A stretch of DNA of 55,573 bases. Source: a virus. Positions 1 through 55,573 of the stretch are shown piece by piece. The notes under the pieces were generated by a model that ran no database searches, was not told where the DNA came from, and was given only the letters and a program-made list of their open reading frames with translations. How positions within the stretch are numbered: position 1 is the first letter of the stretch; each line of letters opens with the position of its first letter. Where the stretch lies: IMG/VR virus record IMGVR_UViG_3300018083_000009, positions 1-55,573 of that record; one strand, 5' to 3'. Position numbers and translations under genes: made by a program.

Positions 1-123
1 CGCGTGATCCAACAACCGCACTTGAAGTTGCAACGAAACAATACGTAGACGGAAAGGTTGGTGGCGTTGGTTATCTTCCGTTAACAGGTGGTAAATTAAC
101 TGGTCGTTTGAATGTCGATACTA
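1..123. repeat. Terminal direct repeat, left copy
   Basis: These 123 bases are identical to the last 123 bases of the window (55451-55573). Both copies lie inside the same tail-fibre coding frame, which stays open when the ends are joined there, giving a circular map of about 55,450 bp. It is most simply the overlap of a circular assembly rather than a biological terminal repeat. Confidence 0.9.
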
Positions 124-1757
124 TTGCAGCAGTGGTATGGCCTATGGTATTTGAGGCTAATGGGGGACCGATTCCAGCATCAACTTTCGGAACCGCCATT
201 GGATTTAATGCAATCAATGGAGGTTGGGGTGCTGCGGACTTTGTAAACTTATATCCTTCCGCATATGGAAGTTTTCAATTTCATCAACTAACCGCTACCG
301 CTGGCGTGGTAAATACACTTGCAACGATTTATGCAACTGGCGTTATAGAAGTTACTTCAGCATTATTAAAACGTGATCCTACGACTGCACTTGAAGCAGC
401 AACCAAACAATATGCCGATACGAAATTATCTAAATCAGGTGGAGTTATTACTGGACCAACAACAATTCAAGGTGATCTTATTGTTTCTCCTGGGTCGTTA
501 TCGGTTACTTATGGCCTAACGTTTGGATTTAATGGTGCAGATTATTCCGCTGTCTATATGAATGCCAAGCCAAACACTAACCGAATTACATATTACCAGT
601 CAAATGGATCTACTCGTTGGCTTTATGGAACGGCTGCTGGGGCAGAGTCTGGCGGTAATGTAGGTTCTGATTTTTTTCTTTCCTCTTATACCGATGCTGG
701 AGCTAGTGGGGCAACAGCACTTTATTTTTCTCGCGCAACAGGTTTAGGATTCGTTGCTGGTGATCCTACCGCACCGATGGGTATCGCAACGAAACAATAT
801 GCCGATACAAAACTAAGTTTATCTGGTGGAACAGTTAATGGCAATTTAACTGTAACCGGATCTATTAATGCTTCTAGTGGAATAGTAAAAGCAATTTCCT
901 TAAATAATTGGGCATCTTTCGAATTATCAAAAAGTGCATCAGGACAACAAAATCAAATTCTCGCTTCTACAAATAATGTGTTACGTTGGATGGTTGCGCT
1001 AGGAGATACAACCGCTGAAACTGGTGCGAATGCTGGTTCTGATTTTGCCATTCATCGTTACGATGACGCAGGAAATTATCTTGGACGACCATTTTTTATT
1101 CAACGTTCTAATGGCTCAACTGTTATTGATGGCGGTTTAACTATTAATGGCTCAATCGTTGCGAATGGAATTGGTTTGAGTGGCACGACCAGTGTTTATC
1201 AGATGACAGCGGGAACCTTTTTAACAATATCCGGACAAACTGTTTTTAGTGCTTCTGCGAACATAATACTTAATGGTGGTGGAAGACCAACTTATAGTCA
1301 TGAATTTTATTGGGGCGCAACGAGACACATGATGATGGGTCAAGATAATAGTTTATATCTGGTTTATGGCACGGGATTGAAACCAGGCGGTGGCGCTTGG
1401 GCTGATAGTTCTGACAGCAGAATTAAAAACGTTACTGGTGATTACACTTTAGGATTGAATGAAATTTTAAATCTTAATCCGATACGATATACTTTTAAAG
1501 GTAACGATAAGCATGTCGCGGATCAACAGTTGTATCATCCTGATACGACTAAAGAATATATTGGTTTGTCCGCGCAAGAAGTAGAACCATACTTTCCCGA
1601 AATGGTTACGAGAAAGGAAGGGTTGATCGATGAAATACAGGTTGACGACTTGCGAGTCCTTGACCTATCTTCTTTACCGCTTGCATTGGTCAATGCGGTG
1701 AAAGAACTATACGCTCGTATAGTTACGATCGAAACACAACTTGCAACAAGGAGTTAA
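1..1757 (+). CDS. Tail fibre 1, C-terminal part (S74 chaperone domain)
   Basis: This is the 3' part of a gene that starts at 53305 and crosses the window join; the joined product is 1300 residues. This part carries two more collagen-like linker units of the form DPTxALxxATKQYxDTK (near 373 and 763) between beta-rich fibre segments. From about nucleotide 1400 it ends in a peptidase S74-type domain: a S-D-S-R-I-K motif at its start, an I-G-L-S-A-Q-E-V segment, and a C-terminal coiled coil. In phage fibres and endosialidases this domain folds the trimer and then cleaves itself off before the Ser of that motif. The protein probably binds the host surface. Confidence 0.85.
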   Translation, partial: RDPTTALEVATKQYVDGKVGGVGYLPLTGGKLTGRLNVDTIAAVVWPMVFEANGGPIPASTFGTAIGFNAINGGWGAADFVNLYPSAYGSFQFHQLTATAGVVNTLATIYATGVIEVTSALLKRDPTTALEAATKQYADTKLSKSGGVITGPTTIQGDLIVSPGSLSVTYGLTFGFNGADYSAVYMNAKPNTNRITYYQSNGSTRWLYGTAAGAESGGNVGSDFFLSSYTDAGASGATALYFSRATGLGFVAGDPTAPMGIATKQYADTKLSLSGGTVNGNLTVTGSINASSGIVKAISLNNWASFELSKSASGQQNQILASTNNVLRWMVALGDTTAETGANAGSDFAIHRYDDAGNYLGRPFFIQRSNGSTVIDGGLTINGSIVANGIGLSGTTSVYQMTAGTFLTISGQTVFSASANIILNGGGRPTYSHEFYWGATRHMMMGQDNSLYLVYGTGLKPGGGAWADSSDSRIKNVTGDYTLGLNEILNLNPIRYTFKGNDKHVADQQLYHPDTTKEYIGLSAQEVEPYFPEMVTRKEGLIDEIQVDDLRVLDLSSLPLALVNAVKELYARIVTIETQLATRS

Positions 1758-1758
1758 C

Positions 1759-1956
1759 ATGGCTACGCTTAATGTTTCTATGCCGGAAGAAGAGTGGGTT
1801 AAAGTTCTTAACATGCTTGCAACGTTTCCGTTTAAGGATATCGCTTCAACAATGCAACAGATGCAACAGCAGTTGCAGATGCAAGTTGAACAAGCGAAAC
1901 AACAGCCTACAATGAAACAGCCCAATGGTGCCGAGGTTCATGCGCCAGGAGCGTAA
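1759..1956 (+). CDS. Small Gln-rich protein between the two tail fibres
   Basis: A 65-residue protein, starting at the ATG that follows an AAGGAG ribosome-binding site by five bases. The N-terminal half is an amphipathic stretch with PEEEWVKVLNML. The second half is a Gln-rich segment (MQQMQQQLQMQVEQ) predicted by eye to be a coiled coil. It sits one base after tail fibre 1 and six bases before tail fibre 2. A fibre-assembly or accessory role is suggested only by position; I do not recognise the family. Confidence 0.7.
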   Translation: MATLNVSMPEEEWVKVLNMLATFPFKDIASTMQQMQQQLQMQVEQAKQQPTMKQPNGAEVHAPGA

Positions 1957-1961
1957 TTAAA

Positions 1962-4202
1962 ATGCCAAGTTCGATTGACATTACCAAACCGATATATGGC
2001 ACACCGACAACGCAATCAGTGCGTGATAATTTTCATATCGCGCGCGATGAAATAACTGATTTGCAAAATGTATCGACTGGTTTTGTCAATCGTTCTGGCG
2101 ACATAATGAGTGGTATGTTGACTCTCTTTGGTCCACCGGTGAATCAAAATGATGCAGCAACATTAGATTGGACGTTAAGACAACTTCATTCTTCAGTTAA
2201 TACATTAATATTTATCGGTGATTATGATGGCGCAAACAATATCATTTTGAGTTCGGGACAACCACAATTTGTAGTTGGACAACCATTACCTCCTGCTTCA
2301 CCTGTTACGAGTCAATATTATTTCGTAGTTAAATCAAGTCACGCACCTCCTGGCGTGGGGAACCAACCGGCAGAAGGAGTCACGCAAGGAACATTCTTGA
2401 TATCTAACGGAGTTGGTTGGATCAACTTCGCAATGACCGCAGCGGAAGTTATCGCGCAAACTGTTCCTGTTTCGCCAGCGATTCCAAACGTTCCGGGTGC
2501 AAACGTATATGATGCGCTTGCTAGTATTGGTCAGAACGCTCTATTCAAAACAGGTGGAACTTTAACCGGCGATTTAATTTTAAATCGTAACCCTGTTGTT
2601 CCAATGGGTGCGGCAACGAAACAGTATGTTGATGTAATGATCTTAGCTGGTGCTGGTATTGGCGAAGCGCCGAACTTGCCATGGTCTTATGCAAGACAAT
2701 TAGGTAACTGGACTAATACGCCAACGTTTAGCAAACTAAGTTTAACCAATAGCGCCAATACTCAATTCGTTATTAATTCGACTGATAGTTTTGCTAGTCA
2801 AATCATTGGAACTAAACTTGAAGTTAATCGTTGGGCTTTAGAACTAGGCGGAACATCTACTGGCGCAAACTTTAATATCTTTCGTTACAATGATGCTGGC
2901 GCATTATTAGATGGTGCACCAGTGCTTTCTATTGATCGTGCTACTGGTAATACAACGTTGCGACATCATTTATATATCGATCCGTTAATTTCTACCGAAG
3001 CACATCTTTACGGTCGTGGACCAAACAATCCGACCAATGCTTTATCCGATACGTTAAATATTTATTCCAGAAATGGAATAGTTAGTTCTGTTATCGGATT
3101 AAGAGGACCAACGTATACGCCTAATCCGAATGGCTTTGAAATCTATACTGGCGCAGCGAATATTAATTGGAAGTTTGATCAAGCCGGAAACTTAGTGACT
3201 CCGGGAAACATTTATATTCCCGAATCGAAAGCGGTTGTATTTTCTAACGATTCAACTATTGTTAAATCCGCTGGCAATTGGGTCTTTACTGGCAACCCTG
3301 ATTGGCGTTTTTGGTTTGAAGCTGGAACGGGAATTTGGCGTTGGGAGGGCTATCCGAATTTTGCATTGAAGATGCAAATTGATGGTAGCGGAATCCTATG
3401 GACGCTTGGACAAATTTCTGTTGGTGGCAACGGAGTCGCATATAGGGGATTTAGTAATAACGCACATGCTTTCGGTTGGAATGGAAACTTAAATTGTTAT
3501 GTTAACGGAACTTATATTGGTGACGCTGCTTTAACTAGTTGGGTTAATACTTATTTCGCAACTTATAGTTGGGTTAACGCAAACTTTCTTCTTTTATCAG
3601 GCGGAACGATTACTGGTGGGTTAACCGTTAATGGAAATCTTTATGGAGCAAATCTTTATGCTCGTGGTGGTAGTTCTGCTATAGCATCGGGTGGCAGTGG
3701 AGTCCTCATTCAATTTAATCCGGGATGGTATTGGGATTGGGCCGCTGCGTCTGGAACTTTAATTTGGATGAATGGTGATTATGGAATCTTTTGGGTTAAC
3801 CATGCAAATCTGTCGGCTTATAACAATTTAGGTTGGACTGGTGGGCGTGGCGCTTATCAGGATTTTTCTGATGAAAGGTCGAAACAAAATATCAGATCGA
3901 CCGAGATAGGTTTAACTGAAATATTACAATTGAAACCCATAAGTTTTAACCGGATGATTCCAAAGAAAGATGTTATGGTAATGAGTGAAAGAAATGAAAT
4001 TGGTTTCTCCGCTAATCAGGTTCAACAAATCATTCCGGAAGCGGTTGTTCCATTTGGCGCTATGGACTCTACTGGTAAAGATGATTTGGATAGTGAAAGT
4101 CCAATGCTTAGTTATGCAACGACTCCCATTGTTGCCGCACTGGTCAATGCGGTAAAAGAACTAAAAGCCGAAATAGAACTGTTGAAAGGAAGATCGTCAT
4201 GA
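1962..4202 (+). CDS. Tail fibre 2 with S74 chaperone domain
   Basis: A 746-residue paralogue of tail fibre 1. Its first 35 residues match (MPSxIDxxKPxYGTPTTQSVRDNF), so both probably attach to the same baseplate site. One ATKQYVD linker is visible near residue 220, followed by long beta-rich stretches with WxxP and NGN patterns. From about residue 633 a peptidase S74-type domain begins with FSDERSKQNI and contains IGFSANQVQQIIPEAVV. The Shine-Dalgarno GGAG ten bases upstream is part of a GCCAGGAG octamer. It probably forms a second receptor-binding fibre or an alternative tip; which one is an inference. Confidence 0.85.
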   Translation: MPSSIDITKPIYGTPTTQSVRDNFHIARDEITDLQNVSTGFVNRSGDIMSGMLTLFGPPVNQNDAATLDWTLRQLHSSVNTLIFIGDYDGANNIILSSGQPQFVVGQPLPPASPVTSQYYFVVKSSHAPPGVGNQPAEGVTQGTFLISNGVGWINFAMTAAEVIAQTVPVSPAIPNVPGANVYDALASIGQNALFKTGGTLTGDLILNRNPVVPMGAATKQYVDVMILAGAGIGEAPNLPWSYARQLGNWTNTPTFSKLSLTNSANTQFVINSTDSFASQIIGTKLEVNRWALELGGTSTGANFNIFRYNDAGALLDGAPVLSIDRATGNTTLRHHLYIDPLISTEAHLYGRGPNNPTNALSDTLNIYSRNGIVSSVIGLRGPTYTPNPNGFEIYTGAANINWKFDQAGNLVTPGNIYIPESKAVVFSNDSTIVKSAGNWVFTGNPDWRFWFEAGTGIWRWEGYPNFALKMQIDGSGILWTLGQISVGGNGVAYRGFSNNAHAFGWNGNLNCYVNGTYIGDAALTSWVNTYFATYSWVNANFLLLSGGTITGGLTVNGNLYGANLYARGGSSAIASGGSGVLIQFNPGWYWDWAAASGTLIWMNGDYGIFWVNHANLSAYNNLGWTGGRGAYQDFSDERSKQNIRSTEIGLTEILQLKPISFNRMIPKKDVMVMSERNEIGFSANQVQQIIPEAVVPFGAMDSTGKDDLDSESPMLSYATTPIVAALVNAVKELKAEIELLKGRSS

Positions 4203-4366
4203 CTGTTCTACTTATAATAATTCTGATCTTAATAATATTTGGTGGGGGATATGGTTTGCGATCCGGAACTATAACCCATTGGGGTGATCCAATAGGACTC
4301 ATTCTTCTTGTGTTATTGATCGTTGTTATCTTTAGTTTGGTTGGCTATCCTTATTTGTATCGTTAA
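4199..4366 (+). CDS. Small two-helix membrane protein, DUF3309-like
   Basis: A 55-residue protein whose ATG overlaps the stop of tail fibre 2 (ATGA). It has two hydrophobic helices (residues 2-16 and 31-50) separated by a Gly-rich loop with GGGYG and HWGDP. This size and pattern resemble the small DUF3309 membrane proteins. Lying after the fibre genes it could be a holin component, but no lysin gene is adjacent. Confidence 0.65.
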   Translation: MTVLLIIILILIIFGGGYGLRSGTITHWGDPIGLILLVLLIVVIFSLVGYPYLYR

Positions 4367-4370
4367 GAAC

Positions 4371-4550
4371 ATGCAAGAAAAATCAATCGTCTACTTCATC
4401 GTTGCTTATCTGGCGTGTTGGCTTGTCGATCTAATTATTATTGTCGCAAGAGGACCAGTTTTAATCGACCCCATTTTGAAACTAATTATTGTTTTGGTTT
4501 GTTTGATCGTCATACTGATCGGCTTAGGTAAAGCACGCTGGTTGCTCTAA
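4371..4550 (+). CDS. Small membrane protein, possible holin-like
   Basis: A 59-residue protein with two long hydrophobic helices (about residues 5-24 and 32-54) joined by a short loop containing ARGP, and a basic C-terminal end. I chose the ATG four bases after the upstream stop; a longer start inside the preceding gene is possible but would overlap it. Two small membrane proteins in tandem next to a spike gene recall holin/antiholin pairs, but this is inferred from context only. Confidence 0.6.
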   Translation: MQEKSIVYFIVAYLACWLVDLIIIVARGPVLIDPILKLIIVLVCLIVILIGLGKARWLL

Positions 4551-4565
4551 CAAAGGACAAAACAA

Positions 4566-5618
4566 ATGCCTTCATGGTTCGATCGTTTTGGTGAAGAATG
4601 GGCTACTACTGGTTTAACAGATGATCCGACTAATGCACAAGCAGATGCCGGTTGGGCTTACATTGGACAAGCGCCACCTACTGTTGAACAATTCAATTCG
4701 ATGTTTCAATGGTCGGATGACAAAGACAATTGGCTCTATGGTCAGATTGGTAACGTAATCGCATCGGCAAATATGTTGCCAGACCCACTTGATTTGACTC
4801 AGTTGCTGCGAGCAATTAATTCTAAGTTCAAAATTAAATTGACTGCGCCTTATACTATATGGGCTGATTCAATTAATGGTAACGATAGCAATTTGGTTCC
4901 TAATCAGGGAACACCATTTAGAACGATTCAGAAATCAATTGATTGGGCGCTAGAGAATATTGAACCAGCGCATCAATGGGTTTATATTCAATTGCAACCC
5001 GGAACATATGAACCGGCAGTTTTAAGTGTTAGTTGGAATGGTGGACTTTTAATTCAAGGTGATACGTTAAATCCTCGAAACTATTTAATTAAAAATACCA
5101 ATGGTGGAGCATTAACGGCAGCATATTCCGCATGGTTTGCCGTGCAAGGAGTTTCTATAGAAGCGATTGGTCCTGATGTTGATTATGAATCTAACGGCAG
5201 CGGACTCAATGGCATTAATGCCGGAATCATTATTTATAAAGATGTTGCTTTTGGTCCATGTTCGCAATCACAAATGGGTGCATGGTCAGCTGGTCAAGTT
5301 TATTCATGGGGACCTAATATCAATTATTCTATTTACGGAAACGCAAGAATGCATATGATGTCTTATGTTGGTGGTATTTGCACTAATGTAAGAACACACG
5401 TAACGATTACAAATAACCCAATATATAGCTTAGGTTTTTCTTGTTGCACCACTGCTGGTTATATTCAAGCATGGGGTTCAACTTATACCGGAACTACAAG
5501 GGGACCGCGTGCTTATGCCGCCGCGTATGGAATCCAAAATCTGGCCGGAGTTTCACCAGATGTATTGTTTCCTGGTGATGCGCCAGCGCAAACCTTTAGC
5601 GGTGGCCTTTATACTTAA
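4566..5618 (+). CDS. Tail spike, beta-helix-like
   Basis: A 350-residue protein with an AAAGGAC ribosome-binding site. The N-terminal 90 residues (WFDRFGEEWATTGLTDDPT, PTVEQFNSMFQWSD) resemble phage particle-attachment domains. From about residue 98 (WADSINGNDS, PFRTIQKSIDWA) the pattern is that of a right-handed beta-helix or pectate-lyase-like fold, with repeated short strands, NxN and GG turns. Such spikes bind or cut surface polysaccharide. No catalytic site can be assigned by eye. Confidence 0.65.
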   Translation: MPSWFDRFGEEWATTGLTDDPTNAQADAGWAYIGQAPPTVEQFNSMFQWSDDKDNWLYGQIGNVIASANMLPDPLDLTQLLRAINSKFKIKLTAPYTIWADSINGNDSNLVPNQGTPFRTIQKSIDWALENIEPAHQWVYIQLQPGTYEPAVLSVSWNGGLLIQGDTLNPRNYLIKNTNGGALTAAYSAWFAVQGVSIEAIGPDVDYESNGSGLNGINAGIIIYKDVAFGPCSQSQMGAWSAGQVYSWGPNINYSIYGNARMHMMSYVGGICTNVRTHVTITNNPIYSLGFSCCTTAGYIQAWGSTYTGTTRGPRAYAAAYGIQNLAGVSPDVLFPGDAPAQTFSGGLYT

Positions 5619-5635
5619 CAACAGGAGCGAAACAA

Positions 5636-5953
5636 ATGGGTGAGTTCACTGATCAAATGCGACACAAGTCATCGTTACTGGTAGAGAAAGAAATTGAAGA
5701 TGCCAGAAAAGAAAATCGCCCATTCATTCCGGCTTTGGTATTAGCTATTGGAACGTCTGTTAATCAAGACAAATGGATTGGTGATGCATTGCAACAAGCG
5801 CAAGAGGACAAAGAAATAGCACTTGGCAGGAGACCGCCAAGAATAGTTGTGCAACCGAATCCAGCTGTTTCAATATGGCAATCGGTTTGGAAGACGGCGC
5901 ACATGAATAACAATAGGGAACTCGGGCCAGGAGACCTTAGTAAAAAGAAATGA
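5636..5953 (+). CDS. Hypothetical protein
   Basis: A 105-residue, charged, mostly helical protein with a good Shine-Dalgarno (CAGGAG, 11 bases before ATG). It carries no motif I recognise; the C-terminal end is basic (LSKKK). It overlaps the next gene by four bases (ATGA), so the two are probably translated together. Its last codons contain a GCCAGGAG octamer that is complementary to a CTCCTGGC in the start of the next gene. Confidence 0.65.
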   Translation: MGEFTDQMRHKSSLLVEKEIEDARKENRPFIPALVLAIGTSVNQDKWIGDALQQAQEDKEIALGRRPPRIVVQPNPAVSIWQSVWKTAHMNNNRELGPGDLSKKK

Positions 5954-5963
5954 TTCTCCTGGC
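5926..5963 (+). repeat. GCCAGGAG / CTCCTGGC hairpin over a start codon
   Basis: Perfect 8-bp arms at 5926-5933 and 5956-5963 enclose a 22-base loop that holds the ATG at 5950. Folding in the transcript could influence translation of the small gene that starts there. Confidence 0.5.
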
Positions 5964-6189
5964 ACTGATATTTATTTCGGGAGTTGAGTTTATTGAATTG
6001 CATGGTCCAGATGGACAGCGTGCATTTTTAAATCCGCGGGCGATCAGTAGTTTACGCGAGCCGGTCAATCCAGACTTAAAACATTTTGCTAAAAGCGTGC
6101 ATTGCGTTGTGGTGACTACCAACGGAAAGTTTATTGCGGTAGTGGAAACCTGCCAAGAGATTCGTGATACGCTTGGGAAGAAGCCGTGA
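5950..6189 (+). CDS. Small protein, FlbD-like pattern
   Basis: A 79-residue protein. The pattern IELHGPDGQRAFLNPRAI, then VHCVVVTTNGKFIAVVETCQEI, resembles the short beta-rich FlbD family, in which a residue-level repeat of strand and NGK turn is typical. The first 12 residues are hydrophobic. It is the last gene of the rightward late block before the convergent leftward operon. The relation to FlbD is a pattern impression, not a search result. Confidence 0.6.
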   Translation: MILLALIFISGVEFIELHGPDGQRAFLNPRAISSLREPVNPDLKHFAKSVHCVVVTTNGKFIAVVETCQEIRDTLGKKP

Positions 6190-6284
6190 TCCTGGAAACG
6201 TTGCAACTTCAAACCAGAAATTAAATTTAACTTTTTTTGCTTTATGTCAAATTCAAAACGCATGACTTTTGCACAAAAGAAGAC
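6190..6284. other. Gap at the convergence of the two transcription blocks
   Basis: An AT-rich stretch between the last rightward gene and the leftward terminator. It contains the 10-base palindrome TTAAATTTAA at 6221-6230, directly followed by a run of seven T on the + strand. This could serve as a weak rightward terminator, but there is no GC-rich stem. No gene is seen. Confidence 0.4.
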
Positions 6285-6329
6285 AAAAAAATCCCGGTAG
6301 ACGCGCTGTGTCTGCGTTGGTCTACCGGG
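6285..6329 (-). terminator. Rho-independent terminator of the leftward operon
   Basis: Perfect 10-bp arms CCCGGTAGAC (6293-6302) and GTCTACCGGG (6320-6329) flank a 17-base loop. Read leftward, the stem is followed by ATTTTTTT (6285-6292). It lies 33 bases beyond the stop of the last leftward gene, so it ends the whole leftward transcript. Confidence 0.9.
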
Positions 6330-6362
6330 TTGGCGAGGGATTCCATTGTTCCTTTCTGGTAA

Positions 6363-7382
6363 CTATTCTTTGATCGTATAATGTGACCGATGCGAAACGA
6401 AAGCATTTCGCATTTCTTCAGTTGCATTCACTAATGTATCGCGAATGAAACTTTTCTCACCGGTCTGGTAATGACGCCAGTGACCGATCCGCATATGCGG
6501 AATCGGACTGGCATGATGACCGCCTTGCGAGTCTTTGTTCCGCTCCTGGCGACGTTGGATTGCGGTTACATAGCCGGAACTATCAACTCGCCTGTAAGGC
6601 GGTATGCGAGACTTGCCACGTTTCATGCGCGCCTTGTTTAGACTCTCTTTAACCGTAACAATTTGAGTCTCGACGCCGCGCGTATTTAGTATTGAAAGCG
6701 CAACCATTAACGGCTCCAAAACATTTGATGCCGCTAAATCCATCATGCGTTTTTCGTTCCATTCCATTTTGTCAAACGGATCTTTATCCTTTACGCTATA
6801 GAAACGCATTGCGAATGGAATGACATTCAAGGTAGCATTCCTATCTCGCAACGATTCTGTCGCGAGAAAAGAAATGCGATTGCCAACAGTTAAACAATTG
6901 CCAACCGATTCGAGTCTGGTTCCTTCAAGTTCAACCGCTTCGAAGTCGATACAAATACCGTCACCAGAATTTGGAAACGGATTTATAAGATACGCATTCG
7001 TTACGACTTTTCTCAGTTCCAGAGACGGATTCTTTTCATCGCTCCAACTATGCAAGAAAATATATGGAGTCCGAAACGGATGTGCCATTGCGCCTTCAGA
7101 ATAAAGACGACCAACACGATGCGAAGTTTGTTTAATCATATCGTTAGGCCAATGACCAAAGTCGATCATTTGCCCACGATTGATTGCTTCTCGTAACATT
7201 TCAGCCATATGATTCAATTCTTGACTCGTTGGCATATAGGAATGATCTAATCCCGGTCCAGATGTAAGAGCATTACGCTCCGATATTTCGCGGAGTCGTT
7301 CTGGAGTCAGTATGAGACTTTCACTTTCACCAACCTCGATTCCGAATTGATCGTTACCGAGTGGTATTACTACATCTTCCAT
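6363..7382 (-). CDS. Hypothetical protein, possible AcrVA2-like
   Basis: A 339-residue protein, by far the largest of the leftward operon and its last gene. Start chosen at the ATG with the operon's usual AAAGGAATGGAATA leader. The C-terminal segment around residues 290-320 reads PHMRIGHWRHYQTGE and then R-x7-VN. This resembles the PH-x-R-x-GHW end of the AcrVA2 anti-CRISPR family as I remember it, and a DxCIDFEAVE-like strand in the middle also fits. AcrVA2 acts against Cas12a; many relatives have unknown roles. The assignment is tentative and rests on a short motif. Confidence 0.55.
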   Translation of the reverse strand: MEDVVIPLGNDQFGIEVGESESLILTPERLREISERNALTSGPGLDHSYMPTSQELNHMAEMLREAINRGQMIDFGHWPNDMIKQTSHRVGRLYSEGAMAHPFRTPYIFLHSWSDEKNPSLELRKVVTNAYLINPFPNSGDGICIDFEAVELEGTRLESVGNCLTVGNRISFLATESLRDRNATLNVIPFAMRFYSVKDKDPFDKMEWNEKRMMDLAASNVLEPLMVALSILNTRGVETQIVTVKESLNKARMKRGKSRIPPYRRVDSSGYVTAIQRRQERNKDSQGGHHASPIPHMRIGHWRHYQTGEKSFIRDTLVNATEEMRNAFVSHRSHYTIKE

Positions 7383-7467
7383 TATTCCATTCCTTTCAGT
7401 TTCAGTTTCAGTCTAGCGTTCTGCTAGTGAAATGAGTTTAAATTTAAACTCATTCCATTAAGAGAAG
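7383..7467 (-). repeat. Tandem-hairpin spacer A
   Basis: A 24-base perfect palindrome (7431-7454, half-site AATGAGTTTAAA) lies just after the upstream stop. A second hairpin CTAGC-N5-GCTAG (7413-7427) follows, then the AAACTGAAAGGAATGG ribosome-binding leader. This is the common architecture of gaps in this operon. Confidence 0.75.
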
Positions 7468-8010
7468 CTATTTACTTTCGAACTTATAATGACCAATCGG
7501 ATCGTCAACCGCCATGAACGTTAAGGATTCGTATCCATCGGCAGGCATTAACTGACAGTTATACACGTTACCATCGCGATACAATAACGCCTTCTTGGTT
7601 TGTGGTCTGATGACCCTTATCTCTTTAGTCATCGGCAGCACCAGCAATTGATTCGTTATTGTATCAAGATATGGTTGGGCTTTGGCAGGGTCAAAGATAA
7701 TTACGGTAAACGATACCGTTGCATCATCGTCTTGATATGGCGTTATCAAGATGCCACATTGTTTCGGTTGCCAATCATCTAAACCCCAACCCGCTTTCCA
7801 CATACATTGATATGTCGAACAGGCAACGGGTTTACTATGTTGGATACCGCAACGTTTATCAAGATATGCTGGACCGCGTAGATGCTTGCATTTCGCGCCG
7901 GTATATTTCTTTAATTCATCGATACCAAGCCAAACGCAACATGCGGTGCATGATCCACATTGACGATTCGTTACCTGTTCGAACGGAATCTGTTCGATAC
8001 GCTTTTCCAT
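7468..8010 (-). CDS. YkgJ-like cysteine-cluster protein
   Basis: A 180-residue protein with CGSCTACC at residues 18-25, then C-K-H (about 42-44), RCGIQHSKPVAC and YQCMW. This is the CxxCxxCC...C...C...RPxxC pattern of the YkgJ family, thought to bind a metal or Fe-S cluster. The second half is beta-rich and has no further motif. Its role in the phage is unknown. The C-terminal end (GHYKFESK) echoes GHYKIES in the neighbouring small gene, suggesting local shuffling. Confidence 0.75.
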   Translation of the reverse strand: MEKRIEQIPFEQVTNRQCGSCTACCVWLGIDELKKYTGAKCKHLRGPAYLDKRCGIQHSKPVACSTYQCMWKAGWGLDDWQPKQCGILITPYQDDDATVSFTVIIFDPAKAQPYLDTITNQLLVLPMTKEIRVIRPQTKKALLYRDGNVYNCQLMPADGYESLTFMAVDDPIGHYKFESK

Positions 8011-8097
8011 TGTCCTATCATTCCTTTCGTTTCGTTTCTAGAACGGTGTTCTAGTGAAACCTGGCGGATCACCCGCCAGGAGACATTAAGACAACGT
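8011..8097 (-). repeat. Tandem-hairpin spacer B
   Basis: First hairpin CCTGGCGG / CCGCCAGG (8060-8067 and 8073-8080), built on the genome's iterated octamer. Second hairpin CTAGAAC-GGT-GTTCTAG (8038-8054). The leader with CGAAAGGAATG follows before the ATG at 8010. Confidence 0.75.
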
Positions 8098-8292
8098 TTA
8101 ATAACCCCAACCACGTTCGTCTGCATCAGCGCAACGATTACAGATTACGTAATCAGGTCGAAGTCTGACTTTTCTTTCACAACGTAAACATTTCTTCCAC
8201 ACAGAAGTTCGTTGCACTTCCTTATAGAACTCAACGTCCTCTTCCGATTCGATCTTGTAGTGGCCAAAGTTGTCATCATAGTAAGTTGGCAT
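8098..8292 (-). CDS. Small zinc-ribbon protein
   Basis: A 64-residue protein. Two CxxC pairs (CLRC and CNRC, about residues 35-55) make a compact zinc ribbon. I chose the ATG at 8292 because it has CAGGAG nine bases upstream and begins one base after the preceding stop; a longer frame upstream overlaps the neighbour and lacks such a site. Function unknown; small zinc ribbons in phage early operons often bind nucleic acid or host proteins. Confidence 0.7.
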   Translation of the reverse strand: MPTYYDDNFGHYKIESEEDVEFYKEVQRTSVWKKCLRCERKVRLRPDYVICNRCADADERGWGY

Positions 8293-8293
8293 G

Positions 8294-8512
8294 TTATTCG
8301 CTCCTGTAACCATGAAGCTGTTGCACAATCTGTTTGATATGTTTGTTCATCGAATCCAAAACAAACTTTTCATTCGGTTGTCCAACCTTCATCAAATGGC
8401 GAACGACTAATAACTCGATAAGTTTTTGTTGCGTGACTGGATCGTATTTCTCCAACAAGAGACTCAATCGATCTAGAAACGGTAACAGTTCTTCGCCTAA
8501 CGTTACAGTCAT
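8294..8512 (-). CDS. Hypothetical helical protein
   Basis: A 72-residue, mainly helical protein (LLPFLDRLSLLLEKYDP, QQKLIELLVVRHLMKV). It abuts the upstream gene's stop and is followed one base later by the zinc-ribbon gene, so the three are probably translationally coupled. No family recognised. Confidence 0.6.
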   Translation of the reverse strand: MTVTLGEELLPFLDRLSLLLEKYDPVTQQKLIELLVVRHLMKVGQPNEKFVLDSMNKHIKQIVQQLHGYRSE

Positions 8513-8692
8513 TTAGTTACACCTTTTGATTCGTTGGCCCATTGTCGTTTTGTAACTTACGCAACGGATAATCTTTCCGTTATCATCGCGAATTACAGAA
8601 TGACGATAACCAAACGTATCGGTTCGACTCGTTTCGTTATAGGACCAAGCTACTCCTGGCGTCATCACCAGGAGAACCAGCAACCATTTCAT
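8513..8692 (-). CDS. Small secreted protein
   Basis: A 59-residue product starting MKWLLVLLVMTPGVAWS, a plausible signal peptide cut after AWS, followed by a short polar, basic mature part with one Cys pair (RCVSY, KRCN). Start chosen at 8692, which has AAAGGAC eight bases upstream; a longer in-frame start would bury the signal peptide. An octamer hairpin (CTCCTGG / CCAGGAG, 8653-8674) lies inside the signal-peptide codons. It could act in the periplasm; function unknown. Confidence 0.65.
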   Translation of the reverse strand: MKWLLVLLVMTPGVAWSYNETSRTDTFGYRHSVIRDDNGKIIRCVSYKTTMGQRIKRCN

Positions 8693-8790
8693 TTCATTGT
8701 CCTTTACAGTTTGAAGTTTAGGCCCGAGACGCAACCTTGCGCTCGTGAAACTAGCTTGCAAGCAAGCTAGTTCCAAGAAAGCAACGTTAG
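8693..8790 (-). repeat. Tandem-hairpin spacer C
   Basis: First hairpin with 11-bp arms AACTAGCTTGC / GCAAGCTAGTT (8749-8759 and 8762-8772). Second, smaller hairpin CGCAA-CC-TTGCG (8730-8741). The leader ACTGTAAAGGACA follows. Confidence 0.7.
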
Positions 8791-9171
8791 TTATACGTTG
8801 TTGTCCTCTTGTTTCGAGTGCAATACAAAATAACGTGGCGAATCATACGCGACTTTTCCTTCCGACCTCAGAATGGATAGTCGTGATGATGCCGTTCCTA
8901 TCGGTAGTTCTGCTACCTTAGCAAGTTCCCTGCCGGTCAACCCATCTTTACCAGCTGCTTCTAACGCCAGCATTACTTGTTGGGTCGCAACAGAAGCAGA
9001 CCGTTTGCGTTTGTGCTTGTCAGGACCACGCGGTTTCATCATTGGCTTAGATGCTGGCATCTTAACCAACATTTCACCGTAGACTTCGTAACGAATTTGC
9101 AACCTTGCAATCTCTTGTAAGAGATGATCTCGTTGCTCATGTAACCATTTCACTAAAGCATCGTATTCCAT
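8791..9171 (-). CDS. Winged-helix DNA-binding protein
   Basis: A 126-residue protein. Residues 1-35 form a likely coiled coil (LVKWLHEQRDHLLQEIARLQ). A basic linker (KPRGPDKHKRKR) follows, then a helix-turn-helix with wing (TGRELAKVAELPIGTASSRL, then EGKVAY) at about residues 75-110. This is the layout of many small phage transcription factors. The ATG at 9171 has GGAG eight bases upstream and shares its A with the stop of the upstream gene (TGATG), so the two are coupled. Confidence 0.7.
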   Translation of the reverse strand: MEYDALVKWLHEQRDHLLQEIARLQIRYEVYGEMLVKMPASKPMMKPRGPDKHKRKRSASVATQQVMLALEAAGKDGLTGRELAKVAELPIGTASSRLSILRSEGKVAYDSPRYFVLHSKQEDNNV

Positions 9172-9344
9172 CACTCTGACTCCTCAATCGGTTCATCCGA
9201 CCAGTAGTTAGAGTCCTCAAAGATATCGGCACGATAACGGCTTTTCTTTTCGAGTTCGCATTCATCGCAAACGTAGGTGCAGAAAATTCCCCTTGCATCA
9301 TACAAGGGAAAACGGATCATTCCGCTTCCACAAATACACTCCAT
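9171..9344 (-). CDS. Small Cys-rich protein, probable zinc binder
   Basis: A 57-residue reading frame beginning MECICGSG with later CTYVCDEC, giving CxC and CxxxCxxC groups suited to metal binding. It has the operon's standard AAAGGAATGGAATA leader and ends with TGATG overlap into the winged-helix gene. Its length, leader and coupling support a real gene. Function unknown. Confidence 0.65.
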   Translation of the reverse strand: MECICGSGMIRFPLYDARGIFCTYVCDECELEKKSRYRADIFEDSNYWSDEPIEESE

Positions 9345-9433
9345 TATTCCATTCCTTTCCAGTTCGATTCGGTTGTCTAACAGAACGGTCTGTTAGTAAA
9401 ATGAGTGTGAACACTCATTTCATTAATAGAACG
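9345..9433 (-). repeat. Tandem-hairpin spacer D
   Basis: First hairpin AAATGAGTGT-GA-ACACTCATTT (9399-9420). Second hairpin CTAACAGA-ACGG-TCTGTTAG (9377-9396). The ribosome-binding leader CTGGAAAGGAATGG follows before 9344. Confidence 0.75.
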
Positions 9434-9751
9434 TCAGTCGCGTCCATCCTTTAGCATTTGGATTCTCTCTTCAAGCAAAACGATTTGTTGCTTTAACACA
9501 GTTGAAATTTCGACTTGTTGTTTCCACAACATTTGAAACCGTTGCACGCCCAATAGAAGAGCGGCATCGTTTTCAATCGCTACACTAACGAATTGACTAA
9601 AAAGTTTTCGTTCCTTTTTAGTCCATCGTGGATTGCCAGTTTCTAATCTTTCGATTAGTTCAAACAGCCCGTCAACAAAATCATTCGTCTCGCTAGCTAA
9701 AAAATCAGCAAATTTGCTGATCCTTTTGTGACGTTCCGTTTCGTCATCCAT
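9434..9751 (-). CDS. Hypothetical helical protein
   Basis: A 105-residue, mostly helical protein with a C-terminal coiled coil (VEISTVLKQQIVLLEERIQML). Two adjacent ATG codons are possible; I chose the second because it gives the same eight-base distance from AAAGGA as other genes of the operon. Family not recognised. Confidence 0.65.
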   Translation of the reverse strand: MDDETERHKRISKFADFLASETNDFVDGLFELIERLETGNPRWTKKERKLFSQFVSVAIENDAALLLGVQRFQMLWKQQVEISTVLKQQIVLLEERIQMLKDGRD

Positions 9752-9847
9752 CATTCCATTCCTTTCAAGTTCGTTTCACTTAGGCTCCAACTTGCGTTGG
9801 TGCTTGCTCCTGGCGAGTTACCGCCAGGAGCCTGCATAAAAGCAAGT
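9752..9847 (-). repeat. Tandem-hairpin spacer E
   Basis: First hairpin with 10-bp arms GCTCCTGGCG / CGCCAGGAGC (9806-9815 and 9822-9831), built on the iterated octamer. Second hairpin CCAAC-TTGC-GTTGG (9787-9800). The AACTTGAAAGGAATGG leader follows. Confidence 0.75.
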
Positions 9848-10069
9848 TTATTTCATAGTATCAAGGATATTCAACGCTCGTTTTAATGCTTCCGTCCACT
9901 CAATGTTGCCATGACACAACCATTTCGTTTCAGAGTTAACACGAGGTTGGAAAACCCATGCGCCATCTTTTTGATACAGTATCGCATCGTCATAATCCTT
10001 TTCAGCATCATAACGATATTCAATCGAAAACAGCTTGTCTTCGACCTGAGATTGAACTTGCAACCACAT
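9848..10069 (-). CDS. Hypothetical protein
   Basis: A 73-residue protein (MWLQVQSQVEDKLFS...) with alternating strands and a C-terminal helix. The ATG at 10069 is chosen because GGAGG lies eight bases upstream, inside the end of the preceding gene, whose stop is four bases before this start. No hairpin separates these two genes, unlike the rest of the operon, so they behave as a coupled pair. Confidence 0.65.
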   Translation of the reverse strand: MWLQVQSQVEDKLFSIEYRYDAEKDYDDAILYQKDGAWVFQPRVNSETKWLCHGNIEWTEALKRALNILDTMK

Positions 10070-10073
10070 TGGT

Positions 10074-10436
10074 TTAGCCTCCGAAATAGAACGACCGTGC
10101 ATAGGCTAGCAAAGCTTCCTCTTGACGATCTGTAAGAGAAACATTCTGCCAATGAGTAAACCAGTTCTGACACTGCAAGAATGCAGTTTCAGGTTTGTTA
10201 TGGTCATTCAAGTCACCAGTGATTTGCACAGCCGGTCCACCCGTTGTCAAAACGATACGATACTCCATGGGTGGAGTCGTGTCGCTATAACAATGCCAGT
10301 TGGAGCGAACTTCAATCGATAACGGATCAGGACGATTATCATCCACTTCCGATTGAGTCATGTTTCCAAACTCTAACGATTCAATCTCTACAGCCCACGC
10401 AAGAGCCATTTCGACTGCGTTATCTTTGTCATCCAT
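10074..10436 (-). CDS. Hypothetical protein
   Basis: A 120-residue acidic protein (MDDKDNAVEMALAWAVEIESLEFGN...) ending AYARSFYFGG. It has the standard leader, with the second of two ATG codons at the usual spacing. No domain recognised. Its stop region carries the ribosome-binding site of the next gene. Confidence 0.65.
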   Translation of the reverse strand: MDDKDNAVEMALAWAVEIESLEFGNMTQSEVDDNRPDPLSIEVRSNWHCYSDTTPPMEYRIVLTTGGPAVQITGDLNDHNKPETAFLQCQNWFTHWQNVSLTDRQEEALLAYARSFYFGG

Positions 10437-10540
10437 CATTCCATTCCTTTACAGTTCAAACAGGTTAAGTCACGTTCCTTGATTCATTCCGAATCAAGAA
10501 GAGTGCAACATCATATGATGTTGCAATCCTATTGATTAGG
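10437..10540 (-). repeat. Tandem-hairpin spacer F
   Basis: First hairpin is a perfect 22-base palindrome (10504-10525, half-site TGCAACATCAT). Second hairpin CTTGATTC-ATTCC-GAATCAAG (10478-10498). A GTAAAGGAATGG leader follows. Confidence 0.75.
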
Positions 10541-10810
10541 CTAGTCGATCTTTACAACGTGAACACCTTCGCAACGATAGACAACTTCACCGTTTATTGT
10601 GAAGGTGTCACCATCTTTCAAATGCTCATTGGTCTGATAAAGGTCATACAAGCACTCATGCATACGTTCATTATTCTCTCGTATCAAATCCATGTCGCCG
10701 TCTTTATAACGAACGAACAATAAAACTTGCATGGACTTAGATGCGCCAGAATATTTTAATTCCGAAACATAATAGTAACCGTGCGAGTCTTGCTCTAGTT
10801 TATATTCCAT
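10541..10810 (-). CDS. Hypothetical protein
   Basis: An 89-residue protein with a beta-rich C-terminal half (DGDTFTINGEVVYRCEGVHVVKID). I chose the second of two ATG codons by leader spacing. No family recognised; the strand-turn pattern would suit a small barrel. Confidence 0.6.
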   Translation of the reverse strand: MEYKLEQDSHGYYYVSELKYSGASKSMQVLLFVRYKDGDMDLIRENNERMHECLYDLYQTNEHLKDGDTFTINGEVVYRCEGVHVVKID

Positions 10811-10894
10811 CATTCATTCCTTTACTGTTTCGAGACTCTAACCATCTAGGCTAGACTGTTACTCCTGGCATACCGCCAGGAGTAACCGTATAGG
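10811..10894 (-). repeat. Tandem-hairpin spacer G
   Basis: First hairpin has perfect 12-bp arms GTTACTCCTGGC / GCCAGGAGTAAC (10858-10869 and 10875-10886), the longest of the octamer type. The second element is weak (TCTA-GGC-TAGA near 10845). The word AGGCTAGA occurs on both sides of the main hairpin. Confidence 0.7.
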
Positions 10895-11569
10895 CTAGAA
10901 CTCAATCGTAATCGTTACGCTAGCATCACGAACCTTGATCGATCCGGATATTTTCGAAGTATCAACGTTCAACGCGTCGGCAATCAGGTTCCGCAGGTCG
11001 GAACCCTGGAAAGCTTTGCGGGCTGCTTTGCCGATAGGCTCTGCAATCGCCTCAGAGGCATCGCCAGAGGCTACAGGCTTGCCAGTTTTACGTAACCCCT
11101 TGCCCACGATCTTTGCCGCCACAGCATAGCTTGGAGCGGCCTTGTAGGATTGCCTCGCAATCGGGGTGAAGTCATACCGCCCGAGTCGGATTTGGGCATC
11201 GGTCAGAGTCGGAAAAAAGAAATGCGAGGTTTGCCGTTGAGCACGCCAAGCATTCCGTTTCGTCATCAGAACATAATGAGAAATGTTGAGAGAGGCTCCC
11301 ATCATGATTCCGTTGTTATCGGTAGCGTTACAATCCCGCACGATACCGATAAGAAACGCGGAATTGTGTGGCTCGGTTGCACCGTTAACCGTTGCGTTCT
11401 GGCAGCAAACGACATACTTGACGCTTTCCGCGCGAGTCAACTTGAACGGTAGCGCAGTCGTTACGACTCCGCTTTTGATGATTTGTTCTGGCGACTCGCC
11501 AGTGTAAACCATCATTACGGAACCGAGGTCGTTATTCATCTTTACCATTTGTTTCACTTTCATTTTCAT
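10895..11569 (-). CDS. Hypothetical protein of the leftward operon
   Basis: About 224 residues. The N-terminal two thirds contain VMMVYTGESPEQIIKSG, YVVCCQNATVNG and FLIGIVRDCNATDNNGIMMG, a mixed alpha/beta protein. The C-terminal third is Ala/Lys-rich and ends with a strand-rich segment. GC content looks higher than in the neighbouring small genes. Several Met codons near the N-terminus (11569, 11563, 11536) are possible starts and none has a strong Shine-Dalgarno. Function unknown. Confidence 0.6.
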   Translation of the reverse strand: MKMKVKQMVKMNNDLGSVMMVYTGESPEQIIKSGVVTTALPFKLTRAESVKYVVCCQNATVNGATEPHNSAFLIGIVRDCNATDNNGIMMGASLNISHYVLMTKRNAWRAQRQTSHFFFPTLTDAQIRLGRYDFTPIARQSYKAAPSYAVAAKIVGKGLRKTGKPVASGDASEAIAEPIGKAARKAFQGSDLRNLIADALNVDTSKISGSIKVRDASVTITIEF

Positions 11570-11647
11570 CACTAGATTGTGTCTGGCCACTTGATCGACT
11601 CCAGAAAGATGCAACATCGTATTGATGTTGCATCCTTATGTTTTCGA
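11570..11647 (-). repeat. Tandem-hairpin spacer H
   Basis: First hairpin GATGCAACATC / GATGTTGCATC (11608-11618 and 11624-11634). Second element TCTGG...CCAGA (11582-11586 and 11601-11605) lies in a 29-base block (11579-11607) that recurs with one change at 12064-12092 in spacer I. Confidence 0.75.
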
Positions 11648-12031
11648 TTAGCCTTTGATTGCGTCACGTAAACGATCGTTGAATGCCAGGACTGCACTCA
11701 AATATTCCTCGTGCGAACTGACCGTTTCGGCAAGTTCTGCAAGATCGATACCGGATAGGCTAGAGTCCAGATCGTTAACTCTCGATTCGATTCCATCATG
11801 ATCGTCGATTTTGGAATCGATATCGTCAAGTCTGCCATCCATGTCGGCAATATCTGACTCCATGGATTGCATACGAACCAGAAGCGAATCGTTGGTATTC
11901 TCTAACGATTCGATCTTGTCCTGCATCATTCCGATAACGTCCCGGAGTTCCCGGATCGTTTGTTTCAGTTCTGGAAGCAAGTCCAGGGGACTCGTGCCAT
12001 CGAACCGAATGGTTACGTTTTCGAATTGCAT
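11648..12031 (-). CDS. Coiled-coil protein
   Basis: A 127-residue protein that is almost entirely a coiled coil from about residue 20 to 105 (heptads in TIRELRDVIGMMQDKIESLENTNDSL and the Asp-rich DIADMDGRLDDIDSKIDDHD). This suggests an oligomeric binding or scaffold protein. It could sequester a host factor, but nothing in the sequence says which. Confidence 0.65.
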   Translation of the reverse strand: MQFENVTIRFDGTSPLDLLPELKQTIRELRDVIGMMQDKIESLENTNDSLLVRMQSMESDIADMDGRLDDIDSKIDDHDGIESRVNDLDSSLSGIDLAELAETVSSHEEYLSAVLAFNDRLRDAIKG

Positions 12032-12132
12032 TGTTCTACTTTCATTTCAGTTTCATTAGGTTAGTGTCTGGCCACATGATCGACTCCAGAAAACTGCAAC
12101 GTTGCAAGAACGTTGCAATTTTATGCTTTCGA
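12032..12132 (-). repeat. Tandem-hairpin spacer I
   Basis: First hairpin TGCAACGTT-GCAAG-AACGTTGCA (12095-12117). Second element TCTGG...CCAGA (12067-12071 and 12086-12090) is inside the 29-base block shared with spacer H. The flanking stop contexts (AAAGGCTAATCGAAA) are also shared, so spacers H and I are duplicates whose main stems have diverged. Confidence 0.75.
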
Positions 12133-12345
12133 TTAGCCTTTAGTCTTTAACCATTTACCATCAACTTGCTTCTGATATTGTTGGCCTTTACCAGCACCTA
12201 AACCAATGCCGAATTTTTTGTGACACTTAGGACACAAATTCGCCCACGGTCCAAACTTAGTGCGACCATCAATAAATGTCGTTGTGATAACGCATTTATT
12301 CAGATCACATTCGGTTGGTTCTAAACCAATCCAATACTTTTCCAT
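12133..12345 (-). CDS. Small zinc-binding protein
   Basis: A 70-residue protein with C-x4-C (ECDLNKC) and CPKC (about residues 13-41), a likely zinc site, then a Gly/Lys-rich tail (GIGLGAGKGQQYQKQ). Its leader AAAAGGAAAGTGAGCT is shared with the next gene upstream. Function unknown. Confidence 0.65.
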   Translation of the reverse strand: MEKYWIGLEPTECDLNKCVITTTFIDGRTKFGPWANLCPKCHKKFGIGLGAGKGQQYQKQVDGKWLKTKG

Positions 12346-12443
12346 AGCTCACTTTCCTTTTCAGTTCGTTTCAGATTCCAAACCATTTTCATGTTTTGGT
12401 GCTTGCTCCTGGCCTACCGCCAGGAGCAATCATAAAAACACGA
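12346..12443 (-). repeat. Tandem-hairpin spacer J
   Basis: First hairpin has perfect 11-bp arms TTGCTCCTGGC / GCCAGGAGCAA (12403-12413 and 12419-12429). Second hairpin CCAAA...TTTGG (12378-12399). Confidence 0.75.
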
Positions 12444-12677
12444 TTAAGCAATTACGTAACCGTTATTTTCACCTTCGCCTTTAAATTCGATTACGTCATT
12501 ATGTGTAATCGCATCGTGACCGCGGAATCCAATCATGACAGGGATTCGAAACTCGTTAGGCTTCCGAACCCATGTTATAGTGCGACCGTTACGACGCACC
12601 TTCCAAAATCTTCCGTTACGCATACGGACATACATTCTGTCAGCGTCAAGTGCTGACTCAATTTCATTAAGTTCCAT
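12444..12677 (-). CDS. Hypothetical small basic protein
   Basis: A 77-residue protein with strand-rich, basic middle (RMYVRMRNGRFWKVRRNGRTITWVRK). This pattern suggests a small nucleic-acid-binding beta barrel, but no family is recognised. The leader AAGGAAAGTGAGCT precedes the ATG. Confidence 0.6.
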   Translation of the reverse strand: MELNEIESALDADRMYVRMRNGRFWKVRRNGRTITWVRKPNEFRIPVMIGFRGHDAITHNDVIEFKGEGENNGYVIA

Positions 12678-12764
12678 AGCTCACTTTCCTTCAGTTCGTT
12701 TCAGTTATCAAACGCGATGTTGCGTTTGTAGAATGAGTGCTCGCACTCATTCCATAAAAGCAAC
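12678..12764 (-). repeat. Tandem-hairpin spacer K
   Basis: First hairpin GAATGAGTGC-TC-GCACTCATTC (12731-12752). Second hairpin CAAACGC-GATGTT-GCGTTTG (12709-12728). The standard leader follows. Confidence 0.75.
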
Positions 12765-12998
12765 TTAACCCATATAGAGCAACGTTCCGTTTAACGTTCC
12801 GAAAACATTACTATACATTTCAGCCTCTTTCGGAGTCGCTTCCCGTTCCAAATTGGAAACGAGAATTTGTGCTTCCTTTTTCGTTATCCTAATCCAACGT
12901 TCCGACGTTCCGAAACGCGCTTGAATGTATACCACTTTGGCAACATTCAAAGCGCATTGCAAAGCGTCAACCGTTGTTAGATTATGATGACTCGACAT
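12765..12998 (-). CDS. Hypothetical protein
   Basis: A 77-residue protein (MSSHHNLTTVDALQCALNVAKVVYIQARFG...). The ATG at 12998 has AAAAGGA eight bases upstream, as in the rest of the operon; a start 18 bases earlier would remove that site. Predominantly helical with a RWIRITKKEAQIL segment. Family not recognised. Confidence 0.6.
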   Translation of the reverse strand: MSSHHNLTTVDALQCALNVAKVVYIQARFGTSERWIRITKKEAQILVSNLEREATPKEAEMYSNVFGTLNGTLLYMG

Positions 12999-13081
12999 TT
13001 TCACATTCCTTTTCATTTCGTTTCAGGTTCTAGCGTATGCTAGTAAATGCATCCCATGGGATGCATTCATTAGGATAAGCT
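12999..13081 (-). repeat. Tandem-hairpin spacer L
   Basis: First hairpin is a perfect 22-base palindrome (13046-13067, half-site AATGCATCCCA). Second hairpin CTAGC-GTAT-GCTAG (13030-13043), almost the same as in spacer A. Confidence 0.75.
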
Positions 13082-13249
13082 TTAGACCATATCTTCGCGC
13101 ATTGTAAAAGTTACCTTCTGAGAATGATTCAACAATCTCAGAAGCTTGTTAGCCTCTTGCGAGGTGACAGGTTCATTGCAGTTGTTATACAGGCTGATTA
13201 AAGCCTGCTCTAGCAATGCGATTTGATATTGTGTCAACTTAGTTACCAT
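13082..13249 (-). CDS. Small helical protein, first gene of the leftward operon
   Basis: A 55-residue frame (MVTKLTQYQIALLEQALISL...) ending REDMV. It is predicted helical, with EPVTSQEANKLLRLL in the middle. It fills the gap between spacer L and the noncoding control region and ends with the same spacing as its neighbours. The upstream leader has only a weak GAAAGTGAAATGAA site. Function unknown. Confidence 0.6.
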   Translation of the reverse strand: MVTKLTQYQIALLEQALISLYNNCNEPVTSQEANKLLRLLNHSQKVTFTMREDMV

Positions 13250-13319
13250 TTCATTTCACTTTCATTACTAGGGTTATCACTCTGTATTTATCCGGGCTTG
13301 TGACCGGCATAGGCTACAT

Positions 13320-13860
13320 TACAAGGCGACTCTTAAAGCTAAAGCTTTATCGCGTATTTACGCTAAAGAGTCGCATTGAACCTAGTTTCGAAACTGAAAG
13401 GAACAATGGAACCTTGCCAATGGTGAGCGCCAGGATTCGCTTTTATCTATTCTGGCGCTTGCACTCTATCCCTAGGGGATAGCCTAGCAAGGTTAGCTTA
13501 TTCGATTGTCAAAGAGTGGGACTCCGCTTTCCCCAAAAATTCGAAACGGTAACGACTCTTCGCGTTTTATGCTTGCGTTACCTAGCGTTTCAATTTGCCA
13601 CCGCATTGTGGGCTTGAGTCTTACCTTTGCCGGTAGATCAGTCGGTTAAACACTTAATCCATTGGAATCGTCGGCGCTGATTCGTAAGACTCGGATCGTT
13701 GGTCAGGCTAGTTAATCCAAGCCCATAACAGGCTCTAAATGGCGACTCATTGTTTAACCCTATGCGCCAAGCGCAAAGGTAAGTGGGGGAGCGGATTCAG
13801 TTTTCAAAGATCAGAGGGAAGCCCGGTAGGCTAGGCTAGGCTCGGGGCTTCCCTTGTAGT
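13320..13860 (-). ncRNA. Candidate large structured RNA
   Basis: Nested complementary segments can be read by eye: GCGACTCTT 13326-13334 with 13366-13374; AACCTTGC 13410-13417 with 13487-13494, enclosing AGCGCCAG (13426-13433/13452-13459) and CTATCCC (13466-13472/13476-13482); GGTAACG 13548-13554 with 13576-13582; CTTACCTTTGC 13620-13630 with 13773-13783, enclosing GGTTAAACA 13644-13652 with 13751-13759; TCCGCT 13523-13528 with 13790-13795; and GGGAAGCCC 13816-13824 with 13845-13853. An alternative pairing also exists. The strand is uncertain. Leftward is favoured because a TTGTAA-N16-TATATA promoter-like pair lies at 13882-13909 reading left. It could be a free RNA or the leader of the leftward operon. 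Confidence 0.5.
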
Positions 13861-13881
13861 CTAGTAGATAGTAGAAATTGT

Positions 13882-13909
13882 TATATAGGGATTAGTTTTC
13901 GAATTACAA
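13882..13909 (-). promoter_or_regulatory. Candidate leftward promoter
   Basis: Read leftward, TTGTAA (13904-13909) and TATATA (13882-13887) are separated by 16 bases. Transcription would begin just before the GGGAAGCCC hairpin and run through the structured stretch into the leftward genes. The -35 match to TTGACA is partial. Confidence 0.35.
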
Positions 13910-14021
13910 GGGGTTATTTTACTTAGAATGTCGATTTTCTTACTGTCAGCTTACTAAGGATTTACAAGGGTTTACTGCTAATACTGGCGAGTTCTCTTAT
14001 ATTTCCTTAGCAATGCCATGG

Positions 14022-14073
14022 TTTGACATAAGGCAAGATCCACCCCGCAGGGTAAGGCTTGCCTTATGTCAAA
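14022..14073. repeat. Perfect 16-bp inverted repeat
   Basis: TTTGACATAAGGCAAG (14022-14037) and its exact complement (14058-14073) flank a 20-base spacer. Each arm contains a TTGACA box reading toward the spacer. It could be an operator over divergent promoters or a cruciform at an origin. No T-run follows, so it is not a standard terminator. Confidence 0.6.
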
Positions 14074-14099
14074 ATTGCCTTTTGACAAGCTTCCCTGGC

Positions 14100-14258
14100 G
14101 AGCCGATAGGCTAGCCATGGCTCTAGAGCCATGGGACCATGGCCGTGGCGCGGCTCAGAGGCATCCCACAGGCCGCCTAGGCCGCTCCTGCTAGGGGGAT
14201 AGCAGGAGACTCCGTTTGGCCAGTTCTGATAAAAGTCAATTGGGACGAATCCCAATTG
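14100..14258. repeat. GC-rich palindrome cluster
   Basis: It contains a perfect 20-base palindrome (14115-14134, half-site CCATGGCTCT) inside GAGCCG/CGGCTC arms (14100-14105 and 14151-14156). Next come CTCCTGCT-N8-AGCAGGAG (14185-14208) and CAATTGGGA-CGAA-TCCCAATTG (14237-14258). The stretch is more GC-rich than the genome average. It looks like structured regulatory or origin DNA. Confidence 0.55.
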
Positions 14259-14291
14259 CGAGACACGATTTGCTCTTTGATAATCTCATAT

Positions 14292-14353
14292 GATCTAGCT
14301 GCTAGATAGCTGCTATCTTCTAGATAGCTGCTAGATAGCTGCTAGATAGCTGC
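14292..14353. repeat. 11-bp tandem iterons
   Basis: Four exact copies of TAGATAGCTGC (14303-14313, 14321-14331, 14332-14342, 14343-14353) follow one imperfect copy (14292-14302), with a 7-base interruption after the second. An 11-base step places each copy on nearly the same face of the helix, as for iterons bound by an initiator or for cooperative operators. Confidence 0.7.
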
Positions 14354-14416
14354 TAGCTTCCACTAGCTATCCGATAGCTACCGCTAGCAAGCAAAACGCA
14401 TGGCCGCTCGTTTACC

Positions 14417-14524
14417 ATTCCGAAATGGGAACGATATTGATTGACCAATAGCTGGCATTCACTATTCCGAAAACGGAACGATGTTTGACATAGCTATGGC
14501 GTATGATGGTTCCAGACGCGGAAC
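14417..14524. promoter_or_regulatory. Repeated TTCC/GGAA dyads, candidate operators
   Basis: A direct repeat ATTCCGAAA..GGAACGAT occurs at 14417-14435 and 14464-14482. Each contains an inverted TTCC...GGAA, perfect as TTCCG-AAAA-CGGAA at 14465-14478. A third dyad GTTCC-N6-GGAAC is at 14509-14524. Spacing of about 45 bases upstream of the rightward operon suits repressor or activator sites. Confidence 0.45.
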
Positions 14525-14588
14525 TGTGTTATCCATCCATAGAGTTGACCCTTTGCTCCTGGCGTTGGGACCAACGCTACCGCGATTC

Positions 14589-14594
14589 TATAAT
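14589..14594 (+). promoter_or_regulatory. Candidate -10 box for the rightward early operon
   Basis: A perfect TATAAT lies about 100 bases before the first rightward gene (14696). The expected -35 position has no good match, so an activator-dependent or extended promoter would be needed. Confidence 0.3.
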
Positions 14595-14695
14595 TTTTGC
14601 AAATATGCCGATTCAAGCTTGCGCCAATCCGCCAGGAGAGTAAGTTAGCTAGGCCGATGATTCGAATCGGTAACAAATCCCCATATAGGTAAGTT

Positions 14696-15502
14696 ATGTC
14701 AGATGACGTGCAAACTTTGCAACGGAGTCCGGATGATTCTGGCTCCGATGTGGCCGCAATGGAAAATGAAAACATTGCGGAGGAAACCACAAGAAAACGT
14801 CGCCGCTTCCGACCAGATGAAATCAGGCTCGCGAATAAATTCGTTTCACTCGCGGAACCGGGCACGCCAATTGAGTTTAGTGAACTCGAAACGGAACTGA
14901 AACGGGCTGTTTTACCTAACAGACAAACTCGTTTGGTTGACCGCGGAATCCTCGAAGTTGATTACGACGAGGAAACGGGATTGCTTAGGACGGTAACTGT
15001 TAATACCGAAATGCTTAAAGAGTATGAGTGGGATTTGATTCCGATTAAGGAACCAAAAGTTTCCGCTCGTGTAACGTTGAAAGGTGAACCACGGCAACGT
15101 AAACCGCGCAACATGCTTGCCGATCCGAAATATAAAATCAGCATGTTGGCGGAAAAGAATCCGAAACGTCCAGGCTCGCACTCGTGGTTTAATTGGGAAA
15201 ATTGTTATCACGATGGCGAATCAGTTCCGGATTACCTATCGCAAATGAATTATCCGCGTATGCTTATCACATCAAAAGGAACTTATTTTAACGGACCATC
15301 GACTCTGTTTATCGAACAAGATTTGAAGGCCGGTCATATTGGTATCTATGATTCAACGATGCCGACCACGCTAGATGATGGCAGCAAAAATCCTGCTATC
15401 TGGGTTAAGTTTGAAGACCTGAGTCGTATCATGGTTGACGACCCTGAGCCTGATGATGACGATCCCGAAAATGGCGAATCAGCCGAGACCCCAACAGAGT
15501 AA
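14696..15502 (+). CDS. Hypothetical acidic protein, first gene of the rightward early operon
   Basis: A 268-residue protein. The N-terminal 35 residues and C-terminal 25 residues are acidic and probably disordered (DDPEPDDDDPENGESAETPTE). Between them lies a basic patch (TRKRRRFRPDE) and a region that may form a winged helix (EIRLANKFVSLAEPGTPIEFSELETELKRAV). The second half has PGSHSWFNWENCYHDGE. First position in the operon suggests an early regulatory or host-takeover role, but no family is recognised. Confidence 0.65.
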   Translation: MSDDVQTLQRSPDDSGSDVAAMENENIAEETTRKRRRFRPDEIRLANKFVSLAEPGTPIEFSELETELKRAVLPNRQTRLVDRGILEVDYDEETGLLRTVTVNTEMLKEYEWDLIPIKEPKVSARVTLKGEPRQRKPRNMLADPKYKISMLAEKNPKRPGSHSWFNWENCYHDGESVPDYLSQMNYPRMLITSKGTYFNGPSTLFIEQDLKAGHIGIYDSTMPTTLDDGSKNPAIWVKFEDLSRIMVDDPEPDDDDPENGESAETPTE

Positions 15503-15644
15503 CAAAATCAGGGGCTTGACGGTACCCCGCCAGGAGCGCATGATTGGCTCCTGGCGGTTGACCGCCAGATTATGTTACGCAAACGGACAGATTATTAAAT
15601 TTAACAATCCGTCCGTTTTCGCAACGATAATGTGAGGAAAATCA
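15503..15644 (+). promoter_or_regulatory. Octamer hairpin and repeated rightward box
   Basis: This gap has an octamer inverted repeat (GCCAGGAG 15529-15536, CTCCTGGC 15548-15555). Next is TTAAATTTAA at 15595-15604, which begins a 33-base block whose 26 positions recur at 32417-32449 ahead of the terminase gene. AAACGGAC / GTCCGTTT arms (15581-15588 and 15611-15618) flank it. A phage-specific promoter or operator is a reasonable inference. Confidence 0.5.
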
Positions 15645-16910
15645 ATGACTTATGAGTTCCACCGCTATGCCAACATCTTTCCACTCATGCACGAGAACTC
15701 GAACGAGTTTCTCAACTTGAAAGATAGTCTAAAGCAAACCGGAATGATTGTTCCGGTGCTGTTATTTGGCGATAAGATTCTAGATGGTCGCAATCGTTAC
15801 CGATGCCATTTAGAAGATGAAACAATAGAGTTGAAAACAGAACAATTTAATGGCACCGACGAAGAAGCTTTAAATTATTCGTTGGCGTTGAATAACACAA
15901 GGCGGCACTTAGTAGAAGGTCAGCGGGCTTTAGCGGCAATCAGATTGTCAGAAGTTCAATCCGGAATGAAAACGATTGAAGGTCAAAAATGGGCGTCTGA
16001 AATATTTGGTGTAAGTCTGTCACTGGTTCGCATGGCGTTTGATATTACCAGATCGCATCATAGTGAAAAGAATCAATTACTTGAAATGATTGAATTAGAT
16101 GATATCGCAATTAGTGCGGCGCATAACATTCTAAAGAATTTACCGCCTGAGAAATGGGAACAGGCGGCGCTATCCGATAAGAATGCGAAACAATGGATCA
16201 AAGAAGTTAAGCGCAACGACAACGAACTTAAGTTTGCGAACAAAACAGTAGCGGCGAATCGGGCACTCGAAAACGATACGATGTTATATGGAGTTATTTA
16301 TATCGATCCACCATGGAGGTTCGAAGTTCGATCTGAGAATGGAATGGATCGCAGTGCTGAGAATCATTATCCAACCATGACTCTTGATGACATACGCGGA
16401 ATGAAAATTCCCGCTGCTGATGATTGTGTTATGTTCTTGTGGGCAACCGTGCCGCACTTAAATAACGCAATCGAAATATTGGAAGGTTGGGGCTTCACTT
16501 ATAAGTCAGCTTATTTCTGGCATAAAACGAAACCGGGCTTAGGGTATTGGTCCGCCAACACAATGGAAGTTTTGTTGCTAGGTGTGAAAGGTGAAATTCC
16601 TGCTCCACTACCGGAACAAAGAATGGATCAAGTCATTAAAGCAGAACAAGGTAAACACAGTGAGAAACCGGAGGTATTTGCCGATGGTATAACTAAGATG
16701 TTTCCTAACGTTGCTAAAGTAGATATGTTTGCACGTAAGCGGAGTCATAAGGGAGATAATTGGTATTACCATGGAAACGAAGTTGGAGAAGAGTCAGAGG
16801 AAACCACCGCAGAAACTAAAAATAGAAAACCCCGCAATGGTAACGGCAACGGAAGAAAGAAAGCCGCGGAAATCGAATCAAGCTCAGAACAAGAAGAAAC
16901 TCCCCAGTGA
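15645..16910 (+). CDS. ParB-like / MT-A70 adenine methyltransferase fusion
   Basis: A 421-residue protein with a GAGGAAAA site before ATG. Residues 5-110 resemble the ParB/Srx nuclease-like fold (FLNLKDSLKQTGMIVPVLLFG, LDGRNRYRCH). A helical linker with a ParB-like HTH follows. Residues about 215-385 form an MT-A70 class N6-adenine methyltransferase: DPPW catalytic motif at 219-222, HYPTMTLDDI, FLWATVPHL and KPEVFADGI. The basic, low-complexity C-terminal tail overlaps the next gene in another frame. Such fusions methylate DNA, probably at a sequence chosen with help of the ParB part. Likely use: protecting phage DNA from restriction or regulating genes. Confidence 0.85.
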   Translation: MTYEFHRYANIFPLMHENSNEFLNLKDSLKQTGMIVPVLLFGDKILDGRNRYRCHLEDETIELKTEQFNGTDEEALNYSLALNNTRRHLVEGQRALAAIRLSEVQSGMKTIEGQKWASEIFGVSLSLVRMAFDITRSHHSEKNQLLEMIELDDIAISAAHNILKNLPPEKWEQAALSDKNAKQWIKEVKRNDNELKFANKTVAANRALENDTMLYGVIYIDPPWRFEVRSENGMDRSAENHYPTMTLDDIRGMKIPAADDCVMFLWATVPHLNNAIEILEGWGFTYKSAYFWHKTKPGLGYWSANTMEVLLLGVKGEIPAPLPEQRMDQVIKAEQGKHSEKPEVFADGITKMFPNVAKVDMFARKRSHKGDNWYYHGNEVGEESEETTAETKNRKPRNGNGNGRKKAAEIESSSEQEETPQ

Positions 16911-17130
16911 CCTTACGAATGAGGAACGATGGTTATTGATGTTTCTTTATCCTAACGTATCGATTCAATGGGCGCGTGTATATGGTCCTTATGTTGATAA
17001 GATGTTTAAATATGGCTATATTGAATGGAAATATAAGGACGCTCGTGGTGCTTACTTCTCCACGATTCGATTGACTGATACAGGTAAAGAAAGATATGCA
17101 AAGGAAATGAAATATGAGGACGCAACTTAA
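16837..17130 (+). CDS. Small winged-helix-like protein
   Basis: About 97 residues. The basic N-terminus overlaps the methyltransferase tail in another frame. The core (NEERWLLMFLY, VDKMFKYGYIEWKYKD, STIRLTDTGKERY) has the helix-strand-LTDTG pattern of small winged-helix proteins. The start is uncertain: the ATG at 16837 is chosen but its Shine-Dalgarno is weak. It overlaps the polymerase start by 17 bases, indicating coupling. Confidence 0.6.
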   Translation: MVTATEERKPRKSNQAQNKKKLPSDLTNEERWLLMFLYPNVSIQWARVYGPYVDKMFKYGYIEWKYKDARGAYFSTIRLTDTGKERYAKEMKYEDAT

Positions 17131-19903
17131 GTGCCGTACCGAATACTCATTTCGTAATGCATACGGACCAATTGAATTAGTCTGTGATAGACTGCAACAA
17201 ACTGGTTGTCGAACCGCTGCTATCACAGATCGCAATTCAACGTTTGGTCATATCAACTGGTCAAAACATTGTAGGGTAAAAGGCATCAAACCAATCTTTG
17301 GTGTTGAACTGGCGTTCACTGACGATATAACATCAACTGCGAAACGACAAAATCTTTACTATATGAGTCTCCTGGCCAGGAGCAATGCTGGTTTGCGTGA
17401 AATTTATAGTTGTGTTGAAGAAGCAACTATAAACTTTCATCGCGTGCCACGACTCCCATTTAATAAGCTTGACGATCTTTCCTCAGATGTAATCATTTTA
17501 TCGGGCAACTCTGGTATCGGTATCTACAATAACCAGTTACCCAAACGAGTTATCATTGAACACCATCCAGCAACGAATCAAGCATTGATGGATAACGGTG
17601 ATTATAGTAGCGTTCCGGTATCAGATAACTATATGATCACACCAGACAATCGTGATGTATACGAAATACTAATGGGACGTAATGCATTCAATCGACCAAG
17701 TCCGATGCATATACTTACGAAAGAGGAACTGTTAATCCATTGTCCGCTAGCGGATTTTTCTTCATTGCAAATCATAGCGGAAGAGTGCAATGCTACAATC
17801 GAACAGGCAACAAACATCAAGACGTATCAGCAACAATCGTTGCTTGAAATGTGTGTTGAAGGTTCGAAACGAAGACGTATTCCGCTTATCGGAGACTACT
17901 TGTCACGATTGCATTATGAGTTAGGACTCATAAATAGCAAGGGTTATACCGACTATTTTGTTGTCATATCGGATATGGTTGTTTATGCAAAACAACATAT
18001 GTTGGTGGGGCCTGCTCGTGGCAGCTCTTGCGGTAGTCTTGTTTGTTACTTACTTGGCATCACTGATATTGATCCGATTCCGCATGGGTTAATTTTTGAA
18101 CGATTTATTGATGTAACGAGATACGATCTACCGGATATCGATATCGACTTCGCTGATAACAAACGCGAAATGGTTTTTGAATATTTAGAAGATAAATACG
18201 GTAGCGATAAGGTTGCAAGACTCGGGACTATATCACGGCATAAAGCACGTTCCGCAATCGGATTGACTGCTAAGGCACTCGGCATTCCAGATATAGAATC
18301 GGCACAAATCGCCGATATTGTTATCAAACGCAACGATGGTGATGAACGCTCAGACTATTGCGTTCTCGATACGTTTAGAGATACTGAAGCCGGTCAACAT
18401 TTCATTACGAAATATCCTAACATGATTCTGGCAGCGAAACTAGAAGCGCACGCTAACCATAGTTCAAGACATGCCGCCGGTGTTATTATTACCAATGATC
18501 CGATTAATCATTACATCGCACGTGATGCGAAAACCAACGCAGCACAAATAGATAAATACGATGCTGAAAAGATCAACTTAATGAAAGTTGATTTACTAGG
18601 TCTGCGGTGTTTAACTATTATAGCGGACTGTTTAGAAAGTATCGGGTGGAACTATGACCAACTCCTGGCGCATCCACTTGATGACGATGTAGCATTTAAG
18701 TTATTACGCAATAAACATTTCTGCGGTATATTTCAATTCGAAGGTCAAACATTACAGAACTTAACTCGCAACGTGCAGGTCGATCAGTTCACCGATATCG
18801 TTGCGTTAACAGCACTAGCAAGACCTGGACCATTGGTATCAGGATCGGCGCATGAGTGGTGCGCCAGGAGAATGAATCGCAAGCCGTTTGAATTGTTGCA
18901 TTCTATGATGGAGTCAATTACAAACGAAACGCATGGACTCATTATCTTTCAAGAACAAATGCTAAGGATCATTCGTGAAATAGGTGGAATGAATTGGGAA
19001 GATACAACTGCGTTACGAAAAGGAATGAGCAAGTCACTAGGGCTTGAATATTTCGAACGCTATTGGGAACGATTCTGTGAAGGTGCCGCCAAAAATGGAA
19101 TCAGTAATGTAACGGCGCGTTCCATTTGGGAAACAGTAAACAGCGCCGGTGGTTATGCATTCAACAAGAGTCATTCCGTTGCATATGCGATGTTAAGTTA
19201 TTGGTGTTGTGTATTGAAATCGCACTTCCCACTTGATTTCGCAATCGCAACGCTAAAGAACGTTGACGATCCGATGCATATAAAGCAATACTTGCGCGAA
19301 CTTGACCGCATGGGATTCAAGTTTAAGACGTATGACATGAAACTAAGTGAAAAAAATTGGAGTGTGCAGAACAATGTGATTATCGGTGGACTTATGAATG
19401 TTAAGGGAATCGGACCTAAGATGTCCGACAACATTATTGCTAAAAGAGATCGAGGAGAATCGTTAACCGATGCACAAGTAAAACGGTTAACGGAAGGTTC
19501 AACACCATATGATGACGTCTTTGAATCTCGAACTAAGTTTGCCGACCTGTTTGCTAATCCAAGTAAATACGGAATCGATTCTAAGTTGTGGAACTTAGTC
19601 GATATACCGGACGTGGAAGGATTTTATGTTTTCATTGCTAAGGTCAACGACTGGAAAGTTCGTTCCGCAAATGAAATGCAATATCTTATCAAAAGAAACC
19701 ATATACGAGTGCCGAATGATCGTTGGTTGAACTTGACCCTGGAAGATGATTCGGATATCATGTCGGGCACAGTTAACCGTGACAACTTTAATCGTTTCGG
19801 TCTACCACTTACGAAACGAAGTGCGTCTGACTGGTATTTGTTTAAAGGTTATATGCGAGGAACGAACCGGCGTATGTATATCGAAAAATGGAAATCCTTA
19901 TAA
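17114..19903 (+). CDS. dnaE: DNA polymerase III alpha-like (family C) replicative polymerase
   Basis: A 929-residue family C polymerase. Residues 1-75 are a PHP domain (LKCRTEYSFRNAYG, TAAITDRNSTFGHINW, GIKPIFGVELAF) in which the usual His metal ligands are replaced, so it should be inactive. The palm has the catalytic PDIDIDF at about 338-344 and GPARGSSCGS before it; SHSVAYAMLSYW lies near 685. A helix-hairpin-helix (VKGIGPKMSDNI) follows near 765. Cellular DnaE is about 1160 residues; this copy lacks most of the C-terminal OB-fold and tau-binding region. AAAGGAAATGAAAT gives the start. It replicates the phage genome. Confidence 0.9.
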   Translation: MRTQLKCRTEYSFRNAYGPIELVCDRLQQTGCRTAAITDRNSTFGHINWSKHCRVKGIKPIFGVELAFTDDITSTAKRQNLYYMSLLARSNAGLREIYSCVEEATINFHRVPRLPFNKLDDLSSDVIILSGNSGIGIYNNQLPKRVIIEHHPATNQALMDNGDYSSVPVSDNYMITPDNRDVYEILMGRNAFNRPSPMHILTKEELLIHCPLADFSSLQIIAEECNATIEQATNIKTYQQQSLLEMCVEGSKRRRIPLIGDYLSRLHYELGLINSKGYTDYFVVISDMVVYAKQHMLVGPARGSSCGSLVCYLLGITDIDPIPHGLIFERFIDVTRYDLPDIDIDFADNKREMVFEYLEDKYGSDKVARLGTISRHKARSAIGLTAKALGIPDIESAQIADIVIKRNDGDERSDYCVLDTFRDTEAGQHFITKYPNMILAAKLEAHANHSSRHAAGVIITNDPINHYIARDAKTNAAQIDKYDAEKINLMKVDLLGLRCLTIIADCLESIGWNYDQLLAHPLDDDVAFKLLRNKHFCGIFQFEGQTLQNLTRNVQVDQFTDIVALTALARPGPLVSGSAHEWCARRMNRKPFELLHSMMESITNETHGLIIFQEQMLRIIREIGGMNWEDTTALRKGMSKSLGLEYFERYWERFCEGAAKNGISNVTARSIWETVNSAGGYAFNKSHSVAYAMLSYWCCVLKSHFPLDFAIATLKNVDDPMHIKQYLRELDRMGFKFKTYDMKLSEKNWSVQNNVIIGGLMNVKGIGPKMSDNIIAKRDRGESLTDAQVKRLTEGSTPYDDVFESRTKFADLFANPSKYGIDSKLWNLVDIPDVEGFYVFIAKVNDWKVRSANEMQYLIKRNHIRVPNDRWLNLTLEDDSDIMSGTVNRDNFNRFGLPLTKRSASDWYLFKGYMRGTNRRMYIEKWKSL

Positions 19904-19959
19904 ATGCCAGAAAAATTTTTGTGGCACCCGTAAAATGTTACGATAGAGGAATAATTAAT

Positions 19960-20235
19960 ATGACAAGGAACGAGAAGTTAAGTTCGGTATTTAAGCACAT
20001 ATGGGATGCATTTCTTGATGGAACGGATTTAGATCAATTTGATTTGCAAACTATAATTGAACAGTGCGAACTAGCAACATGGAGGGAGGCAACAGAAAAT
20101 GATGTAACACTATCGCAAAGTGATCTAGAAGAGGGAGATATGATCCTATGCCTTAATGAAGATGGAAAGAAATCGATTCGTATCGCACACTTAACTAAGT
20201 TGAAAGCTAGTGCATGTTCAATGAACAAGAAATGA
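19960..20235 (+). CDS. Hypothetical acidic protein
   Basis: A 91-residue protein (MTRNEKLSSVFKHIWDAFLDG...). The ATG at 19960 has AGAGGA nine bases upstream and is preferred over an upstream in-frame Met overlapping the polymerase stop. Its end overlaps the next gene by 22 bases. No family recognised. Confidence 0.6.
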   Translation: MTRNEKLSSVFKHIWDAFLDGTDLDQFDLQTIIEQCELATWREATENDVTLSQSDLEEGDMILCLNEDGKKSIRIAHLTKLKASACSMNKK

Positions 20236-20585
20236 AATTCTTACGACTGGCACTTGATCCCGGCGCGCATGAAGGCGAAATTGATAATGCGATGGCGAAG
20301 CTAATTCAATCGTTACGAGTGAGACTAGCCAAGCCGGAAGATTTCGAAAGTGCAAAGTTTACTCCTGGCAAGGAAACTCCACGCCAGGAGCAAGCGAAAC
20401 AAACCAGTGGTGTTGATTGGGGTTCAACAACGTTTAATTTCGGCAAGATGAAAGGGAAACCAATACGAGATGCCGATCCCGGTTATTTGATGTGGTGTCG
20501 CGATTGGATTCGTTCTGGTGACGAAGACCTGGAAACTCGTTACGGAAACATAGCAAAGGCAATCGATAAATTCTTAGGAGAATGA
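20214..20585 (+). CDS. DUF2786-like / ExoX C-terminal-like (DUF3820) protein
   Basis: A 123-residue protein. The N-terminus (KFLRLALDPGAHEGEIDNAMAKLIQSLR) matches the pattern of DUF2786, found in phage recombination-associated proteins. Residues 75-100 (FNFGKMKGKPIRDADPGYLMWCRDW) match the FGKxKGKxIxEVPxxYLxW motif shared by DUF3820 and the C-terminal domain of exodeoxyribonuclease X. It lies just before a helicase gene, so a DNA-repair role is likely. An octamer inverted repeat (20362-20390) is inside the gene. Confidence 0.7.
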   Translation: MFNEQEMKFLRLALDPGAHEGEIDNAMAKLIQSLRVRLAKPEDFESAKFTPGKETPRQEQAKQTSGVDWGSTTFNFGKMKGKPIRDADPGYLMWCRDWIRSGDEDLETRYGNIAKAIDKFLGE

Positions 20586-20586
20586 A

Positions 20587-22035
20587 ATGCTAGAGAAAAC
20601 AGAGCTTATCTACACAACAGAACCGTATCAACATCAAAAGGAAGCACTCGAAGCCGCGTGGGATTTACCAGGGTTCGCTTACTTTCTAGAACAAGGAACC
20701 GGTAAATCAAAGATAGTTGTCGATGAAACGGTTAATCTTATCGAACGCGATATGATTAACTGCGTGGTCATTCTGGCACCGAACTTAGTTCACGTTAACT
20801 GGAAGGAACAATTCGAAACGCATGGTCCGAAGGACTGGAGCCTTTGGGCTATTCAAGTTTACAAAGCGCAACCAAACGATACTAAGAAGTTGCAACAGGA
20901 ACAACATACGCGGGAGATACTTCAATCCGGTCGCGTATTGGTTTTCTTGATGAACATCGAGTCACTCAGTCACGAGTATGCAACGAACTATTTGTTGCGA
21001 GTGTTACGAGCGAGTCGTAGAACTTATATGTGCATCGATGAGTCGCATAAGATCAAGACGCCAGGAGCAAAGAGAACAAAAGCCGCTATTAAACTTGGTG
21101 AACTCGCAAAGTATCGTCGTATCACTACCGGAACAGAAGCGGAAGAAGGTATACATAATTTATATTCTCAGATGAAATTTCTTGATTGGAGAATCATAGG
21201 CTACAGATTTTATACTCCATTTCGTAATATGTATTGCGTCATGGGTGGTTTCGAATCTCGACAAATCATTTCATATCAGAATCAAGATCAACTCGCGCAA
21301 AAGATCGCACCATATATATATCAGAAACGTAAGAAAGACTGCCTTGATCTACCAGAGAAATTATACATAAACCATCGTATTGAAATGACTCCGGAACAAG
21401 AGAAACTATATGACTCTTTAGAAGAAGAGTTACTGACCGAAATTGAAGAAGGAATTGTTATAGATACGACTCAAGTTTTGGCGCGAATGATTAAGTTGCA
21501 AGAGGTATTATGTGGTCATCTTCATTACGAAGGTAAAGTGAAAACAATTCCAAGTAACCGGGCTAAATATGTTTCTGAACTGGTGCAAGAGGATAACAAA
21601 ACTGTGGTGTTCTGCCGTTTTGTTATGGATGTAGAATTAGTCGTTTCGCAGTTAGCTATTGATGGCATCCGAGCAATTAGTATCACTGGCGAAACGGATA
21701 ACCGAATGGACTTGATCAACTCCTGGCGAAAAGACTCCGACCTGCGTGCGTTAGTGATGACTACCGCAACCGGTGGAACGGGCTTGACTCTCAATGAAGC
21801 CCATAATACGATCTTCTATAGCAACTCGTATAGCTCGACTGACAGGTTGCAAGCGGAAGACCGTAACCATCGAATCGGTCAATCCGAAAAGGTAACGTAT
21901 CACGATATAACAGTGAAAGGGAAAATCGACTCTATCATACTGAAATCGTTACGAAGTAAAGTTAACCTCGCGACCAAATTTCGTGAGGCAATCGAAATGA
22001 ACAAACTTAAAGAGATGCTAAGTGAGGACGAATAA
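20587..22035 (+). CDS. SNF2-like DEAD/H-box helicase
   Basis: A 482-residue superfamily 2 helicase. Walker A variant EQGTGKS at about residues 35-41, motif II CIDESHK near 150, a TGTEAEEG motif III near 180, and motif VI QAEDRNHRIGQ near 421, with the Q-x-x-R-x-x-R-x-G-Q form typical of SNF2 proteins. GGAG lies seven bases before ATG. It overlaps the next gene at ATAATGG. Phage SNF2-like helicases are thought to act in replication or recombination. Confidence 0.85.
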   Translation: MLEKTELIYTTEPYQHQKEALEAAWDLPGFAYFLEQGTGKSKIVVDETVNLIERDMINCVVILAPNLVHVNWKEQFETHGPKDWSLWAIQVYKAQPNDTKKLQQEQHTREILQSGRVLVFLMNIESLSHEYATNYLLRVLRASRRTYMCIDESHKIKTPGAKRTKAAIKLGELAKYRRITTGTEAEEGIHNLYSQMKFLDWRIIGYRFYTPFRNMYCVMGGFESRQIISYQNQDQLAQKIAPYIYQKRKKDCLDLPEKLYINHRIEMTPEQEKLYDSLEEELLTEIEEGIVIDTTQVLARMIKLQEVLCGHLHYEGKVKTIPSNRAKYVSELVQEDNKTVVFCRFVMDVELVVSQLAIDGIRAISITGETDNRMDLINSWRKDSDLRALVMTTATGGTGLTLNEAHNTIFYSNSYSSTDRLQAEDRNHRIGQSEKVTYHDITVKGKIDSIILKSLRSKVNLATKFREAIEMNKLKEMLSEDE

Positions 22036-22235
22036 TGGAAATGCAATGGTTCCATAATGCGCTTCGCATTATGATGAGCATCGATCGTCACGAGTTAGAA
22101 ACTAGTGGCATCACTCTGAGAAACGCAGAATGGTATAGCTTCAGATCGAATCCGTATGTCTGGTTCATTCGAGCCAATGATAATGATGCCGCTAAGATAT
22201 GGCAAATAATCGTTAACAGACAGCAAGGAAAGTAA
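22035..22235 (+). CDS. Hypothetical small protein
   Basis: A 66-residue protein (MEMQWFHNALRIMMSIDRHELET...). Its start overlaps the helicase stop by one base and its stop touches the next ATG. Aromatic-rich strands (AEWYSFRSNPYVWFIRAND) suggest a small alpha/beta fold. Family not recognised. Confidence 0.6.
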   Translation: MEMQWFHNALRIMMSIDRHELETSGITLRNAEWYSFRSNPYVWFIRANDNDAAKIWQIIVNRQQGK

Positions 22236-22397
22236 ATGACAGAACAAGTCATAACATATGGCATCCAATTGGTGCGAGTCCGTGATGATGTTGTAGAGAG
22301 AATAATCACCGTCAATGGTTACGGACTCTTTACAGAAGCACTCGATGACATACTAGAAATGGCAGAAAAGGAAAAGTTCGATGTCACAACAAAATGA
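22236..22397 (+). CDS. Hypothetical small protein
   Basis: A 53-residue frame directly after the previous stop, with CAAGGAAAGTAA as ribosome-binding site. Sequence MTEQVITYGIQLVRVRDD, then a C-terminal helix EALDDILEMAEKEKF. It overlaps the next gene by 17 bases. Its snug packing supports a real gene; function unknown. Confidence 0.6.
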   Translation: MTEQVITYGIQLVRVRDDVVERIITVNGYGLFTEALDDILEMAEKEKFDVTTK

Positions 22398-22929
22398 CCA
22401 GTTCATCGATACCACAGAAGAACAAGTTGATCTTAATTCGATTTCCAAACTTGGTATTGATTACGTTATGGCTCGTAACGAAATCATCAAACTTAAAAAC
22501 GAGCTTGAACGCCAGGAGAAACAGTTCAAACATCTTTCGGAAGTAGTCATTCCTGAAACGCTACAAAAAGCCAATATGCGGTCATTTAGTTTAACCAATG
22601 GTTTTAAGCTTGAAGTGAAACCATTTGTTGTGGTTACACTTCCAAAAGAGAATGCGGATATCGCAGACCAGTGGCTTGACGAAAACGGCCATTCCGGGAT
22701 GGTTAAACACCACTTAGATATTCACATTCCAAAAGGAACTTCACAGAAAGACATTGAAGATTTGAAACAAGTTCTTGACGGTTTAGTGTTTGAGTATTCC
22801 GACAATAAAACGATACACTATCAAACGCTCGCCCGTTGGGGTCGTGAAATGACTGAAGAAAATGAAACGATTCCAGAAGATATCTTTAAAGTGTTTAAGG
22901 GATTCAAAACCGAAATCAAAGGTGGATGA
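22381..22929 (+). CDS. Conserved-type phage protein with coiled coil
   Basis: A 182-residue protein. An N-terminal coiled coil (YVMARNEIIKLKNELERQEKQFKHL, residues 30-58) is followed by an alpha/beta domain (KLEVKPFVVVTLPKENADIADQWLDENGHSGMVKHHL). Similar proteins sit beside single-strand-binding genes in other lytic phages, from general knowledge; I cannot name the family. It probably works in DNA metabolism. Confidence 0.6.
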   Translation: MSQQNDQFIDTTEEQVDLNSISKLGIDYVMARNEIIKLKNELERQEKQFKHLSEVVIPETLQKANMRSFSLTNGFKLEVKPFVVVTLPKENADIADQWLDENGHSGMVKHHLDIHIPKGTSQKDIEDLKQVLDGLVFEYSDNKTIHYQTLARWGREMTEENETIPEDIFKVFKGFKTEIKGG

Positions 22930-22930
22930 T

Positions 22931-23224
22931 ATGGAACAAGATAAAGTCGATGCAACAGTAAAAGAACTTGTCGATCAAGGACTCTTGATCGAAGCTGGTT
23001 GGCAAAGTTTAAAGTTAATATCAGTAGCGGATAATGCGCCACAGATACAAATAGACGAAATGCGTAATGCATTCTTTGCAGGCGCACAACATCTTTTCGC
23101 TTCCCTTATGGGGATACTTGATCCGGAAGCGGAAGTAACCGACAACGACATGAAGAGAATGGACAGCATTGCTGGTGAACTACAAAACTTCTATAATGAA
23201 TACGTCACAAGAAATTTAGGATAA
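22931..23224 (+). CDS. Hypothetical protein
   Basis: A 97-residue, largely helical protein. Residues 35-80 (APQIQIDEMRNAFFAGAQHLFASLMGILDP and TDNDMKRMDSI) resemble a short conserved segment found in phage proteins of unknown role. The ATG at 22931 follows the previous stop by one base. Function unknown. Confidence 0.6.
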   Translation: MEQDKVDATVKELVDQGLLIEAGWQSLKLISVADNAPQIQIDEMRNAFFAGAQHLFASLMGILDPEAEVTDNDMKRMDSIAGELQNFYNEYVTRNLG

Positions 23225-23225
23225 A

Positions 23226-23321
23226 ATGAAAATGATATTCATTACGGGTCCGCCGAAAAATTTATACCAGATTCTGAGAGTGTTAGAAATACTAACTATG
23301 AAAGATAAGTTACATGTCTGA
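23226..23321 (+). CDS. Possible tiny protein
   Basis: A 31-residue frame (MKMIFITGPPKNLYQI...) that exactly fills the gap between two genes, with AGGATAAA before ATG and an 8-base overlap with the next start. It could be a real micro-protein or only a translational bridge. Confidence 0.35.
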   Translation: MKMIFITGPPKNLYQILRVLEILTMKDKLHV

Positions 23322-24120
23322 AACTAAAAATGAAGTGATGAACATCAACGACATTTCCGAAGATGAGTTCATTGCTCAATCGGAAACAAATGTCGGCTTT
23401 AGCAAAGCCGAGTCGATCATTCCGTTCATTCGAATTCTGCAACCGTTATCACCGCAACTGCAAGTCACTCCTGGCGCTATGCCTGGAATGATCATGAACG
23501 TTGCAAATGGCCGGTTGTTTGATGGAAAGATCGGAGTCAACATCGTTCCGATTATGCCAATGTGGAACTATACCGAGTGGGTAACGAGAGAAGAGGGTGG
23601 TGGTTTCGTTCAAGATTGGGAACAAGACGAAGCCGGGTGGCAAGCTAAGTGTAACGATGACCAAAAGTATGCTTACAAGCCGATGACGAAAGATGGTCAC
23701 GTTATCGTAAAAGCTCGCCACTTTTTCATTCTGACCCTGTTAGAAGACGGTGGTTTTGATATCGCATTGTTGCCATTCACCGGCACTGGTCTTAAGGTCG
23801 CCCGGTCATGGTCAACAGCAATGTCCAACGCACCTAAAATTGCAACATCCAAAGGAATGATGGTTCCCGCTCATTTCTATTACGTATACAAATTGACCGT
23901 GGAGCATATCAAGAACGGGCAATACAATTGGTTTGAACCGCGTATCAAACTTCTTGTCGAGAACGATAAAGCCGTTTCCATCATGGATCGTCCTGATGGT
24001 AAGCTTATCTGGAAAGCGTGCATCGATTTCCGGGATAGTTTAAAAGCCGGAACGATGAAAGCCGCGTCACAAAGCAATGAAGCGGTCGCGCAAATTTCAG
24101 ATGATGGAGAGCGTTTCTAA
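23314..24120 (+). CDS. Probable single-stranded DNA-binding protein
   Basis: A 268-residue protein. The core from residue 30 to 220 is beta-rich with many aromatics (IPFIRILQPLSPQL, MPMWNYTEWV, FNWFEPRIKLL-like). It ends in a Gln/Ser-rich linker and an acidic tip ISDDGERF with terminal Phe, like SSB tails that recruit partners. It has its own strong terminator and no overlap downstream, as expected for a highly expressed protein. Identification rests on layout and tail, not on a firm family match. Confidence 0.55.
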   Translation: MSETKNEVMNINDISEDEFIAQSETNVGFSKAESIIPFIRILQPLSPQLQVTPGAMPGMIMNVANGRLFDGKIGVNIVPIMPMWNYTEWVTREEGGGFVQDWEQDEAGWQAKCNDDQKYAYKPMTKDGHVIVKARHFFILTLLEDGGFDIALLPFTGTGLKVARSWSTAMSNAPKIATSKGMMVPAHFYYVYKLTVEHIKNGQYNWFEPRIKLLVENDKAVSIMDRPDGKLIWKACIDFRDSLKAGTMKAASQSNEAVAQISDDGERF

Positions 24121-24127
24121 GTTGGCT

Positions 24128-24159
24128 AACCCGCCAGGAGTTCTCCTGGCGGGTTTTCC
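24128..24159 (+). terminator. Octamer-based terminator after the SSB-like gene
   Basis: Perfect 13-bp arms AACCCGCCAGGAG (24128-24140) and complement (24143-24155) with a two-base centre, followed by TTCCTT. The stem is made of the iterated GCCAGGAG octamer and its complement. It should act as a rho-independent terminator or RNA stabiliser. Confidence 0.7.
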
Positions 24160-24174
24160 TTAAAGGGATGACAA

Positions 24175-24699
24175 ATGAACCAAACTCAGTTCGATACCGT
24201 TTTGATGACTATCACGCCTAGACTTAACAATATCGAAACGATGATGCATACAGTTCTAAAGAAACTAGATCAACTGTTATATGAAGAAGAAATAGTTCCA
24301 CAACAAGATGAAAAAACAAAACAACAAGATGAAAAAACAAAACAACAAGATACTAAACAAAAATTAAATGATCCGTTTGTTGATGATGATGAAGTCTATA
24401 CGAGAGGACAACGAGTTCCATACAACAAATTGGTTGGCGAACAAGTATATCAATTCCGTGATTTTCTTTCTCATATCAGAATGAATAGTTCTGAGTATTC
24501 AGAGAGGGAGGTTGATTACGCGAGTTTTGCGGACAAAAATTTCAGCGATATTAGATTGAGTGATAATGCGAAACGTATTTTGGAGAGTGCATATTTTAGA
24601 ACGTATAGAAGACAATGGCCATTCGCGTTTATAAAAGGTTATCTTCATAAACTTAACGATGAAAAGCGTTGGTCTTGGAGTGATGGAGAACGTGATTAA
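24175..24699 (+). CDS. Hypothetical protein with QQDEKTK repeats
   Basis: A 174-residue protein. An N-terminal coiled coil (RLNNIETMMHTVLKKLDQLLYEEE) is followed by two and a half tandem QQDEKTK units (about residues 42-60), an exact DNA repeat likely to vary in copy number. The C-terminal half is a helical, charged domain (RTYRRQWPFAFIKGYLHKLND). Function unknown. It overlaps the HNH gene by one base (TAATGG). Confidence 0.6.
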   Translation: MNQTQFDTVLMTITPRLNNIETMMHTVLKKLDQLLYEEEIVPQQDEKTKQQDEKTKQQDTKQKLNDPFVDDDEVYTRGQRVPYNKLVGEQVYQFRDFLSHIRMNSSEYSEREVDYASFADKNFSDIRLSDNAKRILESAYFRTYRRQWPFAFIKGYLHKLNDEKRWSWSDGERD

Positions 24700-25175
24700 T
24701 GGAATACATTACACTTACAAAAGGATTTGTCGCGATAGTTGATGATGAAGATTATGATAAGGTTATAAAATATAATTGGTATGCTCAAACAACTATTAAT
24801 CGTCCAACATACGCGGTGCATGATACATGCACCGCGGGAAACCGATTGTTGTTCCTCCACAACCTTATCAATCCACCACCGAAAGGATATACAAATGATC
24901 ATATCGATAGAGACGGATTGAACTGTCAAAAATCGAATTTAAGATTCGCTACGTATTCACAACAAAATGCCAATCGAATGTTTCAAAAGAAACCATCTTC
25001 CGGATATCGTGGCGTATACAAGATAAAACGGCTATGGGTCGTTTATGTCAAACTTGATAAACGCAACATATATGGTGGTGGATACGAAGACGTAATAGAC
25101 GCCGCTAAAGCTTATGACAATCTTGCAACTAAATTGCGTGGTGATTTCGCCGTGCTAAATTTTCCGAAAGGGTAA
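24699..25175 (+). CDS. HNH homing endonuclease with AP2 domain
   Basis: A 158-residue protein. An HNH-type core (LLFLHNLINPPPKGYTNDHI, then DGLNCQKSNLRFAT, about residues 50-85) is followed by an AP2/ERF-like DNA-binding domain (GYRGVYKIKRLWVVYVK, DAAKAYDNLATKLRGDFAVLNFP). This is the layout of free-standing phage HNH-AP2 homing endonucleases, which cut and spread within phage populations. A strong hairpin (CGCGGTGCAT / ATGCACCGCG) lies within the gene near 24809-24834. Confidence 0.9.
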   Translation: MEYITLTKGFVAIVDDEDYDKVIKYNWYAQTTINRPTYAVHDTCTAGNRLLFLHNLINPPPKGYTNDHIDRDGLNCQKSNLRFATYSQQNANRMFQKKPSSGYRGVYKIKRLWVVYVKLDKRNIYGGGYEDVIDAAKAYDNLATKLRGDFAVLNFPKG

Positions 25176-25178
25176 CAA

Positions 25179-25391
25179 ATGAAATTTTTACCGGTTATCG
25201 TGTTGCTCTTATCAGCATGTGTCAGTCGCGAAACAACACTCGTGACTCAACAACGTGATACTGATCAGAAGTTGTATCAGTTGGAAAGTCTGCGGTTGCA
25301 ACGAGACATGTTGGAAACAGAACGATTGAAATTATGGGCTACGCCAAGTTCTTCAAGCTCCACAAGCTACATCAGAAGACGCACGCGATAA
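25179..25391 (+). CDS. Small lipoprotein, possible outer-membrane spanin
   Basis: A 70-residue protein with signal sequence MKFLPVIVLLLSAC; LSAC is a lipobox with Cys14 as lipid site. The mature part is a helical coil (QKLYQLESLRLQRDMLETERLKLW) and a Ser-rich basic tail. It could be an o-spanin-like lysis protein, but no matching inner-membrane spanin overlaps it and no endolysin is adjacent. Confidence 0.6.
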   Translation: MKFLPVIVLLLSACVSRETTLVTQQRDTDQKLYQLESLRLQRDMLETERLKLWATPSSSSSTSYIRRRTR

Positions 25392-25409
25392 TCATGAAAG
25401 GGTAACAAA

Positions 25410-25649
25410 ATGGATCTAGAACCGCAACATCGTAAAATTCTACAAGAGATTGAAACCATGCTGGCTAATTTTGCTGGCGAAATGACTGATATGAAAGAAT
25501 ATTATAGCGACCAGTTCGATGATCTTTCTGATGACGAAAAGGAAACCGCTGAAGGTGAATATCTTAGTAAACTTGTTGTTGATATGGAAGAACTTTGTGA
25601 TCGACTTGATTTAGCAATCATCGATGTTGAAGCATTGCTTGCTACGTAG
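25410..25649 (+). CDS. Hypothetical acidic helical protein
   Basis: A 79-residue, very acidic and helical protein (ETMLANFAGEMTDMKEYYSDQFDDLSDDEKETAEGEY...). GAAAGGGTAACAAA precedes ATG. Acidic all-helical phage proteins sometimes mimic DNA to inhibit host nucleases, but no family is recognised here. Confidence 0.55.
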   Translation: MDLEPQHRKILQEIETMLANFAGEMTDMKEYYSDQFDDLSDDEKETAEGEYLSKLVVDMEELCDRLDLAIIDVEALLAT

Positions 25650-25659
25650 GAGAAACAAT

Positions 25660-25872
25660 ATGGAACTACCAAAAGCCACACTTGAACTGGTTTGTGCAAC
25701 GTTTGATTCTTACTTGCGATCGACCAAACATACTGATTTATTTCGCGATGAAATCATTACATTGTTCGAACTATATATAAAGTGGATGGAGTCCGCTCCT
25801 GGCGGGGAATCCTCGCCAGGAGCGGTGGTGTTGCCGTTTGTGCGGAAAGGTGATGGTGACTACCCAGGATAG
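25660..25872 (+). CDS. Hypothetical small protein with an internal octamer hairpin
   Basis: A 70-residue protein (MELPKATLELVCATFDSYLRST...). The ATG at 25660 has GTAGGAG upstream. Residues 43-56 are coded by an octamer inverted repeat with 11-bp arms (CGCTCCTGGCG / CGCCAGGAGCG, 25794-25824), giving a Gly/Ser/Pro-rich loop. Function unknown. Confidence 0.55.
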   Translation: MELPKATLELVCATFDSYLRSTKHTDLFRDEIITLFELYIKWMESAPGGESSPGAVVLPFVRKGDGDYPG

Positions 25873-25973
25873 GCCAGACGCCGCGTAGCATAGGTCCAAG
25901 GCGCGGCACGAGGCATTCTGGGATCGGATGAAACCAAAAAAAATTACGCGGAACGAAACTCCGGGAACAAAAC

Positions 25974-26174
25974 ATGAACTATGATCCGGCTGGCGGTCAG
26001 AGACGCGATTTAGAATTGAAGTCATTTCGTTCTTTGTCGTTACTAAAAGATGTTCCGGCATGGTTACCACCACAAATCGCCATAGATCAGTGGTGGAAAG
26101 ATAATGGTTTGGAACATCTAAAAGCCAGGGTTGAACGTGCAGTTTCGTATGCAAAACAAAAGGCGGGGAAATGA
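25974..26174 (+). CDS. Hypothetical small protein
   Basis: A 66-residue protein (MNYDPAGGQRRDLELKSF...) with a C-terminal basic helix. It overlaps the exonuclease start by four bases (ATGA), so the two are coupled. About 100 bases upstream hold no gene but are GC-rich then A-rich. Function unknown. Confidence 0.55.
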   Translation: MNYDPAGGQRRDLELKSFRSLSLLKDVPAWLPPQIAIDQWWKDNGLEHLKARVERAVSYAKQKAGK

Positions 26175-26716
26175 CAATTATAGTCTTTGACACGGAGACC
26201 ACGGGGCTTTTAGGTCCAATGGCAATGGGTGTTGAACTGCAACCACATTGTATCGAGTTCCATGGTATCAAGTTAAATTTGGAACTTGAAGTAATTGATA
26301 TGATGTCGTTTAGATGCAAGCCACCAGTGCCAATTAGTGAAGGTGCGATTCGTGTCAATGGCATAACGAATGAGATGCTTGTTAATGAAAAACCATTTGC
26401 TTATTTCTTTACTGGTTTAGCTGAGTTTTTTACTGGTTCGCTCCTGGCGGTAGGCCACAACATCATGTTTGATAAAATGATTTTATGGTATGAATTGGTT
26501 CGTCTCAATATGACATTAAGTTTTCCGTGGCCCATGGGATCGATATGCACCGCTGAAACGTGTTCGAAACAATTGGGTTATCGTCAAACCTTAACAGATA
26601 TGCATGAACGCTTGTTTGGCACTGGTTTCACTGGCGCGCATACCGCATCAGGTGATTGCGCTATTACAATGAAATGTTTTGTTGAGTTTGTGCGACGTGG
26701 AGTCATTACGTTGTGA
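26171..26716 (+). CDS. DEDDh 3'-5' exonuclease (DnaQ/epsilon-like)
   Basis: A 181-residue exonuclease. Exo I is FDTETTG (residues 5-11, catalytic Asp and Glu), Exo II is GHNIMFDKM near 95, and Exo III is HTASGDC near 157-163, giving the DEDDh set. It removes nucleotides from DNA 3' ends. Because the phage polymerase has a degenerate PHP domain, this protein could supply proofreading, as epsilon does for cellular DnaE; that link is inferred. Confidence 0.85.
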   Translation: MTIIVFDTETTGLLGPMAMGVELQPHCIEFHGIKLNLELEVIDMMSFRCKPPVPISEGAIRVNGITNEMLVNEKPFAYFFTGLAEFFTGSLLAVGHNIMFDKMILWYELVRLNMTLSFPWPMGSICTAETCSKQLGYRQTLTDMHERLFGTGFTGAHTASGDCAITMKCFVEFVRRGVITL

Positions 26717-27411
26717 GATATATGGGCGGAAAACATGATTTTGCCAATGAATTAGCCGAAATTATTGGTTCCGGAGATGTATTGATTGAACCGTTCATAG
26801 GTGGTGGAGCAATGACCGCTGCGCTTGCTCCATCGTTTCGAAGTGTTTATGCTTATGATAATCATATCGATTTAGTTTTGATGTGGCAAGCATTGCTTGA
26901 GGGTTGGATGCCACCGAACAAAATTTCGCGTGAAGAATATTATTCATTGAAGAAACAAAACAATAGTGCGTTGCGTGGATTTGTAGGATTTAGTTGCGCT
27001 TTCGGATCAACTTGGTTTGGCTCATATGCTTTTGATGATAAAGGTGGACGAAATTTTGCTGATGAAGCGAAACGAATGTTAATGACGCAAATTAAACAGA
27101 TGAAAAATGTCGTTGTTGACTTGGAAGATTATCGTAACCTAGTTATACCGCCAGGAGTAACGATTTACGCCGATCCACCTTATGGCGGAACAAAAGGTTA
27201 TAGAAACCCACTCGAAACGAATGATTTTAATAGTCGTGAGTTCTGGAAGATTGCTGATCTTTGGGCAGATAGTGGAGCAACCGTTTTTGTTTCAGAATTT
27301 AATGCTCCTGGCGGGTGGACTTTAGTTTGGGAAAAGGAACGATATGAAAGAGCGCAAAGAACGCTAACCGTTCGAAACAAAGTTGTTGAACGTTTATATT
27401 GTAAGGGATAA
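26713..27411 (+). CDS. Dam-like DNA adenine methylase, copy 1
   Basis: A 232-residue D12-class N6-adenine methyltransferase starting at GTG that overlaps the exonuclease stop. The AdoMet-binding start is MRYMGGKHDFA; IEPFIGGGAM is motif I; catalytic DPPY is at about residue 154. It is closely similar over its whole length to the next gene, so the two are a tandem duplication. The recognition site is unknown. Octamers occur at the PPG and APG codons, in the same places as in copy 2. Confidence 0.85.
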   Translation: MRYMGGKHDFANELAEIIGSGDVLIEPFIGGGAMTAALAPSFRSVYAYDNHIDLVLMWQALLEGWMPPNKISREEYYSLKKQNNSALRGFVGFSCAFGSTWFGSYAFDDKGGRNFADEAKRMLMTQIKQMKNVVVDLEDYRNLVIPPGVTIYADPPYGGTKGYRNPLETNDFNSREFWKIADLWADSGATVFVSEFNAPGGWTLVWEKERYERAQRTLTVRNKVVERLYCKG

Positions 27412-27414
27412 GTT

Positions 27415-28104
27415 ATGAAATACATGGGCGGCAAAGCCAAGATCGCAAGCAAGCTAGCCGAAATTATTGGTTCTGGTGATGTATTGATTGAGCCATTCAT
27501 GGGTGGTGGTTCAATGACAGCCGCACTCGCGCCATCTTTTAACAAGGTATTTGCTTATGATATCCACATCGATTTGGTTCTGATGTGGCAAGCACTCCTG
27601 GCAGGGTGGGAGCCGCCTAGTAACGTTTCGCGTGAGGAATATTACAAATTGAAGTTCGATACGAACAGCGCATTAAGAGGATTCGCCGGGTTTGCTTGTG
27701 CTTTTGGTGGTGACTGGTTTCAAGGTTATGCATACAATACGATAAGAGCAAACTATGCACTTGAAGCTAAGAACTTGTTACGCAAGAAACTAAGGACGAT
27801 GAAAAATGTCGTTGTAGACCTGGAAGATTATCGGAACCTAGTTATACCGCCAGGAGCGGTTGTTTATGCTGATCCGCCTTATGGTGGAACACAAGGTTTC
27901 AAGACCGAATTGAATGGTGGCGAGTTCAATAGTAACGAGTTCTGGAATATTGCTTCCGGGTGGGCAACTAATGGTGCAACGGTGTTCGTTTCCGAATCAA
28001 ATGCTCCTGGCGATTGGGATTTGATCTGGGAAATGGAACGATCAAGAGGGTTACGAGGTAAGAACGATACACCTGTTGTTGAACGTCTATACTGCAAAGG
28101 ATGA
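27415..28104 (+). CDS. Dam-like DNA adenine methylase, copy 2
   Basis: A 229-residue paralogue of the preceding gene, three bases downstream. MKYMGGKAKIA, IEPFMGGGSM and DPPY (about residue 149) are all intact. Divergence is greatest in the middle (residues 75-120) and C-terminus, where target recognition is expected, so the two may have different sequence targets or work as a pair. Confidence 0.85.
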   Translation: MKYMGGKAKIASKLAEIIGSGDVLIEPFMGGGSMTAALAPSFNKVFAYDIHIDLVLMWQALLAGWEPPSNVSREEYYKLKFDTNSALRGFAGFACAFGGDWFQGYAYNTIRANYALEAKNLLRKKLRTMKNVVVDLEDYRNLVIPPGAVVYADPPYGGTQGFKTELNGGEFNSNEFWNIASGWATNGATVFVSESNAPGDWDLIWEMERSRGLRGKNDTPVVERLYCKG

Positions 28105-28105
28105 T

Positions 28106-28285
28106 ATGATGTTGCAAGACTATGAGGAAAAAAGAATCGTTATGTTAGAGAAACAAGTTGAAATCTTGATCGATTGCGTTTCAACTCTTGTTTTTCATTT
28201 GCAAGGAATGGGTGATAATCCGACACTGGAACGAATTATTGATAAACTCATTGAAGCGGAAAAATTATACGCTCATACCGAGTAA
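28106..28285 (+). CDS. Hypothetical helical protein
   Basis: A 59-residue protein (MMLQDYEEKRIVMLEKQVEILIDC...), a likely coiled coil. It begins one base after the methylase stop, with AAAGGATGAT before ATG. Its 3' end overlaps by 13 bases the convergent gene on the other strand. Function unknown. Confidence 0.55.
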   Translation: MMLQDYEEKRIVMLEKQVEILIDCVSTLVFHLQGMGDNPTLERIIDKLIEAEKLYAHTE

Positions 28286-28536
28286 ATTTTGTTGCTAATC
28301 TGTTTCCAATTGGAACATGCAACTAATCCTTTCTGGGTTAGTTGCATCGTTTCATCATCGATAAGTTTATAGTATGCTGCCAGTTCACACGCGATACGAA
28401 AGGTCTGGTAAACTTGCTCGCCAAACTCGTTGCTGATTTGTTTAGGACTCGTTGGGATGCCGTTATCTTGATAATGCTTAACTAAGCATATCGACCATAG
28501 TATCCATAACGTATCAATTGGGTTGTTGCGTGGCAT
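28273..28536 (-). CDS. Leftward small protein, possible helix-turn-helix
   Basis: An 87-residue frame on the minus strand inside the rightward operon (MPRNNPIDTLWILWSICLVKHYQ...). The middle (GIPTSPKQISNEFGEQVYQTFRIA) has a helix-turn-helix-like spacing, followed by LTQKGLVACS. The Shine-Dalgarno is weak. A lone antisense gene of this type could be a regulator. I consider it probably real because its composition is protein-like and it ends almost flush with its neighbour. Confidence 0.5.
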   Translation of the reverse strand: MPRNNPIDTLWILWSICLVKHYQDNGIPTSPKQISNEFGEQVYQTFRIACELAAYYKLIDDETMQLTQKGLVACSNWKQISNKIYSV

Positions 28537-28607
28537 GTGCGAATGTCATCAATTGTGAGATTTGGCCTTGCATATGTCAAGTGGATGACGGTAGGCTGAA
28601 GAAAATC

Positions 28608-28638
28608 CCCTCCTGGCGTTTCTGACACGCCAGGAGGG
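28608..28638. repeat. Octamer inverted repeat upstream of the primase gene
   Basis: Perfect 12-bp arms CCCTCCTGGCGT (28608-28619) and ACGCCAGGAGGG (28627-28638) with a 7-base loop, in the 160-base gap that separates the leftward gene from the primase-like gene. Confidence 0.65.
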
Positions 28639-28696
28639 TAAGATTTAGCATCGGGGGCAGATACTAAAACAACCGCCAACTTCACTGGAGTAAAGC

Positions 28697-29701
28697 ATGG
28701 CCGACTACATATACGATACGTCAACGGATTATGCAAGCGATAATTTCGTTACGGTCGCTCAGACCGCTGACGGTAAATTGTTGACCAAACGAAACTATGT
28801 TGGTCATCAAGTTAGTTATGACCGGGCGTTTAAATACAATTTCTTTGAGGTGCCTATCGGTTCGCTTGACGAACTATATATGCTTTGCATTCGTATGCTA
28901 GACAAACCACGATGTTGTTTCGTCCGCGCAAGAATCAAAGATATGAATAATCGTTTCAATGTTCGACGATTATATAAAGACCCAGAAGATTCTACTTTAA
29001 TTCTGGAACCATGTAATTGGTTTGCTTTGGATATCGATTGGGAACATCCTAGTTCTGGCGATTTACTTGAAGACTCTTCAACAATTCTCCTGGCGTTACC
29101 ACCTTGCTTTAGAGGGGTGGAATATTTCGTTGTCGCATCAGCATCATATGGTTACAAACCTGGAATAAGAATGCGAATGTTCTTTTGGTCCAGAGGTGTT
29201 GTTAACAATACAGATTTAAAACGATTATTGCATGGCTACGAAAGGATCGCTGATCCGGCCATATTTAATCCGATCCAACCTATTTACACAGCAAAACCAA
29301 TTTATGTTGAGAGTAATGATCCGATAGAGAAACGAATTGCATGGTATACACCATTCGGAATCTTTGCTTACGGAGTCGAAATATCAGCGGAAAACAAGAG
29401 TTACGTTGGTGCACCAGAGATTCGTTACACAAAGAAATCGGCAGAAAACTTCTTACAAAAGAAACTGCTTGATATCGCAGACCTAACGATTGGTGATCGG
29501 CATAACGGTTTGGTTCATGCCGGTTACTTTCTAGGGAAACTAGTTGGTCAAGGTCATTTCGAACGCGAAGAAATCATCGAACTCATGTTCGATGCGTGTT
29601 CGTATTGGAATGGTAGACGCAGCACTGCGAAAGATCGTGAAACCATTACGTTTGCGGTAGATCGCGGAATCGATGCCATGTATAAGGGGGAAATAGAATG
29701 A
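28697..29701 (+). CDS. Primase-like protein
   Basis: A 334-residue protein with GGAGTAAAGC before ATG. Near residue 109 the strand FALDIDW gives an Asp-x-Asp metal pair, and near 148 VASASYGYKPGIRMRMFFW resembles the second catalytic strand of archaeo-eukaryotic-type primases found next to VapE helicases. The C-terminal 80 residues (DRHNGLVHAGYFLGKLVGQG...RETITFAVDRGID) are the helical domain common in such phage primases. The four-base overlap with the VapE-type gene supports a primase-helicase pair. Confidence 0.65.
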   Translation: MADYIYDTSTDYASDNFVTVAQTADGKLLTKRNYVGHQVSYDRAFKYNFFEVPIGSLDELYMLCIRMLDKPRCCFVRARIKDMNNRFNVRRLYKDPEDSTLILEPCNWFALDIDWEHPSSGDLLEDSSTILLALPPCFRGVEYFVVASASYGYKPGIRMRMFFWSRGVVNNTDLKRLLHGYERIADPAIFNPIQPIYTAKPIYVESNDPIEKRIAWYTPFGIFAYGVEISAENKSYVGAPEIRYTKKSAENFLQKKLLDIADLTIGDRHNGLVHAGYFLGKLVGQGHFEREEIIELMFDACSYWNGRRSTAKDRETITFAVDRGIDAMYKGEIE

Positions 29702-31338
29702 ATCCGGAACTGCAACAACTTATTGATGCGTTAAAAGAACTTACAAGTGATATCGAAAGGAAGCAATGGTTTAGTAAACGAAAGGAACTTTTCATTCCGC
29801 TCCTGGCGGATGTTTGGGAAAACAATAGACAAGAATGTGAAACAATAATCGAAGATATTATTGACAGCTTTCCGAAAGGAAAAATGAGACATAGAAAAGA
29901 TATCGTAACGTTTATCAAGATGGAGGTTGCAAGAAGAGTAAAAGATCGTAACAAAGATCATTTTACAGAAGAAGTTAAATTCGAACCCGATGCACAAGGT
30001 AACGTAAGAGCAACGATTGAAAATATGACGATGGTGTTTCTAAAGAGCAAACATATGAAACTAGAAAAAGATGATTTTACAGGTTCGCAACAATATGCCG
30101 TATTCGGTGAGCACAAGTTACCATGGCTCAATTCTAGTTCTGGACTTGAAATGAAATATCACGTTGAACATGCTGAGAAAGGTGTTAAGTCGATACAATA
30201 CGTAAATGCAATGGGTGGTTACGAACTCGCAGCGGTTAAGAATTATATGCAACAATTTTTCAAGACTGAAACGAATTGGCGAATGCTTAAAGAGTCTATA
30301 GTTAATGCAGCACAACAAAATGTTACCAACATGTATCAAGATTTCTTTCGTTACGGTTTACCAGAGTGGGATGGAATTAGCCGACTGGATTTTCTACATC
30401 GTCACGCTGGCGTTAAGAATAAAAAGTGGGCAATTATAGTTGCAAAAACAATACTCCTGGCGATGATGGCGCGTTGCTTCGAACCGGGATATGATTATCG
30501 CGGTATCGTAATATTTGAGGGGAAACAAAATATTGGTAAGAGTCGATTGTGTTTAACGTTCTGTTTTCATCCCGATTTCTTTACTCAATTTACCTTCGAT
30601 AAGAATCATAACGAATATGAAGTGAGTCGAAGGTTAGCTGGTAAAGCTGTTGTTGAATTTCCTGACATGGGCGGAATAAAAAGTCGAGAGACTGACTATA
30701 TCAAACAGTTTTTTACCGCAACGAAAGATTCCAATCGTAAGATGCATCAAGATGTTGTTGATAATGTGAAACGTATGTGGGTGCCGATCATTACAACTAA
30801 CTCTTCAGAACCATATCTTAACGATCAAACTGGTAACAGTCGATACATGCCAGTTTATTGTGATATCGATAAAATTGATATTGAAGCAATACAAGCAGAA
30901 ATGCCAATGCTCCTGGCAGAAGCCTTTGCCATGTGGAATGCCGGACAAACGCCTAGACTATCAGATGAAGAAATTCAATTACAAAACGAAATGTTGAAAC
31001 CACGAGAGATCGTTTCGGATTATTATTATTGGTTGCTACCGATACTTAAATTACATCAGAAAGAGTTTGTTAGGACTGAGGAACATTGGGACGATGGTGC
31101 AACGTTGGATAAAATACTCGATTGGGCTTCGGATCAAGATTGGTGTCATTCGAAACCACGTCATTACCATAAGCCAAGAATTAAAACGATCCTAAAGAAT
31201 TATTTTAATATTGAAAAGATTGTTAGAACTAAGAGAATTGATAAGGAGCCGGTATCGACACATAAATTTCGTTATGTTGGTGATATAGATTTCGAAACGT
31301 TTCTGTTTGGCATGGGTGATTATTCCGATGACTTGTGA
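29698..31338 (+). CDS. VapE-type (virulence-associated E) replicative helicase
   Basis: A 546-residue P-loop protein. Walker A is EGKQNIGKSR (about 274-283), a Walker B-like strand KAVVEFPDMGG lies near 318, a sensor-type VPIITTNSSEPYLND near 362, and the arginine-bearing NSRYMPV near 380. This set and order are typical of the VapE family, which in phages and satellite islands acts as a DNA helicase with a partner primase. The N-terminal 150 residues are helical and the C-terminal 110 may be a winged helix. Confidence 0.8.
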   Translation: MNPELQQLIDALKELTSDIERKQWFSKRKELFIPLLADVWENNRQECETIIEDIIDSFPKGKMRHRKDIVTFIKMEVARRVKDRNKDHFTEEVKFEPDAQGNVRATIENMTMVFLKSKHMKLEKDDFTGSQQYAVFGEHKLPWLNSSSGLEMKYHVEHAEKGVKSIQYVNAMGGYELAAVKNYMQQFFKTETNWRMLKESIVNAAQQNVTNMYQDFFRYGLPEWDGISRLDFLHRHAGVKNKKWAIIVAKTILLAMMARCFEPGYDYRGIVIFEGKQNIGKSRLCLTFCFHPDFFTQFTFDKNHNEYEVSRRLAGKAVVEFPDMGGIKSRETDYIKQFFTATKDSNRKMHQDVVDNVKRMWVPIITTNSSEPYLNDQTGNSRYMPVYCDIDKIDIEAIQAEMPMLLAEAFAMWNAGQTPRLSDEEIQLQNEMLKPREIVSDYYYWLLPILKLHQKEFVRTEEHWDDGATLDKILDWASDQDWCHSKPRHYHKPRIKTILKNYFNIEKIVRTKRIDKEPVSTHKFRYVGDIDFETFLFGMGDYSDDL

Positions 31339-31648
31339 CTCCACTTAATTTGTTACGTGAGGTAATCGCTCGCAAGCGCTTGAAATTGCTGAATAAACGA
31401 TCGAGTGATTACCTGACTCCACTAAATTTCATATAAAACTTCATTAGAGTCACGTTAAATAGGTGATTTTTTTTTTTCTATATGTAGGTCGACCCAGAAA
31501 ACAGAGGTAATCGGTATAATCAGTGGAGTCAGTGTGATCCCGCCAGGAGCATTTTTATAATCCGCATACGCAACGTTTTTTCTGATTGACAGGCCAGGAG
31601 CGAATATGCCATGGATGTGACACGATGCCGCCAGGAGTAAGTTTCGGA
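31339..31648. promoter_or_regulatory. Noncoding region with paired-site repeats upstream of packaging genes
   Basis: About 300 bases between the helicase and nuclease genes. TGACTCCACT occurs at 31336 and 31414 and inverted at 31522-31531. AGGTAATCG occurs at 31360 and 31505, and inverted (as CGATTACCT with one change) at 31405-31414. The 13-base arms at 31360-31372 and 31402-31414 form an inverted repeat with one mismatch. There is an 11-T run at 31467-31477, two TATAAT boxes (31515, 31556) and three GCCAGGAG octamers (31542, 31593, 31630). A packaging site, origin or late promoter are all possible. Confidence 0.5.
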
Positions 31649-32089
31649 ATGATAGCGATATCGGAACAAGAACTTGGCAACAGACTTAATCACGTAAGTT
31701 TATATCCGTTATTGGTTCCGAACAATCATTCACAAGCGGGGTGGCCAGATCGTTTCATACAATTGCCTGGAAGTAAAATCATCGCATGTGAATTGAAAGT
31801 CGTTTCACTAGTAAAGGATCATTGGTTTAATCTAACGGAGTTAAGGCAAACACAAGCAGCATGGCTTGCACAATGGCAACGAAGAGGGGGAATGTGTTTC
31901 GTTTTGGTTGGTCTTAATAGCGGAACTAATTTTGTTGGATATGCTACAGTAATACAAACGAAATGGAATGATTGGCTACAAGCTAATTGCAATAAATACA
32001 ATCTTAATACTAGTTTGGTTCATTGGGATATTGATGCGGTTATAGAATGGATTGATTATACTTTCGTAAAGGAGTCAACCGATGCCTGA
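31649..32089 (+). CDS. PD-(D/E)xK nuclease-like protein
   Basis: A 146-residue protein. GWPDRF (about residues 31-36) followed by ACELKVV (47-53) forms the D...ExK active-site pattern of restriction-like and VRR-NUC-type nucleases. LRQTQAAWLAQWQRRGGMCFVLVG is the typical following helix and strand. The start is uncertain: ATG 31649 has GGAG eleven bases upstream; 31625 or a TTG at 31586 are alternatives. Its position before terminase suggests a Holliday-junction or packaging-associated nuclease. Confidence 0.7.
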   Translation: MIAISEQELGNRLNHVSLYPLLVPNNHSQAGWPDRFIQLPGSKIIACELKVVSLVKDHWFNLTELRQTQAAWLAQWQRRGGMCFVLVGLNSGTNFVGYATVIQTKWNDWLQANCNKYNLNTSLVHWDIDAVIEWIDYTFVKESTDA

Positions 32090-32393
32090 TGGTTTTGAAC
32101 CGCAAAGAGAACTAGAAAGAATTATTACGGCACGTGATCTTATTATGGAGTGCCGGCGTAATCCACTAGAAATAATTTCTTTCGTTCGTGAAATATATCG
32201 TAACCCTGAGAACCACCCTGATACCAGACTCCGCGCAATGAAAATGGAACTTGATCGTGGCTACGGTGAAACAATCAAACAAGTGAATCTAAACATGGAT
32301 GATCGTATGCCAGGAGTACAACGAGTCATCACGCTGCCATCAAACGGTCGCGACTCCATGGTCGAAGGACCGGTCATCGATGCCGATGTGTGA
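32082..32393 (+). CDS. Putative terminase small subunit
   Basis: A 103-residue, mainly helical protein (REIYRNPENHPDTRLRAMKMELDRGYGE) with an eight-base overlap with the nuclease gene. Size, helical content and place just ahead of the large terminase suit a small subunit that recognises the packaging site. The family match is not certain from reading alone. Confidence 0.5.
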   Translation: MPDGFEPQRELERIITARDLIMECRRNPLEIISFVREIYRNPENHPDTRLRAMKMELDRGYGETIKQVNLNMDDRMPGVQRVITLPSNGRDSMVEGPVIDADV

Positions 32394-32416
32394 TTATTTC
32401 GAAGCCGTACGAAAAG

Positions 32417-32449
32417 TTAAATTTAATTTTCTGTCCGCTGTCGCAATGA
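32417..32449 (+). promoter_or_regulatory. Repeated TTAAATTTAA box ahead of the late operon
   Basis: TTAAATTTAA (32417-32426), then GTCCG and TCGCAA at the same distances as in the block beginning at 15595. The two blocks agree at 26 of 33 positions. It lies 88 bases before the terminase start and could be a phage promoter or operator. Confidence 0.5.
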
Positions 32450-32504
32450 AAGGGGTCTGAAAATCCTCGATTCTGCCTACACTGTTGGGGTCGATCAAAT
32501 TGCC

Positions 32505-33860
32505 ATGGGACCGCAACCCGGACCTCAGGTGCAATTTCTTTCGACTAATGCGGATATCGCGATATATGGTGGTGCTGCTGGTGGTGGGAAAACATACGGA
32601 CTCCTTTTAGAAGCGGCGCGACATATCGATAATCCTAATTACGGTGCCGTGATATTTCGTAGGGAAGCCGTGCAAATAACCAGCGAAGGTGGTTTGCTCG
32701 ACACATCATATTCATTGTATAACGAAATTGATGGCCGACTTAAAATGTCACCGCACTACCAATGGAGATTCGAGAGTGGTGCAACCATTACATTCTCGCA
32801 TCTACATAACAAAGATGACGTTAACGATTGGCAAGGGAGTCAAATACCGTTAATTGGTTATGATGAATTAACGCATTTCACCGAATGGCAGTTCTGGTAT
32901 ATGCTGAGTCGTAATCGTTCCATGTGCGGAGTTAAACCATACATACGCGCAACATGCAATCCCGACGCTGATAGTTGGGTCGCTTCATTAGTGGAATGGT
33001 ATATAAACCCAGATACCGGTTATCCGATACCAGAACGAAGTGGTATCGTCCGTTACTTCATTCGTGTCGATAACAGATTGCATTGGAGCAGTTCCCGCCA
33101 GGAGCTAATGCAAGATTTTCCTGGCATGAGTCCTAAGTCATTTACATTCATTCCGGCAACGTTAGAAGATAACGTTGCACTAAATCAACAAGACCCAGAC
33201 TACCGGTCAAACCTGCTAGCACTTAATCGTGTTGAACGCGAAAGGTTGTTGCATGGTAACTGGAAAGTTAAACCGGAATCAGGCTCTTACTTTCCTTCCA
33301 TTAATATAACGATTATACCAGCTGTTCCCACTGATGTTAAATCATGGGTTCGTCGTTGGGATTTAGCAGCAACTGAACCAAATGAAACGAATCCAAGTCC
33401 TTCTGCTACCGCATCAGTGTTGATGGGTAAACGCAATGATGGTCGGATAGTAATTGCCGATGCAATCAATATCAGAAAGAACGCTAATGTAGTCCGTGAA
33501 ACGATCAAAGCCGTTGCGACTCAGGATCGAGCAAACTATTCTAGAGTCAAAACGATTATACCGCAAGACCCTGGCCAAGCAGGTAAGGACCAATCGTCAT
33601 CTTTGATACGACACCTTAATGGTTACAATATCAAATCGATAAGGGAGACCGGACCAAAGAAAACAAGAGCGGAACCATTGTCGGCGCAATGGCAAGCGGG
33701 AAACGTTGAGATTGTGGAAGGACCATGGAATCGTCAATACTTACTCGAAATGAGTGCATTCCCTAGCACTGACCACGATGATTACGTAGATGCATCAAGT
33801 GGTGCATACTTAGAATGTATCAGCAACGATTATAATAAGTGGTTGGCATTAGCATCATGA
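32505..33860 (+). CDS. Terminase large subunit
   Basis: A 451-residue packaging motor. Walker A GGAAGGGKT at about 21-29 and Walker B LIGYDE near 115 make the ATPase. The nuclease domain shows RWDLAA near 283, PQDPGQAGK near 353 and DHDDYVDA near 422, the RNase H-like acidic residues. It cuts concatemeric DNA and pumps it into proheads through the portal. The frame is open upstream of this ATG without a strong Shine-Dalgarno, so the true start may be slightly earlier. Confidence 0.9.
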   Translation: MGPQPGPQVQFLSTNADIAIYGGAAGGGKTYGLLLEAARHIDNPNYGAVIFRREAVQITSEGGLLDTSYSLYNEIDGRLKMSPHYQWRFESGATITFSHLHNKDDVNDWQGSQIPLIGYDELTHFTEWQFWYMLSRNRSMCGVKPYIRATCNPDADSWVASLVEWYINPDTGYPIPERSGIVRYFIRVDNRLHWSSSRQELMQDFPGMSPKSFTFIPATLEDNVALNQQDPDYRSNLLALNRVERERLLHGNWKVKPESGSYFPSINITIIPAVPTDVKSWVRRWDLAATEPNETNPSPSATASVLMGKRNDGRIVIADAINIRKNANVVRETIKAVATQDRANYSRVKTIIPQDPGQAGKDQSSSLIRHLNGYNIKSIRETGPKKTRAEPLSAQWQAGNVEIVEGPWNRQYLLEMSAFPSTDHDDYVDASSGAYLECISNDYNKWLALAS

Positions 33861-35260
33861 ACGCAATCAATTCAATCAAGCAACGATTCGACGGCTTCTT
33901 GAATGTGCTTCAAGGACTAGGGTCAACACCCATTCCGAATCGGCATCGATTGAGTGGGTTGTATTCTGGTTTAGATCTTTGCGAATTGTATATGAATAAC
34001 GGACTTGCTCAAAAGATCATTGACAGACCATCAGATGATGCGACTCAGAAAGGAGTCGAAATAGATGGCGATGAAGAACGCTTAATGATGGATGAATACG
34101 ATAGACTTCAAGTGTTAGCTAAAGTTGCGAATGCGTTACGTTGGTCGCGCCTTATGGGTGGTTCGGTTATCTTGCTTATTGCAAAGGATGGTAAAGACCT
34201 TAATGAACCGCTTGATCTTAACAACTTAGATACGATTGAGGAACTAAGAGTTTACGACGTATCAACGATAAGACCTACTGACAAATACTATGAAAATGTA
34301 AACGATCCGACTACGTATGGAAAGATGGAATATTACGAGCTGTTACCGCCAGGAGTGGCGTCGGTAGAAGTTCATGAATCTCGACTTATCTTAATGGGTG
34401 GCGAACCGATTCCAACTCGTTATATGTTTGCACAAACAAGCATTGCTCGACTGCCATGGGTAGGTCGTTCTGTTTTAGAATCGTGCTCACAAGATATCAT
34501 CCGTTATCAACAAGGACTAGAATGGTCACTTAAGTTGCTAGAGCGTAAGCAACAAGCCGTTTACAATATGGACGGACTTGGTGAAATGTTCGCAGCCGGT
34601 GACGATGGGATAGTGCAACGAAGAATCAACTTAGTAGATACGGTGCGCGGCAATTTAAATACGGTGGTTGTAGATAAGAACGATACGTATGCAATACAAA
34701 GTGCTAGCATGGACGGAATCGATACGACAATCAAAGCATATCAAGTTGCGCTTTCTGCAAGCAGCAATATGCCACTTATGATTCTGTTTGGTGAACAAGC
34801 AAGCGGACTTGCTAATACTGGTGCAGGTAATCTAGAATCTTATTACGGTATGGTATCGCATATTCAGAACGTTATTGCTAGACCAGTATTAGAGAAGCTT
34901 ACATCTATTCTCTGGGTGCAACGAAGCCTATCAGGTAAGATACCAGATAAATGGAAGATCGAGTTTAATCCGTTATGGATTGCTACTGATCTTGAAATTG
35001 CACAAACGAAACAAGCGGAGACCGCAGCTAATTCTACAGAAGCAACAATGCTTGTTTCGCTTATGGAAAGTTCAATCCTGAGTCCGGAAGAGGTTCGACA
35101 AATCATTGTTGATCGTTACAATGATTACGACTTTACACCTGATCTACCGGAACAGTTTGAAAACGTTTCATATGCGAACGATGTTGATCCGGCCTTAATG
35201 GATGCTCCGACTGATCCTGATACGCCAGGAGTAAAGAGAAAGCTTGTTGAAACGAAATGA
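33857..35260 (+). CDS. Portal protein (DUF1073-like)
   Basis: A 467-residue protein beginning at the ATGA overlap with terminase. LYSGLDLCELYMNNGLAQKIIDRPSDDATQKGVEI at the N-terminus and the MPLMILFGEQASGLANTGAGNLESYYGMV segment near 310 are typical of DUF1073 portal proteins. Twelve copies would form the DNA channel at the unique head vertex. The C-terminal 40 residues are Asp/Pro-rich and probably flexible. Confidence 0.88.
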   Translation: MNAINSIKQRFDGFLNVLQGLGSTPIPNRHRLSGLYSGLDLCELYMNNGLAQKIIDRPSDDATQKGVEIDGDEERLMMDEYDRLQVLAKVANALRWSRLMGGSVILLIAKDGKDLNEPLDLNNLDTIEELRVYDVSTIRPTDKYYENVNDPTTYGKMEYYELLPPGVASVEVHESRLILMGGEPIPTRYMFAQTSIARLPWVGRSVLESCSQDIIRYQQGLEWSLKLLERKQQAVYNMDGLGEMFAAGDDGIVQRRINLVDTVRGNLNTVVVDKNDTYAIQSASMDGIDTTIKAYQVALSASSNMPLMILFGEQASGLANTGAGNLESYYGMVSHIQNVIARPVLEKLTSILWVQRSLSGKIPDKWKIEFNPLWIATDLEIAQTKQAETAANSTEATMLVSLMESSILSPEEVRQIIVDRYNDYDFTPDLPEQFENVSYANDVDPALMDAPTDPDTPGVKRKLVETK

Positions 35261-36117
35261 AACATAAACGCAAACCAATTAAGCCGATGAAATATCCGCA
35301 GACTCATGATGCGTCTTATCGTAGGACTTTACTGCGACTTAGCAATGAATTGAAATTGTCTTTGAAACGTAACTTAGCACCGATAGTTCCTGATATGGTT
35401 GCGGAAGTAACTAGTCATCTAGATCACCCAGAAGGAAAGATGATTCGTTACGATGCATGGCAAGATGATTTGCGGAGAGAGTTCGCTAAGATCGCAAGAG
35501 AAATGGTTACACCAACGACCAAAGCGATTCGTGATATGCTAATTCTGGGTCCGAAAATAAATAACTTCAACAAAGAAGAATGGACTAAATTAGTTCGTTC
35601 TCAATACGGAGTGAATCCTACCAGCGAAGATCCAAAACGTTTTGATCATCTAATGAAAGTATGGGCTGAAAACAACGCTCGACTTATCAAAGATATTCCG
35701 CATAAGACAATGGATCAAATCAAAAACACAACGATTGAAACATTGCAGTCAGGCCGTAACGTAGAAGACATGACCGATAGAATTTATGATATCATGTCAG
35801 AACGAACAGACGTTACAGATTCGCGTGCGAGGCTGATTGCAAGAGATCAAGTCTCGAAACTAAATGGTGCATTTACGCAACAAAGACAACGTGACATTGG
35901 AGTCGAAAGTTACATCTGGCGAACGGTTGGTGATGAACGAGTTCGTGACACTCACGAATCAGTTGATGGTGAAACGTTTACTTGGGATAAGCCACCAAGT
36001 GAAACGGATGATAACCATCCCGGTGAAGACTATCAATGTCGTTGTTGGGCCGAACCAATATTGCCGGAAGAAGTTGCTTTTAATGCTTCATTGCTAGATG
36101 AAATGGAAGATGCATAA
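35257..36117 (+). CDS. Phage Mu F-like / SPP1 gp7-like head morphogenesis protein
   Basis: A 286-residue protein overlapping the portal by four bases. The C-terminal domain has RDQVSKLNGAFTQQRQRDIG, then WRTVGDERVRDTHESVDG (about 220-237) and HPGEDYQCRCWAEPI (about 250), the signature of Mu F/gp7 minor head proteins. These bind the portal and a few copies enter the head with DNA. Confidence 0.88.
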   Translation: MKHKRKPIKPMKYPQTHDASYRRTLLRLSNELKLSLKRNLAPIVPDMVAEVTSHLDHPEGKMIRYDAWQDDLRREFAKIAREMVTPTTKAIRDMLILGPKINNFNKEEWTKLVRSQYGVNPTSEDPKRFDHLMKVWAENNARLIKDIPHKTMDQIKNTTIETLQSGRNVEDMTDRIYDIMSERTDVTDSRARLIARDQVSKLNGAFTQQRQRDIGVESYIWRTVGDERVRDTHESVDGETFTWDKPPSETDDNHPGEDYQCRCWAEPILPEEVAFNASLLDEMEDA

Positions 36118-37190
36118 TGGTAACGAGATATGATATCATCGAGCTGAAAGCGGAAAAGACCGCTGATGGTTGGATTAGAGATAAACCGATCGTTACAAGA
36201 TCGGGTATATTTACATATCGTGATGCTAAAGGCAAAACGGTTAAAGAGTTTCGACCAGAGAACGAAGTGTTTTCTGATGATAGCATGTCTAGTTTGCGCG
36301 GCATACCTATAACAATGGGTCATAAAGGAATCGTTAAATCAGATTCTGATTTTGATATCATTGGCTCGATAGTTTCACAAGGTGAACGACAAGACGATAA
36401 TGTTCTTGCCGAATTAGTTATTCACAAGACTTCTAAGATCGGTAACAAGCGGGAGTTATCTTGTGGTTACACTTGCGATATAGATGACACTCCGGGAGAA
36501 TGGAAAGGGGAGCGGTATGACAGCATTCAAAAGAATGTAAAATATAACCACATTGCGATTGTCGATAAAGGTCGTGCCGGTAACGCAAGGTTACGACTTG
36601 ACCACGATGATTCCGCAAGCTTTCCTTTTGATTCTATAGAGGACAACACAATGCCAGACCCTACCGTTAAACTCGTTACGATCCGACTCGACGAACTTGA
36701 ATATCAAGCTTCGCCCGAAGTTTGTATTGCTTACAAAAAGGCAATGAATGATATTGTCGACTTGAAAAAACGGTTTGACGCTCTCGAAGCAGAACGTGAT
36801 AGTTTCAAAACGAAAGTATCAGAAGCTGATGCTAAAATCGCTGCGGTCAAATCTACCGCCAGGAGCGAAATTAAAGCACGGCTTGATCTTGAGTCCGTTG
36901 CTGGAACGAACAAAGTTAAGTTCGATGAGGAAACGACAGATCGTGCCATCAAGGAAGCGGTCCTTACGAAACTAAATCCATCGATTAAGTTCGATGGTAA
37001 ATCGGATGATTATGTGGACTCCGCTTTCGATATCGCAATGTCATATGAGTCTGATAAGAACAAGAAAGTTTCTCATCAGAAACATAGCGTTGATAAGCGA
37101 AATGATTCGGAAACGGATTATCGACCGGCTGCTATTTCCGGACGTGAAACAATGCTCCGTAGAATGCGCGGCGAAAAGGTCGATGCATAA
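36117..37190 (+). CDS. DUF2213-like prohead protease/scaffold protein
   Basis: A 357-residue protein. Residues 1-165 match the DUF2213 pattern (GIFTYRDAKGKTVKEFRP, LRGIPITMGHKG, YNHIAIVDKGRAGNARL), which is related to head maturation proteases. Residues 175-270 form a coiled coil (KKRFDALEAERDSFKTKVSEADAKIAAVK), a likely scaffold. It probably builds and then processes the prohead before being removed. Confidence 0.82.
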   Translation: MVTRYDIIELKAEKTADGWIRDKPIVTRSGIFTYRDAKGKTVKEFRPENEVFSDDSMSSLRGIPITMGHKGIVKSDSDFDIIGSIVSQGERQDDNVLAELVIHKTSKIGNKRELSCGYTCDIDDTPGEWKGERYDSIQKNVKYNHIAIVDKGRAGNARLRLDHDDSASFPFDSIEDNTMPDPTVKLVTIRLDELEYQASPEVCIAYKKAMNDIVDLKKRFDALEAERDSFKTKVSEADAKIAAVKSTARSEIKARLDLESVAGTNKVKFDEETTDRAIKEAVLTKLNPSIKFDGKSDDYVDSAFDIAMSYESDKNKKVSHQKHSVDKRNDSETDYRPAAISGRETMLRRMRGEKVDA

Positions 37191-37211
37191 TCCAAACGAT
37201 AGGAGTTTGAA

Positions 37212-37760
37212 ATGAGTGGTCGCGTAACACTAATGGAAGGCGACGCGGGGACTCCTCGCGATGTCGTAATTAATCCACTTGCCGCACCTGCTAATCCTTA
37301 TGGTCTTTACCTTCAACCGGCGTTTGCTGGAATGAAGGGTGACTCAATGGATGATAACGTTGATACCTTCGCAGCAAATGCGGTAATTGGTTTCGGACTC
37401 GTAGTTAGTCGAACCGTTGCCGCAGCGAAAACAATTGTTGCTGGTGGAGCAATTCCTGTTGGCGTTTCATTGCATGATCATATCATCGGATCACGCAATA
37501 GTTATATTCAATACGATGCTGTTTCGGTTATGAACCGTGGTAAAGTATGGTGCCAAGTCGGAACGGATACCGCCAATATTGTTGATGGCGCTTATGTTGC
37601 TTACGAAACTGCAACAGGTAAAGTGGTGTTTACTCCTACAGGAAACACCGTATTGCCGAAAGCAATTTTCCGCAGTGTGCCAATTGCGGTTTATGATATC
37701 ACTTACACAACGACAACTAACATTGCGTTGGTTGAACTGCACTATGGACTGTCGGTGTAA
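37212..37760 (+). CDS. Probable head decoration/cement protein
   Basis: A 182-residue beta-rich protein directly before the major capsid gene. The sequence FAANAVIGFGLVVSRTVA, IPVGVSLHDHI, VMNRGKVWCQVG and GAYVAYETATGKVVF has the barrel-like pattern of DUF2190/gp24-type structural cement proteins. It should bind the outside of the capsid. GATAGGAGTTTGAA gives a strong ribosome-binding site. Confidence 0.7.
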   Translation: MSGRVTLMEGDAGTPRDVVINPLAAPANPYGLYLQPAFAGMKGDSMDDNVDTFAANAVIGFGLVVSRTVAAAKTIVAGGAIPVGVSLHDHIIGSRNSYIQYDAVSVMNRGKVWCQVGTDTANIVDGAYVAYETATGKVVFTPTGNTVLPKAIFRSVPIAVYDITYTTTTNIALVELHYGLSV

Positions 37761-37784
37761 CAACTAAACGCAGGAGTAACGATT

Positions 37785-38780
37785 ATGCCGCCTTTTGATA
37801 ATGGACCACAAAATCACGAACGTTACGATGAAGGATGGGCCGCGCATCTAGCTGATGTATCAACACGTTTGTTTCGTGAAGATGCTTTTGGCGATCCTTT
37901 GCATATGGGTATTTGGCTAGCTCGTAATCTCGACTACGTAACGAGTAAAGTTTACGTTCGTTTGCTTCCAGCAATCAATGCTGATCGACTTGTTCCTGAT
38001 GATACAAGCATTCCGGAATGGATTGAGACCGTAACAACGACTCAGTTTGATTCCGTTGGCATGGCAAAAGTAATCGCGAACTATGCTGATGACTTGCCGA
38101 GAGTCGATGTTCGCGGTGCGGAAAAGATGGTGCAGGTTAAGACCATCGGTGATAGTTACGGTTATAACGTAAACGAACTTCGTGCCAGTCGCGCAACAGG
38201 TGTTGGTCTTGACCAACGTAAAGCTGACTCCGCCAGGAGAGCAATCGAACTTAAGGTTGCACAAATCAAACTAACTGGCGATGCTGATTACGGATTGTAT
38301 GGATTGTTCACACATCCAAACATTCCGGAAGTGGTTCTTCCGGTTCTGGGAGACTGGACTGGACTTACTGGCGATCAAATCTATACTAACTTGCTTGCCA
38401 TTGTTGGATCATATCAGACTCAAAACAAAGGAGTCCATGTAGCGAACTTTCTTGAACTCGCACCGAAAGCATATTTCGCTGCGTCAACTAAGTTCATTAC
38501 TGGACCATCACCAACGACCCCGCTTGCATTGTTTAACCAGAACTTTCCGGCTATCACAGTCGAAATGATTTGGGAACTGCAAGGTGCTAGTTCTGCTGGT
38601 AAAGATATCGCATTGTTGTATGAGCGGAATGTTGATAACATTTCGCATCTGTACGTCATGCCGTTTACGCAACTACCTCCGGAAGCGCGCAATCTAGAAA
38701 TTGTCGTTGACTGCATGGCACGTTCTGGTGGCGTTCAAGTCTTCTATCCACTTTCGTTGCTTAAGGCGTTGACAACTTAG
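37785..38780 (+). CDS. Major capsid protein (DUF2184-like)
   Basis: A 331-residue HK97-fold-type capsid protein. FREDAFGDPLHMGIWLARNLDYVTSKVYVRLLP, the TQFDSVGMAKVIANYADDLPRVDV segment and SYGYNVNELRASRATGVGLDQRKADSARRAIE are typical of the DUF2184 family of major capsid proteins. It follows protease/scaffold and cement genes in the expected order. CGCAGGAGTAACGATT precedes ATG. Confidence 0.9.
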   Translation: MPPFDNGPQNHERYDEGWAAHLADVSTRLFREDAFGDPLHMGIWLARNLDYVTSKVYVRLLPAINADRLVPDDTSIPEWIETVTTTQFDSVGMAKVIANYADDLPRVDVRGAEKMVQVKTIGDSYGYNVNELRASRATGVGLDQRKADSARRAIELKVAQIKLTGDADYGLYGLFTHPNIPEVVLPVLGDWTGLTGDQIYTNLLAIVGSYQTQNKGVHVANFLELAPKAYFAASTKFITGPSPTTPLALFNQNFPAITVEMIWELQGASSAGKDIALLYERNVDNISHLYVMPFTQLPPEARNLEIVVDCMARSGGVQVFYPLSLLKALTT

Positions 38781-38790
38781 GAGGCAAACA

Positions 38791-39015
38791 ATGACACTAA
38801 TCGTTAACAAAACAGCACGAGCTATCATCATTGGTGGCGTAGGTCTGACTCCTAACGTTCCAACTGAAATTGATCCATCTTTACTTGATAACGATAGAGT
38901 AAAGGAATTGATGGAGTCTGGTGAACTTGCAGAATCAGATGGATCGACTCCGCAACCTTCTGATCCGGCAACGACAACCCAACCAGAAGTTAAAGAAACC
39001 ACACCGAAACCCTGA
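38791..39015 (+). CDS. Small protein after the capsid gene
   Basis: A 74-residue protein. The first 50 residues are a compact strand/helix unit (LIVNKTARAIIIGGVGLTPNVPTEID, DRVKELMESGEL). The last 25 are a Pro/Thr/Ser-rich tail, as in head-associated accessory proteins. GGAGGCAAACA precedes ATG. Family uncertain. Confidence 0.65.
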   Translation: MTLIVNKTARAIIIGGVGLTPNVPTEIDPSLLDNDRVKELMESGELAESDGSTPQPSDPATTTQPEVKETTPKP

Positions 39016-39035
39016 TTAAGTATGGAGTAACAACG

Positions 39036-39479
39036 ATGCCGTTTGGTTTCTTTGTAGAAGTTGATCGTGGTCACCCTGGCAATGAATTGCCAGGTAGCGG
39101 TCATATTGATAATTCGTTGCCTCCTGGCGTGCCACCGCTAGGTAGCACTTTGCCAATTCCACCACCTGGGATTTGGCCACCACCTTCGTTTGGACATCCG
39201 ATCGTTCCGATTGGTCCTGACAATACTTTGCCAGTTCAGCCCGGAACAATCTGGCCACCTCCTGGTGCACCGAATCGACCAGGGAATGAATTGCCCGGTC
39301 AGCCTAGCACGCCAGATAATTCGTTGCCTTCTAGTAAATTCTGGGTCGTTGCTGGAATCCCTGGTGTTGGTTGGCGTTATGTTTGTGTCGATCCTTCACT
39401 GACTGTTGGTAACGCATTGCCAACAACACCGGCAAGACCAGGACAAGCATTGCCACCGACTGCCGCACCCAAAACGTAA
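39036..39479 (+). CDS. Proline-rich protein with NxLP repeats
   Basis: A 147-residue protein made largely of PG-x-x-LP and DNxLP motifs: GNELPG, DNSLPP, DNTLP, GNELPG, DNSLPS, GNALP and GQALPP. Pro and Gly dominate, so most of it should be extended. Near residue 105 lies one ordered-looking unit (KFWVVAGIPGVGWRYVCVDPSL). It lies between a capsid-associated gene and the PEP-CTERM gene, suggesting a head appendage or surface protein. Function unknown. Confidence 0.65.
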   Translation: MPFGFFVEVDRGHPGNELPGSGHIDNSLPPGVPPLGSTLPIPPPGIWPPPSFGHPIVPIGPDNTLPVQPGTIWPPPGAPNRPGNELPGQPSTPDNSLPSSKFWVVAGIPGVGWRYVCVDPSLTVGNALPTTPARPGQALPPTAAPKT

Positions 39480-39489
39480 GGGAAACGAA

Positions 39490-40230
39490 ATGCTTAAATA
39501 CGCACTGGCAACGGTGTCACTCCTGGCGCTCTATGCGCCAGGAGCAAATGCGGATATCATTTCGACTTTGGGATATACCGCTAATGCAAACACTTCCGCA
39601 CTTAGTTTGATTGCAGTTCCACCACCAGGAAATCAACCACTCAACACACCTTGTTTGATTTGCGGAACGAGTCAACCGCAACAACCGGCAAACTTTGGTT
39701 ACAATAATTACCAGCAGTCTGGTAATCAAACGTTGTTTAGTGATTTCTCTACTGCTGCGACTGGCAATCAAAGTCTTGGAACGGATGTGGAAGGAACGCC
39801 ATATCTCGTTTCGTTTCTGCGAGCATTCTTGCTTAGTCAACTTGACTTGAATGGTCGTCTCGATGTCGGTATTGATGTTAATACCGGAACGGGTCAAGGA
39901 CCGGAAGTGTTGCAACGTTTTGTTGTAGTTGATGTCGTAAACAAAACGATACTCGCAGACTACAATCCGGTTGGTGGAACACCGTTGCCAACAGCTAACA
40001 ATGGCACTGGTTTTCCTGACTACATATTGAGTGGATTTAATATCGACCGTAACGATCTTTCACCAAACTCACAAATCGAGTTTTATGCAAGATGGTCGAA
40101 TGCTAGTGACGGTGCTGAATCGTTCTTTCTAGTTCCGGTTCCGGGACAACAGGATGTGCCAGAACCAATGAGTCTTGCACTTATGGGTATGGGTCTTCTC
40201 GGACTTGGAATGATTCGTCGTAAGGCATAA
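39490..40230 (+). CDS. PEP-CTERM domain protein with signal peptide
   Basis: A 246-residue protein. Residues 1-21 (MLKYALATVSLLALYAPGANA) are a signal peptide. The mature part is beta-rich, with one short Cys pair (CLICG). It ends VPEPMSLALMGMGLLGLGMIRRKA (from residue 223): a VPEP motif, a Gly-rich membrane helix and a basic cluster, the PEP-CTERM sorting signal recognised by exosortase in Gram-negative hosts. The gene is inside the head operon with AAGGGAAACGAA as ribosome-binding site, so it should be made late. An octamer inverted repeat (39520-39544) lies in the signal-peptide codons. Confidence 0.85.
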   Translation: MLKYALATVSLLALYAPGANADIISTLGYTANANTSALSLIAVPPPGNQPLNTPCLICGTSQPQQPANFGYNNYQQSGNQTLFSDFSTAATGNQSLGTDVEGTPYLVSFLRAFLLSQLDLNGRLDVGIDVNTGTGQGPEVLQRFVVVDVVNKTILADYNPVGGTPLPTANNGTGFPDYILSGFNIDRNDLSPNSQIEFYARWSNASDGAESFFLVPVPGQQDVPEPMSLALMGMGLLGLGMIRRKA

Positions 40231-40237
40231 CATTACG

Positions 40238-40756
40238 ATGGTCGAAGCAATAAACTTACCTGCACCTGTAGGATTGCCACCACACTATGATCAAGTGGTT
40301 GCAATCCTACAACTATTCTTTCCACAGTTCTTTGACCCTGACTCTCCACAGTTTGTTCCACCTGATACAATGAATCTACTCATTGCGATTGCGGAAGAAG
40401 CTAGACCGTGGTGTCTATCGGAAGATCGTCAGAATTTTGCACAAGCTATGTATACAGCTTATTTAGTTGGAGTGCGAAACGATACAAGTTCCGGTGAGTC
40501 ATCCATTCCGGTATCAGGGCCAATTACCTCTGAGAAAGAAGGTGATATTCAAGTTACATATGCATCTAGTTCAAGTGGTTCCACTAAGGTATCGGATCGA
40601 CCATCATCCGATCCATGGGATGCGTGGAACAGACTCTATACTCGTTGCAGTCGAGGAGCGATCTTGACTCGCTATGGTGATCCAATGAAAAGCGCAAACG
40701 ACTTGACAACGATTCTTTACATTCGCGCGTATAACGTTTGGTATCCGATATGGTAA
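40238..40756 (+). CDS. Head-tail connector (DUF4054-like)
   Basis: A 172-residue protein. FDPDSPQFVPPDTMNLLIAIAEEARPW, QAMYTAYLVGVRN and GDIQVTYASSSSGSTKVSDRPSSDPWDAWNRLYTRCSRG match the pattern of DUF4054 connector proteins, which sit below the portal. It overlaps the next gene by seven bases. Confidence 0.78.
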   Translation: MVEAINLPAPVGLPPHYDQVVAILQLFFPQFFDPDSPQFVPPDTMNLLIAIAEEARPWCLSEDRQNFAQAMYTAYLVGVRNDTSSGESSIPVSGPITSEKEGDIQVTYASSSSGSTKVSDRPSSDPWDAWNRLYTRCSRGAILTRYGDPMKSANDLTTILYIRAYNVWYPIW

Positions 40757-41286
40757 CGGTAATCGATAGAGACTTAGGATATAAACGAATCTTCAAAGAT
40801 ATAAAAGATCTTGACGGTAAAGGAGTCAAGGTCGGAATAATGGGTGGCGAGTCTGTTGATGGGGTTGCAATAGTTGATTATGCGGTATGGAATGAGTTCG
40901 GAACCAAAACAATTCCGGCTAGACCGTTTATGCAACATACCGCAGATTTGCACGCAGACGAAACGATTCAATACTCAGGATTTCTTATTGGCAGAATGAT
41001 CGATGGCGCAATTAAACCGGACAAGTTACTTAAGAATCTAGGGGAATTTTATGTTAAGCGAATGAAGATGGTCGTTCGCAATGCGAAAGAATGGGCACAA
41101 GAAAACGCTGATTCTACTATCGCCCGTAAAGGTTCTAGTTCACCACTGATTGATATTGGTCGTATGGTTAACGCAATTGATTATGAAGTAACGAGTGGTG
41201 GAAAAACTGGTGGTTCCGTTGGTGGAATAACTAAAGCAGTTGGCGCACTTGGAAAAGTTGCCGGTAGATTTGCTGGTTTAAGATAG
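40750..41286 (+). CDS. HK97 gp10-like tail/neck completion protein
   Basis: A 178-residue protein starting at ATG 40750. KVGIMGGESVDGVAIVDYAVWNEFGTKTIPARPFM followed by a long helical stretch and SSPLIDIGRMVNAIDYEV is typical of gp10-like proteins that complete the head-tail joint. The C-terminal end is Gly-rich. Confidence 0.75.
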   Translation: MVTVIDRDLGYKRIFKDIKDLDGKGVKVGIMGGESVDGVAIVDYAVWNEFGTKTIPARPFMQHTADLHADETIQYSGFLIGRMIDGAIKPDKLLKNLGEFYVKRMKMVVRNAKEWAQENADSTIARKGSSSPLIDIGRMVNAIDYEVTSGGKTGGSVGGITKAVGALGKVAGRFAGLR

Positions 41287-41295
41287 GAAACAATC

Positions 41296-41571
41296 ATGTC
41301 GCAAACGAATACAATGCCTCCGATGCCGCGCACTGGACCGGAATGTGGTAACGATCCTGCAATGTGTCGAATCACAAACGGTTCGCATGTGCAAGATCCG
41401 ATCATCGATTGGGCTCCGGAATATGACGGAACCGGAAAGATGACTAACAGCGACCCGAATACTTTCATTCGCACAATTGTTTGTTCCGCTTGTGGTGGTG
41501 AATGGGAAGATACAACGGCTCCCGGCAGTCCTCCCGCCAGGAGAACTGTTACGGAACCTAATACTTTATAA
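41296..41571 (+). CDS. Small Cys-containing protein
   Basis: A 91-residue protein with one C-x6-C pair (ECGNDPAMC) near residue 16 and a CSACGGEW near 63 that could bind zinc. GATAGGAAACAATC precedes ATG. No family recognised; the position suggests a neck accessory protein. The last codons overlap the next start (TAATG). Confidence 0.6.
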   Translation: MSQTNTMPPMPRTGPECGNDPAMCRITNGSHVQDPIIDWAPEYDGTGKMTNSDPNTFIRTIVCSACGGEWEDTTAPGSPPARRTVTEPNTL

Positions 41572-41984
41572 TGGCAACTTCGTTTCGAATGCCGTTTCAA
41601 ATTCTGCGCCGTGACATAGGCTATTGGGTAAACGGCGTTTATAAAATGAGTGACCAAGCTGGAACAATTCAAACCATTATGGCAACGGTTCAAGTTCCAA
41701 GCGAGCGTGACAAAACAAGTATCGATGCGACCCCGTATGGAAGACGGGCTGCACGCTACATAAAAATTTATACCGACACCAGATTGAATAGCGTCAATCA
41801 AGAGATTGAAGGTATGCGCCAAACTTACGCTGGCGATATATTTTATTACGATAACTCACAGTATTTGGTATTCGGCGAATCAGACTTCACCATGTTAGGC
41901 CGGTCGCGTAATACAAAGGTTTCGCACTGGCGCTATTATGCTTGTGAAACAATAGAAGGTTTTGTTTCGGAAACGGCTCCATGA
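41571..41984 (+). CDS. Putative head closure protein
   Basis: A 137-residue beta-rich protein (FQILRRDIGYWVNGVYKMSDQAGTIQTIMATVQVPSERD..., then YDNSQYLVFGESDFTMLG). It lies between gp10-like and neck-terminator genes, the usual place of the head closure protein. The role is inferred from order; the family is not certain. Confidence 0.6.
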   Translation: MATSFRMPFQILRRDIGYWVNGVYKMSDQAGTIQTIMATVQVPSERDKTSIDATPYGRRAARYIKIYTDTRLNSVNQEIEGMRQTYAGDIFYYDNSQYLVFGESDFTMLGRSRNTKVSHWRYYACETIEGFVSETAP

Positions 41985-42547
41985 TCGACAAGCTTTGGAC
42001 ACTTCTCGATTATGTAATGAATCATGCAAACAATAAAAATGTGCCGATCATATGGTCATATCAAAACGCTGCAAGAATAAAGAAGCCATATATCGTTCTC
42101 GATTATACAACGAATGATTTGCCGAACTTCGATATTCAAGATCAATACGTTGATGAAAGTGGAATCAGGATTCTTTCCTCCTGGCGTAGAGTTGTTGCAG
42201 ACGTGCAATTTTACGATGCAAAAGATTCGATGCAACTAGCGAACTTTATGGCCATGGCTTTAGCAACTGAAGTATCGTTGCTAAAACAATGTGAACTTGA
42301 TTGCTCTATCGGAAATAGATTGTTCTTTCAGCGTATACCTGCATTGCTTAATAATTCACAATATGAAGATCGGGCAATCTATCAGTTTGATTTTTACTAT
42401 ACCGAATTGTTTAAAGAAGACGTTGGCTTTATTGCAACTGTAATCGTTGAAGGAAACTATACCGGAAGCCTAACCGATGTAAAATGCACCGAAACGATAT
42501 CTGTTCCGTATCCATCACATCCCATCGTCATCCCGCCAGGAGAATGA
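41981..42547 (+). CDS. Neck/tail terminator protein
   Basis: A 188-residue protein overlapping the previous gene by four bases. MIDKLWTLLDYVMNHANNKNVPIIWSYQNAARIKKPYIVLDYT and RRVVADVQFYDAKDSMQLANFMAMAL resemble gp12-like neck terminators of contractile phages, which cap the tail tube and join it to the head. Confidence 0.72.
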   Translation: MIDKLWTLLDYVMNHANNKNVPIIWSYQNAARIKKPYIVLDYTTNDLPNFDIQDQYVDESGIRILSSWRRVVADVQFYDAKDSMQLANFMAMALATEVSLLKQCELDCSIGNRLFFQRIPALLNNSQYEDRAIYQFDFYYTELFKEDVGFIATVIVEGNYTGSLTDVKCTETISVPYPSHPIVIPPGE

Positions 42548-42550
42548 TTT

Positions 42551-42832
42551 ATGGCTGGTAAACGTCGAACAGCTTGCGATATATTGATGAATCCTCGTAA
42601 GAAAGATAGGTCGCGTGGAAGGCAACGAACTTCAATCGACCCTAAAATGATGTTGGTGGCTTGCCGAAAACTTGCGGCTGATTTGCGAGCTGAGTCCACT
42701 GCTGGTTGGCCACCGGTTAAATTACGTGATGGAAACAGCATAAGTCGTGCCGATGCTGCCATATCGATGGACCAACAAGGGGATAGGTGGGAGTTGGAAA
42801 CAACACCATTGTTAGCAAAAGCCAACACTTAA
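42551..42832 (+). CDS. Hypothetical basic protein
   Basis: A 93-residue, basic protein (MAGKRRTACDILMNPRKKDRSRGRQR...) between the neck terminator and the sheath. The ribosome-binding site GCCAGGAG comes from an octamer 7 bases before ATG. No family recognised. Confidence 0.6.
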   Translation: MAGKRRTACDILMNPRKKDRSRGRQRTSIDPKMMLVACRKLAADLRAESTAGWPPVKLRDGNSISRADAAISMDQQGDRWELETTPLLAKANT

Positions 42833-42848
42833 AATAGGAGTATGTCAC

Positions 42849-43991
42849 TTGGCGAATATCGATAGAATCGTTAAGGTATCTATTCAGCTTCGAACTGCTG
42901 GAATAACGGCAATCAACTTTAATGACTTGCTTTTGTTTGGTCCGTTTACTATTCCGGCACCAGCAACAGCGAAAGTTTTTATCATTACTGATCCGGATGA
43001 ATTGGTTGAGTCTTATGGCGTGCTTGTCGATGACCCAATGTATAAAGCGGCGCAGGTATTCTTTAGTCAGATACCACATCCGCCACGACTGTTTATCGGT
43101 CATGACAATAATGCCGCAGACGTAACGACTGATCTCATTGCGATTAATGATGAGAACTCGGATTGGTATGGTATCTGTGACGTTTTGCATGATGGAACAA
43201 GAGCCGTTGACATTGCGGAATGGGTTGAAGCGCACGAGAAAATTTTCGTTACAGTCTTGAATGATGCTGGTGATATTTCCGCACCTGCAACAGATACAAC
43301 TTCCGTTGCCCATTTGCTTATGCAAGGTAATTTCTTCCGCACCGCATGGTGGTGGAATCCTAGCTTAGAAGAGTTTCCAGATGTTGCGATTGCAGCTAAA
43401 TCGTTCACCAAATATCCTGGCCAGGAGACATGGGCTAATCAACGTTTATCAGCTGTAATGTCTACTTTCCTAAGTGAAACGATTGCACAAAACATCTTTG
43501 CTAAGAATGGAAACACTTTCGAACCGTTCCGTAATATCAGTATTACTCAGAATGGCAAGACTTCTGGCGGTGAATGGATCGATGTGATTCGTTTCCGTGA
43601 TTGGTTGTGTGAAGAAATTAAAGTTCGCATCTTTCAACAAATGGTCGATAACCGTATTCCATATACTGATCCCGGTATCGCAATCATTCGTTCGAGATTG
43701 CAACAAGCGCTAGACTTTGGTGTTAAACGCGGAGGCATCGCGCCACCGGAAGTTGATATCGAAGGTAACTATGTTCCGAGTTACGTTATTGAAGTTCCGC
43801 TTTCTATGACAATCTCGCCTAATGATAAAGCGAATCGAATCTTGCGAGACGTTTACTTTACGGCACGACTCGCTGGCGCGATTCACGTTGTCGAAATACA
43901 AGGAACTCTCACTTATGATAACCTTGCAGTAAGCGCGAGTTCTTCTAGTCCTACAGGTGGAATGACTCGTAACGTTTCTGTAGCAGCATAG
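42849..43991 (+). CDS. Tail sheath protein (DUF3383-like)
   Basis: A 380-residue protein starting at TTG, eight bases after AGGAG; an ATG closer to that site opens only an eight-codon frame. IVKVSIQLRTAGITAINFNDLLLFGPF and later FVTVLNDAGDISAPATDTTSVAHLLM are the DUF3383 pattern, used as contractile sheath in this phage type. The C-terminal part (AGAIHVVEIQGTLTYDNLAVSA) is the domain that interlocks sheath subunits. A GCCAGGAG octamer lies within the gene near 43420. Confidence 0.85.
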   Translation: MANIDRIVKVSIQLRTAGITAINFNDLLLFGPFTIPAPATAKVFIITDPDELVESYGVLVDDPMYKAAQVFFSQIPHPPRLFIGHDNNAADVTTDLIAINDENSDWYGICDVLHDGTRAVDIAEWVEAHEKIFVTVLNDAGDISAPATDTTSVAHLLMQGNFFRTAWWWNPSLEEFPDVAIAAKSFTKYPGQETWANQRLSAVMSTFLSETIAQNIFAKNGNTFEPFRNISITQNGKTSGGEWIDVIRFRDWLCEEIKVRIFQQMVDNRIPYTDPGIAIIRSRLQQALDFGVKRGGIAPPEVDIEGNYVPSYVIEVPLSMTISPNDKANRILRDVYFTARLAGAIHVVEIQGTLTYDNLAVSASSSSPTGGMTRNVSVAA

Positions 43992-44003
43992 GAGGTAAAA
44001 TAA

Positions 44004-44447
44004 ATGGCTGGTATTCGCACTTATAATTCTGGACGCGTAACAGTGACTTTTAATGGTTTCAATATCACTGGTTTCGCTGATGGAACTTTCATCAACGTTA
44101 CGCAACAGAACGATGGTATAACGACTCAAGTTGGTGCTGATGGTGAATTGGCTAGAGCCATTAATACTGATCGTCGTTGCACTGTTACCGTTACGCTCCA
44201 ACAAACTTCACCAGCTAACGATTTCCTTTCGACCATGTATAGTGTTGATTCGTTAACGTGCGGTGGTCGTATCGGTCCTATATTAATTCAAGATTTGTGT
44301 GGCGATACAATGTTTGCCGCGAGTGACGCATGGATCGTTAAGCCCGCTGATATTGAGTTCGGTAAAGAAGTGTCTACGCGCGCGTGGCAAATTCATACTG
44401 GTGCTCCTGCAATTTATACTGTTGGTGGAAACGCAATTAGTAATTAA
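44004..44447 (+). CDS. Tail tube protein (DUF3277-like)
   Basis: A 147-residue beta-barrel-type protein (RVTVTFNGFNITGFADGTFINVTQQNDGITTQVGADGELARAINTDRR...) directly after the sheath, with AGGAGGTAAAATAA before ATG. Hexameric rings of it should form the inner tail tube. Confidence 0.88.
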   Translation: MAGIRTYNSGRVTVTFNGFNITGFADGTFINVTQQNDGITTQVGADGELARAINTDRRCTVTVTLQQTSPANDFLSTMYSVDSLTCGGRIGPILIQDLCGDTMFAASDAWIVKPADIEFGKEVSTRAWQIHTGAPAIYTVGGNAISN

Positions 44448-44455
44448 GGATTAAC

Positions 44456-44908
44456 ATGGCTCAGACAAGACATGAATTTATATTGGAGAATGGCAACAAG
44501 TTTTACATTCGAAAATATGATCCGTTTCTGGCACTAAGAATATTGGGAGAAGTTCAAAAGAAATTTTTGGTTGCGGTAACATCATTAATGGAAGCGCAAG
44601 ATGCAACATTAAGTCAAGAAGATAAGGAAAGGAACCTATTCAAAGCAATCGATCACATTTCTAAAAGTCTTGATGGCGACTCTATTGTTTCACTTGTCAA
44701 ACAAGTTCTAAACTCTGAGTTCATTTCGGTGTCGATTGAAGGTGAACCGCCAGAGAAGCTTGATGAAGGAATGCTTAATCGATCTACCGATAATTTATTC
44801 GATGTCGTATCAATTGTATTTGAAGTTTTAAAGGTTAACTATACGGAACTTTTTACGCGCGGGCGAACCCTTATTGGACAGGGAACGCCCCAAGAGGCGA
44901 TTCATTAG
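44456..44908 (+). CDS. Tail assembly chaperone, short form
   Basis: A 150-residue helical protein (DPFLALRILGEVQKKFLVAVTSLMEA...). It follows the tube gene and precedes the tape measure, the position of the lambda G-type chaperone. Near its end, GGGAACG at 44881-44887 is in the reading phase G-GGA-ACG, resembling lambda's slippery GGGAAAG. A -1 shift there enters an open frame that continues to 45096. Confidence 0.78.
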   Translation: MAQTRHEFILENGNKFYIRKYDPFLALRILGEVQKKFLVAVTSLMEAQDATLSQEDKERNLFKAIDHISKSLDGDSIVSLVKQVLNSEFISVSIEGEPPEKLDEGMLNRSTDNLFDVVSIVFEVLKVNYTELFTRGRTLIGQGTPQEAIH

Positions 44909-45096
44909 GTGTTCTGCGTGAAGATTTCTTAGAAGAATTAATTATCTGGCGACCGATACTAGAAGGTTTAGTTTCAATTATGGAAGTTAAATCAGGTGAC
45001 GTTGATATTATTGACTTGATGAAACTAAATGCTTTGCTTGATATGAAAGCCGCAATGGAAAAGCGGGAAGCGGATAGAGTTAACAAGGGAAACTAG
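44881..45096 (+). CDS. Tail assembly chaperone, -1 frameshift extension (G-T-like)
   Basis: An open frame, -1 relative to the short chaperone, open from 44839 to TAG at 45096 without a good start of its own. From the presumed slip site it adds about 71 residues (NAPRGDSLGVLREDFLEELIIW..., then a helical, charged end). Short and long forms in a fixed ratio bind the tape measure in many phages. A slip signal is inferred, not proven. Confidence 0.6.
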   Translation, partial: GNAPRGDSLGVLREDFLEELIIWRPILEGLVSIMEVKSGDVDIIDLMKLNALLDMKAAMEKREADRVNKGN

Positions 45097-45097
45097 T

Positions 45098-46993
45098 TTG
45101 GCAATTGTTCGCGAACTCATTACAGTATTAGGAACGGCGGTTGATACAACCGGTTTCAAACAATATGAAACCGGTATTGCACGAATCAAGGCTTTAGCAC
45201 TTAGTGTTGGCGCGGCATTTGGAATTGCTTTCGGCGCTGAAAAGATTATTGAGTTTGCCGATGGATTAGTTACGGCTGGTAAAGAAATTAATCGTTTACA
45301 CGCACAATTGAATATTATTGGTCGGCCATTTGACGATCTCGATGCATCACAAAAACGAATCTATGAAACCGCTCAATTGTTAGGCACTGAATACAAACAA
45401 GTTTTTAGCACCTTTAAAGATTTCTATAACGAAATGAGGGATACAAATATCCCAATTGAAAAAATTGAAAAGACCACTGAGAACATTTTTAAATCGTTAC
45501 AGATTGGTAAAGCAAATAGAGAAGAGACTGAAAGGGTTCTAGAATTATTTGATCGATCATTTAAACGCGGTGGAATGCGTTCCGTTGGCGTTGGAATGTT
45601 AAGTGATATCGCACCCAAAATATTTGATCAACTGAAACTATTTTATAAGACCGATGAAGATGGTTTGCGCGCTATGGCTAAAGCGGGAGATTTAACCGCT
45701 GAAAAAATCATTGCAGCATTGGGAACAATTCCTCCGGAAATAGAAAAGGAATGGGAGAAAGTTCCGCAGAAACTAGATAAACAATTCACCAAAATACATA
45801 ACGATTTAACTTTAGCAACTGCTGCGATTTATAAACTAACTGATGCATCGATATTCCTTGGACGAATACTTTGGTTTGTTTGGGTAACGTTCCGTAATTC
45901 AATTCTTTCGGTAGTGAAAGAATTAGGCGGACTTAAATCTACTGTTGAACTTTTAGGAATCGCACTAGCAGTTGCGCTTGGTCCTTGGCTTATTGGAACG
46001 TTGTCAACCGTGGTTGGATTGACACTTGCATGGGCCGCAGCAAACGCATTGTTACTTGGTAAATGGATTTTAATTGCTGGTGCTGTTGCTGGCGTTGCAA
46101 TTGCGATACAAGATTTAGTTTATTGGATTCAAGGTAAGGACAGTTTAATTGGTTCTTGGGTCGGATCATTTGATGACCTTGCGGAAAACTTTAAGAAGCT
46201 TGATATTTTCTCAGGCTTTAGATTATTTGATGCAGCAACGAAAGGGAATTGGGACGAGTTCAGAAAAGAATGGGACATATTCAAAACGAATCTTCCAGCT
46301 GAAGTTTTAGCTATCACAGCTACGATTGCACTTATTGGTGGTGCATTTGTAACAATTGGTCCGATCATCGCGGGTGTGCTTAAAGGAATCATTGAAGGAT
46401 TGTTTAAAACTAAAGTCGCTGCGGTAGCAGCGGAAACGGCAATTAAAGGTGTTGGTGGTGCAGGCACTGCTGCGGTAGGTGGTGCTGCTGCCGCAACGAC
46501 TCCAAAGAGTGGAGCATTTAGCAATCTTCTAGGTTTCTTTGCTACACTATTACCATTGTTTTTGACTGGGTCGGCTGGTGGTGAAGATCCTGTATCTAGT
46601 GAACAGAAAAATCAAGAGTATATTCAAAATAGAAAAACGAATGGACCCGATATTATAGATCGTTATATCGGAGGACTTATCGATTTATATAATTTACCAA
46701 GTAAATTTGGAGAGCGCATGTGGCTTGGTCCAGAATCGTTACGAACTCCATCAGTCGTTCCGAATGTATCGCCAGGAGCATTTAATCCGTTAGCTGGACC
46801 GCGAGTCCAGCACACAGAAATTAATCCATCACTAGTTCAAAACAATAGTATCAGAGTAGAAACGCTTCTTGATTCCGCACAAATTGGTTCGGCGATTCAA
46901 AGTCAAATGAATGTCTATGGGGAGCAACTAATCAGTGGAATTTCTAGACAGATTAATACAGCGGGACCACGTGCGGAACAACCCACACAGTGA
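45098..46993 (+). CDS. Tail tape measure protein
   Basis: A 631-residue protein starting at TTG after an AAGGGA site. N-terminal helices and an Ala/Gly-rich hydrophobic stretch (about 285-345: VALGPWLIGTLSTVVGLTLAWAA...) are typical of tape measures, as is the long helical, low-complexity body. By the usual rule its length would set a tail of roughly 90-100 nm, a short contractile tail. The C-terminal part is Gln/Asn-rich. Confidence 0.85.
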   Translation: MAIVRELITVLGTAVDTTGFKQYETGIARIKALALSVGAAFGIAFGAEKIIEFADGLVTAGKEINRLHAQLNIIGRPFDDLDASQKRIYETAQLLGTEYKQVFSTFKDFYNEMRDTNIPIEKIEKTTENIFKSLQIGKANREETERVLELFDRSFKRGGMRSVGVGMLSDIAPKIFDQLKLFYKTDEDGLRAMAKAGDLTAEKIIAALGTIPPEIEKEWEKVPQKLDKQFTKIHNDLTLATAAIYKLTDASIFLGRILWFVWVTFRNSILSVVKELGGLKSTVELLGIALAVALGPWLIGTLSTVVGLTLAWAAANALLLGKWILIAGAVAGVAIAIQDLVYWIQGKDSLIGSWVGSFDDLAENFKKLDIFSGFRLFDAATKGNWDEFRKEWDIFKTNLPAEVLAITATIALIGGAFVTIGPIIAGVLKGIIEGLFKTKVAAVAAETAIKGVGGAGTAAVGGAAAATTPKSGAFSNLLGFFATLLPLFLTGSAGGEDPVSSEQKNQEYIQNRKTNGPDIIDRYIGGLIDLYNLPSKFGERMWLGPESLRTPSVVPNVSPGAFNPLAGPRVQHTEINPSLVQNNSIRVETLLDSAQIGSAIQSQMNVYGEQLISGISRQINTAGPRAEQPTQ

Positions 46994-47082
46994 ATATTTT
47001 TGTATCAGACATGGAATGTATTATAAGACTTATAACTGTCTATCTTGTATCCAAGAGAAAACAATTCTTTGTGAGAAACTAA
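46990..47082 (+). CDS. Possible tiny protein
   Basis: A 30-residue GTG frame (MNIFVSDMECIIRLITVYLV...) exactly filling the gap between the tape measure and the next gene. It may be real, or only an accidental open frame in a gap kept for a promoter or ribosome-binding site. Confidence 0.3.
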   Translation: MNIFVSDMECIIRLITVYLVSKRKQFFVRN

Positions 47083-47799
47083 ATGAGCGGAATAATAAGC
47101 AGTATCGGAAGTAGTCTTAGCAACGTTACTGGTAGCGGCTTGCTTTCGATGTTCTTTCATATTGGCCAAAGTAAGTTGGGGTATTTAAGTCTTGATATTC
47201 TCGTATCGGAAAGTTTAGAACTTCCCAGTGAAGTAACAAAATATCCGGTTGAAGATGGTGATGAAGATGTATCAGATCATATCACGGCTGGTAATGAAGA
47301 ACTTTCAATCAATGGTGCGATAGCGTCAGGTTCCGCATTCGGAATTGAGTTCGGTATTCTTTGCTATTCTAAAATGATCGATGCGGTCGATCAACTAAGG
47401 AAGATGCATAAGGAAAGAAAAACATTTACCGTTGTAACTGGTCTCGGTAAGTATGAAGAAATGGCTTTTACAAAGCTGTCGCTTGATCGAAACAATAGTC
47501 CGCAGACTGGTGGCCAATGGTTAACTATTAATGCTACGCTGCGTAAGATCAGAAAGGTTTCACTTAAACAAGCTGACTTACCGCCAGATCAAGTTAGTGG
47601 TGATTCTGGCGGTGGAAGTGGAAGTGAGAACGTTAAAGGAAAGTCGGGCGCTACAGGTAAGAAAATTGGTCAAGAAACTACTGATTATGATCCAAGTAAA
47701 AAGAGTTATGCTAAATACAAAGCCGAAACAAAATTGCCATGGGCCGTTGGACCACAACCTTATAAACCACCAGCAGTTCCGAAGATGGAATTAAAATAA
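47083..47799 (+). CDS. Dit-like baseplate/tail protein
   Basis: A 238-residue protein. LSLDILVSESLELPSEVTKYPVEDGDEDVSDHITAGNEELSINGAI is the opening pattern of Dit-like N-terminal domains; VVTGLGKYEEMAFTKLSLDRNNSPQTGGQWLTINATLRKI continues the galectin-like barrel. The C-terminal 70 residues are Gly/Ser/Lys-rich and flexible. It probably forms part of the baseplate hub under the tape measure. Confidence 0.72.
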   Translation: MSGIISSIGSSLSNVTGSGLLSMFFHIGQSKLGYLSLDILVSESLELPSEVTKYPVEDGDEDVSDHITAGNEELSINGAIASGSAFGIEFGILCYSKMIDAVDQLRKMHKERKTFTVVTGLGKYEEMAFTKLSLDRNNSPQTGGQWLTINATLRKIRKVSLKQADLPPDQVSGDSGGGSGSENVKGKSGATGKKIGQETTDYDPSKKSYAKYKAETKLPWAVGPQPYKPPAVPKMELK

Positions 47800-48137
47800 T
47801 GTTTACTATTGTTGTTGCAGACTTAAATAGTCAAGCAATTGAATCTACGCTTGATGATATTTTATTTTATCTTGTTCTGGATTGGAATCAATCTGGTGGT
47901 TATTGGACAATGGGGATTCGTAACTCTGGTTACCAAACAGTTATTGATCGTATATCATTATCAGTTAATTATCCGTTGACGAAACAATTCAAATATTCGG
48001 ATATGCCGCCAGGAGAGTTGATCGTTGAAACATTTGATTTCAGAAGTGGACCAATTCCAAGAGATGGATTTGCTTCTGGCAAATATTTTCTTAACTATTA
48101 TACAGAGCAAGATGTGAGAATCGCTAATGCTGTTTGA
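47799..48137 (+). CDS. Baseplate plug-like protein (DUF6983-like)
   Basis: A 112-residue beta-rich protein (LDDILFYLVLDWNQSGGYWTMGIRNSGYQTVIDRISLSVNYPL...). Size, the W-T-M-x-I pattern and the position before the hub gene suit the small baseplate plug family of contractile phages. It overlaps the hub gene by 11 bases. An octamer lies at 48008. Confidence 0.72.
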   Translation: MFTIVVADLNSQAIESTLDDILFYLVLDWNQSGGYWTMGIRNSGYQTVIDRISLSVNYPLTKQFKYSDMPPGELIVETFDFRSGPIPRDGFASGKYFLNYYTEQDVRIANAV

Positions 48138-49305
48138 TAGAGTATATCGTTTATTAGTTGGAAAGAAAGGCGATGCTAAAGGAATCGAAATAACAGACTT
48201 GCGTATTGAGTTCGATATCGAAAAGAGCGCGAAGAAAAATCCGAACAAAGGTTCAATCAAGATATATAATTTAGCTAAAGCAACGAGAACAGAACTAGAG
48301 AAACCAGGAACTCGTTGCGTTTTATATGCGGGTTATAAAGATCAAGATGGGCCACAACTTATCTTTAACGGAGATGTAACATTTGCCTGGACTCAATTTA
48401 AGTTACCGGATGTTATTACAGAACTGGAACTTGGTGACGGTGCATCAGAAATACGCGACACGACTATATCGGTTGGCTATGATAAAGGTGTCAAATCGAA
48501 ACAGATACTTCAAGATGCGGCAAAGAAAATGGATACCCCGTTAGTTGTCCCAAGTAACTTAGCAGAACGAGTTTGGGAGCATGGCGTATCTTTCTTTGGT
48601 CCGGTTAGAACTTTACTCGATAAGGTTACGAAAGGATCGAACTCTGAGTGGTCGATACAGAACGGCAACCTTCAAGTGATTGAGAAAGGAATGGTAACGA
48701 CTAGACAAGGAATTGTTTTGTCCGCTGACTCTGGTTTAATTGGTTCTCCGGAACGAGAACGTGCATCTAAAGATGGTGCTTCAAGTAAGGAAACCAGTAA
48801 GGCGAGTGCAACGAATACAGCTAAAGGTGGCTCGCCTAAAGGACCAGCAACATCGTTACCGACTCCACCTATTCCACCTGTAGCGAGTAGACCGCCATTT
48901 GATGCAAGTGGTGGAACTCCTGTAATGAGAAAGACCGACAATGATAATGACGAAGATGAAACAGAAGATCGTGAAGGCGGAGATAAAATTAAATCATCGG
49001 AACCAGCAAAAGGAATCGATGGTTGGAAAGTTAAGACGTTGCTTATGCCAACGCTAAATCCCGGTGATAGAGTGAAGCTAGAAAGTCGTTCTGTTAAAGG
49101 TATATTTCGCATTCAAGAGTTAAAACACAAAGGTGATAACTGGCAAGGTGATTGGCAAACTGAAATGAAACTAATTGATCCAGCTGCACCAATCTCCGAT
49201 GAAAGTAAATCGGCTAAGAGTTCTAAAGGTGGCCATGCGAAACGAGGTGATGTTGAGAAGCCAGTTGTTCGTAAGTATCTCACTGAAGAAGAGATAAGTA
49301 GTTAG
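48127..49305 (+). CDS. Baseplate hub protein (gp44/gpD-like)
   Basis: A 392-residue protein. IEITDLRIEFDIEKSAKKNPNKGSIKIYNLAKATRTEL and VLYAGYKDQDGPQLIFNGDVTFAWTQFKLPDVITELELGDG form the barrel domains of hub proteins like Mu gp44. A Pro/Ser/Gly-rich, acidic insertion lies at about 225-290. A last barrel (GDRVKLESRSVKGIFRIQELKHKGDNWQGDW) follows. It trimerises at the centre of the baseplate above the spike. Confidence 0.82.
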   Translation: MLFDRVYRLLVGKKGDAKGIEITDLRIEFDIEKSAKKNPNKGSIKIYNLAKATRTELEKPGTRCVLYAGYKDQDGPQLIFNGDVTFAWTQFKLPDVITELELGDGASEIRDTTISVGYDKGVKSKQILQDAAKKMDTPLVVPSNLAERVWEHGVSFFGPVRTLLDKVTKGSNSEWSIQNGNLQVIEKGMVTTRQGIVLSADSGLIGSPERERASKDGASSKETSKASATNTAKGGSPKGPATSLPTPPIPPVASRPPFDASGGTPVMRKTDNDNDEDETEDREGGDKIKSSEPAKGIDGWKVKTLLMPTLNPGDRVKLESRSVKGIFRIQELKHKGDNWQGDWQTEMKLIDPAAPISDESKSAKSSKGGHAKRGDVEKPVVRKYLTEEEISS

Positions 49306-49314
49306 GATAAAACA

Positions 49315-50013
49315 ATGTTTACTTCGCTTGTTGAATCGATACAGTTGATGATTGAATCATCGTTGTCTGATATCAACACCAATGCGCCAGGAGAAATTGT
49401 TTCATATAATGCCGCAACGAATCGTGCGGTAGTTAAACTATCAACGCCAAAGAAACTAGATAATGGTGAAGTATTAGAGCCACCTAAGATCGTTGAGGTT
49501 CCGGTTGTATTTAATGCATCGGGTGGTGGTAATGCATCGTTTACATTCCCACTTAAACCGGGTGATCCAGTAACGTTATCGTTTCAGCAACGATCAATGG
49601 AAGGTTATCTAAAAGGAAGTAAAGATGCGCCGGATGATCCTAGACAATTTGACCTTTCTGATTGCGTGGCTATTCCTGGCGGCGGCCATACTGGCACTGT
49701 TGGTCATTCTGATAACGTAGTATTAAAATTTGGTGGCGCTAACGTGACTCTTAAACCAGATGGAACAATTATATTTGGTAACAGTATTGGTAGCATGACA
49801 ATTGATCCTGGCGGTAATATTCGTTTGAAAGGTTCCTCGATTCATGTTGATGCTGGTGGGCAACAATTTGATTTAATGAGTGCTGGTGGTCAAATGAAAC
49901 TTAAGGGAAACTCAATTGATGTTGAAGCTGGCGGAAAGAACTTTAATTTGGAACACCATCAACATCTAAATACCATGCCGGGAGTTGGACTATCGGGAGA
50001 ACCGAATCCATGA
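49315..50013 (+). CDS. Baseplate central spike (Gp138-type)
   Basis: A 232-residue protein. The N-terminal OB-like domain (PGEIVSYNAATNRAVVKLSTPKK, FPLKPGDPVTLSFQQRS) matches gp138-type spikes. From about residue 130 tandem repeats of G-x-I-x-x-D-G/GGQ strands (TLKPDGTIIFGNSIGSMTIDPGGNIRLKG) form a beta-helix tip that ends with HHQHLN, a likely metal-binding point. It pierces the outer membrane. Confidence 0.85.
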   Translation: MFTSLVESIQLMIESSLSDINTNAPGEIVSYNAATNRAVVKLSTPKKLDNGEVLEPPKIVEVPVVFNASGGGNASFTFPLKPGDPVTLSFQQRSMEGYLKGSKDAPDDPRQFDLSDCVAIPGGGHTGTVGHSDNVVLKFGGANVTLKPDGTIIFGNSIGSMTIDPGGNIRLKGSSIHVDAGGQQFDLMSAGGQMKLKGNSIDVEAGGKNFNLEHHQHLNTMPGVGLSGEPNP

Positions 50014-50450
50014 ACTTTGATATCGCACTAAATCGAATAACTCATGATCTGGAATTTCATTCTGCACGCGATTATAAGTTGCCGATACCGTCAAACATAA
50101 CCAGTGCAGACGTAAACAAGTTTCGCATATGGGCAATTGATGGTGCTGATAAAGTAGCGCAACAAATTAAAATAAACCTTCTATCGTTTCTAGGAGAATG
50201 GTTTCTCGATGTACGATATGGAGTTCCTTACCTTGAAGAAATACTCGTTAAGAACCCTCGCCTTGCTAGCGTTGAAACTATTTTGCGGAACCATATTGGG
50301 AGCGTTCCTGACGTTGTTCGTATTGATTTCTTTGGTATGGATTGGAGTCGTAAGGATCGTTCGTTACGTGTGGAATTTGCCTGCGAAACTACTTACGGTC
50401 CTATTCGCGAAAGCGTAAAATTGGAGGTGACACCTTATGTCAGAGGTTAA
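50010..50450 (+). CDS. gp25/W-like baseplate wedge protein
   Basis: A 146-residue protein overlapping the spike by four bases. QQIKINLLSFLGEWFLDVRYGVPYLEEIL is the classic gp25/W-like segment, with E, W and the YG pair preserved. These proteins link sheath and wedge and start sheath assembly. Confidence 0.85.
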   Translation: MNFDIALNRITHDLEFHSARDYKLPIPSNITSADVNKFRIWAIDGADKVAQQIKINLLSFLGEWFLDVRYGVPYLEEILVKNPRLASVETILRNHIGSVPDVVRIDFFGMDWSRKDRSLRVEFACETTYGPIRESVKLEVTPYVRG

Positions 50451-50613
50451 AGAGTTCTTTGCATATGGGCAATGGTGGGATAAAGAAGTGATCGAAGCTT
50501 CTGTTCCTTACACTCCTAGAATGAGTCTGGCACCAGCCCCTACTTTAGAAAACTATGAAGATCAACAAATGAATTTGTTTCGTAGAATGGAGGTTCTAAG
50601 TTATGTCGGGTAG
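50437..50613 (+). CDS. Small baseplate-operon protein
   Basis: A 58-residue frame with GGAGG eight bases before ATG, overlapping the gp25-like gene at its start and the baseplate J gene at its end. Sequence MSEVKEFFAYGQWWDKEVIEA..., ending with MNLFRRMEVLSYVG. The strong ribosome-binding site and double overlap support it. Function unknown. Confidence 0.6.
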   Translation: MSEVKEFFAYGQWWDKEVIEASVPYTPRMSLAPAPTLENYEDQQMNLFRRMEVLSYVG

Positions 50614-52084
50614 TCTGAATCCACTTGATTACGGAGTCTTACCGAGTGGATTTAGTCGGATGCGTATGCCGGAAATTCGACAGTCGATTATTGATTCGCT
50701 TACGCAATCGCTTGGCATCACTTTAGAAACGAGACCAGATTCCATCACGGGACAATTCATCGATGTATTCGCAGAACGAGAAGCCACTATGTGGGAACTT
50801 GCGGAAGCGGTTTATTTTGCTATGTATCCTATCTCTGCAACTGGTATTAATCTTGACCATTCTGTTTCTTTTGCTGGTGTTATAAGATTGTTCGCTGAGA
50901 AATCAACAGCATGGTGTGCTTGTTACGGAGTTGAAGGAACAGTTATTCCTGCTGGCAGTATCGTTCGTTCGCAAAACAGTCAAGATAACTTCTTGCTTGA
51001 TGCCACTATTACGATATCAAGACAGTTTACAATCGATACAACGGTGTATGTTAATACCGCAGTTGCTGGCCAGGAGTATTGGATCAGAGTCAACCAATCG
51101 ATTTATCGTTACGTTGCGGTAGCAAATGATTCAACTCTTATCATCGCGCAACATCTTGCGACGCAACTCCTGGCGAGTGGGTTGCAGGTTTCAATTGATG
51201 CTAATTATATTCGAATTTACGGTATCGAATCTATCTCATATGCGCTACAACTATCAGCCGATATCTTGATATTCAAGATTAGTTCCATCGGTAACTTTAC
51301 TTGTGAAGTTTATGGACCTGTTGATATTACCACGCATTCGATTAATCAAATCGTTTCGACTCTAGATGGTTGGGATGCGGTAGATAATTTAGTTGATGGA
51401 CACCTTGGTCGTAATCTGGAAACGGATGATGAATTGCGATTGCGTTATGATACCGGAGTGTTTCGTTTAGGTGCGGCAACATTGGAATCAATTAGAGCCA
51501 ACCTACAACAAAACATAACTGGAATAATTAGTGTTGAAGTTTATGAAAATATCGAAGACGTAACTGATGTTGACGGTAGACCACCACACTCAATTGAAGT
51601 CATTGCGTATGGTGGTGATCCACAAGATATCGCCGATCAAATATATTTAGTTAAGGCCGCTGGCATCGATACGTTTGGATCGTTGCAAGTTATGGTTACT
51701 GGAAGTTCTGGTTATCAACATGAAATTAATTTCAATAGACCAACACCGATTTATATCTGGGTTGAAGTTGACGTAACGTTATATAATGAAGAACAGTTTC
51801 CAGATGGCGGTATACCGCAAATTCAACTGATCGTAACGAACACTGGCAACGACTTTGGGATCGGCAAAGATGTTATACCGCAACGGTTCTTTGGTCCTAT
51901 TTACTCTAATGTTGCTGGTATTTCTAATCTGGTTATTCGCGTTGCCAAAACGACTGACCCTAATATCGTCCCCACAGTCGGTGACTTTAGTGAAGCAATC
52001 ATTCCCATTGCGGCACGAGAACTATCTCAATTCGATGTAACAAAAGTTGCAGTTGCAATCTTTGATGCAAGGCGCGGTCGATGA
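50603..52084 (+). CDS. Baseplate J-like protein
   Basis: A 493-residue protein. PEIRQSIIDSLTQSLGI, GQFIDVFAEREATMWELAEAVYFAMYP and GRNLETDDELRLRYDTGVFRLGAATLESIRANLQQ are typical of baseplate J/gp47-like wedge proteins. ATGGAGGTTCTAAGTT before ATG is a good ribosome-binding site. It controls opening of the baseplate on contact with the host. Confidence 0.9.
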   Translation: MSGSLNPLDYGVLPSGFSRMRMPEIRQSIIDSLTQSLGITLETRPDSITGQFIDVFAEREATMWELAEAVYFAMYPISATGINLDHSVSFAGVIRLFAEKSTAWCACYGVEGTVIPAGSIVRSQNSQDNFLLDATITISRQFTIDTTVYVNTAVAGQEYWIRVNQSIYRYVAVANDSTLIIAQHLATQLLASGLQVSIDANYIRIYGIESISYALQLSADILIFKISSIGNFTCEVYGPVDITTHSINQIVSTLDGWDAVDNLVDGHLGRNLETDDELRLRYDTGVFRLGAATLESIRANLQQNITGIISVEVYENIEDVTDVDGRPPHSIEVIAYGGDPQDIADQIYLVKAAGIDTFGSLQVMVTGSSGYQHEINFNRPTPIYIWVEVDVTLYNEEQFPDGGIPQIQLIVTNTGNDFGIGKDVIPQRFFGPIYSNVAGISNLVIRVAKTTDPNIVPTVGDFSEAIIPIAARELSQFDVTKVAVAIFDARRGR

Positions 52085-52893
52085 ACGAACTAACTAATAT
52101 CGATCTTGAAATATTAGAGCCGCTGGACTTTCCGCATGATCATGCGGAAGTCGCATGGTCGCATTTTCTTGCACAGCATGTTGGTAAGAAAAATACAGAA
52201 GCTTTCGTAAGATCGTTTTATCCTCCGATCAATATTCTTGATAAAGCATTAAATGATTTGTATACGTTACGTTGGTTGGATACTGCGGAAGGTGTTCAAC
52301 TAGATGGTATCGGATCGATCGTTGGTATAACGAGATCAGTTGCCAACTCAGTTTACTTACCGTTCTTTGGTTTCGCTTCACAAATAAGTGGACGTAGTTT
52401 TGGTGTCGCAAGGATGCGTCACAAACGCGAGCCATATGCACAAAGCACCATTCTTGGTGATACCGAATATCGAGCCATAATCTACTTGAAGATTTATCTT
52501 AATAACGGACATGGAACAGCAGAAGAATTAGTCCGCGCATTCAACACCTCTCTTAATGTAACGAGAACAAGAGTCGATGATGCTGGCAATGCCAATGCCA
52601 GAGTCTATATTAATGACTTCATTATGGACAACGATCCGCGTTCACAACTATTGGAGTTCATGATTCCTCGCGCTGCTGGCGTTAAGTTGTGGCCGCATTA
52701 TTATAATGCTGATTTTGTATTTGGTTTCTCAAATCAGAATATGGGTTATTACGGCTTTGATATCGGCATCCTCGCCAGGAGACCTGGAAGTAATATACCT
52801 CCGATTAATGTTACCATGTCGATATGGGACAGAGGCGAATCAATCTACGATAGCGGCAACTCTATCTGGGATCAGCGAGGTATTCCGGGATGA
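52081..52893 (+). CDS. Tail protein I-like (DUF2612) baseplate protein
   Basis: A 270-residue protein overlapping baseplate J by four bases. LNDLYTLRWLDTAEGVQLDGIGSIVGITR, the EYRAIIYLKIYLNNGHGTAEELVRAFN segment and the C-terminal SIWDRGESIYDSGNSIWDQ repeats fit DUF2612/tail protein I, which attaches fibres to the baseplate. The latter repeats often vary between phages. Confidence 0.8.
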   Translation: MNELTNIDLEILEPLDFPHDHAEVAWSHFLAQHVGKKNTEAFVRSFYPPINILDKALNDLYTLRWLDTAEGVQLDGIGSIVGITRSVANSVYLPFFGFASQISGRSFGVARMRHKREPYAQSTILGDTEYRAIIYLKIYLNNGHGTAEELVRAFNTSLNVTRTRVDDAGNANARVYINDFIMDNDPRSQLLEFMIPRAAGVKLWPHYYNADFVFGFSNQNMGYYGFDIGILARRPGSNIPPINVTMSIWDRGESIYDSGNSIWDQRGIPG

Positions 52894-53321
52894 ATAATTT
52901 TGAAAGAAATTTTATTCCTGAACCGAACTCGGGTTGTTTCTTATGGATAGGAACTATTATTCCTAAAGGTTATGGTCATTTTAAATGTGATGGTAAAACG
53001 TTTCGAGCGCATAGATATTCATGGGAATTAGAAAATGGAAAAATCCCTGATGGACTACATGTTCTTCATCGTTGCGATATTAGATCGTGTGTTAATGTAG
53101 ATCATTTATTTCTTGGAACGAATGCGGATAATATGGCGGATAGAGGTAGAAAAGGAAGAACTCAAAACATTGGAATTAAAAATACTATTAAAACGCATTG
53201 TCCTAAAGGTCATTTGTATGACGAAAAGAATACTTATTTTAGACCGAATGGAAGTCGAAAATGTAGAACTTGTAACGCCATATCTATGAAAGAAAGGTTC
53301 TATAATGCCATCTCTCATTGA
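52890..53321 (+). CDS. HNH homing endonuclease
   Basis: A 143-residue HNH endonuclease. GCFLWIGTIIPKGYGHFKCDGKTFRAHRYSWELENG leads to HVLHRCDIRSCVNVDHLFLGTNADNMADRGRKGR (about 57-90), the HNH core. A C-terminal HCPKGHLYD...KCRTCNA forms an extra zinc site. It is inserted exactly between the baseplate and tail fibre genes, overlapping both by a few bases, as expected of a mobile gene that settled without disrupting them. Confidence 0.9.
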   Translation: MNNFERNFIPEPNSGCFLWIGTIIPKGYGHFKCDGKTFRAHRYSWELENGKIPDGLHVLHRCDIRSCVNVDHLFLGTNADNMADRGRKGRTQNIGIKNTIKTHCPKGHLYDEKNTYFRPNGSRKCRTCNAISMKERFYNAISH

Positions 53322-55573
53322 CTTTTCGAAACCAGTTTATGGAACGCCAACGACACAAAGCGTTCGCGATAATTTTCAAATCGCACAAAATGAAATAACG
53401 TCGCTACAACAACTAATTTCAACCGGTCCATTCTTGCCACTTAACGGTGGAATAATGACCGGCAAATTAGAGTTGTGGCGTGATCCTGTTGCCAATCATG
53501 AAGCGGCAACGAAACAATACGTTGATGCAATAGCATTCGCCGGTGGAGGGATGCCGGATGCTCCGAAAAATGGTTTCTATTACGTAAGGGGTGGTGGCGA
53601 AACTACGTTAGCGACTGAGAATGAATGGATCATTGATCCGATCTTTAACTCTATGAAGATATGGGATGCCAACAGAGTATTAATGTTTGGTTTGCATTAT
53701 GATGCGACATTTAATTATTATGAATTTGGAATGAATAATAGTTTCTTCCGTTTTGGAAGAACAAGTAATGTTCTTGAATTATTTATTAATAGTATTGGTG
53801 TTGCTGGTTATAGTTCTAGTGCAATAACATTTAATAGTAAAGTTCTTCCTAGTAACGGAATTAGTTTTGGATCATTAACTTCAACGTCGCCAACCGATTT
53901 TTCTAAACATATTGAATTTTACACTAATTTTGCTGGTATGTCAATTACTGGTGGAAGGTTAAATTTAAATTGTAATGGTTCGATGGTGTTTCTTTCTGGT
54001 GGCGTCGATCTGGCATTTTTTGATCTTTCTCAGGGAGGATTAATTTTTAATAGTGGAGCTACTATTAAGTTATCACAAGATCCAACTACTGGACTCCATG
54101 CAGCAACGAAACAATACGTTGACTCGGTTCGTAGTTTAGTTACTGGATCGTATCTTCCGCTTGTTGGTGGAGCCTTAACTGGTAATTTGTTTTTAAATCA
54201 AACTAATTCTGAAGCAATGTTGACGCTTAATGAGTCTACCGCTAACGGTTTTGCTCGCATAAGATATCAAACTGCAACTCTTCGATGGGTTGCAGGTATA
54301 ACTCTTGGAACAGGTAATTTTAGTATTGGTGATGAAGTTGCTGGAGCTTATAGAATTGAAATGGATGCGGTTGGAAATATTGGTCTTAATGGGTCAGTAT
54401 CTTTACTGAATAATCCTACTGCACCACTTCATGCAGCAACGAAACAATATGTCGATACGAAAGCGGGACAATATCTTCCGCTTACGGGTGGCACAGTTAA
54501 CGGACAAGTTTTTATCGGTCAAGTTCCAAATTATTTCTTAGGTATCACAGGTGGTGGTTCAACGACTCCAGGTTTTATTTCGTTTCACGATAATGCTGGA
54601 AACAGAATTGGTTACGTTGGTTATGGTTTGACAAATCGTTTAGTATTGGCATCTGAGGGTGGTTATACAGGTTGGAATGTAACTGGCGAATTTGTTATCA
54701 ATGGTTATTTAAATGCTGGTGGTGGTGCAATTCTTCAAGGTAATGTTACACTTACGCAAGATCCAACTTCAGCTTTAGCTGTTGCAACGAAACAATACGT
54801 AGACGGAAAGATTGGTGGCGCAGGTTATCTTCCGCTTACTGGTGGAAATTTAACTGGACCATTAGGGATTTTAGTCAATGATGGAGTGCTCGGTCTGTTA
54901 GTTACTGGAGCAACTAAAGGTATTCGTTTCACTGGTAATTCAAACAATTTTTCAATAGAGGGTGTTGATAACACTGGAGTCGGTTCGTATCAACCGCTTC
55001 ACATTGGTGGATCAACTGTTTCGTTTACCGCTCCAACTATATTTAATAGTTCTTTGTCAATAGCAACTGGGCAACCATTGTTTCTTGGACAAGAGCCAAC
55101 AACAGCCGCTCATGCTGTAACGAAAACATATGCCGATACGAAACTAAGTTTGACTGGTGGAAGCTTAAATGGAGACTTAGGAGTTCTTCATTGGATTAAT
55201 ATTGGAAACGGAACTGTAAGGTCTGGACTAAATATCAATATGCTTTCTGCTTCTAGTGGCGGCATATCGTTTCTTTCAAACAATTCTAATCGTTGGATGG
55301 TGGCTCTAGATGCTTATCCGGAAAGCGGTCTTAATGATGGTGGAAACTTAGCTTTTTATGTTTATAACAATGACGGATCGTTTGGAGGAACGCCATTTGG
55401 AATTTCTCGTTTCGATAAGAAAATGTATTCGGAAGCAACGTTGCAAGTTGCGCGTGATCCAACAACCGCACTTGAAGTTGCAACGAAACAATACGTAGAC
55501 GGAAAGGTTGGTGGCGTTGGTTATCTTCCGTTAACAGGTGGTAAATTAACTGGTCGTTTGAATGTCGATACTA
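53305..55573 (+). CDS. Tail fibre 1, N-terminal part (runs across the window join)
   Basis: The 5' part of the 1300-residue fibre that continues at base 1 (3903 bases in all when joined at 55450/1). MPSLIDFSKPVYGTPTTQSVRDNF is the baseplate-attachment region shared with tail fibre 2. It then has six linkers of the form DPxxxxxxATKQYVDxK (near 53480, 54080, 54415, 54760, 55090 and 55455), each followed by YLPLTGG and a beta-rich unit, a modular rod. AGAAAGGTTCTATA precedes ATG. The start lies within the HNH gene. Confidence 0.85.
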   Translation, partial: MPSLIDFSKPVYGTPTTQSVRDNFQIAQNEITSLQQLISTGPFLPLNGGIMTGKLELWRDPVANHEAATKQYVDAIAFAGGGMPDAPKNGFYYVRGGGETTLATENEWIIDPIFNSMKIWDANRVLMFGLHYDATFNYYEFGMNNSFFRFGRTSNVLELFINSIGVAGYSSSAITFNSKVLPSNGISFGSLTSTSPTDFSKHIEFYTNFAGMSITGGRLNLNCNGSMVFLSGGVDLAFFDLSQGGLIFNSGATIKLSQDPTTGLHAATKQYVDSVRSLVTGSYLPLVGGALTGNLFLNQTNSEAMLTLNESTANGFARIRYQTATLRWVAGITLGTGNFSIGDEVAGAYRIEMDAVGNIGLNGSVSLLNNPTAPLHAATKQYVDTKAGQYLPLTGGTVNGQVFIGQVPNYFLGITGGGSTTPGFISFHDNAGNRIGYVGYGLTNRLVLASEGGYTGWNVTGEFVINGYLNAGGGAILQGNVTLTQDPTSALAVATKQYVDGKIGGAGYLPLTGGNLTGPLGILVNDGVLGLLVTGATKGIRFTGNSNNFSIEGVDNTGVGSYQPLHIGGSTVSFTAPTIFNSSLSIATGQPLFLGQEPTTAAHAVTKTYADTKLSLTGGSLNGDLGVLHWINIGNGTVRSGLNINMLSASSGGISFLSNNSNRWMVALDAYPESGLNDGGNLAFYVYNNDGSFGGTPFGISRFDKKMYSEATLQVARDPTTALEVATKQYVDGKVGGVGYLPLTGGKLTGRLNVDT
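55451..55573. repeat. Terminal direct repeat, right copy
   Basis: Identical to bases 1-123. A related but clearly different copy of the same linker sequence exists near 54760, so the exact identity here reflects the same locus read twice and not the internal repeats of the fibre gene. Confidence 0.9.

Follow-up and report, generated by a model that had tools for sequence, protein, structure and literature searches.

A probable structured phage operon leader ending in a predicted self-cleaving ribozyme of exchangeable class

Results

Folding and coding content of the block

The noncoding block at 13320-13860 of the window (the whole 55,573-nucleotide stretch of viral DNA analyzed here) is probably, with a chance that we put at roughly two in three, an approximately 550-nt structured 5' leader of the leftward operon, read from the minus strand and trimmed by a twister ribozyme at its 3' end. 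This reading is carried by a ribozyme identified with its covariance model, by an order of motifs kept in three phages, by a helix that covaries among them, and by a hammerhead ribozyme that occupies the same position in two relatives. The features of the proposed leader are collected in Table 1.

Table 1 Features of the proposed leader and its immediate surroundings, listed from 5' to 3' on the minus strand of the window
Feature	Position	Strand	Description
Promoter-like pair	13880-13909	minus	TTGTAA-N18-TATAAC; best sigma-70-like pair in 13790-14700, 9/12
Hairpin T (5' hairpin)	13815-13854	minus	10-bp G+C-rich stem, TAGGC x3 loop, z about -3
Motif 1	13804-13814	minus	CUGAUCUUUGA, boxA-like; identical in L013 (6702-6692) and L023 (4846-4836)
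Domain A	13523-13795	minus	closed by long-range helix 13785-13795 / 13523-13533
Motif 2	13505-13518	minus	CACUCUUUGACAAU, boxA-like (CUCUUUGACAAU); identical in L023 (4676-4663)
Domain B	13411-13493	minus	helix 13487-13493 / 13411-13417 closing around two hairpins
Motif 3	13397-13410	minus	UCCAUUGUUCCUUU; identical in L013 (6421-6408)
Hairpin C	13326-13374	minus	directly 5' of ribozyme, z -4.3
Twister (type P1) self-cleaving ribozyme	13274-13325	minus	RF03160 match, adjoins block
First leftward ORF	13082-13249	minus	55 aa; begins 25 nt after ribozyme

The original prediction described the block as a large, ornate noncoding RNA without a convincing gene. No credible ORF was found in it, and translated similarity to the relative L013 (see below) was absent across 13016-14696. 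All of the nested helices that had been named were recovered: the hairpin with arms GCGACTCT/AGAGTCGC (hairpin C), the multi-branch domain with closing arms ACCTTGC/GCAAGGT and two hairpins inside (domain B), the outer long-range helix, and the threefold TAGGC repeat in the loop of the last hairpin (hairpin T). Pairing of this density had been considered unlikely to arise by chance. On the plus strand, the 541-nt block folded at -196.5 kcal/mol compared with -162.3 +/- 6.9 kcal/mol for 400 dinucleotide shuffles (z -5.0), and the minus strand gave z -4.7. The block is thus more stable than shuffled sequence, but 2 of 24 random 540-nt windows from the same phage also reached a z of about -5. The neighboring 13870-14680, with z -8 and -7, is more structured than the block, and the counterpart of the block in L013 showed no global excess stability over shuffles (z -1.2 and -0.1). 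These controls make folding energy by itself weak evidence. The relatives retain the motif order, the closing helix of domain B (helix B), and the ribozyme.

A kinship with the large phage RNAs GOLLD and ROOL had also been considered, and neither matched in Rfam covariance-model searches. GOLLD, ROOL, OLE, and tmRNA were all absent from the Rfam matches at E<=10 in 12700-14720, a search of the whole window at E<=0.2 gave the twister as its sole Rfam match, and no tRNA or tmRNA was detected in the window by ARAGORN or Rfam. The block resembles GOLLD and ROOL (PMC12286853) in being a large structured phage RNA that encodes no protein, but it differs from them in the lack of a covariance-model match and of tRNAs in the window, in its operon-leader position, in its 3' ribozyme, and in its nonconserved interior.

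A twister ribozyme adjoining the block

The RF03160 match scored 51.3 bits in Infernal, with an E value of 5.1e-10 when 2 kb were searched and of 1.4e-8 for the whole window. Because this score is lower than the Rfam gathering score of 67.2, a default Rfam scan shows no twister, whereas a permissive scan detects the match. Cleavage is predicted from the sequence to occur between U13321 and A13320 on the minus strand; the left boundary of the originally flagged block, 13320, coincides exactly with this site, which is why the ribozyme had been left outside the block.

The window copy shares with type P1 twisters of RF03160 the conserved core sequence, which is intact as GCCGGUCACAAGCCCGGAUAAA (GCCGGUCnCAAGCCCGG-UAAA), and the P2/P4 helices, with P2 intact as UGUA:UACA. 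It also shares the L4-L1 pseudoknot, which reads CAC:GUG in the window versus CCC:GGG in the family consensus. In ten other phage twister loci with the same core, L4 and L1 covary as CAC:GUG, CGC:GCG, or CCC:GGG, and two of these loci that were rescored (G006 and G007) likewise fell under the Rfam cut-off. An ORF with a ribosome site begins 22-100 nt downstream in nine of the ten; in the window, an ORF starts 37 nt past the twister core. A family search with the 55-aa product of the first leftward ORF gave no match. The window copy differs from the family in that it has no P3/P5 arm, has a large leader upstream, and has a weak P1, formed either by UUG/UAA with a bulged A only or by mispairs in the model register. 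Given the weak P1 and the score under the gathering threshold, the window twister may be slow or decaying.

Hammerhead ribozymes at the twister position in two relatives

Two syntenic relatives were found via the polymerase gene, L013 (polymerase 72% identical) and L023 (64-65% identical). Both relatives also have the 268-aa protein encoded on the right side of the control region (59% in L013 and 39% in L023). The comparison comprises three homologs of one narrow clade, including the window. Control-region DNA gave no similarity in phage and plasmid collections, the 268-aa flanking protein used as bait retrieved no relatives among public phages, and no relative was found in bacterial genomes searched by polymerase.

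In L013, the position of the window's twister is occupied by a type III hammerhead (minus strand, 6353-6300; 36.4 bits, E 4.5e-7 in an 81-nt search). The corresponding position in L023 also holds a hammerhead (about 4549-4496), and five further ones stand ahead of other leftward genes. When the seven hammerheads were aligned, 94% of the expected pairs were formed and 13 of 17 pairs varied on both sides (n = 7 copies; shuffles 5.1, 0/500). They carry the RF00008 core CUGANGA...GAAA, stems I-III, and a cleavable UH. The pair 10.1-11.1, normally G-C, is G-C in L013 and is U.U in four and G.U in two of the six L023 copies, so the activity of the L023 hammerheads is not certain; Perreault et al. 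discarded hits mispaired at 10.1-11.1 unless tested (PMC3088659). The operon position keeps a ribozyme while the ribozyme class is exchanged, which argues that selection maintains cleavage at that point.

The six L023 copies lie on the minus strand in one leftward operon (4521, 4151, 2851, 2454, 1718, and 734), each shortly before a ribosome site, and most have a CTCCTGGC...GCCAGGAG hairpin ahead of them. The leftward spacers that carry hammerheads in L023 contain, in L013, a nine-copy intergenic element on the minus strand (5716, 5402, 5071, 4355, 3838, 3249, 2550, and 1992, with a variant at 668), composed of CUAGAGAAUCCCUAG, a variable perfect stem, AUAGGCAUUCCCUAG, and a small hairpin. This element is possibly an RNA-processing element or an unrecognized ribozyme.

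Motif order and helices kept in three phages

Read on the minus strand, all three phages have the same order of elements: hairpin T, motif 1, domain A, motif 2, the helix-B domain, motif 3, hairpin C, ribozyme, and first ORF. Motifs 1-3 keep this order within noncoding DNA whose remainder can hardly be aligned. Motif 2 is degenerate in L013 (GGCUCUAUCUACAAAAUU), and motif 3 reads UCCGUUGUUUCUUU in L023 (4592-4579), giving a three-phage form of UCC[A/G]UUGUU[C/U]CUUU. A hairpin of differing sequence precedes motif 1 by 0-6 nt in all three phages, and hairpins of other sequence stand at the hairpin C position in L013 (z -2.0) and L023 (z -3.0), both on the minus strand. A motif-3 pattern scan matched, besides four hits, only L013's own record; the four (L018, L019, L021, and L022) looked coding, did not resemble the window in translation, and were attributed to chance. 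An exact copy of motif 3 (TCCATTGTTCCTTT) was also observed on the plus strand of the window at 6329-6342, just past the end of the leftward operon and beside a terminator-like hairpin.

The MAFFT alignment of domain B was unusable, and helices were therefore compared by anchoring on the motifs. The closing arms of helix B are ACCUUGCUA/UGGCAAGGU in the window, GCUGCCG/CGGCAGC in L013, and UGGGCUUACG/CGUAGGUCCA in L023; they form 9, 7, and 10 bp, respectively, with a different sequence in each phage (p 0.005, 0.013, and 0.005 versus random positions in the same records). Helix B has thus been replaced in sequence but kept in all three phages.

The structure of domain A is not demonstrably conserved, and its interior is variable, the spacing from motif 1 to motif 2 being 285, 197, and 159 nt in the three phages. 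Its closing helix (helix A) is ACGCUGCAAC/GUUGCAGCGU in L013 (10 bp, p 0.003-0.004) and GACGAAG/CUUUGUC in L023 (7 bp), and on the minus strand it is not by itself significant in the window and L023. This variability bears on whether the block is instead a stand-alone trans-acting RNA of approximately 500 nt, with the ribozyme generating its 3' end and the downstream mRNA being incidental. Such an RNA would agree with the strong folding of the window copy, with the defined 5' hairpin and ribozyme-made 3' end, and with the motifs kept across three phages. We nevertheless consider it unlikely: neither the length nor the structure of domain A is conserved, the element precedes the leftward operon every time, and the L023 ribozymes also stand before other operon genes, where no large RNA is released.

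Strand assignment and promoter-like sites

On the plus strand of the window, helix A is an unbroken 11 bp including one G.U, and on the minus strand it is bulged; this better pairing on the plus strand is the chief argument against the minus-strand assignment. The original prediction assumed an RNA read from the plus strand, for which the minus-strand ribozyme would be an unrelated neighbor, and the energy of the window block is indeed slightly lower on that strand (z -5.4 versus -4.2). The relatives point the other way. Helix B of L023 has 10 bp on the minus strand, where two of its pairs are G.U that become A.C mismatches on the plus strand, and the best plus-strand helix there has 5 bp. For domain B, z was -3.9, -2.7, and -3.4 on the minus strand and -3.7, -2.2, and -0.4 on the plus strand (window, L013, and L023, respectively), and the whole L023 leader folded 21 kcal/mol better on the minus strand (-126.6 versus -105.5). 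In all three phages, the minus strand carries the ribozyme and has support for the B and C domains. No good plus-strand promoter-like site lies ahead of the block, the best one, at 14565, being downstream of it. We therefore regard transcription of this RNA from the plus strand as scarcely credible. The original picture survives in part: motifs shared by three phages and a helix that survived sequence replacement support a structured RNA, but the informative strand is the minus strand, and the block looks more like an operon leader with a ribozyme at its end than like an independent ornate RNA.

Within the 900 nt upstream, the best promoter-like site on the minus strand lies shortly ahead of hairpin T, and its sequence predicts a transcription start at about 13870. 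L023 has a promoter-like counterpart at the equivalent place (TTGTTT-N17-TATAAG, 4909-4881), and no counterpart of the pair was found in L013. Motif 2 was considered as a -35 box (TTGACA) and dropped, as no -10 follows in either phage.

The palindromes might instead act as DNA, in a replication origin or a protein-binding control region between divergent operons, with RNA structure as a by-product. The divergent junction, a nearby minimum of the cumulative G-C skew, and the adjacent repeats and palindromes at 14022-14485, which fold even more strongly, would suit such a role. A self-cleaving ribozyme works only as RNA, however, and the G.U pairs of L023 helix B on the minus strand and the conserved single-stranded motifs between helices also speak against a DNA-level role, which we consider very improbable.

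Discussion

A working sequence of events can be proposed for the leader. Minus-strand transcription would begin near 13870 and proceed through hairpin T, domain A with a boxA-like motif on either side, the helix-B domain, motif 3, and hairpin C. The twister would then cut at U13321/A13320 and part the leader from the downstream mRNA, which would begin with a 5'-hydroxyl and keep a short leader ahead of the first ORF. 5'-Monophosphate-dependent RNase E acts poorly on a 5'-hydroxyl end, and the cleaved mRNA may be protected in cells from 5'-end-dependent decay.

The gamma-proteobacterial boxA consensus is GYTCTTTAANA (PMC5725501). Motif 2 differs from it at two specified positions, and this consensus may not be that of the host. 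Like the boxA of rRNA leaders and lambda-type nut sites, motif 2 has a UCUUU-A-A core and lies within a structured leader ahead of an operon, where a related motif occurs twice; this leader differs from them in having no identified boxB, a ribozyme downstream, and an imperfect match to the gamma-proteobacterial consensus. A plus-strand boxA-like site at 14273 was left out of the count, as it overlaps a promoter-like -10. A role in boxA/Nus antitermination is plausible from this short sequence similarity, and an antitermination leader would fit an operon of many small genes separated by stem-loops. The leader's most likely job would be the loading of Nus-type factors for read-through of this hairpin-rich small-gene operon by polymerase, a suggestion that we make tentatively and with considerable doubt.

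Several phage and prophage hammerheads flank single genes or short gene blocks, and it has been proposed that long phage transcripts are thereby cut to operon- or gene-length mRNAs (Perreault et al. 2011, PMC3088659). L023 is such a multi-gene case, and L013 has one hammerhead. The present arrangement differs in that a ribozyme stands at the leader position every time while its class is exchangeable (twister or hammerhead), in that the ribozyme stands behind a conserved structured leader, and in the U.U or G.U of the L023 copies at 10.1-11.1. Ribozymes between phage genes, several per operon, are thus already known (PMC3088659); the leader with an exchanged ribozyme appears to be new. A literature search of sources other than preprints retrieved no structured leader that carries boxA-like elements and invariably terminates in a ribozyme whose class can change. 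Recent work has reportedly also dealt with hammerheads in tailed phages.

The three phages could, at somewhat less than even odds, represent an undescribed family of phage operon-leader RNAs, with a 5' hairpin, two boxA-like elements around a variable domain, a multi-branch helix domain, and an obligatory 3' ribozyme of exchangeable class; after serving once in antitermination, such a leader would be removed by cleavage. Ribozymes occur widely among phages without a settled role, and a position at which their class is exchanged makes that role testable. If the boxA reading is true, self-cleavage would be linked to processive antitermination in a phage.

Additional observations in the window

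The region 13870-14680 is rich in palindromes and repeats, including a TAGCTGCTAGATAGC array at 14296-14360 and a perfect 16-bp inverted repeat at 14022-14073, and the repeat array at the equivalent place in L013 is a different one. This region is possibly an origin or partition site. Operator-like repeats TTCCGAAA(T/A)(G/C)GGAACGAT at 14411-14485 and 12788-12860 flank the control region. Each of the leftward spacers at 12079-12133, 12389-12443, 12719-12764, and 13032-13081 contains a strong stem-loop without an Rfam match, followed in three of the four by conserved sequence such as CTGAAACGAACTGAAAAGGAAAGTGAGCTATG. At 26713-28104, two neighboring genes encode evident paralogs that appear, on inspection of their sequences, to resemble D12-type adenine methyltransferases. 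Among the phage structural genes, 39487-40230 encodes a protein that looks secreted and carries a PEP-CTERM sorting signal at its C terminus (Pfam PF07589; 24.6 bits, exceeding the cut-off).
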